A stretch of DNA of 64,000 nucleotides from assembly GCA_019359155.1 (NCBI GenBank), contig JAHHHV010000064.1:124001-188000 (forward strand), in the 5' to 3' direction. The translations under genes and the position numbers were made by a program. Below, in pieces: positions 1 to 64,000 of the stretch. Position 1 is the first letter of the stretch. Each line of letters opens with the position of its first letter. The notes under the pieces were generated by a model that saw only the letters and a list, made by a program, of their open reading frames with translations, did no database searches and had not been told where the DNA came from. Origin of the DNA: Pegethrix bostrychoides GSE-TBD4-15B. Its GTDB lineage: Bacteria > Cyanobacteriota > Cyanobacteriia > Elainellales > Elainellaceae.

Positions 1-87
1 ATCAGGAAACTGAACCTGCGCCACCGCGCTCAGGCTGGTTAGCAGCAGGGTTAGAGACAGCGCACTCAAAAATCGCTCTTTCTTCAT
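1..87 (-). CDS. Start of a secreted protein, truncated by the window edge
   Basis: Only the first 29 codons are present; the frame is open to the window edge. The start reads MKKERFLSAL, then a hydrophobic stretch rich in Leu and Ser ending in AVAQ, which is a typical Sec signal peptide with an Ala-x-Ala-like cleavage site. An AGGAG ribosome binding site lies 8 bases before the ATG at 85-87. The mature protein is outside the window, so function cannot be given. It is the only gene left of the giant kinase and shares its strand. Confidence 0.6.
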   Translation of the reverse strand, partial: MKKERFLSALSLTLLLTSLSAVAQVQFPD

Positions 88-268
88 ATGGATCACTCCT
101 GCGAACGGGCACAGCCGAACTTACCTGTAAATTTAACCGATAGCTGGCTTAACAACTAGCGGCCTCTAGACTCAAGCTCTCTGTGACTGAAAAGCCGCCT
201 GTTTTGTTCGCCTCGTAGAACAAACATCTCAAAATTTTAGAAATTGTACAGAATTCTCAAAAAGGTGA

Positions 269-292
269 GACGTATTCAGCGACGTATTCAGC
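269..292. repeat. 12-bp perfect tandem duplication
   Basis: GACGTATTCAGC occurs twice head to tail, about 60 bp beyond the stop codon of the minus-strand hybrid kinase. It is one of the many short duplications in this window. Confidence 0.9.
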
Positions 293-351
293 GCTGATTC
301 TGCTGTGATCCCCAACATTAAGTTGCGATCCCCAGTTAATCTCCGGTATTT

Positions 352-3300
352 CTAAGCTTGAGCGTGGCCTGTGAGTTCAATAATTTTCTCCAGATAGAAT
401 TCATCGACTAGCTGAGTCAGCGCCTGAGCCAGGGTTGGATGCTCAGCCGCAATCTGACTAATCAACTGCAAAATCAGCTCCTCATCCGCAATTTGAGCGG
501 CTCGATGCAGTTGACTCAGCCAGTCTGCGGACAGCGTTTTTAGCGTCTGCCATAATTCAGACTCAGCCAGAGCGGGCTGCGGCTCAGCGTCCTCCAATTC
601 AGCTGCGTAACAGTAGCGCACGCCCAGATAGCTAGCCATTTTCTCAAATAGCAGCTCTTCTGAAACAGGTTTTCGCATAAAGTCATCGCAGCCAGTTGCC
701 AAAATAGCCAGCCGCTCTTCTTCAAAGACGCTAGCCGTCAGAGCAATGATCACGGGAGCTGAGTCAGATGCCGCCAGACTGCGGATTTGGCGCGTTGCCT
801 CATAGCCATCCATCACCGGCATCCGGATATCCATCCAGATCAAATGCGGCGACCAGTCCTGCCAGCGCTCAACCGCTTCCTGGCCATTTTGAGCAATTTT
901 GACCGCAAATCCGACAGTTTGCAGCAGCTGAACCAGCAGCTCTCGATTTGCCCAGTTGTCCTCGGCGATTAAGATCCGGTAGGTAGGCTGATTGGGCTGA
1001 AGTCCCACCACCCGCAGGTTTTGGCTCAGGTGCGGCGTAATCTCGCTCACGACTTGCACCGGCAGCGTGAAGCAGAACTGACTGCCTTCTCCCAAGCAGC
1101 TAGACAAGCTGAGTTCGCCGCCCATCAGCTGCACAAATTCGCGGCTAATCGGTAGCCCTAGCCCGGTGCCTTCTTGTGATTTCAGTCCGGTTTCGGTTTG
1201 GACGAATGGTTCAAATAGCAGTGCGAAGTCAGCTTCAGCGATGCCTGCACCTGTGTCGGTCACCGTAAACCAGAGCGTGATACAGGTATCTTGTGAGATT
1301 GGGTCTTGTGAGATTGGGTCTGGGGCAAGTTGGCAGCCAGCCTGAAGCGTCACCTGCCCCGATTCAGTAAATTTGATGGCGTTGCTGAGCAGATTTAGCA
1401 GCACTTGCTTGAGCTTGCTCTCGTCGGTGTAGACAAAGTGGGGCAGATTTTCCGTCTGATCAATCACGAGCCGCAGTCCTTTGGCGCTAGCCTTAAGTTG
1501 GAACATTTCGCCGATGCTCTGGATCAGCCGAGGCAGGTCAAACGCCGTTGGGTTAAGGGCGGCGCGTCCGGCTTCGATTTTTGACATCTCCAGAACAGTA
1601 TTGATGAGATGCAGCAAATGCTCGCCGTTGCGGTTGATGATGCCAAGCTGCTGCTGCTGTTCGCGAGGGAGTGAGCTATCCCTGGCCATGAGCTGGCTGA
1701 AGCCCAAAATGGCGTTGAGTGGCGTTCGGAGTTCGTGACTCATGTTGGCTAAAAACAAACTCTTGGCACGATTGGCGGCTTCGGCGGCTTCTTTGGCCTG
1801 AATCAGTTCGGTGGTACGCTGCTGGACTCGCTGCTCTAGCTGACTGTTGGCCTGCTGAAGCGCAATTTCGGCCTGCTTGCGCTCGCTGATGTCGCGCATG
1901 ATCGTTGAGAAGTAGCGGACGTTATGCTCAGGGTCGGTATGGCGCAAAATCAGCTGCGACATGGGAACTTCTTGACCTTCCGAGTCAAGCAGCGCTGTCT
2001 CGCCTAGCCAGACACCCTGAGCGCTGGCAGTCGGAAGTCCTTGCTGCATGATCAGATCAGCAGCCCACTGGGGGTGAAAGCTAGCAATTTGCAGATCTTG
2101 GTCTTCTACACCTGCGGCCAGATTTCGCAGGCGCTTTACCTGAGCATTGATCCAAAGGACTTGACCCTCAGGGTTGGCGATGCCGATATAGTCAGGAGAA
2201 GCTTCTAAAATTGACAGCAGCCTTGCCTGCTCCTGCTCTAGCTGCTTACGGTCGGTGATGTCTTGAGCAGAGCCAATCAGCTGCGTCACCTGTCCTGCCA
2301 CGTCGCGCTTGAAGATGGTGTTGCGGCTGGAGAACCAGCGCCACTCGCCGTTAGCATGACGCAGGCGATACTCCAGCTCAATTATCTCTCGATCAGATAT
2401 CGATTGAATATGATATTTTTTAGAGATATTTTCCAAATCTTCAGGGTGAATCAATTCTAAGATATTGAATTCCATCTCCTGATTGACTTGATTGCTGTAT
2501 TCAAGTACGCTAAAAATATTACGATTTGTATAGATCAGACGCTGTTCTTGAATGTCATAGATATAGAGAAAATTGGGGATGCTGTCAGCGATGCTCTGGG
2601 TGAATTTCTGGCTGTCTTGCAGCGCTGTTTCTATCTGTCGCCGTTCGGTAATATCAAAGACTGTTCCAACAATCCGATAGATATTGTTCTGTTCATCTCG
2701 AAGTGGATGCAGCGTTGTAAAAAACCATCTTTCAACCTGATCGAAACTGCGGCGCTCTTCGTAGGAGATAGGCGCGCCTTGAACAATACAGCGCTGAAAG
2801 TAGCCCTGAATCTCTGTAATCTGGCTGGAATCAAATATCTCTTCCAGCGTTTTACCGATGATTTTAGCAGCGCTGATTCCGGTCACCCGCTCAGCAGCAG
2901 CGTTCCAACCTGAATAGCACAGCCTGTCTGTCTCGATCAGATCCGCGACAAAAATCGGATGCTGCACGCCGTCATAAATACTCCGCAGAAACTGCTCGCT
3001 CTGCTGGAGGGCTGCCTGAGCAGCCAGCAGATCTTGAGTGCGGACGACGACGCGCTCTTCTAACTCTTGATTGAGCTGATTCAAATTGAGATTGGACAGG
3101 GCTAGAGCTTCTTCTAGCTGCTTGCGTTCGCTAATGTCAAACGCAATACCTTCTAGAAGGCTGAAGGGAGTCGTCGAGACGGGCTGGCCTTTCTCGGAAA
3201 TCCAGCGAATGCTCCCATCTGCATGAATCAAACGATATTCAACTTCGTAGAACTGACGGGCTGCAATCTGTCTGTGAATTTCGGCTGATACAACATCTTT

Positions 3301-6300
3301 GTCATCTGGGTGGACGTGATCTGCCATTGTTCGCAGCTTTGACTCTGCAAAGTCTGAGGCGGGATGGCCAACTAATTCCTTAATGCCATCGCTCAAAAAT
3401 TCGACGAGCCATTTACGATTGCGTGTGCCGCGAAAGACTGCGCCGGGAATATTACTCACCAACGACCGATAGCGCTGTTCACTCATTTGCAGCGCCGCCT
3501 CGACCTGTTTGCGCTCCGTGATCGAGATGGTAGACGTGATGACTTGACGAATCGTGCCGTCAGGCTCAATCACAGGAGTCATGCGCGTCAGCCACCAAAC
3601 TTCTTTGCCCTGCATCTGACTGCTTTCCTCAAACTGCACGGATTCGCCAGTCGCAAAGCAATGTCGGTAGCGAGCCTGGTTGGCGGCAATGCTTTCTGGT
3701 GACTGAAATGCTCCAAATTCGCTCAGCGTTTTGCCAATAATCAGGCGGCGCGGAATGCCAAACAGCCGCTCGCAGGCGGAGTTGACATCGACATGCAGAA
3801 AATCACCCTCTGCCGTTGGCTCCACGACCAAGATGATCACCCCAACGCCGTCATAAATAGTTTGCAAGAACGCCTCGCGCTCCTGAAGCTGAAGTTCTAG
3901 CTGCTTGCGCTCGGTAATATCGCTGTTGGTTCCTACCAGGCGAATCGGCTGACCAGAGGCATCTCGAATCGCTTCACCACAGGTCAAAATCCAGCGCAGC
4001 GAGCCGTCTTTATGCAGCATCCGGTGTTCGCAGGCATAGCTGGCAGTTTGGCCGTCTAGGTAAGCCTGAGCCTGCTCCCTGACGGCGGCCTGATCGTCAG
4101 GATGAATGTAGCCAGCCCAGAGGCTGAGATCGTTTGAAATCTCGTCGTCTCGATAGCCGAGGATTTGTTTCAGGTTTGGATCAATAAAGAATTGATTGGT
4201 TTGCAAATTCCAGTCCCAAACCCCTACTTTTGCGGCGCGGGTGGCCAGTCCATAGCGGGATTTGCTCTCTTGTAGCTCGGCCTCCGTGCGCTTTAGCTCG
4301 CTGATGTCAACCAGCACGCCATTCCAGAGAATCACGCCGTCTTCTAGCAGCATGGGCGTGGCGTTGCCTGCAATCCACTTAATCTCGCCTGCGGTCGTTT
4401 GAATTCGATATTCGGCCTGCCACAAACTCAGACTAGCTGCCGAACGCTGTACTGACTCAGAGACAGCTGCTAAATCTTCAGGGAGAATCAGATCCCACAT
4501 CGACTGGGTGCTACGCTGGACTTGATCTGGGGTCAGCCCGCAGAGTGCCTCAATCCCGCGACTGATCATCGGGAACCAGTCTCGGTCAGCCGCCGCACAA
4601 TATTGGTAGACCATGCCTGGAACGTTGTCGGTGATGTGGCGCAGCTGCAGCTCGCTGGCTTGTAGGGCTTCGGTTGTTAGCTTGCGCTCGGTGATATCTT
4701 GCCCCATGCCCTGGATTTCTAGCAGGTTTTGGTTGGCATCGTAGATTGCTCGATCCGTCCACTGCTGCCAGCGCTGTGAGCCGTCGGGCATGGTCACCCG
4801 ATAGTCGCGCGTAATCACGTCTCGCTCAGGGCTAAGCTCGGCAATCACAGCCTGGATATTCTCCCAGGTTCCTGGCTCAACCAGTGACTGAAAATTCTGG
4901 CCAATGATGGCTTGCCGAGTCCAGCCAAAGTAATGGCAGTAGGCATCATTCACAAATGTCAGTGTGCCGTCGGGCAGAAACCGACAGAGCAGATTGGTCT
5001 GCTGCTCAACGATTTCCCAGTAGCGCAGCTCGCTCGCCCGCAGCGCTAGCTCCGTTTGCTTTTGCTGAGTGATATCGACGACGGCTCCCAGCATTTCGAC
5101 AAGATTGCCTGCATTATCGTAGAGACCTCTACCGCCCGCTGAAAGCCAGTGTAGACTGCCGTCTGGCCAAATTACCCGATATTCGGCGCGGTAGTCTGCT
5201 CCGGTTGCCATTGCATGGTGCAGGGCTTGCTCCACCCGCTCCAAATCGTCAGGATGAATTCGCTCTCGCCAGACCTCGTGGGGAATAGATGTGGTAGGCG
5301 GCAGTCCTAGCAGGCGTGCCCCGCTCTCGCTACAGCTACCGGGCTGACCGGGAACCGAGCGCCAGGTGGCAATATCTGTCCAGTCGAGCGCTAGCCGCAT
5401 TTGCAGTTCGCTAGCTATCACCTTGGCCTCTAGCCGCTGGCGCTCGGTCACGTCGCGGCCTTCTGCCAAAATCTGAAACACCTGACCTGCTGCATCCAAC
5501 AGCGGCTTACAGGAGGCATCCAACAGCAGCAGTTCGCCCGTCTGGCCGCGTATCTGAATTTCAAACCGCCGCAGCTCACCGTTCGCCGCCTGCGCGATCT
5601 CAGCCTGGAGCTTGGCCTGAGCCTGGGGCAGATCTCTCAGCCAGGGCGCTTCCCAAACTAGACAGTTCAGCACCGCCTCCAGCTCGGTTCCCGCAAGGCT
5701 GAGCGCAGTTTGGTTCGCATTGACAATTCGCCCTGCGGGCGTGAACAGCCCCATGAATTGCTCGGAGGCATCAAAAATATTGCGAAAGCGGGTTTCTGAT
5801 GCAGAGAGAGCCGTTTCCACCGTTTCCCTGGCTGTGATCAGGCGCTCTAGGTTGGCATATCGGGCTTGCTGTCGCTGCTCCTGCTGCTGTCGAGCTAGCG
5901 CGATTGCCGCCTGCTGTGCCAAAAACTGGATGGCCAAAACTGCTTCGGGGTTGTTAGAGTGCGGCTCTAGATACAGCAGCCCCAGCAGCTTGTTTTGGTG
6001 CAGCAGCGGCAGGCAAAGCGCGGCAGCAGGCTGATAGGTTTGGAAGTAAGGATCCTCTGCCCAGAAGGGATGCTGGGCGGGATGCTGGGTGCTCAGCTCA
6101 GTTTGGGTTTGAGTCACCTGATGTAGCCAGCTCAGTGGCAGCATCGGACGAGTCGGCGCGCCTGCTTCAGCTTCCACCGTCCAGTCTGCGTCCTGTCTGG
6201 ATGCAAAAGCCGCATAGCTCGCCTCGCTGGAAATTGACGCAAGCAGACAAGTCAAGATATCCTGACGCTGGCCAGCCTCGGCGATAGTTTGGGCGGCTGT

Positions 6301-6324
6301 TGTGAGGCTGGCGAGATTGGACAT
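352..6324 (-). CDS. Ten-PAS hybrid sensor histidine kinase
   Basis: A 1990-residue cytosolic hybrid kinase with no membrane segment. In order: GAF-like domain (about 10-148), ten PAS/PAC repeats (about 176-1480), most closed by the usual DITERK-type linker, a coiled coil, HisKA with phospho-acceptor His1530 in MSHELRTPLN, HATPase with N-box LLSNAIKFT and G-boxes DTGAGI and GTGLGL, then a receiver domain with Asp1832 in WMDIRMPVMDG and the KP lysine. All kinase and receiver residues look intact. The last 100 residues form a helical tail that could be a degenerate Hpt but shows no clear phospho-His motif. Signals sensed are unknown; the PAS array suggests several inputs or a long signalling spacer. 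It is divergent from the REC-kinase at 6635. Residues encoded by 1289-1318 and 6067-6090 are in-frame short duplications (DPISQ twice, HPAQ/HP). Confidence 0.93.
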   Translation of the reverse strand: MSNLASLTTAAQTIAEAGQRQDILTCLLASISSEASYAAFASRQDADWTVEAEAGAPTRPMLPLSWLHQVTQTQTELSTQHPAQHPFWAEDPYFQTYQPAAALCLPLLHQNKLLGLLYLEPHSNNPEAVLAIQFLAQQAAIALARQQQEQRQQARYANLERLITARETVETALSASETRFRNIFDASEQFMGLFTPAGRIVNANQTALSLAGTELEAVLNCLVWEAPWLRDLPQAQAKLQAEIAQAANGELRRFEIQIRGQTGELLLLDASCKPLLDAAGQVFQILAEGRDVTERQRLEAKVIASELQMRLALDWTDIATWRSVPGQPGSCSESGARLLGLPPTTSIPHEVWRERIHPDDLERVEQALHHAMATGADYRAEYRVIWPDGSLHWLSAGGRGLYDNAGNLVEMLGAVVDITQQKQTELALRASELRYWEIVEQQTNLLCRFLPDGTLTFVNDAYCHYFGWTRQAIIGQNFQSLVEPGTWENIQAVIAELSPERDVITRDYRVTMPDGSQRWQQWTDRAIYDANQNLLEIQGMGQDITERKLTTEALQASELQLRHITDNVPGMVYQYCAAADRDWFPMISRGIEALCGLTPDQVQRSTQSMWDLILPEDLAAVSESVQRSAASLSLWQAEYRIQTTAGEIKWIAGNATPMLLEDGVILWNGVLVDISELKRTEAELQESKSRYGLATRAAKVGVWDWNLQTNQFFIDPNLKQILGYRDDEISNDLSLWAGYIHPDDQAAVREQAQAYLDGQTASYACEHRMLHKDGSLRWILTCGEAIRDASGQPIRLVGTNSDITERKQLELQLQEREAFLQTIYDGVGVIILVVEPTAEGDFLHVDVNSACERLFGIPRRLIIGKTLSEFGAFQSPESIAANQARYRHCFATGESVQFEESSQMQGKEVWWLTRMTPVIEPDGTIRQVITSTISITERKQVEAALQMSEQRYRSLVSNIPGAVFRGTRNRKWLVEFLSDGIKELVGHPASDFAESKLRTMADHVHPDDKDVVSAEIHRQIAARQFYEVEYRLIHADGSIRWISEKGQPVSTTPFSLLEGIAFDISERKQLEEALALSNLNLNQLNQELEERVVVRTQDLLAAQAALQQSEQFLRSIYDGVQHPIFVADLIETDRLCYSGWNAAAERVTGISAAKIIGKTLEEIFDSSQITEIQGYFQRCIVQGAPISYEERRSFDQVERWFFTTLHPLRDEQNNIYRIVGTVFDITERRQIETALQDSQKFTQSIADSIPNFLYIYDIQEQRLIYTNRNIFSVLEYSNQVNQEMEFNILELIHPEDLENISKKYHIQSISDREIIELEYRLRHANGEWRWFSSRNTIFKRDVAGQVTQLIGSAQDITDRKQLEQEQARLLSILEASPDYIGIANPEGQVLWINAQVKRLRNLAAGVEDQDLQIASFHPQWAADLIMQQGLPTASAQGVWLGETALLDSEGQEVPMSQLILRHTDPEHNVRYFSTIMRDISERKQAEIALQQANSQLEQRVQQRTTELIQAKEAAEAANRAKSLFLANMSHELRTPLNAILGFSQLMARDSSLPREQQQQLGIINRNGEHLLHLINTVLEMSKIEAGRAALNPTAFDLPRLIQSIGEMFQLKASAKGLRLVIDQTENLPHFVYTDESKLKQVLLNLLSNAIKFTESGQVTLQAGCQLAPDPISQDPISQDTCITLWFTVTDTGAGIAEADFALLFEPFVQTETGLKSQEGTGLGLPISREFVQLMGGELSLSSCLGEGSQFCFTLPVQVVSEITPHLSQNLRVVGLQPNQPTYRILIAEDNWANRELLVQLLQTVGFAVKIAQNGQEAVERWQDWSPHLIWMDIRMPVMDGYEATRQIRSLAASDSAPVIIALTASVFEEERLAILATGCDDFMRKPVSEELLFEKMASYLGVRYCYAAELEDAEPQPALAESELWQTLKTLSADWLSQLHRAAQIADEELILQLISQIAAEHPTLAQALTQLVDEFYLEKIIELTGHAQA
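6067..6090. repeat. 12-bp in-frame tandem duplication in the hybrid kinase
   Basis: GGGATGCTGGGC is followed by the same unit with one change. The unit is a multiple of three and adds four residues near residue 80 of the kinase. Confidence 0.75.
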
Positions 6325-6634
6325 AATCTAGCTTCTAGCAGGTGGAAATAATTCAGGCGATGATCCAAATGGCTGAGAAACAGCTGAGTCAAAGCGTTCT
6401 GTAAAGGCTCAGTCAATTCAATGTCAATATCAATTCAATAAAGGGTAGCCTGCCTCGCCAGTCTAAAATTTCCCAGATCGCGCTAGTGAATCAACCTGCT
6501 ATCAGGCCACCATCAGGCTACTATCAGGTCACCATCAGGCCATTCAACTCAACTATCAGCGGTACAGCTCTATCCGTGGCGTGATCTGAAGCGTCAATCT
6601 ACCGAGTTATTTTTATTTATAGCAGTGCAAGTTT
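6325..6634. other. Divergent intergenic region with four 11-bp spaced direct repeats
   Basis: This spacer separates two divergent sensor kinases. ATCAGG begins at 6501, 6512, 6523 and 6534, exactly 11 bp apart, each with a similar five-base tail. One-helical-turn spacing would place the copies on the same DNA face, as in cooperative binding sites, but slippage duplication is an equally simple origin. No convincing sigma-70 promoter was recognised. Confidence 0.6.
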
Positions 6635-6647
6635 ATGGCAGTGCAAG
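6616..6647 (+). repeat. 16-bp duplication that carries the start codon
   Basis: TTTATAGCAGTGCAAG is followed directly by TTTATGGCAGTGCAAG. The single A-to-G difference turns ATA of the first copy into the ATG start (6635) of the REC-kinase in the second. Confidence 0.8.
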
Positions 6648-7906
6648 CAAGTATTTTAGCTGTAGATGATAAGCCCGACAATCTGCGGCTGCTGGCCAAG
6701 ATCTTGATGGGCGAAGCTTACAAGGTGCGGAAGGTGACGACAGGCAGGCAGGCGCTTGAGGCAGCCCGCCTGAACCCGCCTGACCTGATTTTGCTCGATA
6801 TCATGATGCCAGAGCTAGATGGCTACCAGATTTGCCAAGCCCTGAAGCAGCAGCCCGAAACCTGCGATATTCCGATTATTTTCTTGAGTGCTCTCGACAA
6901 CCAGACCGATAAAGTCAGAGCCTTCACTGTCGGCGGCGTAGACTACATTACTAAGCCATTTCAGCAGCAGGAGGTGCTGGCGCGCGTCAAAACGCACTTG
7001 CAGATTCAGCAGCTCACGCAGTCGCTGCGGCTGCAGAACTCGCGGCTCCAAGCTGAAGTGCAGCAGCGGCAGCAAACCGCGGCAGAGCTAACCGCGACGC
7101 TGCAAGAACTGCGTGACACGCAGGCGCAAATCATCGCCAAAGAAAAGCTGGCCTCGCTGGGGGGGCTAATGGCAGGCATTGCCCACGAGCTGCGGAATCC
7201 GCTTAACTTTGTCAATAACTATGCCGAGAGTTCTGCCGAGCTTATTGACGATCTGCTCAGCGAAATCCGCAGCGTTAGCCCAACAGATATCAGCCTCGCC
7301 GAACTGCAAGCCCAGCTCACCGAGATTCGTGAGAATGCGCTGTCGATCCATCAGCATGGCCAGCGCGCCGAGCGGATTATCACCAGCATGATGCAGCATG
7401 CCCGCAACCGCTCAGATGACCGTCAGCTGGTCGATCTCAATCAGCTAATGGAGGAATCCTTTAAGCTGGCCTATCACAGCCGCCGCTCCAATTTGCCTAA
7501 CTTCAAGGTAACGCTAGAGACAGACTACGACCCCAGCATGGGCGAACTAGAGCTGTCAACCGATCTGCATCGGGCTTTCATCAACCTGATTGATAACGCC
7601 TGCTACGCGCTCTACAAAAAGCAGCAGCAGCATTCGGCTTTCGTGCCAACGCTCCGGATCGCAACCCGCCGACTGCCGAGCCAGGTCGAAATTCGGATTC
7701 GCGATAATGGCATTGGCATAGCGCCAGAGATACAGGCGCAGGTGTTCGATCCGTTTTTTACCACCAAAGCCAACGAGGGCAGCGGATTGGGGCTTTCAAT
7801 CACCCACGATATTGTAGTGGGCCAACATCGTGGCAGCCTCAGCCTAGTTTCAGAACTCGATGATTACACGGAATTCACGCTGCTGCTACCGACTGCATTT
7901 CCATAG
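6635..7906 (+). CDS. Receiver domain-histidine kinase fusion
   Basis: A 423-residue soluble protein. It has an N-terminal receiver domain (1-125; LILLDIMMPELDGY with the phospho-Asp, KPF lysine), a Gln-rich coiled coil (about 125-175), HisKA with GIAHELRNPLNF, and HATPase (about 295-420) with NLIDNACYAL, DNGIGI, FDPFFTTK and GSGLGLSI. This REC-HK layout is common in cyanobacteria and acts as an intermediate in phosphorelays, taking phosphate or a signal at the receiver and controlling its own kinase. It is divergent from the ten-PAS kinase, a plausible partner by position. The start codon is within a 16-bp duplication; no strong ribosome binding site is visible. Confidence 0.93.
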   Translation: MAVQASILAVDDKPDNLRLLAKILMGEAYKVRKVTTGRQALEAARLNPPDLILLDIMMPELDGYQICQALKQQPETCDIPIIFLSALDNQTDKVRAFTVGGVDYITKPFQQQEVLARVKTHLQIQQLTQSLRLQNSRLQAEVQQRQQTAAELTATLQELRDTQAQIIAKEKLASLGGLMAGIAHELRNPLNFVNNYAESSAELIDDLLSEIRSVSPTDISLAELQAQLTEIRENALSIHQHGQRAERIITSMMQHARNRSDDRQLVDLNQLMEESFKLAYHSRRSNLPNFKVTLETDYDPSMGELELSTDLHRAFINLIDNACYALYKKQQQHSAFVPTLRIATRRLPSQVEIRIRDNGIGIAPEIQAQVFDPFFTTKANEGSGLGLSITHDIVVGQHRGSLSLVSELDDYTEFTLLLPTAFP

Positions 7907-8234
7907 TTTCCCCCATGCCTGTACCGCGACTTAGAGCGTAAATAATGGAGTGCCTCACAAGGATACAGTCTCTAGTGCAGTCTCTTAGTGCAAGCTCCAA
8001 CTCGCTTCTTTAATTTAGCATCCGCACGAACAGCGGCAGGCTCAAGACTGAACGTCACCGGAATCATTATCTAGAGCGTTACCTCAACCCTCACTTAACC
8101 CCTCATTCAAACCCCCAGCGAAGACTCGCACTACCTGCAAATGCCGATTTGGCCAGTCCTAGCCGGTCAAGTCCGGCGCTTTGCTGTGCCTGAGTCAGCC
8201 TCGGTTGCTTAATGTTTCGTCAAGAGTTCCTGAT
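7907..8234. other. Intergenic, nothing recognised
   Basis: No gene, RNA, terminator or clear promoter seen. An upstream in-frame ATG at 8181 would extend the next protein by 18 residues that do not resemble the receiver family. Confidence 0.5.
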
Positions 8235-9968
8235 ATGACAGCCAAAATTCTGGTCGTAGATGATGAAATCGATCTACAGCGTTTGATTCTACAGCGGTTT
8301 CGCAGACAGATTAAAGCCAAAGAATTTGACTTTGTATTTGCCACAGACGGTCTCGAAGCCATCGATCGACTGCAAGCCGACTCAGCCGAAATCGACATGA
8401 TCCTGACGGATCTGTATATGCCAACCATGGACGGGCTGACGCTGCTCACCCGGCTCGCCGAAATTGATCAGGGACTCAAAGCTGTCGTGATCTCAGCCTA
8501 TGGCGATATCCCGAACATTCGGCGGGCAATGAACTGGGGAGCGTTTGACTTTCTCACCAAGCCGATCGACTTTCGCGATCTCGAAATTACGATTGCCAAA
8601 ACCCTGGAGTCGGTGCAGCAGGTGCGGCAAAAGCAGGCGCAAATTGAGCAGGTGCAGGCGCAGCTCTTACATGCCGCCTACCACGATGCCCTGACTGACT
8701 TACCCAACCGCAGCTGGTTTACCCGCCGCCTCACTGAGCTCATCGAGCAGCAGGCCGAAACCTACGCGGTGCTGTTTATCGATCTCGATCGCTTCAAGCT
8801 GATTAACGATAGTCTGGGACATCTGGCGGGTGATCAGCTCTTGCGCAGGGTGGCTGAGCGGCTGCAAGCTTGCCTAGATCTACCTGATCGGGTGGTGCGG
8901 CTGGGCGGGGACGAGTTTGCGATTTTGCTGGAAACTGCCGGAATTCACCAGGCGACTGCGGTGGCTAATCAGATTAAAGCGCAGCTGGCTCAGCCGTTTC
9001 AGCTTGATGAGGGCGAAGTCTACTCCGAGGCTAGCATTGGCATCACGCTGGGCAGCAGCAGCTATGAGCGCCCAGAAGAGCTGCTGCATGACGCAGATAT
9101 TGCCATGTACTGCGCCAAGGCGCAGGGCAAAAACCGCTTTGAGGTGTTCAATCCGATGATGCAGGCGGAGGCCAAAGCCTTTTTGCAGCTCGAAACTGAC
9201 CTGAGACATGCCCTAGAGCGCCATCAGCTCAGCTTGCACTATCAGCCCATTTTGACGGCGGCTGGAGTGCTGCATGGCTTTGAGACGCTGGTGCGCTGGC
9301 AGCATCCGACGCAGGGGTTGATCGCGCCCGATCGGTTCATTCCGCTGGCTGAAGAGACGCGCCTGGTCGTGCCGCTGGGCTGGTGGGTGTTTGCAACCGC
9401 CTGTCAGCAGCTCAGCCAGTGGCAGCAGCTGACCCCTGCTGGCGCAGCGCTAAAGCTGAACATTAATTTCTCGGCAATTCAGCTGCGGCAGGCTGATTTG
9501 GTCGAGCGGGTGAGCGCAACGCTGGCGGCAACTGGCGTGAGCGGCGAGCAGCTGAAGCTAGAGATCACCGAGAGCTATTTGCTCGAAAACACCGACGCGC
9601 AGATGCAGTCGCTGCACCGACTCAAGGCGCTGGGGATTCAGCTCTGCATTGATGACTTTGGGACGGGCTACTCGTCGCTGGGGCGGCTGCATGAGTTCCC
9701 CATTGACGTACTCAAAATTGACCGTTCGTTTATCCGGCGTGCTGACCTGGACTCAGGAGCGCATTTGGAAACGGTGAACATGATTGTGGTGCTGGCGCAT
9801 AGCCTGGGGATGGATGTTGTGGCTGAGGGGGTCGAAACGCTGGAGCAGCTGCGAATGCTGCAAGCCCTCAACTGTGACTTCATGCAGGGCTATCTGTTTT
9901 CGCGTCCCGTAGACAGTCAGCAGGCGACTCGATTTTTGGAGGCTGGCTATCGGTTTGATTTGGTTTGA
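8235..9968 (+). CDS. Response regulator with GGDEF and EAL domains
   Basis: A 577-residue protein: receiver domain (1-125, ILTDLYMPTMDG), coiled-coil linker, GGDEF domain (about 160-310, motif RLGGDEF at about residue 224) and EAL domain (about 330-575). The cyclase motif is intact, but the inhibitory I-site RxxD upstream of GGDEF reads DLPD, so product inhibition is probably absent. The EAL domain keeps the residues of active phosphodiesterases: ETLVRW, NINFS, EITES, IDDFGTGYSSL, LKID and AEGVET. It therefore may make or degrade cyclic-di-GMP under control of a phosphorelay, probably with the two neighbouring kinases. The start at MTAKILVVDD fits the receiver fold. The stop codon lies in a short repeated TTTGATT tract. 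Confidence 0.93.
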   Translation: MTAKILVVDDEIDLQRLILQRFRRQIKAKEFDFVFATDGLEAIDRLQADSAEIDMILTDLYMPTMDGLTLLTRLAEIDQGLKAVVISAYGDIPNIRRAMNWGAFDFLTKPIDFRDLEITIAKTLESVQQVRQKQAQIEQVQAQLLHAAYHDALTDLPNRSWFTRRLTELIEQQAETYAVLFIDLDRFKLINDSLGHLAGDQLLRRVAERLQACLDLPDRVVRLGGDEFAILLETAGIHQATAVANQIKAQLAQPFQLDEGEVYSEASIGITLGSSSYERPEELLHDADIAMYCAKAQGKNRFEVFNPMMQAEAKAFLQLETDLRHALERHQLSLHYQPILTAAGVLHGFETLVRWQHPTQGLIAPDRFIPLAEETRLVVPLGWWVFATACQQLSQWQQLTPAGAALKLNINFSAIQLRQADLVERVSATLAATGVSGEQLKLEITESYLLENTDAQMQSLHRLKALGIQLCIDDFGTGYSSLGRLHEFPIDVLKIDRSFIRRADLDSGAHLETVNMIVVLAHSLGMDVVAEGVETLEQLRMLQALNCDFMQGYLFSRPVDSQQATRFLEAGYRFDLV

Positions 9969-10133
9969 TTCGATTTGATTGAGGCTGATTTGGCTGCCTG
10001 AAAGATCCGACTCTAGCGCCACGACATTGGCTAAACCGCTGCTTCTGACCGCCCAAGCTCTGTGCTACAGCGCTACGAATAGCGTTGTTTTTGGATAGAT
10101 TTTAGTAATTTACGCAAATTATAGAGAAATGAG

Positions 10134-10161
10134 TTGAATTTTGGAAAACGCTATATATAAT
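10134..10161 (+). promoter_or_regulatory. Probable sigma-70 promoter
   Basis: TTGAAT, 16 bases, then a perfect TATAAT, about 80 bp before the deacetylase-like gene at 10239. Confidence 0.5.
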
Positions 10162-10238
10162 GTACGTCTAAAAATTGGCGGCTGGTTGCCCCTGACTTCT
10201 GCCCGTTTTTACTTCTGTGCATTTAGTGTCGAGGACGC

Positions 10239-11777
10239 ATGGCTCATTCAAACGCGCTTTATCAGCCCTCTCTGTTGGAACTGGCTCAGGACGGCAACTG
10301 TCTTGCTCTGAGCTACTGGATGAACAGTCTGCTCAACTCCCAAGGCATCCAGATCCAGGTGCAGCCTGCCCCCGATCGGTTTTTCAAAATTTTGATCAAT
10401 TTTCGCCGCCCACGCCGCCGCGATGCCTGCCTCAACCTACGCGAGCGCCTGACGCGATTTATCTGCTATCGCCTCTGGACGCTGAACTCTGACGCGATTC
10501 AGGGCGTGCGGCTGGTGGCGCGGATCGCTGGCGACTCGAAAGTGCTATGGCAGACCTCTGTGCGAATCAACTCGCCTGCGGCGGTTCAGCAGCAGGCCCA
10601 GCAGCAAGCTCAGCGACGACAACGTTCTCGACTGCGGCAGCAGCAAACGGCGCATCAGCTGCGGTTTCAGATTTTTCGGTCGCTGTTCATGAGCAGCATT
10701 ACCCTAGCTGGCTTTTGGATTGGCTACTGGCTGTTTTATGTCGAGCTAGGACGGCTGTTGGCCAGCGGAGCGTCCGATACAGCAGCAGTCACCCAGAGCC
10801 TGAGCGGGGCAGAACTGCCGGGTGGGGGCGTGATTCGGATGCCGCTGCCGCCCAACCAGACTGACTTTACGGTTCCCAAGCAGGCTGCCGGGACGGTGAT
10901 TTCGCAGGCTGACTTGTCTAACGGCGAGAAGCTGATTGCCCTGACGTTTGATAATGGCCCGGATCCAGAGATCACGCCGCAGATTCTCGATGTTTTGCAG
11001 CAGTACAACGTGCGGGCGACATTTTTTATGTCGGGAATCAATGTCGATCAGCAGCCTGATCTGGCGCGCCGCGTGGTGGCTGAAGGCCATGCCATCGGCA
11101 ATCGAGGCTGGAACTGGCTGAGCGAGGCTGATCTAAATGTTGACCTAGAGCATGAAGTAGACGATACGGCCAAGCTAATCCAGGAAACCACCGGAGCCAA
11201 AACCGATCTGTTTCGCCCTTCAACCGGCCAGATCAGCAGTCCGTTGGTCGCCTATGCCAAGCGCCAAGATAATGCCGTGATCCTCTGGTCGATTGACTCC
11301 CAGGATCCGCTGGTGGCTGCGCCGATTCTGCTCGACAACGTGCTGCGAAACGCTCAGCCCGGTCGGATTGTGCTGCTGCATGATGGCCCAAGCGGCGCAG
11401 GTTCGGCCACCGTGCAGGCTTTGCCGCAGATGATTACCGCGCTGCAAAACCAGGGCTATCGGTTTGTGACGGTTCCAAAGCTGCTCCAGTATCAGCATCC
11501 GCTGCCGGAAGCTTCGCCAGAGCCAGCAGATCCAGATGCCAAAGATCCAGATACTCGCTCGAAGTCGAGTCCAGAAGTTAATCCGGGAGCCAGCCCAGAA
11601 GCTAATCCAAACCCAAATCTGAAGCCAACTGAACCTGCTGGAGAAAAGCCCAATAGCCCGGAAGTCAAGCCGCTTCAGCCCAAGCTAGAGAAGGTCAGCA
11701 ACCCTGAGCGCAGTCCTGAGCGAGAACTCCCGACTCGCAAGCGAGCCGTAGCGCTGGCAGCAGAATCTGAGCTTTAG
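10239..11777 (+). CDS. Membrane-anchored polysaccharide deacetylase-like protein, probably inactive
   Basis: 512 residues. The N-terminal 130 residues form a cytosolic domain I do not recognise, beginning MAHSNALYQP. A membrane segment follows at about 149-170, then a NodB-type carbohydrate esterase fold (about 230-430), and a Pro/Glu-rich tail. Active members bind a metal through the second Asp of TFDDG and two His of HxxxH. Here these read TFDNG (Asn239) and NRGWNW (Arg289, Trp293), so all three ligands are replaced. The base Asp238 and the LLHDG motif remain. I infer a binding or structural role, perhaps in the envelope, rather than deacetylation. A GAGG ribosome binding site lies five bases before the ATG. 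Confidence 0.85.
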   Translation: MAHSNALYQPSLLELAQDGNCLALSYWMNSLLNSQGIQIQVQPAPDRFFKILINFRRPRRRDACLNLRERLTRFICYRLWTLNSDAIQGVRLVARIAGDSKVLWQTSVRINSPAAVQQQAQQQAQRRQRSRLRQQQTAHQLRFQIFRSLFMSSITLAGFWIGYWLFYVELGRLLASGASDTAAVTQSLSGAELPGGGVIRMPLPPNQTDFTVPKQAAGTVISQADLSNGEKLIALTFDNGPDPEITPQILDVLQQYNVRATFFMSGINVDQQPDLARRVVAEGHAIGNRGWNWLSEADLNVDLEHEVDDTAKLIQETTGAKTDLFRPSTGQISSPLVAYAKRQDNAVILWSIDSQDPLVAAPILLDNVLRNAQPGRIVLLHDGPSGAGSATVQALPQMITALQNQGYRFVTVPKLLQYQHPLPEASPEPADPDAKDPDTRSKSSPEVNPGASPEANPNPNLKPTEPAGEKPNSPEVKPLQPKLEKVSNPERSPERELPTRKRAVALAAESEL

Positions 11778-11780
11778 TCT

Positions 11781-11872
11781 ACGCCGCTTCCTAGCACAAA
11801 TAAACCAACCATCGTGACGCTATTCCACGCCGCTTCCTAGCACAAATAAACCAACCATCGTGACGCTATTCC
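11781..11872. repeat. 46-bp perfect tandem duplication at the end of the CPBP gene
   Basis: Two identical 46-bp copies, 11781-11826 and 11827-11872. Copy two encodes the last residues of the CPBP protein. Because 46 is not a multiple of three, copy one is read out of frame and supplies the TAG stop at 11820-11822. Confidence 0.95.
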
Positions 11873-13469
11873 AGAGGCTATGCAGCAGCATTGAGGCCAG
11901 CAGTCCGCGTGAACGGCTGTAGACAAAGCCCAGCATCACTCCCAGCGTCGCCAGCGGCAGCACCTCCGAGAAGCTGAGATGCGCCAGGGCGAAAATCAGG
12001 CCGCTGACCAGAATTGCCCCCCAAACTGGCAGATAGCGCGTCAGTGACGGCAGCAGAAAGCCGCGAAACAGAATCTCTTCAAACACAGGGGCAGCCACGG
12101 CTGCCGTCAAGAAGAAAATCAGCAGCGCCACCGGATCGCCTTCTTCGAGGACAATTTGCAGCAGCGGATTGCTGCCGCCCTGCCCCTGCCAGAACTGCTG
12201 ATTCAGCAGCGAGACGGCAAACATTAAAGGCAGTGCCGCAAAATAGCCGCCCAGCCCCCAGAGCAGCCAGCGCTTGCCCGTGAGTCGAAACCAGCCTTCG
12301 GGCAAAGGCTGATAGGGCTTGACGGCGCGATAGAGCACAAACAGCCCCGTGCCCGCCATTAGCAGATAGTAAACCAGCGTGTAGAGCGCCTTGCTCTGTC
12401 CTGCCGCCCCTGCTAGAGAGATACTGATGCCGCCCTGCGCCAGCAACCGACTCCCGACAGCCAGCAGCCCCGGAATCGCAATCTGGCCGACAAACAAAAA
12501 GCCGACCATGAGCACCCAGGCAATCGTCTCCCAGTTCCAGGGAACCGTCCAGCCAACCAGCGGGCTAGACTCACCGCGCCGCAGCCGCCAAGTCAGCCAG
12601 CCAATCAGCAGCCCAACGCCCAGAACTGCGCCCAGTGCCGGGACCGTACTCACCAGCGCCAGCTTCACCAGCGTTGAACGAGCGGTGATCTGCTCTTGAG
12701 CTTGCAGGTCGGCCAGGGCATCGGTGCGCTGCTGAAGCTGGTAGAGCCGCGCCAGACTCACATATTTGAACCAGCCTTGCAGGGTTTGAAGCTGGGCTTC
12801 GGTGTCTGGCAAAATCTGGGAGGGTTCGCGCCAGAGGTTTGAGAGCACTGCAGCGAGCGAGCGAGTTTCAGCGGTAGCCTCGGCGATTGCTGGCGGACTG
12901 TCGCGTCCAGATGCCTGAACCTGCTGCCAGGTTGACTGCGCGGTTGAGAGCTGGTTTTGCTGAGCTTGCAGTAAGCCAATCCGCAGATCGAGCTGGTTGA
13001 GCAACACCTGCTGCTTTTGAAAATTGCTAGCGCTGGCGCTGGTGGCGTTGCTTTTAGCAGTGCTGGTGCTGGACTTTTCTGGGGCAGCTGGCAGGCCGTC
13101 TGAAGGGTCTAGAGCACTGGGCGGATTAGGTGCAGTAAGCGCATCAGCTTGCTCAACCTGCTTCTGAAATTTTTGCAGATTCGTCTGCGCTGTTTTTCGC
13201 ACCTCTTGATACTGTTCAACTGCCGTTTTGAGCGGGTCGTCTCCCACAATTGCCTTGCGAGCTGCCAGCAGGTTGTTGGAGTCGCTGTCGCCAGGGTCGC
13301 CGGAGTCGGCAGCCAGCTCACTGACATGCAGCAGCAGATCGGTTTGGTAGAGCTGAAGCCTGTCGGTGATCTGCGGCTCAGTCAGGCTCGACCAGAGCGA
13401 CAGCGTCACCAGCGGAATCACAATCAGGGTAATGGCGATCAAAAACAGGCGCTTGAGTGAGGCGGTCAT
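11820..13469 (-). CDS. CPBP family intramembrane metalloprotease
   Basis: A 549-residue membrane protein starting MTASLKRLFLIAIT with a first membrane helix. A long soluble, Gln-rich coiled-coil region follows, then about seven membrane helices. Signature motifs of the CAAX-protease/bacteriocin-processing family are present: EEILFRGFLLP (EExxxR), FALAHLSF (FxxxH) and LLHSLWN (HxxxN), so the protease centre looks intact. The substrate is unknown. A longer frame reaches 13682, but it overlaps the divergent phosphatase gene and lacks a membrane signal, so I use 13469. The C-terminus was reshaped by a 46-bp duplication. Confidence 0.88.
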   Translation of the reverse strand: MTASLKRLFLIAITLIVIPLVTLSLWSSLTEPQITDRLQLYQTDLLLHVSELAADSGDPGDSDSNNLLAARKAIVGDDPLKTAVEQYQEVRKTAQTNLQKFQKQVEQADALTAPNPPSALDPSDGLPAAPEKSSTSTAKSNATSASASNFQKQQVLLNQLDLRIGLLQAQQNQLSTAQSTWQQVQASGRDSPPAIAEATAETRSLAAVLSNLWREPSQILPDTEAQLQTLQGWFKYVSLARLYQLQQRTDALADLQAQEQITARSTLVKLALVSTVPALGAVLGVGLLIGWLTWRLRRGESSPLVGWTVPWNWETIAWVLMVGFLFVGQIAIPGLLAVGSRLLAQGGISISLAGAAGQSKALYTLVYYLLMAGTGLFVLYRAVKPYQPLPEGWFRLTGKRWLLWGLGGYFAALPLMFAVSLLNQQFWQGQGGSNPLLQIVLEEGDPVALLIFFLTAAVAAPVFEEILFRGFLLPSLTRYLPVWGAILVSGLIFALAHLSFSEVLPLATLGVMLGFVYSRSRGLLASMLLHSLWNSVTMVGLFVLGSGVE

Positions 13470-13593
13470 TCCAGTGGCTCCAGTCGCGGATAGATAAAGC
13501 GGTGCGGCTTCTGGTCTAGTGTCGCATAGCTTGTTCGGCGGAACTGGCTCAAACAGGGTAGAATTTGGTGGACTTTTGGCAGGAGAAGCGCTC

Positions 13594-14949
13594 GTGACTC
13601 GCGTTGTTCTGGTTCGACATGGAGAAAGCTCGTATAACGTCGAGCGCCGGGTGCAGGGACATTGCGATCTGTCGCGGCTCACTGAAGCGGGCAGGCTGGG
13701 CGCTCAACAGGTGGGTGCCGCGCTCAAAGAGCTGAGCTTTGCCGCCGCCTACAGCAGCCCGTTGCAGCGCGCCAAAGAAACCGCAGAGCTGATTTTGGCG
13801 AGCCTAGAAACCGCCCCAACTCCTAGCTTCAGCGATGACCTCAAAGAGATCAACCTGGTGCAGTGGGAAGGACTGAGGTTTGACGAAGTAGAAACTCGTT
13901 TCCCCGAAGGCTTCCAATGCTGGCGCGACCGTCCGCAAGATCTGGTCATGCAGCTCGAAACGCCAGCGGGAGTCAAAGAGTTCTATCCCGTACCCGACCT
14001 CTATGAGCAGGCAAAGCGCTTCTGGCAGGCGATTCTACCGCATCACGCCAACGAGACGATTTTGGTGGTGGCGCATAGCGGCATCAATCGCTGCTTGATC
14101 AATACGGCGGTGGGGCTAGAACCCGCCAACTATCAGTCGTTTCAGCAGTCCAACTGCGGCATTTCGATTCTCAACTTTGTGGGCGGCTTGGGCGAACCTG
14201 TGCAGATCGAGTCGCTCAACCTGACGGCGCATCTGGGCGATCCGCTGCCCAAGTTTCGCAAAGGGCAGCGCGGGCCCAGATATTTGCTGGTGCGCCACGG
14301 CGAAACCGACTGGAACCGAGACAAGCGGTTTCAAGGCCAGATCGATGTGCCGCTAAATCCGCAGGGTCGGGTTCAGGCCGCGCAAGCTGCTGCATTCCTG
14401 AAGACCATCCCGATCGATCACGCCGTCAGCAGCCCGATGCTGCGCCCCAAAGAAACCGCCGAAATCATTCTGCAATCGCATCCCCAAGTCGATCTGACGC
14501 TGAATCCGCTGCTCTGTGAAATCAGCCACGGACTCTGGGAGGGCAAGCTAGAGGCCGAAATTGAAGCTGCCTATCCCGGCAAACTCCAGCAGTGGCAGCA
14601 AGCCCCCGAAACCGTGCAGATGCCAGAAGGCGAAAATCTTCAGCAGGTCTGGGAGCGGGCAGTGACAGCTTGGCAGCAGATTTTGGATAGTACCCCCAGC
14701 AAGCCCGCGAGCGAGCCAGAGCGTCCGGTGACAACGCTAGTCGTGGCGCATGATGCCGTCAATAAAGCGCTGCTCTGCTATCTGGCTGGCCTCAGCCCCG
14801 CCAATTTCTGGACGTTTAAGCAGGGCAACGGCTCAGTGACGGTGATCGACTATCCGCAGGGCGTTGACCGTCCGCCGCTGATTCAGGCCATGAACATTAC
14901 GAGTCATTTGGGCGGCGTGCTGGACAAGACGGCGGCAGGAGCGCTGTAG
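13594..14949 (+). CDS. Tandem histidine phosphatase (phosphoglycerate mutase-like)
   Basis: 451 residues with two complete histidine-phosphatase domains. Domain 1 has LVRHGESSYN near its start and VAHSG later; domain 2, from about residue 227, has LVRHGETDWN and VAHDA. Both catalytic His residues are thus present twice. Members are cofactor-dependent phosphoglycerate mutases or broad phosphatases; the substrate cannot be told from sequence, and metal-independent phosphoserine phosphatase is an alternative. I chose the GTG start at 13594 because AGGAGAA sits six bases upstream. The stop TAG is followed at once by the ATG of the dihydroorotase-like gene, so the two are probably co-translated. 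Confidence 0.88.
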   Translation: MTRVVLVRHGESSYNVERRVQGHCDLSRLTEAGRLGAQQVGAALKELSFAAAYSSPLQRAKETAELILASLETAPTPSFSDDLKEINLVQWEGLRFDEVETRFPEGFQCWRDRPQDLVMQLETPAGVKEFYPVPDLYEQAKRFWQAILPHHANETILVVAHSGINRCLINTAVGLEPANYQSFQQSNCGISILNFVGGLGEPVQIESLNLTAHLGDPLPKFRKGQRGPRYLLVRHGETDWNRDKRFQGQIDVPLNPQGRVQAAQAAAFLKTIPIDHAVSSPMLRPKETAEIILQSHPQVDLTLNPLLCEISHGLWEGKLEAEIEAAYPGKLQQWQQAPETVQMPEGENLQQVWERAVTAWQQILDSTPSKPASEPERPVTTLVVAHDAVNKALLCYLAGLSPANFWTFKQGNGSVTVIDYPQGVDRPPLIQAMNITSHLGGVLDKTAAGAL

Positions 14950-14985
14950 ATGAGCCTGGAGATGAGCCTGGAGATGAGCCTGGGC
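14950..14985 (+). repeat. 12-bp repeat giving three in-frame start codons
   Basis: ATGAGCCTGGAG occurs twice, followed by ATGAGCCTGGGC. Starts at 14950, 14962 and 14974 are all in frame (MSLE, MSLE, MSLG). Confidence 0.9.
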
Positions 14986-16227
14986 AATTCCGATCTGCTG
15001 CGTCAAGTTCGCCTGATCGATCCAGCTAGCCAGCGCGATCAGGTGATGGATATTTGGATCGAGGCCGGACAGATTCGGGCGATTGAACCGCAGCTTGAGA
15101 TTCCAGATGCTCAGGTGCAGGACTGCCAGGGGCTAGTGCTGGCTCCCGGACTCGTTGATCTCTACAGCCATTCCGGTGAACCGGGCTTTGAGGAACGCGA
15201 AACGCTAGACTCGCTGGCGGCGGCGGCGTTGGCAGGCGGCTTTACGCGGCTCACCCTGCTGCCCGACACGCGCCCCGCGCTCGACGATCCGGCGCAGATT
15301 GCCCAGATCAAAGCCGCTCAGCGTCCCCGCAATCCCCAACTCAACTGCTGGGGAGCACTAACGTTGGGCACGAAGGGCGAACAAATGTGCGAGCTAGCCG
15401 AGCTGTCCACCGCCGGAATTGCTGGATTCACGGACGCTCAGCCACTCTCTGCGGCCTTGCTGCGGCGGGTGATGGACTATGGGCAGTCGCTCAATCAGCC
15501 GATGGCGTTTTGGTGCTGTGACCGGGCGCTAGCTGGCGCGGGCGTACTGCGGGAAGGCGGCGAGTCGATCCGGCTGGGGCTACCCGGCATTCCAACGATG
15601 GCCGAGACTGCGCCGCTGGCGGCTCTGCTGGAATGCGTGGCCGAAATTGGGATGCCCGTGCATCTGATGCGGATCTCGACGGCACGCTCGGTGGAGCTGA
15701 TTGGCGCGGCCAAAGCTGCCGGACTGCCGATTACGGCCAGCGTCTCCTGGATGCATCTGCTGCTGGATGTCACTGCCGCTCAGTCTTACGATCCGAGTCT
15801 GCATCTGGATCCGCCGCTGGGCAACCCGACTGACCGCGCCGCGTTGGTACAGGGCTTGCAAACGGGCGTGCTGGACGCGATTGCCGTGGATCATAGCCCC
15901 TACAGCTACGAAGAAAAAACCGTCTCGTTCGCAGAGTCGCCGCCCGGTGCGATTGGACTAGAGCTGGTGCTGCCGCTGCTCTGGCAGGCGTTTGTTGAGC
16001 CGGAGATCTGGTCGGCGCTCGACCTCTGGCGCTGGCTCAGCCTGCGACCTGCTGAATGTTTGCGACAAGCACCGGCGCAGATTGCTGTTGGCGCAACTGC
16101 CGAGCTAGTTTTGTTTGACCCCAAGCAGCAGTGGCGGGTTAGCCCTCAAACGCTGAAGTCGCGCTCGGCCAATACGCCCTGGCTGGGGAAGGCGCTACAA
16201 GGGCGCGTGGTCAAAACCTGGTGCTAG
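14950..16227 (+). CDS. Dihydroorotase-like amidohydrolase, metal site degenerate
   Basis: 425 residues with the class I dihydroorotase fold. Active enzymes have DLHxHLREPG, MPNT, a metal His in PHHL and HxST; here they read DLYSHSGEPG (residues 70-79), LPDT, WMHL and MRIST. The Asp in VDHSP and the conserved tail are kept. Most metal and substrate residues are therefore missing, as in the non-catalytic PyrC-like subunits that partner aspartate carbamoyltransferase in some bacteria. Such divergent copies are common in cyanobacteria, often labelled dihydroorotase. Role in pyrimidine synthesis is an inference. It abuts the phosphatase gene, and its start is ambiguous by 24 bases. Confidence 0.82.
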   Translation: MSLEMSLEMSLGNSDLLRQVRLIDPASQRDQVMDIWIEAGQIRAIEPQLEIPDAQVQDCQGLVLAPGLVDLYSHSGEPGFEERETLDSLAAAALAGGFTRLTLLPDTRPALDDPAQIAQIKAAQRPRNPQLNCWGALTLGTKGEQMCELAELSTAGIAGFTDAQPLSAALLRRVMDYGQSLNQPMAFWCCDRALAGAGVLREGGESIRLGLPGIPTMAETAPLAALLECVAEIGMPVHLMRISTARSVELIGAAKAAGLPITASVSWMHLLLDVTAAQSYDPSLHLDPPLGNPTDRAALVQGLQTGVLDAIAVDHSPYSYEEKTVSFAESPPGAIGLELVLPLLWQAFVEPEIWSALDLWRWLSLRPAECLRQAPAQIAVGATAELVLFDPKQQWRVSPQTLKSRSANTPWLGKALQGRVVKTWC

Positions 16228-16496
16228 GGAAAAAGTTGCTGCGCTTTGTTGCGGTTCGAGGCGGATGCAGTAGACTTAAAGCCCTGAAGCCGGAGCTAGA
16301 GACTGGGAGGGGGGTGATGCGCTTTGAAAAGCAAAATAAATCTTTGTATTCCAGGCTTTGGGTCGATTTAGCGATAAAGTTTGTGTCCTGTCTGGGCGGG
16401 TGCGTTGACTTGACTAATTGAGTTCGGTTACTTTTTTGATTTAATTGCGCTAGTCGATCATTTTGAGCACTTAGCTCCCAGTCACCGGAGGTTCAG

Positions 16497-18770
16497 ATGG
16501 AGTTTTGGGAATTTCTGATCCAAAAGGAGGGCGACCGCTCGTGGTTGCCTTTGGAATCTCCCAGTGCTGAAATTTTGGCAGGGCGGTATCGGATTGTGGC
16601 GCGCTCCAGCCGTCCCAGCACCGCTGCCGAAATCTGCGTAACTCACTACGACGCTCAGGAAACGCCGCCCGTCCGCCGGGTTCGCAAGCGCTCCAGCCAC
16701 ACCAACCCGGATGGTCTAATTGTGATCATGCCGTTTACGCAGCTTCAGCCGGGACTCTGGGAACTCAGCGCCACCAGCGACCTGATGGCCGAGATGCTGG
16801 GCGAAAGCTGGCAGTATGCAATGCGGTTAGAGGTGCTCTCAGAAGCGCCTGATATTGCCGACGACTGGGAGCCAGATCGCTCTGATGATTTTGCCGCAGA
16901 GATGGCCGCAGAGATGGCCGCAGGTCGTACCGATCCGGTCAATGCGCTGATAGAGCAATCTACAGAGCAACTCACAGAGCAACCCACAGAGCAACCCGCT
17001 CCTGCACCCGAACCCGCTCTAGCCTCACAAGCCGCAGCTGCTGGGGAGCTAGTAGAGCTTTCGGCTGAACCTGTCGCTGAACCCGCTATGGCGATCGCAC
17101 AGACAGTCACGCAGACAGAGGATGATTTTGAACTGGCTGAGTTTGACGAGCTAGCAGATGAGCCAGGCCCGCTCGACCAGCCGCAAGTCGCCGCCAACCT
17201 GCCTGCGCTTCAGGTGATTTTAGAGCGCGAAGTCTTTGTGATTCAGCGCGGCGAATCTTTGAGCCTGACGGGGCGCGTCGAGTTTCCAGCTGAATACCCC
17301 AGCGACTGGCAGCCTGCCATCTCCGAGCTGCGCGTCCGGCTCTACGACCCGCAGACCTCGCAGATGCTGATGGATGAGGTCTACCCTATCGACAACCGCA
17401 TCCCGCCTTTCCCATTTTCCGGTACGGTTTCGCTGCCAGAGCATTACCAGACTTATCTGGTGCTGGGCGAACTGATGTTGCAGGGCATGACACCCAGCGG
17501 CCAGCCGCAGATTTTGGCGCAGCGCAGCTTCAACGTCACCACCGATCTGCATGAGCTGATCGAATCAGTCGCCAATGATTTTCCAGATCCAACGCTGCTG
17601 CCGTCCGAAGCGCAGATGCCCGCTCCCGAACCCATCCCGCCCGCTGAGCTGAATCGCATTGCCGCCAGCTTCCAGCGTTCGCCCCAGCAGCCGCTGCCGC
17701 CCCAGCTGCGCCCCCACAGCCAACCTCAGAATCCAACGCGCACCCACGCGAGTCTCGATCTGCCCTCCTTTACGTCAGTTCAGGCAGTGGCTCCGGTCGC
17801 GCCCAAAGAGCCAGTCTCAGCAGATCTGGCAAATCCCGCAGCTAGACCTGCCCCAGCCTCTGAACCCATCGAACCCACCGAGATCTCCACTTCCGCTGCC
17901 GATTTGCTGCTAGAGCCCGCAACTGCGCCCCAGCCGGAACCACAGTTAGCATCCCAATCAGAATTCCAACCAGAATCCCAGCCAGAATTCCAACCAGAAT
18001 CCCAGCCGCAATTGCAACCTGCCGAGCTGTTCTCAGACTGGTCGGAGCTGGAGAATCGTCTGCCGCTCTGGAGACAGCCACTGACCCGTCCGGCTCCGGC
18101 TTCCAGCAAGCCCGAAGATGCCTCGTTTCGGGCGCTGAATATTCAGGGACGCTTTTGGTCACGGCTGCAAGTGCTGGCGGCCAACCCAGAACTCTCCGCC
18201 GAGCTGGCTGATGAGGAATTCTCAGCGCTTACCGCACCTGAAGCCCGTCAGCGAGGCCGAGATGCCAATCTGACCCTGCATGAGGTGGTGGTGGACGATG
18301 AGACATCTGCTCAAGCATCCGGCGAGCAGGCTACTGTGCCGAACCCGCCCTCTGCTGAGGCCGAGCCGCCTGTCGATTTTCTCAGCGAGTTTGTGCTGCC
18401 CGACAACGAGCCAATCCCAACGCCCCGGCTGCAGATCCCGCAGGGCGATCTGGTGGCCGGACAGCCAATCTCCCTAACGGTGAAACTACCCAACCTGAAA
18501 GCCCGCGTCTACGTCAAGCTCTGGCTGCGCGATCGCCAAACCCGCTCGATGCTGGGCGCAGCTCGCTGGCTGATTGACTTTCTGCCAGATGGCTTTGGCA
18601 ACCAGATGGCGCGCACGGAGGTGATTGTGCCGCCGGGATATCTGAAGGTGCAGTTTGAGGCGATTGCTGTCGAGATTGCCACCCAGCGCGAGAGCGATAA
18701 AGTCACCACGACCCGGCCGATTATGCCGCCCGACCTCTCGCCGCTGTCGCTGGACAGGCTGGAGCTATGA
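16497..18770 (+). CDS. Large low-complexity protein of unknown function
   Basis: 757 residues, well started: GGAGG lies five bases before the ATG. The N-terminal 115 residues form one folded-looking block (MEFWEFLIQKEGDRSW). Two more blocks with beta-rich character occur at about 235-355 and 635-745, each opening with a phrase like LQVILEREVFVIQRGE or LQIPQGDLVAGQPISL, possibly related Ig-like domains. The linkers are rich in Pro, Glu, Gln and Ala and contain short repeats such as TEQP and EFQPESQP. There is no signal peptide or membrane helix. I do not recognise the family. It lies 160 bp upstream of psaI on the same strand. Confidence 0.8.
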   Translation: MEFWEFLIQKEGDRSWLPLESPSAEILAGRYRIVARSSRPSTAAEICVTHYDAQETPPVRRVRKRSSHTNPDGLIVIMPFTQLQPGLWELSATSDLMAEMLGESWQYAMRLEVLSEAPDIADDWEPDRSDDFAAEMAAEMAAGRTDPVNALIEQSTEQLTEQPTEQPAPAPEPALASQAAAAGELVELSAEPVAEPAMAIAQTVTQTEDDFELAEFDELADEPGPLDQPQVAANLPALQVILEREVFVIQRGESLSLTGRVEFPAEYPSDWQPAISELRVRLYDPQTSQMLMDEVYPIDNRIPPFPFSGTVSLPEHYQTYLVLGELMLQGMTPSGQPQILAQRSFNVTTDLHELIESVANDFPDPTLLPSEAQMPAPEPIPPAELNRIAASFQRSPQQPLPPQLRPHSQPQNPTRTHASLDLPSFTSVQAVAPVAPKEPVSADLANPAARPAPASEPIEPTEISTSAADLLLEPATAPQPEPQLASQSEFQPESQPEFQPESQPQLQPAELFSDWSELENRLPLWRQPLTRPAPASSKPEDASFRALNIQGRFWSRLQVLAANPELSAELADEEFSALTAPEARQRGRDANLTLHEVVVDDETSAQASGEQATVPNPPSAEAEPPVDFLSEFVLPDNEPIPTPRLQIPQGDLVAGQPISLTVKLPNLKARVYVKLWLRDRQTRSMLGAARWLIDFLPDGFGNQMARTEVIVPPGYLKVQFEAIAVEIATQRESDKVTTTRPIMPPDLSPLSLDRLEL

Positions 18771-18931
18771 GCCTAAGGCCTACCAAGGCTGTAGGCAAGC
18801 CCTCTATCTACCTGATGAGAGTTGCGATCAATAGCTATACAGTTGTTAAAATTTCTTAGCAGTCGAGCATTAGCGGCCAATTCGCAGTAAATTTGGCTCT
18901 AGCGTTCGTTATTTCAACGAGGATTACACTC

Positions 18932-19045
18932 ATGGCAGCTTCGTTTTTGCCCTCGATTCTGGTTCCAATTGTCGGCTGGGTATTTCCGGCCGTCACAATG
19001 GCCTTTTTGTTCATCTATATTGAGCGCGACGACACCGTTCAATAG
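18932..19045 (+). CDS. psaI: Photosystem I reaction centre subunit VIII
   Basis: A 37-residue single-span thylakoid membrane protein, [18 protein letters not shown] then a hydrophobic helix and the polar end IERDDTVQ. Length, sequence and position just before psaL all match PsaI, which helps PsaL bind and supports photosystem I trimer formation. It is easily missed because of its size. The gap to psaL is 101 bp, so the two genes are probably one transcript. Confidence 0.95.
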
Positions 19046-19097
19046 GTCTGTGCTAACAGTCTGTACAGGCAGCTAGTCCATGAACTATTCCAGCCTT

Positions 19098-19117
19098 TTC
19101 ATCAATATTCATCAATA
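19098..19117. repeat. 10-bp perfect tandem duplication
   Basis: TTCATCAATA occurs twice head to tail in the psaI-psaL spacer. Confidence 0.8.
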
Positions 19118-19146
19118 ACTCGCTTTTGAGAGGAGACTCATTCAAG

Positions 19147-19656
19147 ATGCAAAACTTGCCTTCAGGCGTTCAGTCCCAGGCCAATTCTGAGGTCGTCAAA
19201 CCCGCAGGCGATCCGCAGGTGGGTAACCTGGCCACCCCAATCAACTCTTCCGACTTTAGCAAGACGCTGATCAACAATCTGCCTGCTTACCGAGCCGGTC
19301 TATCCCCCCAGCGGCGCGGCCTAGAAATCGGCATGGCGCATGGCTATCTGCTGTATGGTCCCTTTGCGCTTACCAGCCAGTTCCGCAATACGGGCGTTGC
19401 CGATATTGTTGGTCTGATTGAGGCCGTAATTTTGGTTGTGATTCTGACGGTCTGCCTGTCGCTCTATGCAGGCGCAAAGCCCAACAAGCCAATCAAAACC
19501 GTCACGACTCCCAATCCGCCCGCTGGCCTAGAAACTTCAGAGGGCTGGAGCGAATTTGCGGGCAGCTTCCTGGTCGGCGGCATCGGTGGCGCGGCGTTTG
19601 CCTACATCATTTACCAAATCTTTAAGTCAGGCGTGCTGCAAACCTTTGGCAACTAG
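19147..19656 (+). CDS. psaL: Photosystem I reaction centre subunit XI
   Basis: 169 residues, the usual size for cyanobacterial PsaL. It has the conserved N-terminal stretch ending in NLPAYRAGLSPQRRGLEIG, the MAHGYLLYGPF motif, and membrane helices at about 75-105 and 135-160. PsaL binds chlorophyll and joins photosystem I monomers into trimers. The start MQNLPSG is chosen because AGGAG precedes it by 11 bases; an in-frame TTG 21 bases upstream would include that site. A strong terminator follows. Confidence 0.96.
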   Translation: MQNLPSGVQSQANSEVVKPAGDPQVGNLATPINSSDFSKTLINNLPAYRAGLSPQRRGLEIGMAHGYLLYGPFALTSQFRNTGVADIVGLIEAVILVVILTVCLSLYAGAKPNKPIKTVTTPNPPAGLETSEGWSEFAGSFLVGGIGGAAFAYIIYQIFKSGVLQTFGN

Positions 19657-19682
19657 GTTCGGTATCTAGGATTTTTGGCTAG

Positions 19683-19714
19683 AAGCAGGCAGGTTTTGAT
19701 CCGCCTGCTTTTTT
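19683..19714 (+). terminator. Rho-independent terminator of psaI-psaL
   Basis: AAGCAGGC (19683-19690) pairs with GCCTGCTT (19703-19710) around a 12-base loop and runs into a T tract. Confidence 0.85.
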
Positions 19715-20120
19715 GTGTCTAGTTTTAACGACATTCCAACAAAGGTTCCGTATCCACTTCGTATCCCGACTTCGTATACCGAATTGTTCACCCTGTTTGC
19801 ATCCCGGTCAGCTTCACCTCATCCTGAATCGAGCCTTCCTGATAAAAGTACCTGAAAAAGCCGTACTCATCTTTTTGCGGTGGCTGGATCGCAGACAGGC
19901 TGTCAAACGTTTTCAGGTGCCCTGCATTTATGCCAATATCAAAAAAAGTCTAGAGAAAATCTGACCGCCCACAACTGTCGTCTGTTAGGGGATTCAGGAA
20001 ATGGATAAAGTCGAACTCAGCTGGTTGCCGCCTGAGAGTGCTCGCATTACTGCCGCAATCCGCCAGCGTTGGGACATTGGATTAGGAGCCTATATACGCC
20101 CTAAAAGCTAGATTTTTCAA
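19715..20120. other. Intergenic region with possible gene remnants
   Basis: No clear gene. A 36-codon frame (20001-20111, MDKVELSWLPPESARITAAI) begins with a weak AGGA two bases before ATG and ends just before the tRNA 3' end; I do not recognise it. On the minus strand, about 19925-19797, a 50-codon open stretch has no start codon. Either may be decayed coding sequence next to a tRNA, a common integration site, but no repeat or integrase supports this. Confidence 0.3.
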
Positions 20121-20192
20121 AGGCGGCACCGTGATTCGAACACGGGGATGGAGGTTTTGCAAACCTCTGCCTTACCACTTGGCTATGCCGCC
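20121..20192 (-). tRNA. trnC: tRNA-Cys (GCA)
   Basis: 72 bases fold as a full cloverleaf. Acceptor GGCGGCA pairs with TGCCGCC, anticodon stem GAGGT pairs with ACCTC around loop TTGCAAA with anticodon GCA, and T-arm CCGTG-TTCGAAT-CACGG is canonical. Discriminator base is T, as expected for tRNA-Cys. CCA is not encoded. Confidence 0.96.
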
Positions 20193-20403
20193 GCTTCATC
20201 ACAGCTAGGGAATTATAGCATTTTTGAGTAATTCGGTCTACCGCTAATAACCACAAAGACTACAAGTCACGCACCTAACCTGTCAGTTCAATTGATTTAC
20301 CCTGATCGATGATGATGATGATGAAAGTGTTAATGAAAGGGCGATCGGCTTAGACTCAGTGCATCTGCCAAACTGCCACTTTGCATTGCGATGGTCAATC
20401 CAT

Positions 20404-21192
20404 ATGTCTTCTACTTCTTTTCGAGTTGTCCAACTCTCTGACACGCACCTGTTCTCAGACTCAAATCGAGAGCTGTTGGGTGTGCCCACTGCAGATTCTC
20501 TAGTGACCGTATTGGATGCAGTTCGGCAGGTTCAACCTGAGCTGCTGCTGCTAACCGGCGATCTCTCCCAGGACGAGACGGCTCCCTCCTATGAGCGACT
20601 GCGCGATCTGGTGCTGCCGCTCAATATTCCAACCTACTGGCTGCCTGGGAATCACGACCAGCCAGATTTAATGGCGCAAATCCTGGAGAATAGCAGCATC
20701 TCTAGCCGGAAGCTATTTGATCATCACGGCTGGAATTTCGTTTTGCTCAACTCGGCGCAGCCTGGAAAAGTTGACGGCTATCTCTCACCAGAGATTCTCA
20801 GCAATCTAGAGCGTCAGCTTCAGAGCCTGCCCTCACAGCCAACGCTGATTGCGCTGCACCATCCCCCCTGTCCAATCGGCTCCGACTGGATGGATCAAAT
20901 TAGCCTGCGCCAACCCGACGACTTCTGCTCAATTGTCGAGCGCCATCCGCAGGTGAAGCTGGTGTTGTTTGGGCATATTCACCAAGAGTTTAGCGCCACC
21001 AGAGCCGGGGTGCAGTATTTGGGCTGCCCTTCAACCTGCGTGCAGTTTAAGCCCCAGAACTCGGTATTTGCAATCGATGACCAGCAGCCCGGATTTCGGC
21101 TGTTGCAGCTCTATGCGGATGGGCGAGCAAAAACCAGCATCCAGCGCGTCAACTATTGTCCCACGCTAGATTTAGCGGCACATGGCTACTAG
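20404..21192 (+). CDS. cpdA: 3',5'-cyclic-AMP phosphodiesterase-like metallophosphoesterase
   Basis: 262 residues of the calcineurin-like phosphoesterase fold. All metal motifs are present in order: LSDTHLF, TGDLSQDE, GNHDQPD, ALHHPP and FGHIHQE. The match to CpdA, which hydrolyses cAMP, is good, though related enzymes act on other phosphodiesters. I chose MSSTSFRVVQLSD, 15 codons inside the longest frame, as it matches the usual family N-terminus. Cyanobacteria use cAMP in motility and light signalling, so a cAMP role is plausible. It converges with cofG. Confidence 0.87.
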   Translation: MSSTSFRVVQLSDTHLFSDSNRELLGVPTADSLVTVLDAVRQVQPELLLLTGDLSQDETAPSYERLRDLVLPLNIPTYWLPGNHDQPDLMAQILENSSISSRKLFDHHGWNFVLLNSAQPGKVDGYLSPEILSNLERQLQSLPSQPTLIALHHPPCPIGSDWMDQISLRQPDDFCSIVERHPQVKLVLFGHIHQEFSATRAGVQYLGCPSTCVQFKPQNSVFAIDDQQPGFRLLQLYADGRAKTSIQRVNYCPTLDLAAHGY

Positions 21193-21206
21193 CTAAACGG
21201 CTCATG

Positions 21207-22190
21207 CTAACTGCGGTGCAGCAACCGCTCACGCCACTGCCGCACCGCAGCTTGCAGTCCCGGAGGTAGCCAAGGGTCATACTGCGGATAGATCGGCAAG
21301 CGCGGCTGGAGCAGAAATCTGGAGCCACTCAGCCAGTAGAGCAGCTGACGATTCTGGGGATGCGGGTAGCTAGGATTCACTTCGTCTTTGGGACCAATTC
21401 CACCCAGATCTGTTGCTCCGGCCTCCAGGCAGGCCAGCAGAGTTGGGGATGAGGGAATCAAATTGGGTGGGATTTGCAGCGCGATTCCGGCTGGCAAGAT
21501 TTGACGAGCGGTTTGAATCAGCGCCACAAAATCATCCATTGGGAAGGCCGCACCGAGCCAAGCCTGCTGCTGCCCAGGGCTGTGCGGCTGCAAAATCACC
21601 TCCTGGATCTGCCCCCAGCGCTGGTGGGTTTGGGCAATAGCCGTGAGCGTGGCGATGCGGTCGGCCTGAGTTTCGCCCAGCCCCAGCAGCAGGCCAGTCG
21701 TGAACGGAATCTGGAGCTGGCCTGCCCATTCCAGCTGCTCTAGTCTCAGGGCGGGACGCTTGCTAGGTGCATGGCGGTGGACAGTTTCCAGCAGGCTGGG
21801 CGTAATCTGCTCTAGCATCAGGCCCATAGAGACATTCACCTGTCGGAGTTGAGCGAGTTCGCGGTAGCTGAGCGGCCCAGCGTTGGTATGGGGCAAAAAG
21901 CCTAGCTCTAGCGCCAGTTCGCAGAGCTGATAAATCCGCTCAAACCAAGCTGCCCGACGCGGATGTTCTGGGTGGACTTCGCCGCTGAGCAGCAAGATTT
22001 CGATAATGCCTTGAGACCGAAGCGCTCGCAGTCGGGATGCAGCAGCCTCTAGAGTCAGCCAGCGATCCTGGCCGGGATCAACCCGAAAGTTACAGTAGCT
22101 GCAGCGGTTGAAGCATTCGTAGGTGGGAACCAGCGTATAAGCAGGGCTGTAGGTGACGGGACTGGCAGCGGTTCGCGAAGCCTGACTCAT
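21207..22190 (-). CDS. cofG: 7,8-didemethyl-8-hydroxy-5-deazariboflavin synthase subunit CofG
   Basis: 327 residues of the radical-SAM superfamily. The cluster motif CFNRCSYC (Cys26, Cys30, Cys33) is intact, followed by the LLLSGEVHPEHPRR region typical of CofG. With CofH it builds the deazaflavin Fo, which cyanobacteria use as antenna cofactor in photolyases. No cofH is in this window. The end region KDEVNPSYPHP is characteristic of the family. It converges with cpdA, 14 bp apart. Confidence 0.92.
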   Translation of the reverse strand: MSQASRTAASPVTYSPAYTLVPTYECFNRCSYCNFRVDPGQDRWLTLEAAASRLRALRSQGIIEILLLSGEVHPEHPRRAAWFERIYQLCELALELGFLPHTNAGPLSYRELAQLRQVNVSMGLMLEQITPSLLETVHRHAPSKRPALRLEQLEWAGQLQIPFTTGLLLGLGETQADRIATLTAIAQTHQRWGQIQEVILQPHSPGQQQAWLGAAFPMDDFVALIQTARQILPAGIALQIPPNLIPSSPTLLACLEAGATDLGGIGPKDEVNPSYPHPQNRQLLYWLSGSRFLLQPRLPIYPQYDPWLPPGLQAAVRQWRERLLHRS

Positions 22191-22226
22191 AGATGTTCCA
22201 TAACGTAGAGCTTGAATAACTCATCG

Positions 22227-22248
22227 CAATAGCTAAGCAATAGCTAAG
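22227..22248. repeat. 11-bp duplication over a stop codon
   Basis: CAATAGCTAAG occurs twice head to tail; the anti-sigma kinase stop (22244-22246) lies in the second copy. Confidence 0.85.
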
Positions 22249-22657
22249 CAACGGCTGTCGCTTTGGTAATTTGCAGGCAGTTGCGGCTGCCTGTACGGCG
22301 GTAGCTATAGCTGTCAGCCAAGCCAGCAATCAGCTGAATACCGCGCCCGCCTGTGGCCTCTGTTTGGGTCTGCCGAGGGCTAGTTTGAATCCGCTGCTCC
22401 AGGTCAAACTCAGGGCCGCAATCCCAGATGCGTAGCTCAATTTGATCTGCCAAAATGCTGACTTCGAGTTCGATGGGGGTGTGCATGGATTTGTCGCGGT
22501 GGGCATGTCGCACGGCATTCGTAAATCCCTCAGCCAATATAGTTTGGCACTGGATCAGCGTCTGACGCGAAAGCTGCGGCTGGCAGTGGCCATTAAACCA
22601 GCTGAGCACCGCTGCTAAATCCTCTAAGTTGGTTTCGACCTGTAGACGATGCTGCAC
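22244..22657 (-). CDS. Anti-sigma regulatory factor (RsbW/SpoIIAB-like kinase)
   Basis: 137 residues with a GHKL ATPase fold and no other domain. The N-box is EGFTNAVRHAHRD, the G1 box WDCGPEFD, and the ATP lid GGRGIQLIAGLAD. Such proteins bind a sigma factor or other target and phosphorylate a STAS antagonist on Ser. The start is GTG. It is divergent from the REC-PP2C gene at 22881, and a STAS protein lies just beyond that, which together make a full partner-switching set. Confidence 0.88.
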   Translation of the reverse strand: MQHRLQVETNLEDLAAVLSWFNGHCQPQLSRQTLIQCQTILAEGFTNAVRHAHRDKSMHTPIELEVSILADQIELRIWDCGPEFDLEQRIQTSPRQTQTEATGGRGIQLIAGLADSYSYRRTGSRNCLQITKATAVA

Positions 22658-22880
22658 CGCTCAGTTGCTCTTGCTTGGGTGAACTGCCAGATTCTGCCTG
22701 CTGCGCCTGCTGCCCTTAAAGTCTAGAATTTCGCTGGCTGCCTGTGCAATCCTATCCTAGCCCTGCCTGTGTACTCCTCTCTGTCTGATCCTTTTTGGAT
22801 ACTCATCCTTTTTGGATAACCAGACTCTCTATCCGCTACGATAATCCTGATAAAAGGCCTGAGCAACTGGCTAGCAGCGC

Positions 22881-24038
22881 ATGTTCAAAATTCTGGTCGT
22901 GGATGACGATCCGGTGATTCAGCTCGTTTTGCAGAAGACTCTGCGACAGCAAGGCTACGAGGTGATCATGTCCAATAGCGGCCAGCAGGGGCTGGAGCTG
23001 GCCCGTCAAAGCAGTCCGGCGCTGATCATCTGCGACTGGTTGATGCCGGGGCTAGACGGCATTGAGGTCTGCCGCCAGATTAAGGCTGAACCGCGGCTCT
23101 CCAGCACTTTTTTCATCTTGCTGACCTCGCTCTCTGATGTCGACGACCGGGTGATGGGGCTAGATGCCGGGGCCGATGATATTTTGACCAAACCTGTCGA
23201 GGTAGGAGAGCTATTGGCAAGGGTGAGAGCTGGGCTGCGGCTCTATCAGGCCGCTCAGCAGCTGCAAGCGCTGGCGCAGGATTTGCAGAATCAGAAAGAG
23301 CGGCTTGAGGCCGAGCTGTTCGAGGCCGGCGACTATATCCGCTCGCTGCTGCCCGCGCCCCTCACCGGCAGCATCCGCAGTGAATCTCTGTTTATTCCCT
23401 GCAAGCAACTCGGCGGCGACTGCTTCGACTACTACTGGCTCGACCCCGACTATCTGATGGTCTATCTGCTGGATGTTTCCGGGCACGGGCTGGGCGCGGC
23501 GCTGCTGTCGGTTTCCATTCAAAACCTGATCCGCTCTCAGTCACTGCCCGATATTAATTTTTACCGCCCCGAAGATGTGCTGCGCGGTCTTAACGAAATT
23601 TTTCAGATGAGCGACCAGCACCCGCGCTACTTTAGCCTCTGGTATGGGGTCTATAACCGTGCCCAGCGGCGACTCACCTATGCCAGCGCTGGACATCCGC
23701 CTGCGGTACTGATTTCAGGCGACCACGCCACTGGCGATCTTCAGGTACAGCAACTCAAAACCCGCAGCGCCCCGATTGGGATGTTGAGCGACAGCAAATA
23801 CAGCAGCGCCTTCTGTCAGATTGAGCAGCCCAGCCGCCTGCTGATTTTTAGCGACGGCGGCTATGAGCTAAAGCAGACCAACGGCGAGTTCTGGAGCCTA
23901 GATCAGTTTATTGACCTGCTGACTCAGCACGCTTGCGCCAATCGCGGGCTGGCAGCAATTCTGCCAGAGATCCAGGCGATTACGGGCAGTGAGACCTTTG
24001 AAGATGACTTTGCGCTGCTGGAGCTGATTGTGAGCTAG
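22881..24038 (+). CDS. Receiver-domain PP2C serine phosphatase (RsbU/SpoIIE-like)
   Basis: 385 residues: receiver domain (1-120, ICDWLMPGLDGIEV with phospho-Asp, KP lysine), coiled coil (about 120-150) and PPM/SpoIIE phosphatase (about 165-385). The metal-binding motifs are present: GGDCFDYY, LDVSGHGLGAAL, FSDGGYEL and EDDFALL. It should dephosphorylate the STAS antagonist in response to a phosphorelay, releasing the target of the anti-sigma kinase. The neighbours are the kinase on the left (divergent) and the STAS protein on the right (convergent, 50 bp). Confidence 0.93.
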   Translation: MFKILVVDDDPVIQLVLQKTLRQQGYEVIMSNSGQQGLELARQSSPALIICDWLMPGLDGIEVCRQIKAEPRLSSTFFILLTSLSDVDDRVMGLDAGADDILTKPVEVGELLARVRAGLRLYQAAQQLQALAQDLQNQKERLEAELFEAGDYIRSLLPAPLTGSIRSESLFIPCKQLGGDCFDYYWLDPDYLMVYLLDVSGHGLGAALLSVSIQNLIRSQSLPDINFYRPEDVLRGLNEIFQMSDQHPRYFSLWYGVYNRAQRRLTYASAGHPPAVLISGDHATGDLQVQQLKTRSAPIGMLSDSKYSSAFCQIEQPSRLLIFSDGGYELKQTNGEFWSLDQFIDLLTQHACANRGLAAILPEIQAITGSETFEDDFALLELIVS

Positions 24039-24072
24039 GGGTTATTGCCCAGATTTGCAGGGGCTAAACTTG

Positions 24073-24092
24073 CTGAAGCTAACTGAAGCTAA
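24073..24092. repeat. 10-bp duplication over a stop codon
   Basis: CTGAAGCTAA occurs twice head to tail; the STAS gene stop (24089-24091) lies in the second copy. Confidence 0.85.
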
Positions 24093-24406
24093 ACCGTCTG
24101 TTCAAAGGCATTGCGGTCAGCAAAAATGTCAAAGACGCTTTCCATATCAGTCAGCTCTAGCAGCATTTTGATCTGATCATTAATCTGACAAAGCACCAGT
24201 CTACCGCCGCCTGCTTTGGCCTGCTTGAGCGCCATCACGAGCGCACCTAGCCCAGAGCTATCCATAAACTCAACTGCCGCACAGTCTAGCAGCACCACCT
24301 GACTGCCGGTCTGCATAGCTGCTTCCACTGCCCGCCGCAGCTGGAGACCCTTACCCGCGTCTAAGATGCCGGATAGTTGAATAACTTTGACGTTCGTAGA
24401 ATTCAT
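24089..24406 (-). CDS. STAS-domain anti-sigma factor antagonist
   Basis: 105 residues, the size of SpoIIAA/RsbV. The phosphorylation motif FMDSSGLGALV holds the acceptor Ser51 (second Ser of DSSG). It should bind the anti-sigma kinase when unphosphorylated, and be reset by the PP2C protein at 22881. It starts with ATG and converges with the phosphatase. Sequence alone does not show whether the final target is a sigma factor or another protein. Confidence 0.92.
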   Translation of the reverse strand: MNSTNVKVIQLSGILDAGKGLQLRRAVEAAMQTGSQVVLLDCAAVEFMDSSGLGALVMALKQAKAGGGRLVLCQINDQIKMLLELTDMESVFDIFADRNAFEQTV

Positions 24407-24811
24407 AGTTCAGTTAATCCGGCTTGTTGATGCGGCTTGTTGATATGGCCTACTGTTGAGCACTGTTTTAGCACCAATTTCAGTACCGATTGAGTTCAGC
24501 CTGCCTCTCATGTTTAGCCTACAGTTTGGCTTATCGTTTGACCTGTAGCGCCAGACCTCAGTATACTCGCATCTGGTGACTGATGGGCGGAACCGTAATG
24601 ACACGAATCCGCTAGTTTTGGCAGATTCAGCCGCTGCCTGCCGCATTGAGTCGGGAATGCAGTAATCTTAATTATGCAGTTTTAGTCTCAGCAGATCAGA
24701 TTGGCGATTAGGGTAGAGATCTAGAGGCCAAATTAGCCGCAGATTAGGCTCAGTTCATAGACTCAGGATTAAAGCTCTGGCGGGGTTAGGCAGTTTTGGG
24801 GTTAATGCAGC
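24407..24811. other. Intergenic, one short duplication
   Basis: No gene seen. CGGCTTGTTGATG is doubled at 24420-24445 (12 of 13 bases in the second copy), just upstream of the STAS start. Confidence 0.5.
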
Positions 24812-25093
24812 GTGGATGGTCAGTCAGGTCAGCAGCTAAAGCAGTTAGAGAGCGTTGTGTTGCAAATTGGCGAAGCGGTATTGGTCACGACTGAGGTGGT
24901 CGATCGGCTTGCAGCCCAGGTCGATACGCTGACTGCCCAGGTGCAGCAGCAGGGGTATCAGATTTTTGCGCTCAGTGACGCTGTACAGACCCTAGCCGAA
25001 AACCACGACGGTGCTTTAGCCCGGATCACTCAGCTCACCGAAGTGCTGCATCGACTGGTCGCGGCGATTGAAGATCCGGAATCATCAGGATGA
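24812..25093 (+). CDS. Small coiled-coil protein
   Basis: 93 residues from a GTG start, opening MDGQSGQQLKQLESVVLQIG. Almost the whole length is amphipathic helix with heptads of Leu, Val and Ile, so it probably forms a coiled coil. There is no signal peptide, membrane helix or recognised domain, and the ribosome binding site is weak. It lies 190 bp upstream of the HetZ-related gene on the same strand, which may mean a shared role. I cannot name it. Confidence 0.55.
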   Translation: MDGQSGQQLKQLESVVLQIGEAVLVTTEVVDRLAAQVDTLTAQVQQQGYQIFALSDAVQTLAENHDGALARITQLTEVLHRLVAAIEDPESSG

Positions 25094-25217
25094 TGGGAGT
25101 ATCCAAAAGCCAGCTTTACGCTCTGAAGCCCAGAGGGTGAAGAGCAAAACATGAGGAAGCCAAAAATTAAGGAAGTCGAAAATTAGACGGTCATTAAACA
25201 GCAGGCTGCATATTAAA

Positions 25218-25239
25218 TAAGTATTAGGTAAGTATTAGG
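25218..25239. repeat. 11-bp perfect tandem duplication
   Basis: TAAGTATTAGG occurs twice head to tail, about 45 bp upstream of the HetZ-related gene. Confidence 0.8.
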
Positions 25240-25283
25240 TAGATATCAGGCAGATTCAGTATCAGGCGAGGATCGCAATTCCA

Positions 25284-26408
25284 ATGTCAATGGCTGAGGA
25301 ACTCAGGCAAAACTGGCGCTCCAAACTTCAGGCCGAAACCAAGCTCTCCTCTACCGACCAAGAGAGCGTGATTGGCTGGCTGCTGGGTGAAAATTTAGAG
25401 CGCTACGCTGATTTGCCACCTGCTCAGCTCACCATTGCTCAGCAGGCCATGGACTACCGCTTTCGGATTTTACAGCAGCGATACCTGGGTGTACATCCCG
25501 ATCGAGCCTATGGCCAGCTGATCCAGCGTCTGAGCAGCCTGTTTTTAATCCGCAGTCGGATTCGCACCTGGGTAGCGCTGTCACGGGATCGGCGGCGCAG
25601 CGTCATGGATGTGCTGCAAGAGGTGATCCAAGAGCTGATCCAAAGCGATAATTACATCCGGCAGCAGATTAGCTGGATTGGTCGCTGCACGCCCAACCCT
25701 CGGCTGCGGAACGCTCTGATGCTAGCCAGCATTGAAGAATACTGCCTGCGCCCCATCCGCAACCAGCCGCTGTTAGTCTACCGATTTGTCAACTATCTGC
25801 GGCGTTCGCAGCGCGGCGGCATGACCCAAGTGCCCACGGGCGAGCTGATTCGGCTGGTCTCTGATGAGATCACGCCCGACGAATCTGACAATCCGCTCAG
25901 CTTGCTCGACGCTGAGGCGATGGTGCAATATCAGGACGAGCAGGCTTGGCAAGAGCAGCAGGCGATGCGCGACCGGGTCATGCAGGAGTTTTCGGCCTAT
26001 CTAGCCCAAGAGCTGGAGCCAGCCGCCGCCGACTGGCTGGCGCTGCATGTGCAGGGGCAGTCGCAGGAGGCAATCGCCCAGGCACTGAATCTGAGCATTA
26101 CGCAGGTCTATCGACTGCGTGAGAAGATTAGCTACCACGCCGTCCGAGTATTCGGCTTTAAGCATCAGCCGGAGCTAGTCGGGTCATGGCTGGGGATCTC
26201 GCTGACTGAAAACAGGCTGGGTTTAACCAGCGAGCAGTGGCCGACCTTTCAGCAGAGTCTCTCGCCCGTCCAGCAAAAGATCCTCGAACAGCTGAAAGCA
26301 GGTCAGAGCCTCGAATCGCTAGCCAAAGAGCTGAATCTGAAATCCAACCAGGTCACTGGCGAATGGAGTAAGATTTACTTGGCAGCCCAGAAATTCCGCA
26401 ATCAGTAG
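25284..26408 (+). CDS. HetZ-related protein
   Basis: 374 residues. The C-terminal third resembles the DNA-binding half of HetZ: a helix-turn-helix phrase EAIAQALNLSITQVYRLREK followed by the LGLTSEQW motif and a second helix-turn-helix-like end. The middle part (SIEEYCLRPIRNQPLLVYRF) recalls the form catalogued as HetZ-related protein 2. HetZ itself acts early in heterocyst development, but relatives occur in cyanobacteria without heterocysts, so this does not show that the host makes them. The role is likely transcriptional control. Two ATG codons (25284, 25290) are possible starts. Confidence 0.75.
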   Translation: MSMAEELRQNWRSKLQAETKLSSTDQESVIGWLLGENLERYADLPPAQLTIAQQAMDYRFRILQQRYLGVHPDRAYGQLIQRLSSLFLIRSRIRTWVALSRDRRRSVMDVLQEVIQELIQSDNYIRQQISWIGRCTPNPRLRNALMLASIEEYCLRPIRNQPLLVYRFVNYLRRSQRGGMTQVPTGELIRLVSDEITPDESDNPLSLLDAEAMVQYQDEQAWQEQQAMRDRVMQEFSAYLAQELEPAAADWLALHVQGQSQEAIAQALNLSITQVYRLREKISYHAVRVFGFKHQPELVGSWLGISLTENRLGLTSEQWPTFQQSLSPVQQKILEQLKAGQSLESLAKELNLKSNQVTGEWSKIYLAAQKFRNQ

Positions 26409-26564
26409 TTTAGGATAGCCAGCGGTGAAAATTGCAGTTACCTAGCGATGTTGGTCTGTTTCATTTCGGTATCGCAGCCGCCAATTTGGGTATCCTCCCG
26501 GATGACAGCCGACAGGAGTGAGCAGCTCTGAGCCAGCAGCTCTGGGTTTGAGTCAGGTGGTTTT

Positions 26565-27971
26565 ATGCAGTTGAGGAATGGCCATATGCCTTCGGATGAC
26601 CAGCCAGGGTCTCTGAGCGACTCAGTTTATCAGCGGATTTTGTCTCAGTTTCGCGGTGACTGGGCAACTCGGCTCAATGTTGATCAGATGTTTGTGCTGA
26701 TTGATGGCGTGCTGCCGTTTGAAGCCTGCCTCTACTACCAGGTTTTGCCGTTGTTCCTAGAGGGAAATCGACTGCATTTGGGCATGGTCAGCCCTGATGA
26801 CAGCTCGGCCAGCGACTATGTGCGGCGGATTATTTCGTATCTCAACTACTCGCTAGTTTCCCACAGCATTTCCTCTGAGGCGCTGCGCGTCGTGCTAACA
26901 GCCTATCTAAACCATGCTGGCAACCAGCCCGCCGCCCTACAGCGCGAGTCGGTCAGCTACGGTCACTATCGCCATTCTTCGCGCAAGTCAGGCCGCAGTG
27001 GTGACCCAAACGAGCGGCTGACGCTAGTTGTAGACAGTCCAGATGATTTGTACAACCCGGCAGAAAACGAACTGCCCATCAGCCCGTTGATGCCGCCGCC
27101 GCCGCTTGAGCGCGTTGAGATGCCGGAAGTTTTGCCTGTTAGCTCAGATGGGCCAGAGGGCTTTTCGGAAATCCTGCCCGAAACCCAAGGCTACACCGAA
27201 AGCGACGTAGACAGCGAGGTTTCAGCAGATGTCCTAGCTGGAGCTGCTGAAACTGCTGGCACTGCTAACACGATAGAACCGCTCAACCTACGAGCCAGAC
27301 CAGAGACCAGGTCTCCTGTTCAGCCCATTGAGTCTGTTGAGTCTAAAGCAGCCAGTTCAACTGAACAGACTTTGGTGATGCTGAATCTGGAGGCCAAATA
27401 CCTTGAGAGTCCGGTGGAGCTGCTGGCAACACTGCCACCTGCCGAGCTGCTCAATGAGCTACTGGCTCGCGTTCTGCTAGGTGGCATTGGCAGGCTTTAT
27501 TTTGAGTCGCACCCCCAGACTGGACGAGTCGTCTGGAGTCAGAACGGTGTGTTGCAGTCGGTGCTAGATCAGCTGCCCAGCGATCTGTTTGAGGGGGTGA
27601 TTCGTGAGCTTCAAGTCATGGCGAATTTGCCGCCTCTGCCCGTTAAGCAGCCCCAGCAGGCTGAAATCGAATATCTCTACCAGCGCCACTGCATCCTAAT
27701 GCGCTTTCGGTTTATGCAGGGTACAAACGGTGAAGAGGCTACAGTACAGGTGCTGCGCGGTGCAGCGCTGAAGTTTCATCATCAGCAGCAGTTAACTAAG
27801 CTAGAGCGAGATGCAATGAGCATGGCGAAGCAGCTTCAGAACAAATTGACCGAGATTCGGACGCGCGCTTACTCTGACTCTAGCCTGCTCGAAGCCAGAC
27901 CTGAGAAATTGCCTAAATTGCTAGAGCTACTGCGGAGCATTGAGCAACAGCTAGAGGAGGCTGGGGAATAG
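26565..27971 (+). CDS. MshEN/GspE-N-like domain protein of unknown function
   Basis: 468 residues in three parts. The first (about 20-125) includes LPFEACLYYQVLPLFLEGNRLHLG and resembles the N-terminal domain of PilB/GspE ATPases, a module that can bind cyclic-di-GMP. Next comes a variable acidic linker, then a second folded domain (about 270-465) with no Walker motifs. The traffic-ATPase part is therefore missing. Similar proteins are sometimes labelled PilB by this first domain only. It follows the HetZ-related gene on the same strand by 156 bp. A cyclic-di-GMP link is inference. Confidence 0.6.
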   Translation: MQLRNGHMPSDDQPGSLSDSVYQRILSQFRGDWATRLNVDQMFVLIDGVLPFEACLYYQVLPLFLEGNRLHLGMVSPDDSSASDYVRRIISYLNYSLVSHSISSEALRVVLTAYLNHAGNQPAALQRESVSYGHYRHSSRKSGRSGDPNERLTLVVDSPDDLYNPAENELPISPLMPPPPLERVEMPEVLPVSSDGPEGFSEILPETQGYTESDVDSEVSADVLAGAAETAGTANTIEPLNLRARPETRSPVQPIESVESKAASSTEQTLVMLNLEAKYLESPVELLATLPPAELLNELLARVLLGGIGRLYFESHPQTGRVVWSQNGVLQSVLDQLPSDLFEGVIRELQVMANLPPLPVKQPQQAEIEYLYQRHCILMRFRFMQGTNGEEATVQVLRGAALKFHHQQQLTKLERDAMSMAKQLQNKLTEIRTRAYSDSSLLEARPEKLPKLLELLRSIEQQLEEAGE

Positions 27972-27977
27972 CAGCAG

Positions 27978-28517
27978 CTATTTTTTAGCTCGCTTGGCCT
28001 GCGCTCTAGCTTCTTGCCGCGCCTGCTCCCGCGTTTCCTTCCAGGCTGAACTCATCCGCCCCCAGTTGGTTTGCAGTTCGACTACGCCAAGCGCCGAGCC
28101 TGCGGATTCCTCATCCCACGAAGCTGACATCACACCATAGCTAACGCCCAACACACCTAACCCAAACCAACCCAAACTCACCAACAATACTGCGTAAGTT
28201 GGTAGCGGCACATCATGCGTAACGGCAATGTAGCTAACTACAAAGGTGGAGATTCCCAAGAGGCTGGGTACGCCCGAAAACCAGGCCACACGTCGGATCA
28301 TCCGCCGACTCACCACTTCGGGAATGCCGCCTTCTTTAGAGCGTTTGGGCTTTGCGGCTGCTTTGGCCGAAGCTGCTGTGGGTTTTGGGGCTGCTTGCTT
28401 TGCGGGTATCGAGGCAGACTTAGCTGCATTAGAATTGCCCTGCCGCGTTTTGGGTTCAAACGGCAGCAATTTACGCTTGGCTGATGTTGATTCAGTAGAG
28501 TCTGGTTCAGCAGGCAT
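27978..28517 (-). CDS. PAM68 family photosystem II assembly protein
   Basis: 179 residues from the chosen ATG, which has GGAGAA six bases upstream; a TTG start 54 bases earlier is possible. A Lys/Ala/Pro-rich N-terminal part precedes the family core, IPEVVSRRMIRRVAWFSG, two membrane helices (about 90-115 and 120-145) and a basic tail. PAM68 helps early photosystem II assembly in the thylakoid. It follows rpsO on the same strand with a very short gap, so they likely form an operon. Confidence 0.9.
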   Translation of the reverse strand: MPAEPDSTESTSAKRKLLPFEPKTRQGNSNAAKSASIPAKQAAPKPTAASAKAAAKPKRSKEGGIPEVVSRRMIRRVAWFSGVPSLLGISTFVVSYIAVTHDVPLPTYAVLLVSLGWFGLGVLGVSYGVMSASWDEESAGSALGVVELQTNWGRMSSAWKETREQARQEARAQAKRAKK

Positions 28518-28573
28518 TCGCGTTCTCCGATCCCGAAACGTCCCCAAAATTTGCTTGAACTCTCGCCCCAACT

Positions 28574-28843
28574 CTAGCCCCGGATGCCCAGTCGCGTGAT
28601 CAAAGCCCGATACCGCTCTTGATCCTGCTTCATGATGTAGGCCAGCAGACGCTTGCGCTGACCAATCATTTTCAGCAGCCCACGACGGGAAGCATGGTCT
28701 TTCTTGTTGCCCTTCAGGTGGGCGCTGAGGCGGGTGATTCGCTCGGTCAAGATGGCCACCTGCACATCTGACGATCCGGTGTCCGTCTCGTGAACCTGGT
28801 AATCCGAGATAATTTCTTGTTTACGCTCTTGCAGCAGTGTCAT
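28574..28843 (-). CDS. rpsO: 30S ribosomal protein S15
   Basis: 89 residues, the standard length of S15. It contains [19 protein letters not shown] and the conserved end with [20 protein letters not shown]. It binds 16S rRNA and S6/S18 in the small subunit platform. It is first in a two-gene unit with the PAM68 gene. Confidence 0.97.
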
Positions 28844-28932
28844 GAAAGTAACTGATTCCTACTTCATATAAACCCAGCTATCCATGCTATCACATCAGTC
28901 CGAGTCTCGGCCAAGCCCGTTGTAACTTAGCC

Positions 28933-28956
28933 GCTAAGCCAACTGCTAAGCCAACT
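28933..28956. repeat. 12-bp duplication over a stop codon
   Basis: GCTAAGCCAACT occurs twice head to tail; the stop of the membrane protein (28946-28948) lies in the second copy. Confidence 0.85.
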
Positions 28957-29635
28957 GGCGCAGTTGATGTTGATGCTGGTTGTGCTGCCGCTGCGCCGGA
29001 GTCAGCTCAGCAAACTCAACCGGAGGCCGCATGTCCCACTGCACCTCTGACAAAAACAGCAGGCTACCCGCCATAACTAGGCCAGTTACCAAAAGCTGCC
29101 ATCTGCCGGTGTAGGGCAGCAGCGGAATACTGAACAGGTGCAATCCACAGGCGACGAGAAACGCCCGCGAATGCATCCCGATCGCCGTTAAAAGATAGCC
29201 CAAGGCGCTTAGCCCCAGCCAGAGCGGGCAGAGGTAGAGCAAGATCGACCACCAGCCGCCTAGAATTCCCAAATTGGTACAGACTAGGCCAAGCGTCATT
29301 AGGCCAGCCCAGGTGCAGATCACCCAGCGCAACCGCTCAACCGAAGCCCAAAACCAGGCCAAAATCACCATGCCCAAAATTCCTAGCCCAGTTAGGGTTG
29401 ACCAAAGCCAAGCCTGTATCGTCCAGCTGATAGGGCAGAATTGCGCTACGCCGAAAATCGCGCCCGTAATTACGCCCCAGAGCACAAATATTTGATCAAT
29501 CCGCGTGTAGAACCGGGAGAAAATGGTGCGCTCGCCCAGTCGCCACTGCATTTTTATCAGACCTACTTGATCTTGATAGTCTAATTCGGACTGCTTGGAG
29601 CGAAAAATTGGCTCAGCTGGATTAAAAAAATGCAT
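28946..29635 (-). CDS. Multi-pass membrane protein of unknown function
   Basis: 229 residues. A polar N-terminal 45 residues (MHFFNPAEPIFRSKQSELDY) precedes about six hydrophobic helices between 48 and 195, and a short Gln/His-rich tail. No transporter or enzyme motif is visible and I do not recognise the family. It stands alone, with divergent spacing to the potassium channel gene. Confidence 0.75.
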   Translation of the reverse strand: MHFFNPAEPIFRSKQSELDYQDQVGLIKMQWRLGERTIFSRFYTRIDQIFVLWGVITGAIFGVAQFCPISWTIQAWLWSTLTGLGILGMVILAWFWASVERLRWVICTWAGLMTLGLVCTNLGILGGWWSILLYLCPLWLGLSALGYLLTAIGMHSRAFLVACGLHLFSIPLLPYTGRWQLLVTGLVMAGSLLFLSEVQWDMRPPVEFAELTPAQRQHNQHQHQLRQLA

Positions 29636-29899
29636 TAAAACTTCTGCCTAGGGATAGAAATTTGGCGATACACTTTACACATCTTAACATTTTGTGATTG
29701 TTCTCAAGCTATGTAGACTGAGCCTGAAAGCAGAGCTATCTAAAGAGCCATCTAGCAGTTTTTTAGGTGCTTTCAGATACTGCGAAACGTCAGGGGGCGG
29801 GTTACGATCAGGAAATGAATCCTGCTACAGGTGATGCTTAGCTGCTCACCTGAGTCCGGTTAACTCAGTAGAGCAGTCGAACTTTAGTGGTATAGGATT

Positions 29900-30958
29900 T
29901 TGCGGATACAGTCTCCGTGGCGACGCATCACGATTGGGGTCACGCTGCTGACGATCACGCTGTTTGTTGCGGTCGTCGGCTATGTGATGATGGGCTGTGC
30001 GCCGCTCGATGCCCTCTATATGGTGATCATTACGATCTTTGGGGTCGGGTACGGCGAGTTTTGCCCCATCTCTAACCTTCAGCGCATCTTTACAATATTT
30101 GTGATTATTACGGGTTCTTCTGCCGCCGTTTATACCGTGGGAGGCTTTGTCCAAATGATCATTGACGGCGAGTTAAACGAAGCTTTGGATCACCGCCGCA
30201 AGGCCAAGGACTTGGCGAGTCTGAGCGGCCACACAATTGTCTGCGGGTATGGTCGGATTGGGCAAGTGCTCGCCCACAAGCTGAGCGATGCGGACGCCGA
30301 TTTTGTGATTGTGGACAACAGCGATGAGCGCCTAATCTCAGCCGAAGAGCATGGTTATCGCGTCTATCAGGGCAACGCCACCAACGAAGATATCCTGCTG
30401 GCGGCAGGCATTGAGCGGGCGCGGGTGCTGGCGACCGTGCTGCCGGACGATGCGTCGAATGTATTTATCACGCTGACGGCGCGCGGCCTCAACCCACAGC
30501 TAGAAATTGTGGCGCGAGGTGAAATGCCCAGCACTGAGAAAAAGCTGAAGCTAGCCGGAGCAGATCACGTCGTCTCGCCTGCCAGCATTAGCGCGATGCG
30601 GATGGCGAATTTGATCACGCATCCCAGCACAATTCAGTTTCTTGACCAGAGCGATCAGCGCAGTCGGCTCAACGAGCTGCTCGCCCAAATCGACGTGCAG
30701 GTGGATGAACTGACGATTCCGTCTCAGTCGCAGCTGGTGGGCAAAACGGTGGGGGATCTGGAGGTGCGGGGCAAGGGCACGTTTATTGTGGTGGCGCTGC
30801 GAAAGGCCAATGGCGAGATTGTGACACATCCGGATCACGACCTGCCGTTGGTGGCCAATGACGTGGTGATTGTACTGGGGCATCGGGGCGATATTCCGCA
30901 GTTCAACCAGCTTTTTAAGGTCAAAACGCAGGTGCAGTATCGCGGAGCGCGCTCTTAA
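29900..30958 (+). CDS. Potassium channel protein with RCK (TrkA-N/TrkA-C) domains
   Basis: 352 residues. Two membrane helices (about 10-32 and 60-85) flank a pore loop whose filter reads TIFGVGYGE (48-53 for GVGYGE), close to the TVGYGD consensus. An RCK Rossmann domain starts at HTIVCGYGRIGQ, and a TrkA-C domain occupies the last 90 residues. It is a two-transmembrane ligand-gated K+ channel of the MthK type. No ATG is available upstream; TTG at 29900 is the best start, preceded by AGGA. Confidence 0.88.
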   Translation: MRIQSPWRRITIGVTLLTITLFVAVVGYVMMGCAPLDALYMVIITIFGVGYGEFCPISNLQRIFTIFVIITGSSAAVYTVGGFVQMIIDGELNEALDHRRKAKDLASLSGHTIVCGYGRIGQVLAHKLSDADADFVIVDNSDERLISAEEHGYRVYQGNATNEDILLAAGIERARVLATVLPDDASNVFITLTARGLNPQLEIVARGEMPSTEKKLKLAGADHVVSPASISAMRMANLITHPSTIQFLDQSDQRSRLNELLAQIDVQVDELTIPSQSQLVGKTVGDLEVRGKGTFIVVALRKANGEIVTHPDHDLPLVANDVVIVLGHRGDIPQFNQLFKVKTQVQYRGARS

Positions 30959-30960
30959 AA

Positions 30961-30996
30961 CTTAGGAACTAGCTTAGGAACTAGCTTAGGAACTAG
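30961..30996. repeat. 12-bp unit repeated three times over a stop codon
   Basis: CTTAGGAACTAG is present in three perfect copies; the MATE gene stop (30986-30988) lies in the third. It separates the converging channel and MATE genes. Confidence 0.95.
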
Positions 30997-32371
30997 ACTT
31001 TGCAGCCAGAATCGGAATCGTCAAAAACCGCAGCGTCAGCACCACCGCCGCCATCAGCAGCCCCAGGGCCAGCCCCCACCATAGCCCCACGCCGCCCCAG
31101 CCCAGCCTGATTCCCAGCCAGTAGCTGCTGCTCAAACCAACGCCCCAGTAAGCCAGCAGTCCAATTAGCAGCGGCACTCGCGTATCTGGGAGTCCGCGCA
31201 ACGCGCCCGCTGCGCTCACCTGCACCCCGTCTGCAATTTGAAAGACTGCTGCAATCACCAAGAGCTGCCGAGCCAGCTGCACCAGATCGGCGTTGGCTGG
31301 ATTTCCCAGATCGACATATAGCCCGATAATCGGCGCTGGAAATAGCCAAACCAGCAGCGCCGTCAAGCTCATAAACAGCGCCGAAATCGCAATGCCTACA
31401 ACGCCCGCCCGCCGAGCACCGCGCCGATTTTGCTGCCCCAACTGCTGCCCAACCCGAATCGTGGTGGCAAACGAAATCCCCAGCGGTACCATAAAGGTAA
31501 TCGAGGCTGTTTGCAGCACAATTTGATGCGCTGCCAGCGGCACCGCGCCAATCTGCCCCATCAGAACCGTAGTCAGCGCAAACATCCCCGTCTCGACCGC
31601 TGCCAGAACGCCAATAGGCAAACCGATTTGCAACAGCTCGCCTAGCAGATCTAGATCTGGCCAGAGCTGCCCCAGCAGATGATAGGGGCGATAGCGCGGC
31701 TGGCTGAACAGGTACAGCATTAGCGCCGCAAACATCCCCCAAAGCGAGATGGCGCTAGCCCAGCCAATACCAGCCAGTCCCAGCTTCGGCAGGCCGAATT
31801 TGCCAAACATCAGCAGATAGTTGCCTAAGACGTTGCAGAGGGTTCCGGCTAGCGTGATCACAATGATCGGGCGCGGATCAGAGAGGGCTGAAACCAGATT
31901 GCGAAGCACCGCGAAGCCCAGCAGGGCCGGCAGGCCCCAAACCACAGCGCGTATGTAAGGCAGGGCAATCGCAATAATGGCCGGATCCTGCCCCAGCATT
32001 CGCAACAAGGGCGCAGCATACCAGAGCAGCAGACCTAGCGGCAGAGCCAAGCCCGCCACCAGCCAGAAGCCCTGCCGCAAGATTTTGCCAACTGTCGTCT
32101 GCTGACCCGCGCCGTAAGCTGAGGCCACCAGCGGACTCACGGCTGAAATCACGTTGGTGCTGATAATCACCAAGATTTGAAACAGCGTTGCGCCCAGCCC
32201 GCCTGCAGCCAGCACCGACCCGCCTAGCAGCCCCATCATCACCGTGTCAACAAAAGCGGTGGCCGCTTGGGCAAGCTGAGCGCCTGCTAAGGGAGTCGCT
32301 AGCGCCAGACAGTCTTTCAGCTCCAGCCAGATTTTGTGGCCCGAGCCAGACTGGCATTTGGGTAAAAACAT
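30986..32371 (-). CDS. MATE family efflux transporter
   Basis: 461 residues with twelve predicted membrane helices in two related halves, the MATE layout. Family phrases include LATPLAGAQLAQAATAFVDT at the start and PLAAHQIVLQTASITFMVP in the second half, with VGQQLGQQNRRGARRAG after it. It would export cationic drugs or metabolites using H+ or Na+; the substrate is unknown. It stands alone on its strand. Confidence 0.92.
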   Translation of the reverse strand: MFLPKCQSGSGHKIWLELKDCLALATPLAGAQLAQAATAFVDTVMMGLLGGSVLAAGGLGATLFQILVIISTNVISAVSPLVASAYGAGQQTTVGKILRQGFWLVAGLALPLGLLLWYAAPLLRMLGQDPAIIAIALPYIRAVVWGLPALLGFAVLRNLVSALSDPRPIIVITLAGTLCNVLGNYLLMFGKFGLPKLGLAGIGWASAISLWGMFAALMLYLFSQPRYRPYHLLGQLWPDLDLLGELLQIGLPIGVLAAVETGMFALTTVLMGQIGAVPLAAHQIVLQTASITFMVPLGISFATTIRVGQQLGQQNRRGARRAGVVGIAISALFMSLTALLVWLFPAPIIGLYVDLGNPANADLVQLARQLLVIAAVFQIADGVQVSAAGALRGLPDTRVPLLIGLLAYWGVGLSSSYWLGIRLGWGGVGLWWGLALGLLMAAVVLTLRFLTIPILAAKSSS

Positions 32372-32521
32372 GCTCAGTAAGTAAGTCTCAGTAAAAACCT
32401 GTTAGCAAATCACATGCCGCTTCCTACAGTATCAAATCCCGAAAGCGCTTGATTTGGAGCGTAATCCCGACCGTCTAACCCGCTAACTAACCTGCTAATC
32501 AGAACAATTCTTGATTAGTTA
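32372..32521. other. Spacer between MATE and crtH promoter region
   Basis: Left half of the 331-bp gap between two divergent genes. No gene or hairpin of note. Confidence 0.4.
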
Positions 32522-32550
32522 TTGACAGTAATTTGCAATAAAGCTAATAT
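32522..32550 (+). promoter_or_regulatory. Consensus sigma-70 promoter
   Basis: A perfect TTGACA, 17 bases, then TAATAT. It lies about 150 bp before crtH and 60-70 bp before a T-run, so it may serve crtH, a short RNA, or both. Confidence 0.65.
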
Positions 32551-32556
32551 TTAAGT

Positions 32557-32622
32557 TGTTAAGTGTTCTCCTCTCAAAGGATGGGCAGGTGGGGTGGTCG
32601 TCAAGGCTGCTCCCCTTTTTTT
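32557..32622 (+). ncRNA. Candidate small RNA or leader attenuator
   Basis: The span from the inferred start of the consensus promoter to an eight-T run (32615 onwards) is about 65 bases. GGGG at 32591-32594 can pair with CCCC at 32612-32615 directly before the T run, a weak intrinsic terminator with a long loop. CTCCTCTCA near the 5' part recalls the CUCCUCACA core of the Yfr1 small RNA, but the match is imperfect. It could also be an attenuator for crtH. Confidence 0.3.
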
Positions 32623-32702
32623 ATCTGGCTACACAGAGCTAGAGTCCCGGCTTTGGGCGCATAACTCGATAGACTAAAGGTTGAGTATTTTCTGCTGTCC
32701 CT

Positions 32703-34277
32703 ATGCCTCTGTCATCTTCTCAAGTCCCTTTCGCACCCGGAAACCCGCCCGAAAACCTACCCGAAAACCGCCAGTTTGACGCAATCGTGATCGGCTCTGG
32801 AATTGGCGGTCTGGTGACGGCCACTCAGCTTGCAGCTAAGGGTGCGTCGGTGCTGGTGCTGGAGCGATATCTGATTCCAGGGGGCAGTGCTGGCTACTTT
32901 GAGCGATCCGGCTATCGGTTTGATGTCGGCGCTTCGATGATTTTTGGCTTTGGCGATCGGGGCACCACCAATCTGCTCACCCGCGCCCTAGATGCCGTGA
33001 ATATGCAGATTGAAACTATCCCGGATGCGGTGCAGGTGGAGTATCACTTGCCCAATGGCGCGGTAAATGGCGCGGCAGGCGGGCTTAAAGTCCACCGCGA
33101 CTACGAGCAGTTTTTGCGGGAGCTGATCGGTCGATTTCCGCACGAGGCGATTGGGATTCGTGGCTTCTATGATGAGTGCTGGCGCGTGTTCAACTGCCTC
33201 AACGCGATGGATCTACTCTCGCTGGAAGAGCCGCGCTACCTGACTCGCGTCTTTTTTCAGCATCCGCTGGCCTGTCTGGGGCTCGTGAAATATCTGCCCC
33301 AAAATGTCGGCGAAATTGCGCGGCGGCATATCAAAGACCCAGAGCTGCTGCAATTTATCGACCTAGAATGCTACATCTGGTCGGTGGTTCCGGCAGATCG
33401 CACGCCGATGATCAACGCAGGCATGGTGTTCAGCGATCGGCACTACGGCGGGATCAACTACCCCAAAGGCGGCGTGGGGCAAATTGCTCAGAAGCTTGTT
33501 GAAGGACTTGAAAAGGTGGGTGGCCAGATCCAGTACAAGGCGCGTGTTACCGAGATTCTCTGCCAACAGGGTCGAGCAGTGGGCGTGAAGCTGGCCTCCG
33601 GGCAATGCTGCTACGCCCGCCGGATTATCTCCAATGCGACGCGCTGGGATACCTTTAAGAAACTCTTGCCTGCGGCCAAGCTGCCCCGGCAAGAGCAAAA
33701 GTGGCAGCAGCGATACCAAAAATCCCCCAGCTTTTTTAGCCTGCATCTAGGCGTAAAGGCCGAAGTGCTGCCGCCCGACACCGAATGCCATCATGTGCTG
33801 CTAGAAGACTGGGCGCAGATGGAGGCTGCCTACGGCACAGTTTTTGTCTCGATTCCGACGCTGCTTGACCCCAGCTTGGCTCCAGCCGGATATCAGATCA
33901 TTCACAGCTTCACGCCCTGCTGGATCGACGACTGGCAGAATCTCTCGCCCAGCGCCTACGCCGAGAAAAAAGAAGAAATCGCCGCGCAGATTATTGGTCG
34001 CTTAGAGGCGCTGTTTCCTGGACTGGCCGCTGGCTTGGATTATCAGGAAGTGGGCACGCCCCGCACCCACCGCCGCTTTTTGGGGCGCACTGACGGCACC
34101 TATGGCCCGATTCCTAGCCGCAAATTGCCGGGTCTGCTGGGAATGCCTTTCAACCGGACAGCGATATCTGGTCTGTACTGCGTTGGCGACAGCACCTTTC
34201 CGGGGCAGGGACTCAATGCAGTGGCCTTCTCTGGATTTGCCTGCGCCCATCGAGTCGCGGTAGATTTGGGGCTTTAG
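32703..34277 (+). CDS. crtH: Carotene (prolycopene) cis-trans isomerase
   Basis: 524 residues. The FAD-binding dinucleotide motif [19 protein letters not shown] lies near residue 30, followed by [20 protein letters not shown], typical of the CrtI/CrtH family. Length and the sequences [14 protein letters not shown] and [13 protein letters not shown] match CrtH, which converts poly-cis lycopene to all-trans lycopene in carotenoid synthesis. No ribosome binding site is obvious. It lies alone, downstream of a consensus promoter. Confidence 0.92.
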
Positions 34278-34441
34278 CTACTAGGCGGCAAGCCTCGGTC
34301 TATACCTAAATCTTTACCTAATCTGCACCTGAGGAGAATCTCGATTTCCGCATCACGGCTAAACAGTCTGGACAGCCAGCTAGAGCGGTAAGCTAGAGAG
34401 CAGTCCAAAAACTTTTGTACCTCAGCTATGAGTCATGCAGT

Positions 34442-34765
34442 ATGAGTAGCGTTCTAGTTCTGTCCGATTCTGAGTTCTCTTCAGAAGTATTAGCGGCTTC
34501 GCAGCCCGTCTTGGTCTACTTCTGGGCGACTTGGTGTGGCCCTTGTCGGCTGATGTCGCCCGCGGTTGAAGCGGTGGCTCGCCAATATGCCGATCAGCTC
34601 AAGGTGGTCAAAATGGAAATTGACCCCAATCCCGAAACCGTTGCTCAGTATAAAGTTGAGGGCGTTCCGGCACTGCGTCTGTTCCAAAACGGCCAGGTAA
34701 TTGAGTCCACCGAAGGCGCAATCAACAGGCAGAAGCTCGAAGGGTTGCTGGCCGCTCATTTGTAG
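34442..34765 (+). CDS. Thioredoxin
   Basis: 107 residues, standard length. The active site is WATWCGPCR (Cys32, Cys35) and the cis-proline motif is EGVPALRLF. It reduces disulfides in target enzymes, linked to light through ferredoxin-thioredoxin reductase in cyanobacteria. The start MSSVLVLSD is chosen over an upstream in-frame start nine codons earlier. Class (m, x or y) is not clear. Confidence 0.94.
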   Translation: MSSVLVLSDSEFSSEVLAASQPVLVYFWATWCGPCRLMSPAVEAVARQYADQLKVVKMEIDPNPETVAQYKVEGVPALRLFQNGQVIESTEGAINRQKLEGLLAAHL

Positions 34766-34807
34766 CTGCTCATCAGCCGCTCATCTCTGAAAATAGGGAA
34801 GATTGTC

Positions 34808-35977
34808 ATGCAGCTCTCTCGTCGCCTTCAGCCGCTCCAGACCAACGTATTTGCCGATATGGATCGCGCCAAAGCGACCGCAAAAGCCGCTGGACGCGAA
34901 ATTATCGATCTGTCGCTTGGATCCTCCGATCTGCCGCCGCCAGCGGGAGCGCTGGAGAGCATCACGCGCTCCATCCCTGATACTAAAACCCACGGCTATC
35001 TGCTGTTTCACGGCACTCGGCCTTTTCGAGAAGCCGCCGCTCAGTGGTATGGCCAAAAGTTTGGGCTGGCAGTAGACCCTGAAACCGAAGTGCTGCCGCT
35101 GATTGGCTCCCAGGAAGGCACAGGACATCTGCCGCTGGCGGTGCTGAATCCGGGTGACTTTGCCCTGCTGCTTGATCCGGGCTATCCGTCCCATGCGGGC
35201 GGAGTCTATCTGGCAGGCGGTCAGGTCTACCGGATGCCGCTGCTGCCTGAAAATCACTATCTGCCCGTTTTTGCCGAGATTCCGGCTCCGGTGCTGGCTC
35301 AGGCCAAGCTGATGGTGTTGAGCTATCCGCATAACCCAACAGCAGCAGCGGCCTCGCTGGCCTTTTTCCAGGTGGCGGTACAATTTGCCCAGCAGCATGG
35401 CCTGGTGCTGGCGCATGACTTCCCCTATGTGGATCTTTACTTTGAGGGCGAGCCACCACCGTCGATTCTGCAAGCTGACCTGGGTAAGACCTGCTCAATC
35501 GAGTTTTTCACGCTATCTAAGTCCTACAATATGGGCGGCTTCCGAGTTGGCTATGCGATTGGCAATGCCGAGCTGATTCGCGCCCTGCGCCAGATCAAGG
35601 CCATTGTGGATTTCAACCAGTATCTCGGCATCTTGAATGGTGCGGCGGCGGCGCTGATGGGGTCGCAGGCCACGGTGCAAACTACGGTCGAAACCTTTCG
35701 GCAGCGGCGCGATGTCTTTGTCGCAGCCTTGAGTCAAATCGGCTGGTCAGTCCCTCTACCGTCCGCCACGATGTATATTTGGGCAGAGCTGCCCGCTGCC
35801 TGGGCGACAGATTCGGTCGGGTTCTGTAGGCAGCTCGTCGAGCAGACCGGCGTGGCCGCTTCGCCGGGAGCGGGGTTTGGCAAATCAGGCGAAGGCTACG
35901 TCCGGTTTGCGCTGGTACATGATCTCGATATTTTGCGACAGGCCGTGGCGCGAATCGCTGAGTTTTTGGCCAGATGA
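34808..35977 (+). CDS. Class I/II aminotransferase (LL-diaminopimelate aminotransferase-like)
   Basis: 389 residues of the PLP fold-type I family. The Schiff-base lysine is in TLSKSYNMGGFRVGYA. Other family marks are the LSLGSSDLPPP start, SYPHNPT and HDFPYVDLYF. Closest remembered relatives are annotated LL-diaminopimelate aminotransferase, used for lysine and peptidoglycan precursor synthesis, but the exact amino donor and acceptor cannot be read from sequence. AGGGA lies eight bases before the ATG. Its stop overlaps the next start (ATGA), so it is translationally coupled to the DacB-type gene, which fits a wall-precursor role. Confidence 0.87.
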   Translation: MQLSRRLQPLQTNVFADMDRAKATAKAAGREIIDLSLGSSDLPPPAGALESITRSIPDTKTHGYLLFHGTRPFREAAAQWYGQKFGLAVDPETEVLPLIGSQEGTGHLPLAVLNPGDFALLLDPGYPSHAGGVYLAGGQVYRMPLLPENHYLPVFAEIPAPVLAQAKLMVLSYPHNPTAAAASLAFFQVAVQFAQQHGLVLAHDFPYVDLYFEGEPPPSILQADLGKTCSIEFFTLSKSYNMGGFRVGYAIGNAELIRALRQIKAIVDFNQYLGILNGAAAALMGSQATVQTTVETFRQRRDVFVAALSQIGWSVPLPSATMYIWAELPAAWATDSVGFCRQLVEQTGVAASPGAGFGKSGEGYVRFALVHDLDILRQAVARIAEFLAR

Positions 35978-37497
35978 AGCTGCCTGTGAGTTTAGCGCTC
36001 CAATCTACAGCATTGCTCATGGGCTGGCTAACGCTAGGGGCTGCTCTGGGGACTGCTGGGCTGGGGGCTATGAGGCTATCTGCCGCTGTACCTGAGTCAA
36101 CCTGCCGCGCTGAGCTGGGCCGCCAGATTCAGGCGATCACTTCAGCTCCAACAGAGCGCTGGGGCATTTCGGCGCAGAATTTGGAGCGGAGTTTGGGGGA
36201 GATGGGATCGTCCCGCCCCCTCTATGCCCAGAATGCTGACCAGCTATTGATTCCTGCCTCCAACGTTAAGCTCTTGACAACTGCGGCAGCTCTGACCAGA
36301 CTGGGCGCAGAGTTTCGGATTCGCACCTCGGTCTATCAAACCACCGCAGCTGACGGTGCGATCTCGCTGCGCCTAGTTGGTCGCGGTGATCCCAGTCTGA
36401 CAGATTTGCAGCTTCAGCAGCTCGCCCAGCAAATCTCAAGGCTCGGCATTCGCCAGGTCGATCGGTTAATAGCGGACGACCAGTATTTTCGGGGCGTATT
36501 TTTCAACCCGACTTGGGAGCAGGAAGACCTAGAATCTGGATATGGTGCGCCGTTCAATAGCCTGATCCTGAACCAGAATGCGATTGGCCTGACGCTAATG
36601 CCGCAGGCAGTCGGTCAGCCGCTGGGGATTCGCTGGGATGATCCGACTGAGGCCAATGGCTGGCAAATCGTCAATCGCTCCATAACAGTTGCGCCAGATG
36701 GCAGCGAGTTCTTGACGGTGGGACGCGACCTGAGTCAGCCAGTTCTGCGTTTGCAGGGGCAGCTGCGCGCTGGATCAGCTCCAGAGCCCGTCGCAGTTTC
36801 CATCCCTGACCCGGCTAGCTACTTCCTGACTCGGTTTCAGCAAGCTCTAGAAGCTGAGCAGATTCAGATCCAGCAGAGCGAAATTGCAGGTCAAGCGAGC
36901 GAAATTGCAGGTCAAGCGAGCGAAATTGCTGCCGTCGAATCTGCGCCCCTAAGTGACCTACTGATTGAAACCAACCAGCAGAGCAATAATCTCTATGCCG
37001 AAGCGCTGCTGCGCCAGATAGGCAGCCAGCAGACCATCCGCTCGACCTCTCAGTCGGCTCTAGATGCAGGTATCCAGCAGCTGCAAGCTAGCTTGAGTCA
37101 GCTTGGGGTTAGTGCAGAGTATCGGCTGGCAGATGGTTCAGGACTCTCGCGCCAGAATCAAGTCAGCCCGCAGGTGCTAGTTGAAACCTTGCAGGCGATG
37201 TACCGTTCCCGCTATGCCAGCTTCTACCGCGCCTCGCTTGCCAAAGCCGGCGTAAATGGCACGCTAACAGCTCGATTTAAGAATACGCCTGTACAGGGTC
37301 AGTTTTTGGGAAAGACAGGTTCGCTGCGCGGCGTGGCAGCACTCTCTGGATACCTTCAGCCTGAAGATGTGCAACCCGAACATCTAGAACAGCCCGGGCT
37401 GGCAGTCAGCATTTTAGTGAACGCTACAGTAGCAGAGAACCTTCAGCCTAAAGTTGATGCTGTTCTGCAAGCTCTAAAGCGGCTGGGATCATGCTAA
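35974..37497 (+). CDS. dacB: D-alanyl-D-alanine carboxypeptidase/endopeptidase (PBP4 type)
   Basis: 507 residues with an N-terminal membrane signal (about 1-35). The penicillin-binding motifs are SxxK in PASNVKLL, SxN in TNQQSNNLYAE, and KTG in FLGKTGSLRG, in the PBP4 order and spacing. It trims peptidoglycan cross-links and peptides in the periplasm. It overlaps the aminotransferase gene by four bases. SEIAGQA is repeated in tandem by a 21-bp duplication (36877-36929). Confidence 0.92.
   Translation: MKLPVSLALQSTALLMGWLTLGAALGTAGLGAMRLSAAVPESTCRAELGRQIQAITSAPTERWGISAQNLERSLGEMGSSRPLYAQNADQLLIPASNVKLLTTAAALTRLGAEFRIRTSVYQTTAADGAISLRLVGRGDPSLTDLQLQQLAQQISRLGIRQVDRLIADDQYFRGVFFNPTWEQEDLESGYGAPFNSLILNQNAIGLTLMPQAVGQPLGIRWDDPTEANGWQIVNRSITVAPDGSEFLTVGRDLSQPVLRLQGQLRAGSAPEPVAVSIPDPASYFLTRFQQALEAEQIQIQQSEIAGQASEIAGQASEIAAVESAPLSDLLIETNQQSNNLYAEALLRQIGSQQTIRSTSQSALDAGIQQLQASLSQLGVSAEYRLADGSGLSRQNQVSPQVLVETLQAMYRSRYASFYRASLAKAGVNGTLTARFKNTPVQGQFLGKTGSLRGVAALSGYLQPEDVQPEHLEQPGLAVSILVNATVAENLQPKVDAVLQALKRLGSC
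36877..36929. repeat. 21-bp in-frame duplication in dacB
   Basis: Two full copies plus twelve bases of a third encode SEIAGQA-SEIAGQA-SEIA. The unit is a multiple of three and keeps the frame. Confidence 0.9.
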
Positions 37498-37669
37498 TTC
37501 GATAACCTTAGCCGCTTGACAGGCGAGAGATTTAGGCTGATAATCAGAATATCTTATATAACGTATCAGCTCAAACTGCTTCAGCGGCCAAGTTTTTTAG
37601 TTACGAGCTAAATACGTAAGCTAGGTGTTCAGTAGTTTTCCAAGGCTACTTACCTCGGCCTCTATCAAT

Positions 37670-38014
37670 CTAGGAGAGCTGAGCTGCAACTGGACTATAG
37701 TCAGCTGGTCTGATTTGATATTTGACCAAGTTGCCCAGCTCTTGAAGCTGACTAATGGCTTCTGCGCCCTCTAGCTTCATCAGCTCACGGTCGTCCCGCA
37801 TTTCAGTCCAGGTAATTCCATAGTCGGAAACCAGGAATCGGATTAAGTGATTTTCGCCTAAGCTCACCATGAAAGAGGCGCTGTTCATCTGCCCTCCACA
37901 GGTGTAGCAGGATGCCAGATACCCACGCTGCTCTAACACCGTCGCTAAAGCCTGAAGGTTCATGACCAGATCTTGAACAAACTGGCGGTGTTGCTCTGCA
38001 AGTCTGAGGAACAT
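37670..38014 (-). CDS. DUF1815 family protein
   Basis: 114 residues, a cyanobacteria-specific family of unknown function recognised from MFLRLAEQHRQFVQDLVM and the YTCGGQMNSASFMVS core with a CxxC-poor but Cys-containing centre. A very strong ribosome binding site (AAGGAGG) lies seven bases before the ATG. The gene stands alone. Confidence 0.9.
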   Translation of the reverse strand: MFLRLAEQHRQFVQDLVMNLQALATVLEQRGYLASCYTCGGQMNSASFMVSLGENHLIRFLVSDYGITWTEMRDDRELMKLEGAEAISQLQELGNLVKYQIRPADYSPVAAQLS

Positions 38015-38503
38015 AACTACGACCTCCTTATCACCACACTGATGACACTATCTTAAATCTTTTCATGTTTTCTTAAACATTCGTCTGAAAACCCGATGCA
38101 GATACCAATGTCGATAGCGAACCCTGGGGCGTAAATTCAGGGGAGCAAAGTAGATCATCCTGATGCGTCAAACCCAATGCTCAGCATCAAGACTAACCGA
38201 TGGGTCGGATTGATACCGTATCGACGGCAACAGTCGTAGATGGGGCGCAGTTAGGGGGCTGAGCGACTCTGTTGGATTGATCTCTGTTCTATTTCTGCTC
38301 TGCTTTTGTTTTATTTTAAGCTTCTCTTTAGGTGCTGCTTATCTCTCTGCAAGCTGATAGTTTATCTATCCACTAAACCCAACCGCTTCCTAGCGTAGCC
38401 TAAATATAGGCTACTTGGCCAGACTGCTAATCGAGTCGGGTTTCAAGCGAGCCTAAAGTTCAGTTCCAACGCTGGGCTAGCCTGCTCCGGAAAGTGCTGT
38501 GCC
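38015..38503. other. Long intergenic region with a hairpin
   Basis: No gene recognised. GTAGCCTA and TAGGCTAC form an eight-base stem with four-base loop at 38395-38414, without a T run. A small RNA is possible but unsupported. Confidence 0.4.
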
Positions 38504-38716
38504 TCAGTTTACCTGCCACCAGCCCAGCGCTGGCCCCAAGAACCGTACCGTCACCCAATAGAGCACTAGCAGGCCAATCCCGACCCAGGCCCCTTTGGTG
38601 CTCCAGCCCACAAACTGCGCGGCCTGACTTTTTTTGATGGGAAGCCATGCCAAAATGTTTTCTTCCTGCCCGTACTTGTCACCTAGCGATTCTTTCCGCC
38701 GCTTGGAGTCGCCCAT
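38504..38716 (-). CDS. DUF2839 family membrane protein
   Basis: 70 residues. The start MGDSKRRKESLGDKYGQE and the phrase WLPIKKSQAAQFVGW mark the cyanobacterial DUF2839 family, followed by one membrane helix and the WW end. Function is unknown; the family is small, thylakoid or plasma-membrane in character. Confidence 0.9.
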   Translation of the reverse strand: MGDSKRRKESLGDKYGQEENILAWLPIKKSQAAQFVGWSTKGAWVGIGLLVLYWVTVRFLGPALGWWQVN

Positions 38717-38849
38717 AATTCAGCCTGTTGTTAACTCTATTTAGTCTCGTTGGGTCTCGATACCTGAGCTTTATTTTATCGCGCTGTGCTCAAGGCCAAT
38801 CGCAATCCTGTTGCAAATGTCGCAAAAGCTAAAATAGTCTGCCTATGCG

Positions 38850-40397
38850 CTAGTCCTCTGGCATCAGCCCCTCAAACTGCGTCACCTCAAATTGCGTAAA
38901 CAGACTGGCATCTAGATAGTTAATCCGAGCCAGCGGACTCAGCGCCGTTAGCACCTGCTGTCCGTAGGTGCGGTGGTTCACCCGGTTGTCTAGCAGCGCC
39001 ACCACGCCATGTCCGCGCACTGGAGCCACCGCCCGCTGTAGCTCAGCTAACGCCTGAGGCAGCAGATAGAGCCGGAACCAGTCTTGGCGCGATCGCTTGT
39101 AGACGGCTACCCGTCCAGCCACTAGCGGATCTTCCAGCGACGGCAGCGGCAGCGTGGCAATCACCAGCAGATGCGGCGCTGGCAACACGGCCTGATGATC
39201 CCGCCAAAACTCCCAGCCCGTGACCAAAATGCTGGTTTCCTCTAGGCAGGTCTTCTCCACCTGCACCCGCGATCCCAGCTCGCCCGCCAGAACCGAACCC
39301 ACCTGCGCTTTCAGCGGCAGATCGCCGACTAGCAGCACAGTTAGCCCTTGATTGGCGGTCTGGCTAGCTGTCAAAAGAGCGCGGATCTCCTGGATTAGCA
39401 TTGGCTGAAACTGGGGAGTGTTGGGCATGGGTAACCCATCTGGCAAGTAGAGCTGTACAAGCTCATGCTGACGATGCAGCGAAAATTTGATGCAGGTCAG
39501 ATCCTCTAGCCCTAGCCGCTGTTTAAAAATTGCGGCATCTGCCTCCAGATCTAGCGCCCCGCCAATCAGCACCACAGGCTGCTGCTGCCAGACGGCCTGT
39601 AGCCTTGCCGCGACTTCGGCTGGCGCGAGATGCAGGCAGAACTGCCCTTGCGAGCGCACCACCTCTGCCCAACAAATCTGCTGTTCATCTAGCAGCCGCT
39701 CCTGTAGCTGCTGCCAGACAGGCGACCAGATGGGCGGACAATCTGGCTGAGCAATCTGCGCCATCATCTGGCTTAAGGCAGCTCGGTCTGAGGCCTCCAG
39801 CAGATAGCGCTCGTAGGGATTGGCCGGATGCTGAAAAATGGTGCGAGTCAGCTGGACGCGCTGATCTCGAATCAGATCAGCCTGCTGCGGAAACTGCTGC
39901 ATTAGCTGATCCCAGTCTTGGCTCTCCAGCGTCAGCGTCAGCTGCTGCCGCGTCCAGTCTTCGAGCTGGTCTGCCCCGTCAATCACGGTCAAGATGCCCT
40001 GTGGAAATCGCCCCTGCGGATCGAGTCGATCGGCCAGCCAGACCTGAGGCGTGGTCAGCAGCAGACCAGGTTCGCGCCAGCAGTCAGCCATTTGCACGGG
40101 CTTATCGGTAGTGATCCACTGACGCAGACGCGGCAGTTCGACCATTAGCAGTCGCTGCAAAACTGGCTCTGGCGCAACCAAAATCGCCGACTCTTGCCAG
40201 AGCAACAGCGGCATCAGATAGCTGAGCCGATAGCGCCCGTGATGGCCTGAAGGGGCGCCTGCCTGAATTAAGGCACTCCGCCCCAAGCGCAATGCTCTGG
40301 CCACCAGCCTAGCCATGGTCAGGTGGTGTGGCCAGTCAGGCTCTCCTTGCTCTCTTAAAAAAGCGCGGAGCTGTTGGTGAACTTCAACCTCAATCAC
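38850..40397 (-). CDS. DinG/XPD-like helicase-fold protein with degenerate ATPase motifs
   Basis: 515 residues from a GTG start. The C-terminal half has the DinG pattern (PLPSLEDP and LLDNRVNHRTYGQQVLTAL). The P-loop expected near residue 45 (GTGTGKT) reads AGAPSGHHGRYR, and the DEAH box expected near 141 reads DGAD. The QxxGRxIR arginine-finger motif reads LQRAVAPVRG. The four iron-sulfur Cys residues of active DinG are not seen. It is probably not an active ATPase. It is divergent from tyrA. Confidence 0.72.
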   Translation of the reverse strand: MIEVEVHQQLRAFLREQGEPDWPHHLTMARLVARALRLGRSALIQAGAPSGHHGRYRLSYLMPLLLWQESAILVAPEPVLQRLLMVELPRLRQWITTDKPVQMADCWREPGLLLTTPQVWLADRLDPQGRFPQGILTVIDGADQLEDWTRQQLTLTLESQDWDQLMQQFPQQADLIRDQRVQLTRTIFQHPANPYERYLLEASDRAALSQMMAQIAQPDCPPIWSPVWQQLQERLLDEQQICWAEVVRSQGQFCLHLAPAEVAARLQAVWQQQPVVLIGGALDLEADAAIFKQRLGLEDLTCIKFSLHRQHELVQLYLPDGLPMPNTPQFQPMLIQEIRALLTASQTANQGLTVLLVGDLPLKAQVGSVLAGELGSRVQVEKTCLEETSILVTGWEFWRDHQAVLPAPHLLVIATLPLPSLEDPLVAGRVAVYKRSRQDWFRLYLLPQALAELQRAVAPVRGHGVVALLDNRVNHRTYGQQVLTALSPLARINYLDASLFTQFEVTQFEGLMPED

Positions 40398-40618
40398 AGG
40401 CGTTACCGCATCTTAGATGAACATCATTTTGACATAAAGCCTGGGACTGCTTGAGTCCAGTCCATCGGATGCCAAGTGGTTCAGTGCCAATTGATCCAAT
40501 GACAGAATGACAGTTAGTCACATACCAGCTAATCAAGCGCTAACCTAATCAAAATCAGGGCAGGCAACCATCGGCTCTCGATCCAGTCTAGAGTTTAACA
40601 AACCGGACTTGGAGAACT

Positions 40619-41467
40619 ATGCGGATCGGCATTGTGGGATTGGGGTTAATTGGCGGCTCGCTGGCGATAGACCTGCGGCGGCAAGGGCATCACCTGCTGG
40701 GGGTGAGTCGGCGGCTGGAAACCTGCCAGCAGGCGGTACGTCAAGGCATCGTTGATCAAGCTGAGCCAGAAATGGGGCTGATGGCTGACGCTGAGGTTGT
40801 GTTTCTCTGTACGCCGCTTGGAGCATTGGCCGCAGCGGTGGCACAGCTCTTGCCGCAGCTCTCGCCCGCTGCAATTCTCACAGATGTTGGATCGGTCAAA
40901 GCGCCTGTGGTAGATCAGATGGCGGCTGTCGGCTGGTCTAATTTCGTGGGCGGACATCCGATGGCGGGCAAGGCAGAGAGTGGCTTAGAGGCCGCTGAGG
41001 CAGGGCTGTTTGTCGATCGTGCCTATGTGCTTACGCCTGTGGAGACGACACCGCCCGCAGCCGTTGAAACCGTAGCGGCTCTAGCGCAGTCGCTGCACAG
41101 CCAGATTTACTACTGCGATCCAGCCGCGCATGATCGAGCAGTAGCCTGGATTTCGCATCTGCCAGTCATGCTCAGCGCCAGTCTGATTGCCGCCTGTCTG
41201 GCTGAGCCGGATGCATCAGTGATTGAGTTAGCTCAAAGCTTGGCCAGCTCTGGCTTTCGAGATACTAGCCGGGTCGGCGGGGGCAATCCAGAACTCGGCG
41301 TGATGATGGCGCGCTATAACCAGTCAGCCCTGTTGGAATCGCTGTTGGCTTACCGCGAGCAGCTTGATCAGATGATTCAGTCAGTTCAGCAGCAGAACTG
41401 GCTAGAACTGGAGCAGAAGTTGATTCAAACCCAGCAGGGGCGCAGCAAATTCACGATTTGTAAATAG
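40619..41467 (+). CDS. tyrA: Prephenate/arogenate dehydrogenase
   Basis: 282 residues. The NAD(P)-binding motif GIVGLGLIGGSLA is at the start, and family motifs include VGGHPMAGKAESG and HDRAVAWISHLP. Cyanobacterial forms act on arogenate with NADP and complete tyrosine synthesis. There is no fused chorismate mutase. GGAGA lies six bases before the ATG. Confidence 0.93.
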   Translation: MRIGIVGLGLIGGSLAIDLRRQGHHLLGVSRRLETCQQAVRQGIVDQAEPEMGLMADAEVVFLCTPLGALAAAVAQLLPQLSPAAILTDVGSVKAPVVDQMAAVGWSNFVGGHPMAGKAESGLEAAEAGLFVDRAYVLTPVETTPPAAVETVAALAQSLHSQIYYCDPAAHDRAVAWISHLPVMLSASLIAACLAEPDASVIELAQSLASSGFRDTSRVGGGNPELGVMMARYNQSALLESLLAYREQLDQMIQSVQQQNWLELEQKLIQTQQGRSKFTICK

Positions 41468-41489
41468 CCATGCCTATAAAACCTGCCAG

Positions 41490-42026
41490 CTATTCGGCAG
41501 CTTCCATCAGCTTGAGTCCTAGAGCCTGCTTCAGCTCGGCTAGCTCATCTCGATGTCCGGTGACGGTGACTAGGCTCTGGGCGGTTTCACCTGGCAGAAA
41601 TTCGACCTGAAGCGAAACCTGTTCGGGACGAGCGGATTTCTGCCAGTAAAACCAGCCAGCCAGCGGAGCCAGCAGGATTAGCAATGGCCAGAGACGCGGC
41701 GCTGCCGGAAACAGCATGGAGAGCACTAGCGCCAGACAGCCGAACCCAACTGCGGCCAGCAGCGACAGGAAGCTCGCCATGAACCAGCTTGGCCGCACCA
41801 TGCCCTCGTAGACCACCTGATTTTCAGCAGCACGCACCGCAGCTAGACGGTAGGAGCGTCCGACAAAATATTGCTGTAAGCGTTCGAGCAGCGGTTCACC
41901 CTGCTGCTCTGCCAAAAATTGACTCACCTCAATTCGATCTTTGGTGGAGGCGCGAATAAAAAACATCAGGCCTACTGCCAACAAGGCCGTGAGCAGAGCC
42001 GTCGAGGTTAAAACAGGAAGTTGCAT
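41490..42026 (-). CDS. Cofactor assembly of complex C subunit B (CCB2/CCB4-like)
   Basis: 178 residues with an N-terminal membrane helix, a central pair of helices (about 85-130), and a soluble end. The whole pattern, including SFLAEQQ and the PSWFMASFLSLLAAVGFG stretch, matches the family that helps attach haem c-i to cytochrome b6 in the b6f complex. Family assignment is from recall of the pattern. Confidence 0.82.
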   Translation of the reverse strand: MQLPVLTSTALLTALLAVGLMFFIRASTKDRIEVSQFLAEQQGEPLLERLQQYFVGRSYRLAAVRAAENQVVYEGMVRPSWFMASFLSLLAAVGFGCLALVLSMLFPAAPRLWPLLILLAPLAGWFYWQKSARPEQVSLQVEFLPGETAQSLVTVTGHRDELAELKQALGLKLMEAAE

Positions 42027-42099
42027 CGGGCAAACATGAGAATTTCTGTAGTTTCAATCTTGAGCTTTTCGGTATTTGGCTGTATGCCTAGACATGCGT

Positions 42100-42459
42100 C
42101 TAGGAAGGGGCAGTCATTGCTTTACCCACGTAGCCCTGCCAGAGCTGAGCTAATTCCTCAGCCTGTGACTGCCAGTCTGGGCAAATTTGGTACATGCGGC
42201 GTGGACGACCTCGCCCCTCCACCTTTTTCCAGTAGCCCGTGATCACGCTGGCATCTTCCAAAAACTTGAGGGCGCTATAGAGCACCGTGTCAGAGAGCCG
42301 ATAGTTAGAATATTCTTGTTCAAGTAAATTGATCAGCTCTGTGCCATAGGAATCCTGGCGCAGCAGTACTGCCAAGACGTAGCAGACGGCCAGCTCTTTA
42401 TTTAAATAGAATGGGGGCGGATTGCGAAAAAACTGATAGATATCTTCAAAAGTTGTCAT
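42100..42459 (-). CDS. PadR family transcriptional regulator
   Basis: 119 residues, mainly a winged helix. Family features are the LAVCYVLAVLLRQDSYGTEL recognition-helix region and VEGRGRPRRMYQI for the wing. Targets and effectors are unknown. It stands alone with no partner gene. Confidence 0.88.
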   Translation of the reverse strand: MTTFEDIYQFFRNPPPFYLNKELAVCYVLAVLLRQDSYGTELINLLEQEYSNYRLSDTVLYSALKFLEDASVITGYWKKVEGRGRPRRMYQICPDWQSQAEELAQLWQGYVGKAMTAPS

Positions 42460-43023
42460 ATCGCTTATCTAACCCAGTAGACAGACCAATCTGGCAGGCT
42501 CTTTTAGCTGGCTTGGCTGGCTTGCAAGCCCAGTTGCAGCAGATCTCAGAATTTTCTCAAGCTCCTGGAAGATCTGCCCAAATGGCGACTGCCTGTTATA
42601 ACTGCCTGTCATAGCTCAAGGCTATTGGCGGTTTCCGGCGCAGTACAAACAACCTATGAGCAGATAGGACTCAAGCCGCACAATTCACTGCACAATTCCG
42701 CTCAATCGCAACCAATCGAGACAATTTGCGCTAAACCTAGACCCAGATTAAACCAGATTGCTTGCTGCCAGATAATAATAGATTGTAGTCAGTTGACGGC
42801 AAATTTGTCTGTTTATTTGAGCAACTCAATCAGCGGAAAACGGCACGAAAACGCCATTACAGCGGCTACGGCTCACCGGAGTTCTCTTGCTCTTTATAGA
42901 TAAAAACTCTACAGGTAGCGTGTCGGATTCGACTGCTTGCTGTCTCTCGCTATCCACAGAGTCAAGTTTCAATTTCACAAAACTTAACAAATGTCGTTTG
43001 GTCTCTGGTTTGAGTGATCTACC
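42460..43023. other. Long intergenic region, nothing recognised
   Basis: 564 bp between two minus-strand regulator genes. No gene, tRNA, terminator or repeat of note was found; the 92-codon plus-strand frame at 42625 has a composition unlike real genes here. Confidence 0.5.
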
Positions 43024-43683
43024 TCAAACCAAGCCAGCTCTCAGCGCCACGACTGCTGCCTGCACCCGATCATCTACTGCCAGCTTGTTCATAATGCCGC
43101 GCACATGCGTTTTGACGGTGTTGGGGCTGAGGTAGAGCTGAGCTGCGATTTCGGGGTTGCTCATGCCTTCGACCATCAGCTTGAGCACCTCTAACTCGCG
43201 CTGGGAGAGCTGGCCAACGATTGTGGCCTCCGTGCTGTTGACGGCAGGCTTGAGGTGATCGAGCACCTGACGCGCTACCTGTGGGTCGAGATAGCTAGCG
43301 CCTTCGTAGGCGGCGTGAATGGCGGTCAGCAGGCGATCGACACTGGTGCCCTTGACGCAGTAGGCATCGGCTCCACTGGAGAGTGCTCCAATCACTTCGT
43401 TGTCGGTAATGTGGGAGGTCAGCATCACGACGCGCAAATCAGGCTGGGCGGCTTTGATCTGCTGGGTGGCGGCAATTCCATCTTGGCGCGGCAGACCAAT
43501 ATCCATCACGATTACGTCCGGCTGGAGCTGCTTGGCGCTTTCGACCGCTCTATAGCCATCGTCCACCTGCCCGATCACCAGAATGTCGGCAGCACTGGAG
43601 AGAGATTGCTCTAGACCCAGCTGCATCATGGGATCATCTTCTACGATTAAGACGCGAATTTTTACCTGAGGCGGCGTAGACAT
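43024..43683 (-). CDS. LuxR/NarL family response regulator
   Basis: 219 residues: receiver domain (1-125, VIVMDIGLPRQDG with phospho-Asp, and the MLTSH threonine region) and a LuxR-type DNA-binding domain (about 150-219, LSQREL then NPEIAAQLYLSPNTVKTHV). It would control transcription after phosphorylation by an unlinked kinase. I chose the ATG at 43683 because AAAGGAG lies eight bases upstream; 27 extra upstream codons lack such support. A 13-bp unit repeats five times about 115 bp upstream. Confidence 0.92.
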   Translation of the reverse strand: MSTPPQVKIRVLIVEDDPMMQLGLEQSLSSAADILVIGQVDDGYRAVESAKQLQPDVIVMDIGLPRQDGIAATQQIKAAQPDLRVVMLTSHITDNEVIGALSSGADAYCVKGTSVDRLLTAIHAAYEGASYLDPQVARQVLDHLKPAVNSTEATIVGQLSQRELEVLKLMVEGMSNPEIAAQLYLSPNTVKTHVRGIMNKLAVDDRVQAAVVALRAGLV

Positions 43684-43798
43684 CGAGCTGGCTCCTTTAG
43701 GGTGAGTATCTGGGTGAGATTGAGGCTCTGGCTGCTGAGTAAGACTATTCACAACTCTGATCAACTGCTCTGAATTGTAAGGCTTTTCACTTGTTCAG

Positions 43799-43860
43799 CC
43801 GACTTGCCCAGCCGACTTGTTCAACCGACTTGCCCAGCCGACTTGCCCAGCCGACTTGCC
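43799..43860. repeat. Five 13-bp direct repeats upstream of the response regulator gene
   Basis: CCGACTT begins at 43799, 43812, 43825, 43838 and 43851; full units are CCGACTTGCCCAG with few changes. They sit between the regulator gene and DUF554. Confidence 0.9.
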
Positions 43861-43893
43861 AGATATCCCACACCGCCGGGATCAAAGTCGTGC

Positions 43894-44634
43894 CTAGCTC
43901 CACCATGCTGCCAGCCAGATGAGCACCGGAGCCAGCAGCAGCGCAGGCAGCAATGAGGCAACGCGGATCCGGGCGACTTCTAGCAGATTCAGCCCTAGCC
44001 CTAGAATCATCAGCCCGCCCACGCCCGTAACTAGCAGCACTCCAGGCGAAGTTGCGGGATCAGGCAAACTCTGCGCCAGTAGGCCAGCCGCTAGCGAGAC
44101 TCCGCCCTGGTAGAACAGAATAATCAGCGCCGAGAACCCCACTCCAACGCCAAAGCTGCTGGTCAACGCCACGGCAGCCAGTCCGTCCATTACGGCTTTC
44201 AGCAGCAGCAGGGTGTTGTCTCCAGTCAGACCATTGTTGAGGCTGCCAATCAGCGTCAGCGGCCCGACGCAAAACAGCAGGCTAGCCGCCATAAAGCCTT
44301 CGGTAAAGCTGCCTTTGCCGCTGAATCGGCCTTTGAGCCAGTTGCCGACTGCCTCTAGCCGCAGCTCAATCTGCCACCATTCGCCCAGCAGTCCGCCCAT
44401 CACAATAGCCAGCAGCGCCAAGATTACGCCGTCAATCTGGCTCTCGATTTTGTTGAGGCTGCCCGCCATGCTAAACCCGACAAACAGCGTGATCAGCCCC
44501 AGCCCTTGCGTCATGACGCGCTGCATATTCAGCGGCAAGCGCCCGCGTAGCAGTAGCCCTAGTCCGGTGCCGATCAAGACGGTCGCAACGTTGATCCAGG
44601 TGCCGCTCGTTTTTGTCCAGAAGTCAAATCCCAT
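43894..44634 (-). CDS. DUF554 family membrane protein
   Basis: 246 residues from the chosen start MGFDFWTKTSGTWINV, with about seven membrane helices. The pattern (TWINVATVLIGTGLGLLL, FCVGPLTLIGSLNNGLTGD) is that of DUF554/YdfK-like proteins, of unknown transport role. An extended frame reaches 44685 through the upstream 13-bp repeats, but that part looks non-coding. Confidence 0.87.
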   Translation of the reverse strand: MGFDFWTKTSGTWINVATVLIGTGLGLLLRGRLPLNMQRVMTQGLGLITLFVGFSMAGSLNKIESQIDGVILALLAIVMGGLLGEWWQIELRLEAVGNWLKGRFSGKGSFTEGFMAASLLFCVGPLTLIGSLNNGLTGDNTLLLLKAVMDGLAAVALTSSFGVGVGFSALIILFYQGGVSLAAGLLAQSLPDPATSPGVLLVTGVGGLMILGLGLNLLEVARIRVASLLPALLLAPVLIWLAAWWS

Positions 44635-44656
44635 TGTCCAATCAGAAAAATCTAGG

Positions 44657-44695
44657 CATGAAACCAAGACATGAAACCAAGACATGAAACCAAGA
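44657..44695. repeat. 13-bp unit repeated three times
   Basis: CATGAAACCAAGA is present in three perfect copies plus a part of a fourth, just upstream of DUF554. Each copy holds an ATG on the plus strand and CAT-type complements on the other. Confidence 0.9.
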
Positions 44696-44698
44696 CAT

Positions 44699-44727
44699 GA
44701 AAAAAGGGGGAACTCTCCCCCTTAAAA
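44699..44727 (-). terminator. Rho-independent terminator of psaC
   Basis: On the minus strand AAGGGGGA and TCCCCCTT-like arms form a G5-C5 stem followed by six Ts, 35 bp beyond the psaC stop. Confidence 0.85.
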
Positions 44728-44761
44728 GCTCTGGATTTCCAGAACCAGTGATGAGCAAGGC

Positions 44762-45256
<495 letters not shown>

Positions 45257-46168
45257 TCAGATCAGAGTCTCAGTCTCGGAGCTGCGGCTAAGTCCGAGTC
45301 GAATCACGGACAAGATCAAAATCAGCAGAAACATTACCAGCCCAATCGTGCAGGCATAGCTGATTTCCAGATTTTGGAAGGCGCTCTCATAGACGTAATA
45401 CACCAGCGTTTTGGAGCTGCTGCGCGGCCCGCCCTGCGTCATGATAAACACTTCTTCAAAGACTTTGGTCGCCGAAATCGCCGAAATCACTGCCACTAAC
45501 ATCAGATAGGGACGCATCAGCGGTACGGTGATATCCCAATGCCTGCGCCAGCCGTCAGAGCCATCCATCGCGGCAGCTTCGTAAAGATCGGCGGGGATGG
45601 CTTGCAGTCCGGCCAGGTAGATCACCATGTAGTAGCCCAAGCCTTTCCAGATAGTCACCAGCATGACGCTGAACAGCGCAAATCGGGGGCTGGTCAACCA
45701 GGGAATGCCCTCTGAAGAGAGATGGAGCGCCTTCAGCAGCTGATTAAACAGCCCGGTTTCGGCATAGAGCCAGCGCCAAGCAATCCCGGCTACGACCATC
45801 GAAATCACGACTGGCACATAGTAAGCCGCCCGAAACCAGCGAATTCCAGGTAGGCGCTGATTAACCAGAATCGCTAACCCCAGTGGCAGCATCACCAGCA
45901 GCGGCACGACCCCAACGAGGTAGCTCACCGTATTGGTAAGCGTTTTCCAAAATAGCCGGTCGGCCAGCAGGCGGCTGAAATTCCCCAACCCAATCCAGAC
46001 GGGCGGCTGGGTAATGTCGTACTCATATTGCGTGAAGCTGAGGTAGAAGGCTTGTAGCGCCGGATAAAATACTGTCAGGCTCAGCGCCAGCAGCGCAGGC
46101 AGCAGAAAAAGATAGGGGGTGAAGTCAGGCCAGGAGCGAGTTTTAGAGGTTTGATTCGTCAACGACAT
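45257..46168 (-). CDS. Sugar ABC transporter permease (MalF/GgtC type)
   Basis: 303 residues with six membrane helices and the ABC permease EAA loop EAAAMDGSDGWRRHWDITVP that contacts the ATPase. The closest pattern is the first permease of carbohydrate importers (MalF, LacF, GgtC). The usual second permease, binding protein and ATPase are not in the window, so the sugar cannot be named. The start is ATG with weak upstream signal. Confidence 0.9.
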   Translation of the reverse strand: MSLTNQTSKTRSWPDFTPYLFLLPALLALSLTVFYPALQAFYLSFTQYEYDITQPPVWIGLGNFSRLLADRLFWKTLTNTVSYLVGVVPLLVMLPLGLAILVNQRLPGIRWFRAAYYVPVVISMVVAGIAWRWLYAETGLFNQLLKALHLSSEGIPWLTSPRFALFSVMLVTIWKGLGYYMVIYLAGLQAIPADLYEAAAMDGSDGWRRHWDITVPLMRPYLMLVAVISAISATKVFEEVFIMTQGGPRSSSKTLVYYVYESAFQNLEISYACTIGLVMFLLILILSVIRLGLSRSSETETLI

Positions 46169-46504
46169 GAGCTATAAAAAGGACTAGAAGGATTGTTATT
46201 AAGGCTGCCTAAAAACCTGAAAGCCAAAGAATAGCTTATCGTGAGCCAGAATCAGCTGCAGGGCTGCTAGATTGTGAAAGATCTAAGAAAGCAAAGATCT
46301 GAAGTGAAATCGTCCGGTTTTGTAGAATAAAACCTCGTAAGTATTAGTAGATTTTACTGAGTGATTCAGGATACCTGAAAATCTATCAGTAACCCAATGC
46401 TGGTTGTCGAACCGCTTGCATAAATCTACAGTCCAACTCACAATAAGGGTGAATTCTGAAATCCGGATGGTTTCTCGGCAATTTTACTGAAGCAGGAGAA
46501 ACTT
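46169..46504. other. Intergenic, nothing recognised
   Basis: No gene or repeat seen. The last bases carry the AGGAGA site for the next small gene. Confidence 0.4.
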
Positions 46505-46600
46505 ATGGAACCTAGCGAGTTACTGACTTTGATTTTGATGCTTAGCCCCGGACTGTTGCTGTCTGTTTTGGTGATGGCACTGTTTGCGGCAGGCGGCTAG
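46505..46600 (+). CDS. 31-residue single-span membrane protein
   Basis: The peptide opens MEPSELLTLILMLSPGLLLS and continues as one hydrophobic helix ending in AAGG. AGGAGA lies six bases before the ATG and the codons look like neighbouring genes. It resembles the class of tiny thylakoid proteins (for example b6f, NDH or photosystem small subunits) in shape, but I match it to none of them. It precedes another small gene on the same strand. Confidence 0.6.
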   Translation: MEPSELLTLILMLSPGLLLSVLVMALFAAGG

Positions 46601-46891
46601 TTGAATTCACGCTCTAGCGATTCGATTCAAATGTTCCAATATCAGGGAGTTCAGGTGGTTGCAGGAGTGAGGCAAGACAGACGGAGCCGCAGCGTAATTT
46701 TTCACAGATTAGCTGGGATGTCTAGCTGGGATGTCTAAATGGCCATAATTGCAGCAGATGCTCAAGATGCCCGACTGGCAGTACATTCTGCCGGGGGTGC
46801 TAGCCGTGACTCTTCTCTCTCCAACCTCTCCATGCACTGTAGCGAGCCACCTCACCTGAAATACAACATCACTGCAATTGAGGGAGGCGTA

Positions 46892-47044
46892 ATGCTCAGC
46901 ATTTGGGAGCCTGCCCCCAAAAATGATGTGCGGGTGAAGCCGTTTCTGTTTATGTCGCGGCATCGCCTGCCCTCTGAGCTGGAGGCTAAAAAGCTGTTAG
47001 CGCATTACCTGTCGGTCTATCGTCAGGCGACACAGCGGAGTTGA
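46892..47044 (+). CDS. 50-residue protein of unknown function
   Basis: From the ATG with GGGAGG five bases upstream, the product begins MLSIWEPAPKNDVRVKPFLF and is basic and soluble, ending in a helix SELEAKKLLAHYLSVY. A longer frame back to 46739 has a composition unlike real genes and no binding site. A terminator follows 23 bp after the stop, supporting a real transcript. I do not recognise the family. Confidence 0.55.
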   Translation: MLSIWEPAPKNDVRVKPFLFMSRHRLPSELEAKKLLAHYLSVYRQATQRS

Positions 47045-47067
47045 GCTAATGCAGATTTAAAGCACGG

Positions 47068-47102
47068 AAAAAGAGGCGGGAGCTTTCCCGACCTCTTTTT
47101 TT
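47068..47102. terminator. Bidirectional rho-independent terminator
   Basis: AAAGAGG-CGGGA and TCCCG-A-CCTCTTT pair around GCTT, with A tract on the left and T tract on the right. It serves the small gene on the plus strand and typA on the minus strand. Confidence 0.88.
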
Positions 47103-47160
47103 GAGTTAACTTTTGAGTTAACTAATGAGTTGATTAACTAATGATCAACTCACCACCGAA

Positions 47161-48951
47161 CTAGCGCTTCACCAGCTTCTTCGACAGCTTCCGCAGCCGG
47201 ATTGACTCTGGTGTGACTTCTAGCAGCTCATCAGGGCCGATATATTCCAGCGCCCGCTCTAGGCTCATGTCGATTGGGGTCTGGAGCTGCACGAGTTCTT
47301 CACCGCCCGAAGCCCGGTGGTTGGTGAGCTGCTTGGTTTTGCAGACGTTGATCTCCAAATCCTGCTGGCGGTTATGCTCGCCGATGATCATACCTTTGTA
47401 GACTTTTGTGCCAGGTGTGATGAAGAACGCGCCCCGATCTTCGGCGTTTTTCATTGCATAGAAGGTGGAAGTGCCTTCCTCAAACGAGATCAGTACGCCG
47501 TTGCGGCGCGTTTCGACTTCACCAATAATCGGTCGGTAGTCGAGGAAGCTGTGGCTCATGATGCCGTCGCCCCGCGTCAGACGCATAAACTCACCCCGAA
47601 AGCCAATCAGCCCCCGTGCCGGGATCACGAACTCTAGCTGGGTGCGCCCGTTGCCGCCCATCTGCATATCCTGCATCTCGCCCTTGCGCTGACCGAGCCG
47701 CTCAATGCAGCCGCCCACGCCGTCTTCTGGCACATCCATCACGAGTTGCTCAAACGGTTCGCAAGGCCGACCGCTGACCTCGCGGTAGATCACCTGTGGC
47801 TGCGACACCTGAAACTCGTAGCCCTCGCGGCGCATGGTTTCGATCAAGATGCCGAGGTGCATTTCGCCGCGTCCGGCCACCGCAAACTTATCGGGCGAGT
47901 CGGTCTCTTCAACCCGCAACGCCACGTTGGTTTCTAGCTCGCGCATCAGCCGGTCGCGCACCTGCCGCGAGGTGACAAACTGACCTTCTTGACCCGCAAA
48001 CGGCGAATCGTTGACCGAGAAGGTCATTTGCAGGGTTGGCTCATCCACCTTGATCAGCGGCAATGCCTGTGGCTGATTCGGGTCGGTGATGGTTTCGCCA
48101 ATATTGGCATCGGCAAAGCCCGCCACCGCGACAATATTGCCCGCGCTAGCTTCTGGTAGCTCAACCCGCTTCAGCCCTTCAAAGCCGAGCAGCTTGCTGA
48201 TTTTCGCCTTGACGATTGAGCCGTCTTCTTTGACTAGAGCGGCCTGCTGCCCCATGCGAATCTTGCCGTTGTGGATGCGACCAATCACGATCCGCCCCAG
48301 ATATTCAGAGTAGTCAAGCGTCGTCACCTGAAGCTGAAGCTCTTTTTCGGGATCGCCAACGGGCGGCGGCACATGCCGCAGAATCGCCTCAAACATCGGC
48401 TTCATATCGGCTGATTCGTCTTCGAGCTTAGCTCTGGCGTAGCCTGCCAGCCCGGAGGCAAACAAATAGTGGAAATCACATTGGTCGTCGTCGGCTCCTA
48501 GCTCCAAAAACAGATCCAGCACTTTGTCGATTGCCCCAAACGGGTCAGCCTGCGGACGGTCGATTTTGTTGACCACCACAATCGGGCGCAGACCTTTCTC
48601 AAGGGCTTTTTTGAGCACGAAGCGAGTCTGAGGCATCGGACCTTCGTTGGCATCGACAATCAGGATGCAGCCGTCTACCATGCCTAGCACGCGCTCTACT
48701 TCGCCGCCAAAGTCCGCGTGACCGGGCGTATCGACGATGTTAATCAGAATATCTTTGTAGTGAACAGCGGTGTTTTTGGCCAGAATCGTGATGCCGCGCT
48801 CCCGCTCCAAGTCGTTGGAGTCCATGACGCAATCTGGAACCTCTTCCCCCTCGCGAAATGTGCCGGACTGTCTGAGCAGCGCATCGACTAGCGTTGTTTT
48901 GCCGTGGTCAACGTGAGCAATGATCGCAACATTGCGAATTGGCAGGGTCAT
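47161..48951 (-). CDS. typA: Translational GTPase TypA/BipA
   Basis: 596 residues, the standard size. GTPase motifs are intact: G1 [10 protein letters not shown] (12-21), G3 [12 protein letters not shown] and G4 VVNKIDRP. The C-terminal domain with [15 protein letters not shown] is characteristic of BipA. It binds the ribosome and supports assembly and growth under stress. It stands alone on its strand. Confidence 0.96.
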
Positions 48952-49407
48952 ACAAGGGTTCCAGTTATAAGGTTAAATCCGAAATTGAGTTTCAAAAGCA
49001 AATCTGGCTGGCCGCCAATCGGTCGGCATTCACAAGCCGCCTCAATCCGTTGACTGCGACCCATCTTTGCCGCACCCTCTTTACAGAAAGAGCCTTTCTT
49101 GGAAGAATAGCCCGTGTAAAGAGTCCGTAATGATCTTAACTTAATCTTTCCTAAATGGTTTGGCGGTGTCCAAGGTTTTTCAAATTGGTATAGTTTCAAA
49201 TTGGTATAGACGGTGTGGCAGGTCGTTGGCAGTATGCCTGGAGCGAACTAGCTGCCCTGTCACAAATGCTGTCCTGTCACAAATTGACGCTAATATTTTC
49301 TTTTCTGAGTTACATAAACTAGCCGCCTTGCGAACCGTCTTGCCCTGACACCGACGTTTACGGCTATGGGTCTGCGGCTACGTACAAGTGGATTACCTGG
49401 GTGGACT
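48952..49407. other. Intergenic, one perfect 16-bp duplication
   Basis: TTTCAAATTGGTATAG occurs twice at 49178-49209, between divergent typA and the GH10-like gene. No gene seen. Confidence 0.6.
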
Positions 49408-50631
49408 ATGAGGAGTGTTCGTTTCGGTTTGAGTTTCCGCAGGTTGCAGTTTGTTTTGCTGATCGGGTTGAGTTTGCTGCTAGTGCTCAGTCCTCGTCTG
49501 CCCGCTTTGGCTCAGGCCGCCGCAACGCGATCCCCTGGGTCTGAAGCGGCTGAAATCCGAGGCGTTTGGCTCACGAATGTAGATAGCGACGTGCTGTTTT
49601 CTAAAGACAGCTTGCGAGACGCGATTCGCCGACTAGAGCGGCTCAACTTCAACACGATTTACCCCACGGTTTGGAACGGTGGCTACACGCTCTACCCCAG
49701 CACGGTGGCACAGCAGACCTTTGGCATGTCGCTCGATCCAGAGCCGGGACTGCGCGACCGCGACATGCTCAAAGAGGCGATCGGCACCGCGCACAGCCGG
49801 GGTCTAGCGGTGATTCCCTGGTTTGAGTTTGGCCTAATGGCTCCGGCAGACTCCGAGCTGGTTGCCCGCCATCCCGACTGGGTGACAAGCCGCCAAGACG
49901 GCAGCAAGGTCTTCAACGTGCATGGCAAAGATCGCTCGGTCTGGCTGAATCCGGCGCATCCCGGTGTGCAGCAGTTCTTGGTCGCTCTCGTCAGCGAAGT
50001 CGTGGAAAAATACGACGTGGAAGGCATCCAGTTTGACGACCACCTGGGGATGCCCGTCGAGGTGGGCTACGACGACTACAGCATTCGGCTTTATCAGCAG
50101 GAGAATGGCGGTAGACGACCGCCCAACAGCCCAACGGACGCAGCCTGGATGCGCTGGCGTGCCAATAAGCTCAGCGCGCTGATGAGCCAGATTAGCCAAG
50201 CCGTCAAGGCCAGCAAGCCAGACTGTCTGATCTCGCTCTCGCCCAATCCCAAAGAGTTTGCCTACCAAAAGTATCTGCAAGACTGGGAGGGCTGGCAGCG
50301 CTCTGGGGCAATTGACGAGCTGATTGTCCAGGTTTACCGCACCGGACGCAGCAGTTTTTTGGGCGAGCTAGATCAGCCCGGTCTGCGGGCAATCAATAGC
50401 CGGATGCCGGTTGGAATCGGCATTTTGACAGGGCTGCTCAGTCGTAATGTCAGCACTCGCGAAATCGAGGATCAGGTGCGGTTGACCCGCGATCGGCAGT
50501 TTGCTGGGGTGTCGTTTTTCTTCTACGAAACCTTAGGCCGTCGCGATGCCGTATTTCAGGCTCTATTTCCGCGTCCAGTTGAGCGGCCTAATATTCGCAG
50601 CTATCGCAGGGCAGCGCAGGCAGGAGTCTAA
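49408..50631 (+). CDS. Secreted glycoside hydrolase, GH10-like (GHL10/DUF187)
   Basis: 407 residues from MRSVRFGLSFRR. A signal peptide ends near ALAQA. The mature part is a TIM-barrel type of the GHL10 family, with AEIRGVWLTNVDSDV, WFEFGLMAP and VEGIQFDDHLGMP, the last holding the likely catalytic acid. It probably acts on a cell-wall or extracellular polysaccharide. The stop is inside a 14-bp duplication. Confidence 0.88.
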   Translation: MRSVRFGLSFRRLQFVLLIGLSLLLVLSPRLPALAQAAATRSPGSEAAEIRGVWLTNVDSDVLFSKDSLRDAIRRLERLNFNTIYPTVWNGGYTLYPSTVAQQTFGMSLDPEPGLRDRDMLKEAIGTAHSRGLAVIPWFEFGLMAPADSELVARHPDWVTSRQDGSKVFNVHGKDRSVWLNPAHPGVQQFLVALVSEVVEKYDVEGIQFDDHLGMPVEVGYDDYSIRLYQQENGGRRPPNSPTDAAWMRWRANKLSALMSQISQAVKASKPDCLISLSPNPKEFAYQKYLQDWEGWQRSGAIDELIVQVYRTGRSSFLGELDQPGLRAINSRMPVGIGILTGLLSRNVSTREIEDQVRLTRDRQFAGVSFFFYETLGRRDAVFQALFPRPVERPNIRSYRRAAQAGV

Positions 50632-50651
50632 AAGAATGAGTCTAAAAGAAT
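50624..50651. repeat. 14-bp duplication over a stop codon
   Basis: GAGTCTAAAAGAAT occurs twice; the GH10-like stop (50629-50631) is in the first copy. Confidence 0.9.
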
Positions 50652-50824
50652 GAACAGAATGATTACGAAGTTTGGGTCGGACTGCGAAAATTGAGCTATA
50701 TATCTGTGTAGTAGATCACTAGATGTGGCGGTTGACCTCAAAAGTTATCCCGTAGAACTGTTTTTGTGTTCCTCAGATCTAGTGACTCTCCAGAGAGCTT
50801 GAGCCAACCCATCTGTTCCCCGCC

Positions 50825-52777
50825 GTGAGCCAACCTTCCTCCAACCGTCAGCTAACCCAGTTTGTTCTGCTGAGCCTGCTCCTGCCACTCAGCGCCACCG
50901 GGCTGTTGGGAGCGCTGCAATACTATTCCTGGGGCGGAGCCGTCACGCCAATTTCAGCAACGCTGCTCAACGAAGGGGCAAAAACGCTAGATATGGAGGC
51001 GCTAGATCAGCTCGTCAACCGGATGAACGGTAGACCGCAGCTCTCGCCGCTGCCTAGCCCCAAGCAGGTCTGGCAATGTGAGGTGGTGGTGGTTGGTGGT
51101 ACGCTGGGCGGCGTTTCGGCGGCGGCAGAGGCAATGCAGGCGGGAGCGCAGACCTGCATGATTGAGCTGTCTCCCTGGATGGGCGGGCAAATCAGCTCCC
51201 AGGGCGTTTCGGCCATTGACGAATCGGGAGCGATGCAGGCGGCGCAAAATTTTGGTGAGAGCTGGCAAGATTTCAAACAGCTGATTAAGACCCAGACTGT
51301 TGCCCCGCCCAGTTGGACCGGCCTTGCCTCGCCCGAGTCCGTTGCCAATTTGAATAGCTGCTGGGTGGGCGGACTCTGCTTTTTGCCTAAAGCGGGTGAA
51401 ACCGCCTCAGAGCAGCTTCTAGAGCAGGCAGCCTTGAGCGCTCCCAACAGCCGCTGGCAGAGTTCAACAGCATTTAAGGGCGCAGAGTTTGACCCGACAG
51501 GTCGCCAGATTACCGCGCTCTATGCAGTGCAGCGGATTCCTCGACAGCCTGACTATCTGCCGCTGGGGCGACCTTCCCAGGAGCTGCCAGCCTGGTATTC
51601 CTGGTCAGCCGACGCGCAGTTTGACAAGGTGCCGATGCGTCTGGAGCCGCCTGCGGGTAAGTCAATGATTGTGATTGATGCCACCGATACGGGCGAGGTG
51701 ATTGGCTGGGCGGGTATTCCCTACCGTCTCGGCTCCGAGGCTCGCACCACCACCAGCGAATCGTTTGCCTCCAAGCAGGACAACCCCGACTGCACCCAAG
51801 CCTTCACCTATCCCTTTGCGCTGGCGGTGCTGGATGACCAAGGCGAGAGCTACAGCAAGCTCACCCAAATCCAGCCGGACTACTCGCGTGCCGAGCATCG
51901 CCAAGACTACGATCTGCAAGGCTTCCCAATGTTTGAGGGAGCCAGCGTATTCAACTATCGCCGGATTCTCAGCAGCAAGCCCAGCGATCCGCGAGTTGGG
52001 CTGCCGGCTGCGGGCGATATCAGCATGATCAACTGGAACCGGGGCAACGACTGGACGCTGATGGATCCGCCGCTGGTGCTGAACGAAAAGCAGATTGCGG
52101 CCTCTGGGCAACATGCCAACTGGTTGGGCGGGCTGTCATTGAGCGCGCTGCGGCATGCCGAAGAACATGCGCTGCTGTTTGGCGAATGGCTGATTGAAAC
52201 GCAGTCTACGCCGCAGACTCCCCTCACCTTTCTGGCGGGTCAAGATTCGCCGATGGCCACGGCCTCCGGGCTGAGCATGATGCCCTATGTGCGCGAAGGT
52301 CGCCGGATTCTGGGGCGCGCTGCCTACGGTCAAGATCAGTTCATGATGCGCGAACCAGATCTACGCAACGACATGCGCGGCGGACGCGACTTTCAGCCGA
52401 CTGCGATAGCCCTGACCCACTACAGCATTGATATGCATGGCTGCCGCTACCGCAACTGGACAGAATCCTGGGAAGCCAGCTCAGCTCCGGTACGAGACGA
52501 AAGTCTGATCAAGCCTATCTACATTCCGCTGGAGGCGCTGATCCCGCAGGGTGTGAGCAATCTGCTGATTGGCGGCAAGAGCATTGCGGCTTCGCATATT
52601 GTGAATGGCGCAACGCGGGTGCACTATGGCGAATGGGTGATTGGGGGCGCAGCGGGCGCGACCGCAGGCTGGCTGAGCCAACAGCATCCTGACAAGCTGC
52701 CAACCGATATTTCTGGTTCGCTGATAGCCGAGTTACAGGCCAACTTACAGCAGCAGGGGCTGCGGCTAGATTGGTAA
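50825..52777 (+). CDS. FAD-dependent oxidoreductase, membrane-anchored
   Basis: 650 residues from a GTG start. A hydrophobic N-terminal anchor (about 11-33) is followed by the FAD dinucleotide motif VVVVGGTLGGVSAAAEA near residue 90 and GGQISSQGVS, as in the FAD_oxidored family. The end includes the second FAD contact with IGGKSIAASHIVNGATRVH. The substrate is unknown. It lies 190 bp downstream of the GH10-like gene on the same strand. Confidence 0.85.
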   Translation: MSQPSSNRQLTQFVLLSLLLPLSATGLLGALQYYSWGGAVTPISATLLNEGAKTLDMEALDQLVNRMNGRPQLSPLPSPKQVWQCEVVVVGGTLGGVSAAAEAMQAGAQTCMIELSPWMGGQISSQGVSAIDESGAMQAAQNFGESWQDFKQLIKTQTVAPPSWTGLASPESVANLNSCWVGGLCFLPKAGETASEQLLEQAALSAPNSRWQSSTAFKGAEFDPTGRQITALYAVQRIPRQPDYLPLGRPSQELPAWYSWSADAQFDKVPMRLEPPAGKSMIVIDATDTGEVIGWAGIPYRLGSEARTTTSESFASKQDNPDCTQAFTYPFALAVLDDQGESYSKLTQIQPDYSRAEHRQDYDLQGFPMFEGASVFNYRRILSSKPSDPRVGLPAAGDISMINWNRGNDWTLMDPPLVLNEKQIAASGQHANWLGGLSLSALRHAEEHALLFGEWLIETQSTPQTPLTFLAGQDSPMATASGLSMMPYVREGRRILGRAAYGQDQFMMREPDLRNDMRGGRDFQPTAIALTHYSIDMHGCRYRNWTESWEASSAPVRDESLIKPIYIPLEALIPQGVSNLLIGGKSIAASHIVNGATRVHYGEWVIGGAAGATAGWLSQQHPDKLPTDISGSLIAELQANLQQQGLRLDW

Positions 52778-53378
52778 ACAACCTCCAAATTGCATGCTCA
52801 ATCAGCACCCAATCTACTGCTCTTGCGGTGAGAATGAATTGACATGAGAGCTATTGACATGAGAGCTGATGAATTGATATGAGATCGATATGTTTCATCA
52901 GGTCAAAACCAGCTCAGTTTTAACCATCAAGAAAACTGATCTATTGAGCTAAAAACTGTTGATAATGGTGATGAACTGTAGCAGAAGGCGCTACTTTTAT
53001 CGGCCTTGGAACAAATGAGCCACTTTGCTATCAGCGAAATTTAAAGGCCTGAGCAGCAAGCTGTGCAGCCTGTGACAGTTTCTCACAAAATCTTTTGCAG
53101 CTTTTGCAGCTCTCGTTAGCTTAATTAATTTGAATTTCTTATCAAGATTGCAAACGAATTACTGCTTTAGGTATATAGATTTACAGGAATAAAAAAGCTT
53201 ATCCTGACTGAGAGAGCCATAGGGCGATTTCAGCAGTGGCTTTGAGCGATGCTGAGTTGAGAAGGCAAGGTCTGCAAGCTGCTGAGCTGGGTGAAAGCCA
53301 GCAGTTTTCAGAGAACTGTTGCCCTATAGACCTCATGATCTTAACTGCATTTACAAATAGGCAAGGAGCATATCAGCA
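52778..53378. other. Long intergenic region with a 15-bp duplication
   Basis: ATTGACATGAGAGCT is doubled at 52838-52867 and a weaker third copy follows. A possible promoter TTGCAA-18-TATATA (53148-53177) precedes the next gene. No other gene or RNA was recognised. Confidence 0.5.
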
Positions 53379-53927
53379 ATGTCATTTTTCAATCTTAAAG
53401 TCTTCACAGGTACCGCCGTCTTGTTAGCCGCTTGCTTCAGTGCTACTCCCAGCATGGCCCAAGAAAACGTTCCGCCCAGAGAAGGCGTACCCCAGCTAAA
53501 CCGGGAGCAGCCATTTCAGCCTGATAACGGCAGCGGCACTCCCAGCATTAACAACGGCGATCAGATGAACGATGGCAGCAGCATGACTGAGGAAGTGCGC
53601 GGCAAAGTGACCCGAATTAATGGTGATCAGGTTGATGTTCGCACCTCAAGCGGTATTCGCACCTACGAAATCTCTGAGGCTGACCAAGAGCGCAACAACA
53701 TTGATGTAGGCTCTGACGTGGTGCTGACCGTCAGAGGCGATAGCGTCGTGGCTATTAGCCCAGCTTCGACGGATAGCTCCAGCAGCTCTAGCTCTTCGAG
53801 TTCTTCAAGTTCCTCTACGGTGCGCCGAGAGACAACGGTTCAGCAAACTCGTCCGGCTCCAGCTCCAGCTCCGGCTGCCCGTCCGGAGCCAGCTCCGGAA
53901 CCTCAGCCCGTGCGAGGTCTTTGGTAA
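53379..53927 (+). CDS. Secreted protein with poly-Ser and Pro-Ala linkers
   Basis: 182 residues. A signal peptide of about 27 residues ends in PSMAQ. A compact beta-type domain (about 70-125, VRGKVTRINGDQVDVRTSSG) precedes a run of about fourteen Ser and a Pro-Ala-rich tail. Such tails suit flexible surface or periplasmic linkers. The Ser tract uses mixed AGC, TCT, TCG and AGT codons, so it is maintained as protein. AGGAG lies nine bases before the ATG; the gene ends before a strong terminator. Family not recognised. Confidence 0.82.
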   Translation: MSFFNLKVFTGTAVLLAACFSATPSMAQENVPPREGVPQLNREQPFQPDNGSGTPSINNGDQMNDGSSMTEEVRGKVTRINGDQVDVRTSSGIRTYEISEADQERNNIDVGSDVVLTVRGDSVVAISPASTDSSSSSSSSSSSSSSTVRRETTVQQTRPAPAPAPAARPEPAPEPQPVRGLW

Positions 53928-53973
53928 GTTTTGTAGTGATCCTATAGAGCTTAGCGCTTGAGCATAGATTAAG

Positions 53974-54009
53974 ACGTGGGGCAGCAGATAAATCTCTGCC
54001 CCACGTTTT
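53974..54009 (+). terminator. Rho-independent terminator
   Basis: ACGTGGGGCAG pairs perfectly with CTGCCCCACGT around an 11-base loop and ends in TTTT. Confidence 0.85.
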
Positions 54010-54075
54010 GTATTGAGTTCTGTCTTGAGCTTTGCATGGCATTTCATCTTGAGCAATGCGGCTTTCGTACGGCTT

Positions 54076-54345
54076 TATGAAACCATCGCAGCTATCTCAC
54101 ATCACGATTATCTAGAGAAGGAGTGGGAAGATCACAATCTAACGCCAGCTGGAGCACCGCTAGATTTTACGTTAGATAGCGGCGTTGGAGATCACTAGCG
54201 GCATCGACGATCAGCGCTACGAAGTGCATGAGCTAGAAGACGGCAAGCTCATGGTCGAGCCTTGGCCGTTTCGTCCTGACCAATTTACGGTCAACGTCTC
54301 AGACGCATCCTTTCATCTTTCCCTCAATAGGGTGGATTCCACGGC
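54076..54345 (+). pseudogene. Remnant of a DUF3891 gene
   Basis: Two fragments in different frames match separated parts of DUF3891 proteins, by recall of the family. The first (54076-54171) reads YETIAAISHHDYLEKEWEDH and goes on to LTPAGAPLDFTL. The second (54182-54345), shifted in frame, reads ALEITSGIDDQRYEVHELED and goes on to VEPWPFRPDQFTV. The N-terminus and about 100 central residues are gone. It lies between a terminator and a sensor kinase gene. Confidence 0.7.
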
Positions 54346-54429
54346 AGTTCTGGAAGAGCCAAAAGTTTGCGGTCTGAGCTGAATGGGAACCTTGAAACTA
54401 CTGAAATTCAAGATAGGTTTGTTCCTGAG

Positions 54430-56676
54430 ATGAGAATGCAGCGGCTGTGGAAAGATCGGAAAGTCTCTCTACAAATGGTGTTGATTTTGCCTTTCGTTCT
54501 CCAGATTTTTGGAGCTGTGGGCTTAGTCGGCTATTTATCCTTTAAAAATGGGCAAAAAGCCGTTAAAGATTTGGCAGACCAGCTGATTGATAAAGCGAGT
54601 CAGCAGGTAGATAGCCATCTAGACAGCTATTTAGCGCTACCCGTTCAGCTGGTTCAAATGAACGTAGATGCGATTGCTCAAGGCGAAGTGGATCTAAATG
54701 ATCCGATTGCCAGCGGACGCTATTTCTGGCGACAGGCTAAAGCTTTCCCTAGCTTGACCTATATCGGCATTGCGCGACCCGATGGGGCCGAAAGCGGTGC
54801 GGGTCGTTGGGTTAAAGGCATTGATCTACAGCTTTACGAAAACCAGCCTCAGAGCAAGGCTTCAGACTACGCAGCGGATTCTCAGGGCAATCGAGCCGCC
54901 TTGCTCCAGCAGTATGAGTATCAGCCATTAGAGAGCACTTGGTATCAAGCAGCAACCGTGACTAAAAAGCTGGCTTGGGGAGATATCGAGGTGATCGAAA
55001 ATCAGGACATCGAATTCACGGCAGCCGGTAAAGCGTTGCAATCTCAAGCAGATGCTTTAGATGGCAGCATCTCCCAATATGTGGCTGCAGGGGCTACGGC
55101 TCCGATTTACGACAGTCAGCAAAACCTGCTTGCTGTCATGAACATCGACCTTACTTTGACAGGCATCAGCGACTTTCTCAGGAGCTTTCAGGTTAGCCCC
55201 GCAGGTCAGGTGTTTATCATAGAGCGAGATGGCATGTTGATTGGCAGTTCTAGTCCGTATCCGGTGCTGTTCGGCGCAGACGAGACGCTCAAGCGGGTCA
55301 GCAGCTTTGACAGCTCCGATCCACTGATTCAAACTGTGAGTCGGGCGATGCGGCAGCAGTTTGGCAATTTTCAAACTATTCAATCTGCTCAAGATTTAGC
55401 GGTGCAGCTGAACGGGCAGTGGCAGTTTGTGCAGGTGACTCCTTGGCGCGACGCACATGGGTTGGACTGGCTAGTGGTGGTGACCCTGCCCGAATCAGAC
55501 TTTATGGGACAGATTAATGCCAACAGGCGCACTACCATTTTGCTCTGCTTCGGGGCGCTGGCAGTCTCCTCGCTCATGGGTCTATTCACCGCTCGCCGGA
55601 TCGCACAGCCAGTTCTGCGCTTGAGTCAAGCCAGTGAAGCCGTAGCCTCTGGCAATTTAGATCAGACAGTAGAGCAGAGCGGCATCCAGGAACTCAATGT
55701 CTTATCCAATGCCTTTAATCATATGGCAGGTCAGCTCCGCAGCTCATTTACAGAACTGGAGCAAAGCAAGCAGGAGCTAGAAGATCGAGTCGAAGACCGC
55801 ACGGCTGAGCTGAAGAATACATTGGCAGAACTACAGCGCACTCAGACCCAGGTAGTCCAAAGTGAAAAAATGTCGAGTCTGGGGCAGCTCGTGGCCGGAG
55901 TGGCGCATGAAATCAACAATCCAGTGAACTTCATTCATGGGAATCTGAGGCATGTTCAAGAGTATAGTCAAAGCATACTTTCCTTTATTCAACTCTATCA
56001 GCAGCACAGCCCCAATCCTAGCCCAGAGATTCAGGAAGCTGCCGAAGAGATAGATCTGGAGTTTTTGCAGCAGGATCTTCCTAAAATGCTGGCATCTATG
56101 CAATTTGGCACTGAGCGAATTCGCCAGATCGTCCTGTCGCTGCGAAATTTTTCTCGGATGGATGAGTCTGAATTTAAGGCCGTTGATATTCATGAAGGCA
56201 TTGACAGCACGCTGCTTATTTTGCAGCATCGCCTCAAAGCTCGCCCCACTCGACCTGAGATTGAGATTGTCAAAGACTATGTGACGCTGCCGCTAGTAGA
56301 ATGCTATGCCGGAATGCTAAATCAGGTATTTATGAATATCTTGGCAAACGCAATCGACGCAATTGACGAAAAGCATGAAGCCGGAACGCATGAAGCCAAA
56401 AACTGCCAAAATCAGATCCAAATCTCTACGCTAGCCGTCGAGCCAAATTCTGTCAAAATATCAATTCGCGACAGCGGCACTGGAATTCCTGAGGCTGTCA
56501 AAAACCGCATATTTGATCCCTTCTTTACAACCAAGGTTTTAGGGAAAGGTACGGGTATGGGAATGTCTATCAGCTATCAAATTATTACGGAGAAGCACAG
56601 TGGCAAAATAGAATGCTTCTCAACTCTAGGGGTGGGAACAGAATTTGTGCTTCAAATTCCGCTGCAGCAGATCTAG
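54430..56676 (+). CDS. Membrane sensor histidine kinase with Cache and HAMP domains
   Basis: 748 residues. A first membrane helix (about 14-37), an extracytoplasmic double-Cache sensor (about 45-350), a second helix (about 364-386), HAMP (387-438), coiled coil, HisKA with VAHEINNPVNFIHGN (His about 493) and HATPase (about 620-745) with NILANAIDAI, DSGTGI and GKGTGMGMSI. Cache domains usually bind small metabolites outside the cell. No partner response regulator is adjacent. I chose the ATG at 54430; a TTG 63 bases upstream is less likely. Confidence 0.92.
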   Translation: MRMQRLWKDRKVSLQMVLILPFVLQIFGAVGLVGYLSFKNGQKAVKDLADQLIDKASQQVDSHLDSYLALPVQLVQMNVDAIAQGEVDLNDPIASGRYFWRQAKAFPSLTYIGIARPDGAESGAGRWVKGIDLQLYENQPQSKASDYAADSQGNRAALLQQYEYQPLESTWYQAATVTKKLAWGDIEVIENQDIEFTAAGKALQSQADALDGSISQYVAAGATAPIYDSQQNLLAVMNIDLTLTGISDFLRSFQVSPAGQVFIIERDGMLIGSSSPYPVLFGADETLKRVSSFDSSDPLIQTVSRAMRQQFGNFQTIQSAQDLAVQLNGQWQFVQVTPWRDAHGLDWLVVVTLPESDFMGQINANRRTTILLCFGALAVSSLMGLFTARRIAQPVLRLSQASEAVASGNLDQTVEQSGIQELNVLSNAFNHMAGQLRSSFTELEQSKQELEDRVEDRTAELKNTLAELQRTQTQVVQSEKMSSLGQLVAGVAHEINNPVNFIHGNLRHVQEYSQSILSFIQLYQQHSPNPSPEIQEAAEEIDLEFLQQDLPKMLASMQFGTERIRQIVLSLRNFSRMDESEFKAVDIHEGIDSTLLILQHRLKARPTRPEIEIVKDYVTLPLVECYAGMLNQVFMNILANAIDAIDEKHEAGTHEAKNCQNQIQISTLAVEPNSVKISIRDSGTGIPEAVKNRIFDPFFTTKVLGKGTGMGMSISYQIITEKHSGKIECFSTLGVGTEFVLQIPLQQI

Positions 56677-56715
56677 GTTGGATGGTCAAGCTCAGCGACA
56701 CTCAACTAGGCCTGA

Positions 56716-58413
56716 CTAGCGCAGTTGATTCTGAGCGATAAAGTTCAGCAGCGCGTTGTATCGTGGCGAACTCTCTTGATCAACATGCTCTAAGACCCCC
56801 CAGCTTCCCCATTTGCTAGGCTCGCCAATATCTGCAAAATTCATAAACAGCGTTCCGCCTGTCTCCTTCCAGTCATTCAGAAGCTGCTGATAGAATTTAT
56901 ACATCTCCGGTCTGCGGTTGAGTTTGATAAAAAACTCAGTCAGCTTCTCGCTATTTGGATTGGCAAGACTCTGCCCACCTTCATAGACGACCAGCTTCAG
57001 CTGCTTCTGCTGCGCTACCTGCTGATGATAAATAAACCCCTGTTTCGTATCAGCTAGGCTATCGCTCGTTTTGAGATTGCCTCCCTGCTCAATCTGAGCC
57101 AGGGCGCGCTTGACACCGCCATCTGGATCATTCAGCCAAGCTTCAACGGTCGCGCGCTCTTGGTCATCCCCTAGCCCACCGCTGAAGTAGCCCGTCACAG
57201 CGTAGGCATCCAGTCCATGCTGATAGCAAGGTTGATTGCCTTCTGCGACCCAGAGTGGGCAGTCCAGCGCACTAGTCTCTAGCCCCTTCCAAGCCGTTTG
57301 CGTTGAGATAATCGTGCGAACACGGCTGTGCTGATTGCCAAAGGCTCGCTTCCAAATATCTGACATTTGGGCGGTTCGCATACCGTACCACTGCATATAG
57401 GCATCGCCCTTGTCTTCGCCCCAGCGAGCTTTACCTTGCTTCAAGGCATACTGGGCCTGATCAAACATCCAGTTCCAGACTTCGTTGGATAGTTCAACAT
57501 AGGCGGTGAGCTTTGGATCAAGCTTTGTTTTGACAAGCTGAGCAAAGTTGATCATGTACTCATCAGTTGCCTGATGCGGCATATTGAACCAGGGATTTGC
57601 CCGAAGCCGATTAGCTAGCTCAATCATGAGCTCTAGCGGCACGCCTTTCTCGGCATAGCTTTTATCTTCAATCTGCGGGCGATTCTGCCATTTGCTTTGC
57701 TGAGAATTATTGGTCGCCATCCAGTCCATAAACCGCAGCGTCCCAAATTGCTTGATCCGCTCTAGAAAGACTGGATTGAAAATTTCGCTCTCGTAGGTTT
57801 GCTCAAACTGAGTTGGGATAACCCGAATATTCCGAATATAGTTTCCTGTTTTTGCCGGGTCAGTTGCGCTAACGGTTAGCAAAATTCCAGAATCGCTAGG
57901 TGTAACGTCAATCAAATCGCGACCCGGCCTAGAGGCTCCAACATCTTTTTTGGCATCAAACTCATATTCAATCGCGCCTTCGCCGTCGTAGAGCACCACA
58001 TATTGGCCGCCCGGATAGCGTCCGATCTCGCGGTAGAGCAGCGTCGAAACGCGACTGTACCGAGGCGGATCGGTTGGTGCAGGCAAAGATTTGACCCAGC
58101 CATGCGAGTCGAGATCTAGCTTGTCTGCCTCATCTGTACTCCACTCGGCGCTGCAAGCCTCTTCTGGAGCGCATCTGGTAAACCAACTCCTAGAAGATTT
58201 GAAGCCGTCAATAAACGGCAGCTGCGTCGACCAGTCGGCGATTCCAGTTAAGTTTGTGCCAAGTCCCAAACCATCTATTCCCGTCTGGGACGGTAGAGTT
58301 TTGGCTCGACCGAGAGACGAAATTGGCTGCGAGCAAGCTACGGCTAGCGTAAACATAAATAGAATTAGGAAAATTCCCATCCGAGATGTCCGAAACCTTC
58401 GCGCTGTGAACAT
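56716..58413 (-). CDS. Lipoprotein with a clan GH-A-like glycoside hydrolase pattern
   Basis: 565 residues. The N-terminus is a lipoprotein signal (LAVAC, Cys27). The catalytic domain shows ELSNEVWN for the acid/base Glu and VVYEGGQSL for the nucleophile Glu, the GH-A pattern. An N-terminal beta domain (about 45-200) may bind sugar. It lies 88 bp after rfbB on the same strand, at the tail of the rhamnose genes, so an extracellular polysaccharide is the likely substrate. I know no precise GH family. MGIFLIL at residue 12 is an alternative start. Confidence 0.72.
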   Translation of the reverse strand: MFTARRFRTSRMGIFLILFMFTLAVACSQPISSLGRAKTLPSQTGIDGLGLGTNLTGIADWSTQLPFIDGFKSSRSWFTRCAPEEACSAEWSTDEADKLDLDSHGWVKSLPAPTDPPRYSRVSTLLYREIGRYPGGQYVVLYDGEGAIEYEFDAKKDVGASRPGRDLIDVTPSDSGILLTVSATDPAKTGNYIRNIRVIPTQFEQTYESEIFNPVFLERIKQFGTLRFMDWMATNNSQQSKWQNRPQIEDKSYAEKGVPLELMIELANRLRANPWFNMPHQATDEYMINFAQLVKTKLDPKLTAYVELSNEVWNWMFDQAQYALKQGKARWGEDKGDAYMQWYGMRTAQMSDIWKRAFGNQHSRVRTIISTQTAWKGLETSALDCPLWVAEGNQPCYQHGLDAYAVTGYFSGGLGDDQERATVEAWLNDPDGGVKRALAQIEQGGNLKTSDSLADTKQGFIYHQQVAQQKQLKLVVYEGGQSLANPNSEKLTEFFIKLNRRPEMYKFYQQLLNDWKETGGTLFMNFADIGEPSKWGSWGVLEHVDQESSPRYNALLNFIAQNQLR

Positions 58414-58501
58414 GCTGTTCTCTCCTGAGAGCTAGGATGGCTAAAGATTCAAATACACCTCGGATTCAAACTTGCCTACGAATTTTCTGACTATCTGGCC
58501 G

Positions 58502-59581
58502 TTAGGCATACACCTTACGATAGTAAGCTTGATACTCTTCTGAGAGCAAGGGCTGCCACCAATCTGAATGGGTGAGATACCACTCCACGGTACGGCGCAA
58601 ACCGCCCTCCACAGTTTCGGCGGGTGTCCAGCCTAGCTCAGTTTTGATTTTGGTGGCATCAATGGCATAGCGGCGGTCATGTCCGGCTCGATCTTTGACG
58701 TAGGTGATCAGGTTTTGTGCCGGACGCACGGGCAGGTCGGGGGCTAGCTCGTTCATGAGTTCGCAAAGCATCTGCACTAGGTCAATATTTTTAACTTCGT
58801 TGTTGCCGCCGATATTGTAGGTTTCACCGAGCCGACCGCGATGGATCACCACGTCCAGAGCGCTGCAATGATCGCCCACATATAGCCAGTCGCGGATGTT
58901 CTGGCCATCACCGTAGATAGGCAGCGGCTTGCCCATCAAAATATTGATGCAGCTGAGCGGAATCAGCTTTTCCGGAAAGTGGTAGGGGCCGTAGTTGTTG
59001 GAGCAGTTAGTGATCAGCGTCGGCATCCCGTAGGTGTGATAGTAGGCGCGCACCAGATGGTCGCTGCCGGCTTTGGAAGCCGAGTAGGGGCTGTTGGGTG
59101 CGTAGGGCGTGGTTTCGCTGAAGCCAGGATCGTCAGCTTCTAGGCTGCCGTACACCTCGTCGGTTGAGACATGGTGAAAGCGATACTGGACAGGTTGGCC
59201 AGCATTGTTCCAGTGCTGCCGGAAGGCTTCGAGCAGGGTAAACGTGCCGACGACGTTGGTTTGGACGAACGCACCTGGGCCTAGAATTGAGCGGTCAACA
59301 TGCGACTCGGCAGCAAAGTGCGCCACGGTGTCAATGCTTTCGGCTTGCAGCAGGCTGTCGACCAAAGCTCGATCGCAGATATCGCCTTCGACAAAGCGCA
59401 GGTTTGCGCCTTCTAATCCGGCTAGATTGTTGCGGTTGCCCGCATAGGTAAGCGCATCGAGCACCACAACCCGATCGCCGGGGTAGGCTGCACACCAGTG
59501 ATGCACAAAATTTGCGCCGATAAATCCGGCTCCGCCCGTGATCAAAATCTGGCGAGGCGCTCTGGTTTCTAGATTAGCCAT
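58502..59581 (-). CDS. rfbB: dTDP-glucose 4,6-dehydratase
   Basis: 359 residues of the short-chain dehydrogenase type. NAD motif [15 protein letters not shown], active-site [10 protein letters not shown] equivalent [12 protein letters not shown], and [15 protein letters not shown] with the catalytic Tyr-Lys pair. It is the second step of dTDP-L-rhamnose synthesis. It is the last of four rfb genes, 46 bp after rfbA. Confidence 0.96.
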
Positions 59582-59627
59582 AAAGGTGCGATGGTTGGGG
59601 TGAATAAAAATTGGGTGAATGACAGCG

Positions 59628-60701
59628 CTAGTTCAGCTCGATCTGACAGTCGTCGCCAATCATGAATCGTAGCGCTTTGGGACGGCGCGGTGCTTCCTTC
59701 AAATGCGCCCGTTGACCAATGACGCTATCGACAATTCGATGGTGGATATCTTCAATCTTCGCGCCCTTGAGAATCACGCTGTGCTCCAGATCAGTGTTAA
59801 TTAAGCTCACCTGATCGGCAATGCTGCTGTAGGGGCCAACGAAGCAGTTTTCCAGGTGGCAGTCTTTGCCAATCGTGACGGGGCCGCGAATTGTGCAGTT
59901 GATGACCTTCGAGCCTGTGCCGATTTCGACTCGGCCAATGATCTGGCTAAGGTCGTCAACTTCGCCCTGCGAGTTGGTTTGGAGGCAGGTGTCTAGAATG
60001 ATCCGGTTGGCTTCTAGCAGGTCATCTTTTTTGCCGGTATCCAGCCACCAGCCGCGAATCTGCCGCGCCTCAACAGACTTCTGCTGGTCGATCAGCATTT
60101 GAATTGCGTCGGTGATCTCAAGTTCTCCACGAGGCGAAGGCTGAATCGCAGCGATTGCGTCATGGATCACAGGCGAGAAGATGTAGATCCCGACTAGCGC
60201 CAGATTAGAAGGTGGGTCTTTAGGCTTTTCAATCAGCTGCAACAGCCGACCCTGCTCATCCACTTTTGCTACCCCAAAGGCGCTGGGGTTTGCGACCGGA
60301 CAGAGCAGTGTCAGAGCATCTAGATTGGCAGCATGGAACTGCTCCAGGAATAAATCTAGGGGGTTTTGCACCAGGTTATCGCCCAGATACATCACAAACG
60401 GCGAGTTGCCCAGAAACGGCTGGGCAATTTTGACTGCATGAGCCAGTCCAGCTGGCGACTCTTGCAAAATGTAGGTGATTTTAGCGCCAAACTGCTCGCC
60501 ATCCCCTGTTTTGGCCTGCACCTCTTGGCCTGTTTCCGGGCTGATAATGATTCCAATTTCGGTAATGCCTGCTGCCACAATTGACTCGATGCCATACCAG
60601 AGAATCGGCTTGTTAGCCACCGGCACGAGCTGTTTTGCGCCCGTATGGGTGAGCGGACGTAGCCTTGTACCCTTACCGCCAGAGAGAATGATTGCTTTCA
60701 T
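59628..60701 (-). CDS. rfbA: Glucose-1-phosphate thymidylyltransferase (long form)
   Basis: 357 residues. Nucleotidyltransferase signature [14 protein letters not shown] at the start and the MYLGDNL active site; the second part is a left-handed beta-helix, as in the longer RmlA type. It makes dTDP-glucose from dTTP and glucose-1-phosphate. Its start overlaps the end of rfbD by four bases (ATGA). Confidence 0.94.
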
Positions 60702-61612
60702 GATTTTTGGGAATAGAGTTCACGGATCACCTGACGCAGACTTTGTCGCCACTGCGGCGGCGGTGCTTGTAAAATCGTCTGGATTTTTTGATTGGACAGC
60801 ACCGAATAGGCCGGACGCCGGGTGGGCGTTGGATATTCGGCGGTGGTGATGGGCGTGATCTGCTGCACGGCTAGCGGCCAGTCCAGTGCTCGCGCCTCTT
60901 CGATAATTGCCACTGCAAAGTCGTACCAGCTCGCGGCACCGCTGTTGGTAAAGTGATAGAGGCCGCTAAGATTCTCTGGCCGAGTGGGCTGTAAAAACTG
61001 CTCTGCCAATGCCGCAATTGCTCGCGCAATCTCAGATGCTGAGGTGGGCGTGCCAATTTGATCTGAGACAACCCGCAGCTCTGGGCGTTCGGCTCCCACC
61101 CGCAGCATGGTCTTAGCAAAGTTACCTTTGCCGCCTGCGCCGTAAACCCAGGCTGTCCGCAAAATTGCATATTGCAAGTCTGGATAGGCCGCATGAACCT
61201 GCTGCACGGCGGTTTCGCCCGCCAGCTTCGATTCGCCATAAACGCCGAGGGGATGCGTCGGGTCGGTTTCCAGATAGGGACTGCTTTGACTGCCGTCAAA
61301 CACGTAGTCAGTCGAGATGTGAATCAGCGCTGCCCCCAAAGCCTGGGCGCTTTTGGCCATCTGCTCTGGCGCGACGGCGTTGACGGCATGAGCCAAAGCT
61401 GGCTCCGACTCGGCTTTATCTACGGCAGTATAGGCTGCCGCATTCACAATCAGCCTAGGCGTAACTTGCTGAATCAACCGCTGAATCTGCTCAGGGGCGC
61501 TCAGATCGAGCTGTGATCGCCCAACGCTCATGACCTCTCCCAGCGGGGCTAGCGTTTTTTGCAGCTCTTGTCCCACTTGGCCGTCTTGGCCAATCAGCAA
61601 AATTCGCGTCAT
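60698..61612 (-). CDS. rfbD: dTDP-4-dehydrorhamnose reductase
   Basis: 304 residues. Rossmann motif LLIGQDGQVGQELQ and the STDYVFDG and YGESKLAGE motifs with the Tyr-Lys pair. It is the last step of dTDP-rhamnose synthesis. It overlaps rfbC by four bases at its start and rfbA by four at its end, so the three genes are coupled in translation. Confidence 0.95.
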   Translation of the reverse strand: MTRILLIGQDGQVGQELQKTLAPLGEVMSVGRSQLDLSAPEQIQRLIQQVTPRLIVNAAAYTAVDKAESEPALAHAVNAVAPEQMAKSAQALGAALIHISTDYVFDGSQSSPYLETDPTHPLGVYGESKLAGETAVQQVHAAYPDLQYAILRTAWVYGAGGKGNFAKTMLRVGAERPELRVVSDQIGTPTSASEIARAIAALAEQFLQPTRPENLSGLYHFTNSGAASWYDFAVAIIEEARALDWPLAVQQITPITTAEYPTPTRRPAYSVLSNQKIQTILQAPPPQWRQSLRQVIRELYSQKS

Positions 61613-62151
61613 GCAAATACCTCAACTTCTTGCAGCGACAAGCCCTGCTGGTCTTTGCCTGAAACAGTCGGTTCCCCGCTCAATGGCCAAGCAATTGCCA
61701 AATCGGGGTCATCCCAGCGGATGCAGCGCTCGTGTGCCGGGGCGTAAAAGTCGGTGGCTTTGTAGAGGACTTCGGTGCGGTCTGCCAGCGAGACGAAGCC
61801 GTGGGCAAATCCTGCCGGAATCCAGAGCTGCTTTTTATTCTCAGCGCTCAGCTCATAGCCAACCCATTGACCAAACGTGGGAGAGCCGCGCCGGATATCA
61901 ACCGCCACGTCAAAGATTGCGCCAGCCGTAACGCGCACCAGCTTGCCCTGCGCCTGCTGGATTTGATAGTGCAGGCCGCGCAGCACGTTGGCGGCTGAGC
62001 AAGAGTGATTGTCCTGTACAAACTGCACGGCGGCGGCTTTGTCTTGAAACACTTTTTGGTTAAAGCTTTCAAAAAAGAAACCCCGCTCATCGCCAAATAC
62101 ACGCGGCTCAATCACCATCACATCAGGAATTTCAGTCGGAATAATGTTCAT
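61609..62151 (-). CDS. rfbC: dTDP-4-dehydrorhamnose 3,5-epimerase
   Basis: 180 residues with the cupin motifs ERGFFFESFNQK, VQDNHSCSAANVLRGLHYQ and FAHGFVSL. It converts the 4-keto sugar to the L-lyxo form. Starts with ATG 65 bp after the glycosyltransferase gene. A 15-bp phrase from its start region recurs 64 bases upstream. Confidence 0.95.
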   Translation of the reverse strand: MNIIPTEIPDVMVIEPRVFGDERGFFFESFNQKVFQDKAAAVQFVQDNHSCSAANVLRGLHYQIQQAQGKLVRVTAGAIFDVAVDIRRGSPTFGQWVGYELSAENKKQLWIPAGFAHGFVSLADRTEVLYKATDFYAPAHERCIRWDDPDLAIAWPLSGEPTVSGKDQQGLSLQEVEVFA

Positions 62152-62216
62152 CGCAACCTCTCTAGCAAATTTACAGGCGAAATCACAATCAGAATTTCAG
62201 TCGGAATTTTGGTCGG

Positions 62217-63494
62217 CTACGACTTCGATACAGCATCTCGTTCAGTCCGCACCCATTTTGTCTGAGGCCGCACGGCATAGGCCAGGTAGAGCGGAATCTT
62301 CCAGAGCAGATAGAAGGGCACGGCTAGCAATGTGAGCGCTGGCAGATCGGCACGTCCGAATTTTAGCCATGCCGATAGAATCGCCGTCAAGATCATTGCG
62401 CCTTCAACCGAGAGCAGTGCCATCGGTAGCCAGAGATTTGTGAGTAGCCCTACCGCAACTGCCAGCAGTAGTACCGCGCCCCAGAGTATCACCAGCAGCG
62501 ACAGCGGCGGCACCGACAGATCTAAAGCAATCACCAGCAGGTCGAGCCGCTTCTGCCGCAGCGCCTCTTGGAACAAACGCGGCACCTCACGCAGCATCGT
62601 TTGCAGATGCCCATGCTCCCAGCGGGTGCGTTGACTTTTGGCGGCCTGCGCCTGCTGTGGCAGTAACCCAATGACTCTGCTGTCGGGGCAAAACAGCGTT
62701 GGGTAGCCAGCAATCGCCAGATCCATCGAGAGCTGCATATCTTCGACAATATTACCACTGGCCATCGAGACACTGCGAATGACGCTCCAGGGAAAGGCCA
62801 TGCCCGTGCCGGTCAAAATGCCTGGAAAGCCGAGTCGGTCTAAACCCTGAGGCCGTACCCAGTTTTTGACCAAGAAAGCCAGCGCTGAAACTGCATCTTT
62901 AGGCTGCGGCTGTGCGGGACGCTCCATTAAATAAGTCGCCTGTACTGGACGACCTGTAGCTGCTGCTGTAGCTGCAATCTGCTCCAGCGTTCCGGGCTGC
63001 ACTAGACAGTCGGCATCCACCACCACCACCACATCGGGCGGGTTGGCCTCTGCCAAAAACTGGAGGCCATAGTCGAGCGCATAGCCTTTGCCGCGCCGCT
63101 CGCTGTCATGCCGTTCAATCACGGTCGCGCCCGTAGCCCGCGCTGCTATAGCCGTTTCGTCGGTGCAGTTATCGGCAATTACGACGAGCCGATCATCGGA
63201 CTTGAGTTCTGTCAAAATCTGGTTGAGCACGGGCTGAATGCCCAACACCTCGTTATGGGCTGGAACCAGTACTGCTAGACGGGGACGCACAGCGACAGCT
63301 TGCCTGCGGGCTGGCCAGAGAGCAGCCAGACATTCAGCGAGCAGCACCGTGGTCGGGATCAATAGCAGCCCCGCCGCTGCCCAAAGCGCAGCCTCAGTAA
63401 AAAGAACGGCAAATGAAGCAAGAGAAGCAGAGAAAATGGCAAACAAAGTCATGTACCCTGGCTTGTTTTTGCAAAGCTTCGCCCAATCTATCAC
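62217..63494 (-). CDS. Family 2 glycosyltransferase, membrane-bound
   Basis: 425 residues from a GTG start. Two membrane helices precede the GT2 domain, with VLVPAHNE, DNCTDET and VVVDADCLV (DxD), then TRWEHGH (QxxRW-like) and three to four C-terminal helices. It likely adds a sugar to a lipid or forms a polysaccharide in the plasma membrane. It heads the rhamnose gene run. Confidence 0.9.
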   Translation of the reverse strand: MIDWAKLCKNKPGYMTLFAIFSASLASFAVLFTEAALWAAAGLLLIPTTVLLAECLAALWPARRQAVAVRPRLAVLVPAHNEVLGIQPVLNQILTELKSDDRLVVIADNCTDETAIAARATGATVIERHDSERRGKGYALDYGLQFLAEANPPDVVVVVDADCLVQPGTLEQIAATAAATGRPVQATYLMERPAQPQPKDAVSALAFLVKNWVRPQGLDRLGFPGILTGTGMAFPWSVIRSVSMASGNIVEDMQLSMDLAIAGYPTLFCPDSRVIGLLPQQAQAAKSQRTRWEHGHLQTMLREVPRLFQEALRQKRLDLLVIALDLSVPPLSLLVILWGAVLLLAVAVGLLTNLWLPMALLSVEGAMILTAILSAWLKFGRADLPALTLLAVPFYLLWKIPLYLAYAVRPQTKWVRTERDAVSKS

Positions 63495-63568
63495 TGTTAC
63501 TATTTGGCCTGAATATAGCTAAGTCACCGAAATGTGAAATGTCTATGATGAAATGCGGTAAAGAAATA

Positions 63569-63592
63569 CAAAAAAAACGGCAGGGGCTGCCG
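63569..63592 (-). terminator. Rho-independent terminator
   Basis: CGGCAG pairs with CTGCCG around three bases; on the minus strand it is followed by eight Ts. It lies 135 bp beyond the stop of the partial gene at 63727. Confidence 0.8.
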
Positions 63593-63617
63593 ATTTAGGA
63601 GTATGAACGTCATTTAT

Positions 63618-63641
63618 TCTACTGTAGGCTCTACTGTAGGT
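63618..63641. repeat. 12-bp tandem duplication
   Basis: TCTACTGTAGGC and TCTACTGTAGGT, head to tail, in the spacer before the last gene. Confidence 0.8.
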
Positions 63642-63726
63642 TTGAGCGGCAACGACCGGTGGAGTAGGATAAAAACCCTAAACCTAGTTTTAGTTTTTCT
63701 ACCAAGACAACGAATCAAGCCTACAG

Positions 63727-64000
63727 CTAGCGGGGCAAAGGCTGCCCAAACGGAATGATCTGAATTGCGCCCGGTGCCGCTGGACTAAGAACAGGCTGGG
63801 CTTCAGGCTGCGTTTCAGGCTGGGTTTCAGCAGATTGAGCTGCCTGAGCCGCCCGACGCTGCCGCGCAGTTAATCTAGGCTGAGGAGCTGGGTTGGTTGG
63901 AACTTCCGCTTCAGCAGATTCAGTGACTTTGGGCAACTCAGCCGAGCTGGGTGAAGCTGAACTGGCTGCACTATCAGGATTGGCATCATCAGGATTGGCA
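63727..64000 (-). CDS. C-terminal end of an unidentified Ala/Pro-rich protein
   Basis: At least 90 codons, open to the window edge; only the end is present. It is rich in Ala, Pro, Gln and Ser, with ETQPETQPEAQP and ANPDDANPD repeats and a basic patch LTARQRRAAQAAQ, and ends IIPFGQPLPR. This is disordered-looking sequence, and the domain that would identify it lies outside. The last 28 bases hold an in-frame 15-bp duplication. Confidence 0.6.
   Translation of the reverse strand, partial: ANPDDANPDSAASSASPSSAELPKVTESAEAEVPTNPAPQPRLTARQRRAAQAAQSAETQPETQPEAQPVLSPAAPGAIQIIPFGQPLPR
63973..64000. repeat. 15-bp in-frame tandem duplication
   Basis: ATCAGGATTGGCATC is followed by its first 13 bases at the window end; in the minus frame it gives ANPDDANPD. 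Confidence 0.8.

Follow-up and report, generated by a model that had tools for sequence, protein, structure and literature searches.

What becomes of a polysaccharide deacetylase fold when the ligands of its metal have been replaced and the gene is kept? The question is raised by an open reading frame of the cyanobacterium Pegethrix bostrychoides GSE-TBD4-15B, located in a 64,000-nucleotide stretch of DNA that was analysed as a whole (the window). An earlier note, made from the letters alone, had described its product as a deacetylase-fold protein that had lost all three metal ligands and carried an unrecognised N-terminal domain, and had proposed a signalling or binding pseudoenzyme. Taken as a whole, the best explanation, which we offer tentatively, is a demetallated, membrane-anchored descendant of a CE4 enzyme that is kept as a binding or sensing ectodomain.

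Architecture and metal site of the protein

The features of the gene, in window coordinates, are listed below.

10134..10161, + strand: promoter-like hexamers TTGAAT-16-TATAAT upstream of the ORF (consensus match only; 2 found vs. 0.8 expected)
10239..11777, + strand: whole ORF, 512 aa, ATG start, with N-domain, membrane helix, NodB/CE4 domain, and low-complexity tail
10239..10574, + strand: N-domain, about residues 1–112, an unannotated cyanobacterial module predicted as helix-helix-strand-strand-helix-strand-strand (family search, models)
10575..10679, + strand: basic, Gln-rich helix running into the membrane segment, residues 113–147 (model, charge count)
10680..10751, + strand: membrane helix, about residues 148–171 (hydropathy, model)
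10890..11495, + strand: NodB/CE4 domain, residues 218–419, presumably periplasmic (PF01522; fold match to Bc1960 4l1g)
10944..10958, + strand: motif 1 TFDNG, residues 236–240, with base D238 retained and N239 in place of the metal Asp
11100..11117, + strand: motif 2 NRGWNW, residues 288–293, metal His positions occupied by R289 and W293
11373..11387, + strand: motif 5 LLHDG, residues 379–383, kept, subsequent loop altered
11496..11774, + strand: low-complexity Pro/Glu/Ser-rich tail, residues 420–512 (pLDDT under 50 at 439–512)

The sole Pfam match in the 512-aa protein at E 0.1 is Polysacc_deac_1 (PF01522) at residues 228–343 (E 1.2e-28, 100 bits, cut-off 23.1), leaving the domain ahead of the membrane helix without a Pfam match at this threshold, as the description "unrecognised" had implied. 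In an AlphaFold2 model of the whole protein (25 sequences, mean pLDDT 70.6), a compact N-domain is followed by a long helix (residues 113–175), within which the membrane segment lies, and by a NodB barrel; confidence is low in the tail. In a Foldseek comparison with the PDB, the modelled barrel matched the PgdA-type deacetylase 4l1g (E 1.9e-16) and BA3943 of Bacillus (7bkf, E 5.4e-14), which is termed a pseudoenzyme in PDB titles. The 30 residues before the membrane helix contain seven K/R and no D/E, compared to one K/R and three D/E after it, and this charge distribution suggests that the N-domain is on the cytosolic side.

Alignment with PgdA-type enzymes of known structure (5o6y, 4l1g, and 2c1g) confirmed the reading of TFDDG as TFDNG and of HxxxH as NRGWNW: without gaps in the motifs, N239 aligns with the second Asp of TFDDG, and R289 and W293 with both His of HxxxH, so that the entire metal triad is replaced (D239N, H289R, and H293W), as the family alignment also has it. 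The claim that fold, base Asp, and LLHDG persist held as well, given the PF01522 match, D238, and residues 379–383; the family alignment further has MT3 R326, MT4 W350 and D353, and MT5 H381-D382 in place. Relocated metal ligands were considered and rejected, since the gapless motif alignments and the few remaining His appear to yield no alternative triad in the sequence: residues 218–424 contain four His (284, 305, 381, and 420) and no Cys, and H381 is the motif-5 His and H284 is also present in relatives.

CE4 deacetylation is established as metal-dependent for the family in the available parts of PMC6115787 and PMC10967932. As all ligands are gone, metal-dependent CE4 deacetylation is very unlikely in the window protein, and canonical CE4 catalysis has in all probability been lost. 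Annotation as an active polysaccharide deacetylase is unwarranted. The scores for the equivalogs PgdA (NF045820, 131.5 bits vs. a cut-off of 800) and PdaB (TIGR02764, 153.7 vs. 237.4) and for the YlxY family (TIGR02873, 95.6 vs. 391.5) stay below their cut-offs, and of the CE4/Polysacc_deac_1 hallmarks the protein has the homology, the MT1 base Asp, MT3 Arg, MT4 Asp, and MT5 His, and lacks the Asp-His-His triad. Its best sequence and fold matches, the PgdA-type peptidoglycan GlcNAc deacetylases of CE4 (Bc1960 4l1g/5o6y, SpPgdA 2c1g), share its NodB fold, base Asp, MT3 Arg, MT4, and MT5; the window protein differs from them in its replaced metal ligands and in the presumably cytosolic N-domain ahead of a membrane helix.

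The Trp in motif 2 raises the possibility of a metal-independent enzyme, with another hydrolysis chemistry housed in the same barrel as in the PuuE allantoinase (3CL6). PuuE has the same fold, its second metal His is also a Trp, and the accessible part of PMC10967932 describes it as not metal-dependent; the base Asp, Arg, and His-Asp that remain in the window protein could likewise serve such a chemistry. However, PuuE lacks both motif-1 Asp, so that its signature (both MT1 Asp absent, Trp at the second MT2 His) is matched by W293 and contradicted by the retained D238, and it differs in motif 1, substrate, and family; against the PuuE model TIGR03212 the window protein scores 15.9 bits, with a cut-off of 424.6. 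Nor is a shared new chemistry apparent within the genus, whose three remaining species have Arg or His where the window protein and its G013 orthologue have Trp, and we regard this alternative as improbable.

CE4 pseudoenzymes as such are already known. BA0150 (4m1b), BA3943 (7bkf), and 2VYO of E. cuniculi also combine a NodB fold with the loss of residues of motif 1 and/or 2; PMC10967932, as far as its text was available, terms BA0150 a pseudoenzyme, and the available portions of PMC10967932 and PMC6115787 consider 2VYO probably inactive. They are other proteins of other organisms, for which the accessible source text describes no such N-domain, and the window case is unlike them in that intermediate steps of loss are visible within one genus. 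What is new here are the architecture, the lineage, and the preserved intermediates. Among the matches listed, the open-licence literature on cyanobacterial polysaccharide deacetylases, CE4 pseudoenzymes, PgdA residue numbering, PGA_cap/metallophosphatases in cyanobacteria, and inactive NodB sensors contained no paper on the window protein.

Relatives and the course of ligand loss

Among 36 genomes of the order, 12 contain full-length relatives, namely each of the five from the window's genus and a further seven, and a search of 388 genomes of the class, which reported matches to E 1e-20, added at least eight, all in another family (f16). The tree was built from 48 NodB domains with the five key motif columns left out, admitting matches over 140 bits that span residues 245–380 and identical domains once. 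The short CE4 proteins L018–L035, the loci L037–L060, the other NodB genes of G000 (L002–L005), the frame-broken L101, and the weak L117 were dropped, and L099 (G303), a copy split over two frames, entered by its NodB part alone.

The five genus orthologues form one clade (support 94/87), which adjoins an intact-triad outgroup from another genus (G023; joint node 100/99). At the Asp, first His, and second His, the window protein and its G013 orthologue have N, R, W, the G010 and G011 orthologues D, R, R, and the G012 orthologue D, R, H together with a base Asp changed to Glu. The first His is thus lost in all five (to Arg), the second in four (W, W, R, R), and the Asp in two (to Asn); the base Asp is kept in four of the five, and the MT3 Arg, MT4 Trp/Asp, and MT5 His-Asp are kept across the genus. 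By our recount, all 43 tree rows outside the genus clade have D, H, H, including separate paralogues in G010 and G012 (L079 and L080) and L015, which has a Glu in place of the base Asp. The simplest account is a single loss of the first His in the ancestor of the genus, with the other ligands following later; the inner node of the clade (support 83/38) leaves the order of these later losses unfixed. Each of the CE4 pseudoenzymes met in the literature or among PDB titles is an isolated case; here one genus shows successive metal-site loss at a single locus, for which intact outgroups and paralogues within the genomes serve as controls.

A pseudogene or sequencing error was rejected as the source of the replacements, as all five genus ORFs are open through NodB and the second assembly, G013 (same locus as L036; 68–72% identical), has the same three. 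This shared set, and the three base changes required to turn a His codon into TGG, exclude a one-base sequencing slip. Orthologues outside the genus combine the N-domain with an intact triad.

A convergent Rce1-like gene adjoins the orthologue not just in the window but in G010 and G012 of the genus and in G023, the outgroup with an intact triad (three of the ten flanks that are long enough), which supports positional orthology of eroded and intact copies. In G010, the next three genes match those of the window as well, and the upstream GGDEF/EAL gene recurs in G013, where the flank of L087 is too short for the Rce1-like check and shows this upstream gene alone. With the Rce1-like neighbour present in only 3 of 10 flanks of comparable length, a conserved operon was rejected.

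Several further observations concern these loci and related NodB genes. A perfect 46-bp tandem duplication (11781–11873) directly follows the gene in the window and overlaps the 3' end of the Rce1-like ORF (end at 11820). Upstream, positions 352–9968 hold a run of signalling genes, including a receiver-kinase, a receiver-GGDEF-EAL protein, and a 1990-aa ORF whose translation resembles a multi-PAS hybrid kinase. Two further f16 N-domain/NodB copies, L069/L099 (G303) and L101 (G312), are split over several frames with the triad intact, reflecting either decay or assembly error. A broken HxxxH in the short CE4 protein L002 was rejected as an alignment artefact, as L002 reads HGYEH. Finally, the 24 NodB loci L037–L060 from alpha-proteobacteria and other bacteria have [TS]FDNG (metal Asp to Asn) with mostly intact HxxxH, in a set selected by a search pattern that itself contained FDNG.

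Constraint on the ectodomain and its possible role

In the proposed scenario, the protein derives from a PgdA-like deacetylase of the CE4 type that already had this architecture and still had all three metal ligands. The metal site would then have been dismantled in steps within the window's genus, so that canonical metal-dependent deacetylation should be gone. The product would span the membrane once, placing the N-domain in the cytosol and the NodB-fold ectodomain in the periplasm, and the gene may have been retained for an ectodomain that still folds and binds to an envelope glycan or a partner. With a conserved N-domain working on the cytosolic side, the protein would act as a wall-cytosol tether or sensor and not as an enzyme. 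BA0330 and BA0331 of Bacillus anthracis offer a comparison for such a role, being membrane-anchored NodB proteins that bind peptidoglycan without detected deacetylase activity according to the available part of PMC4505593; unlike the window protein, they are lipoproteins with Fn3 domains, and BA0330, of the NodB2 class, keeps its Zn ligands. The "signalling or binding" of the earlier note is plausible, and we consider a binding or sensing role a serious candidate, at a confidence that falls a little short of probable.

The main rival is relaxed decay, in which the deacetylase became useless in the genus and NodB is drifting to loss, with the N-domain and the membrane part still required. The same positions carry different replacements in different species (R/W, R/R, R/H), a variability more in keeping with relaxed selection than with a newly conserved site; two of the genomes have the separate intact-triad paralogues L079 and L080, and the frame-broken f16 copies outside the genus (G312/L101 and G303/L069) suggest that the gene can be lost. 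On the other hand, besides the five open ORFs, NodB identity among the genus orthologues amounts to 63%–82% (5 of 10 pairs measured), and for the closest pair, window/G013, it is near that of the neighbour gene (82% vs. 84%).

Rates of change bear on both readings. Pairwise NG86 estimates of dN/dS were attempted for eight NodB pairs, two of which (L009–L012 of the genus and L067–L066) gave no value due to saturated dS, and among the five genomes of the genus sample one pair is close enough for a sound estimate. For this pair, window/G013, dN/dS is 0.148 for NodB (bootstrap 0.085–0.226) and 0.091 for the N-domain (0.047–0.158); the loosest genus pair with a value, window–L009, has a NodB dN/dS of 0.111 at dS 2.4. 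NodB values of 0.031–0.053 were obtained for four intact-triad pairs, with bootstrap intervals of 0.012–0.054 and 0.022–0.079 for two of them. The window/G013 value is three to five times that of the intact pairs, as expected under relaxed decay, but at about 0.15 it still speaks against free drift. Part of the excess is lineage background, because between window and G013 the GGDEF/EAL gene next door also stands at 0.097. The closest genus pair is therefore under purifying selection, with NodB constrained yet looser than in its intact relatives.

Protein trees place the acceleration in the genus NodB ectodomain and not in the N-domain. The mean NodB path to the eight f16 rows is 1.12–1.33 for the genus vs. 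0.81–1.04 for the seven other f1 rows, a lengthening in the genus only that also favours relaxed decay, whereas the N-domain ranges overlap (0.94–1.27 vs. 0.90–1.23, omitting the long-branch row L017 at 2.92). Codon-tree lengths, to which silent changes contribute most, reveal no acceleration (NodB/N-domain 7.28/5.71 in the genus vs. 7.42/4.64 in five intact f1 rows). Against decay, the window protein keeps 63 of the 75 NodB columns that are conserved among full-length relatives with an intact triad (in at least 14 of 15). Apart from the ligands, the 12 changed columns include W242D, P328S, G384P, and D387A in or after motifs 1, 3, and 5; the latter two adjoin a gap in the alignment. The groove thus appears to have been reshaped in addition to losing its metal, and the ancestral glycan may no longer be bound. 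Weighing these points, we consider relaxed decay rather unlikely, although it is the strongest of the rivals.

A further alternative is that the dead copy regulates an active NodB enzyme by pairing or competing with it. The intact-triad paralogues in G010 and G012 could be such partners, as could the four other NodB-fold genes in G000, of which L002 and L003 have intact motifs as read by eye. None of these four is close, the nearest, L002, being about 30% identical to the window protein, and we rate a regulatory partnership slightly below even the improbable metal-independent enzyme.

For the demetallated CE4 descendant, the term pseudoenzyme used in the earlier note is well supported at the level of sequence, given a missing triad, an open and constrained gene, and a stepwise loss limited to one clade of the tree. 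The case would make pseudoenzyme receptors testable in cyanobacteria.

The N-domain as a recurrent module

The N-domain was indeed unrecognised, in that no Pfam family above its cut-off covers it in scans with printed coordinates, but it is not specific to the window protein. A profile built from ten copies has 10 matches in the window's genome, two of them within one ORF, and found the domain in 52 of 194 genomes sampled from the phylum, with copy numbers that are lower bounds since at most 24 candidates were scored per sampled genome. Carriers include L119–L157, the domain sometimes occurs in tandem, and a search of plasmids gave zero matches. We therefore rejected a domain private to the window protein in favour of a recurrent module. 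This exposes a widespread unannotated cyanobacterial domain that may connect the cytosol with envelope proteins.

A separate model of the N-domain (2 sequences, mean pLDDT 76.8) has the order helix-helix-strand-strand-helix(es)-strand-strand. Compared to the PDB, its best Foldseek E is 0.047, with none at 0.001 or better, and its best VIA Z is 7.4 (rmsd 4.1 over 101 residues), a level that common arrangements also reach. A function based on the fold was rejected, since the matches are weak, with sex-pheromone precursors, a type VI baseplate chain, a pilotin, RimP, and RbfA at their head and every Z under 8.

In a scan of 39 ORFs, many of them cut by the locus end, the N-domain partners at E 1e-5 were PGA_cap (17), PrsW (3), and TPR, SHOCT, NodB (the window protein itself), and glycine zipper (one each); one more copy sits on a TPR-GUN4 protein. 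Because the N-domain also occurs on proteins with intact motifs, the architecture alone is no proof of a dead ectodomain.

The PGA_cap partners show a parallel erosion. We take their NNH and GD motifs to be of the metal-binding type, by analogy with calcineurin-like enzymes. We assembled 24 N-domain/PGA_cap proteins (L081, L082, L083, L095, L130, and L158–L176), each of which matches PF09587; they come from 24 genomes among the order's 36, all of one family. In a 35-row alignment, in which L177 is not PGA_cap and went uncounted, the NNH histidine is kept in none of the 24 vs. 7 of 10 other PGA_cap rows, and the GD aspartate in 5 of the 24 vs. 8 of 10. As 3 of the 10 other rows also lack the histidine, NNH erosion is not confined to the family. 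The PrsW partner L097 appears, as read from its sequence, to keep the EExxK motif, which presumably has a metal role. With PGA_cap eroded family-wide, NodB genus-wide, and PrsW L097 intact-looking, dead-looking ectodomains are recurrent and not obligatory behind the N-domain.

These patterns would fit an unnamed transmembrane module whose periplasmic partners, once metal hydrolases, were repeatedly demetallated and kept as sensors (NodB genus-wide, PGA_cap family-wide), a generalisation that we consider distinctly unlikely at present and that, if true, would define a convergent class of pseudoenzyme receptors. The window's genome encodes a second N-domain/PGA_cap protein, L126, in which the motifs are largely intact.
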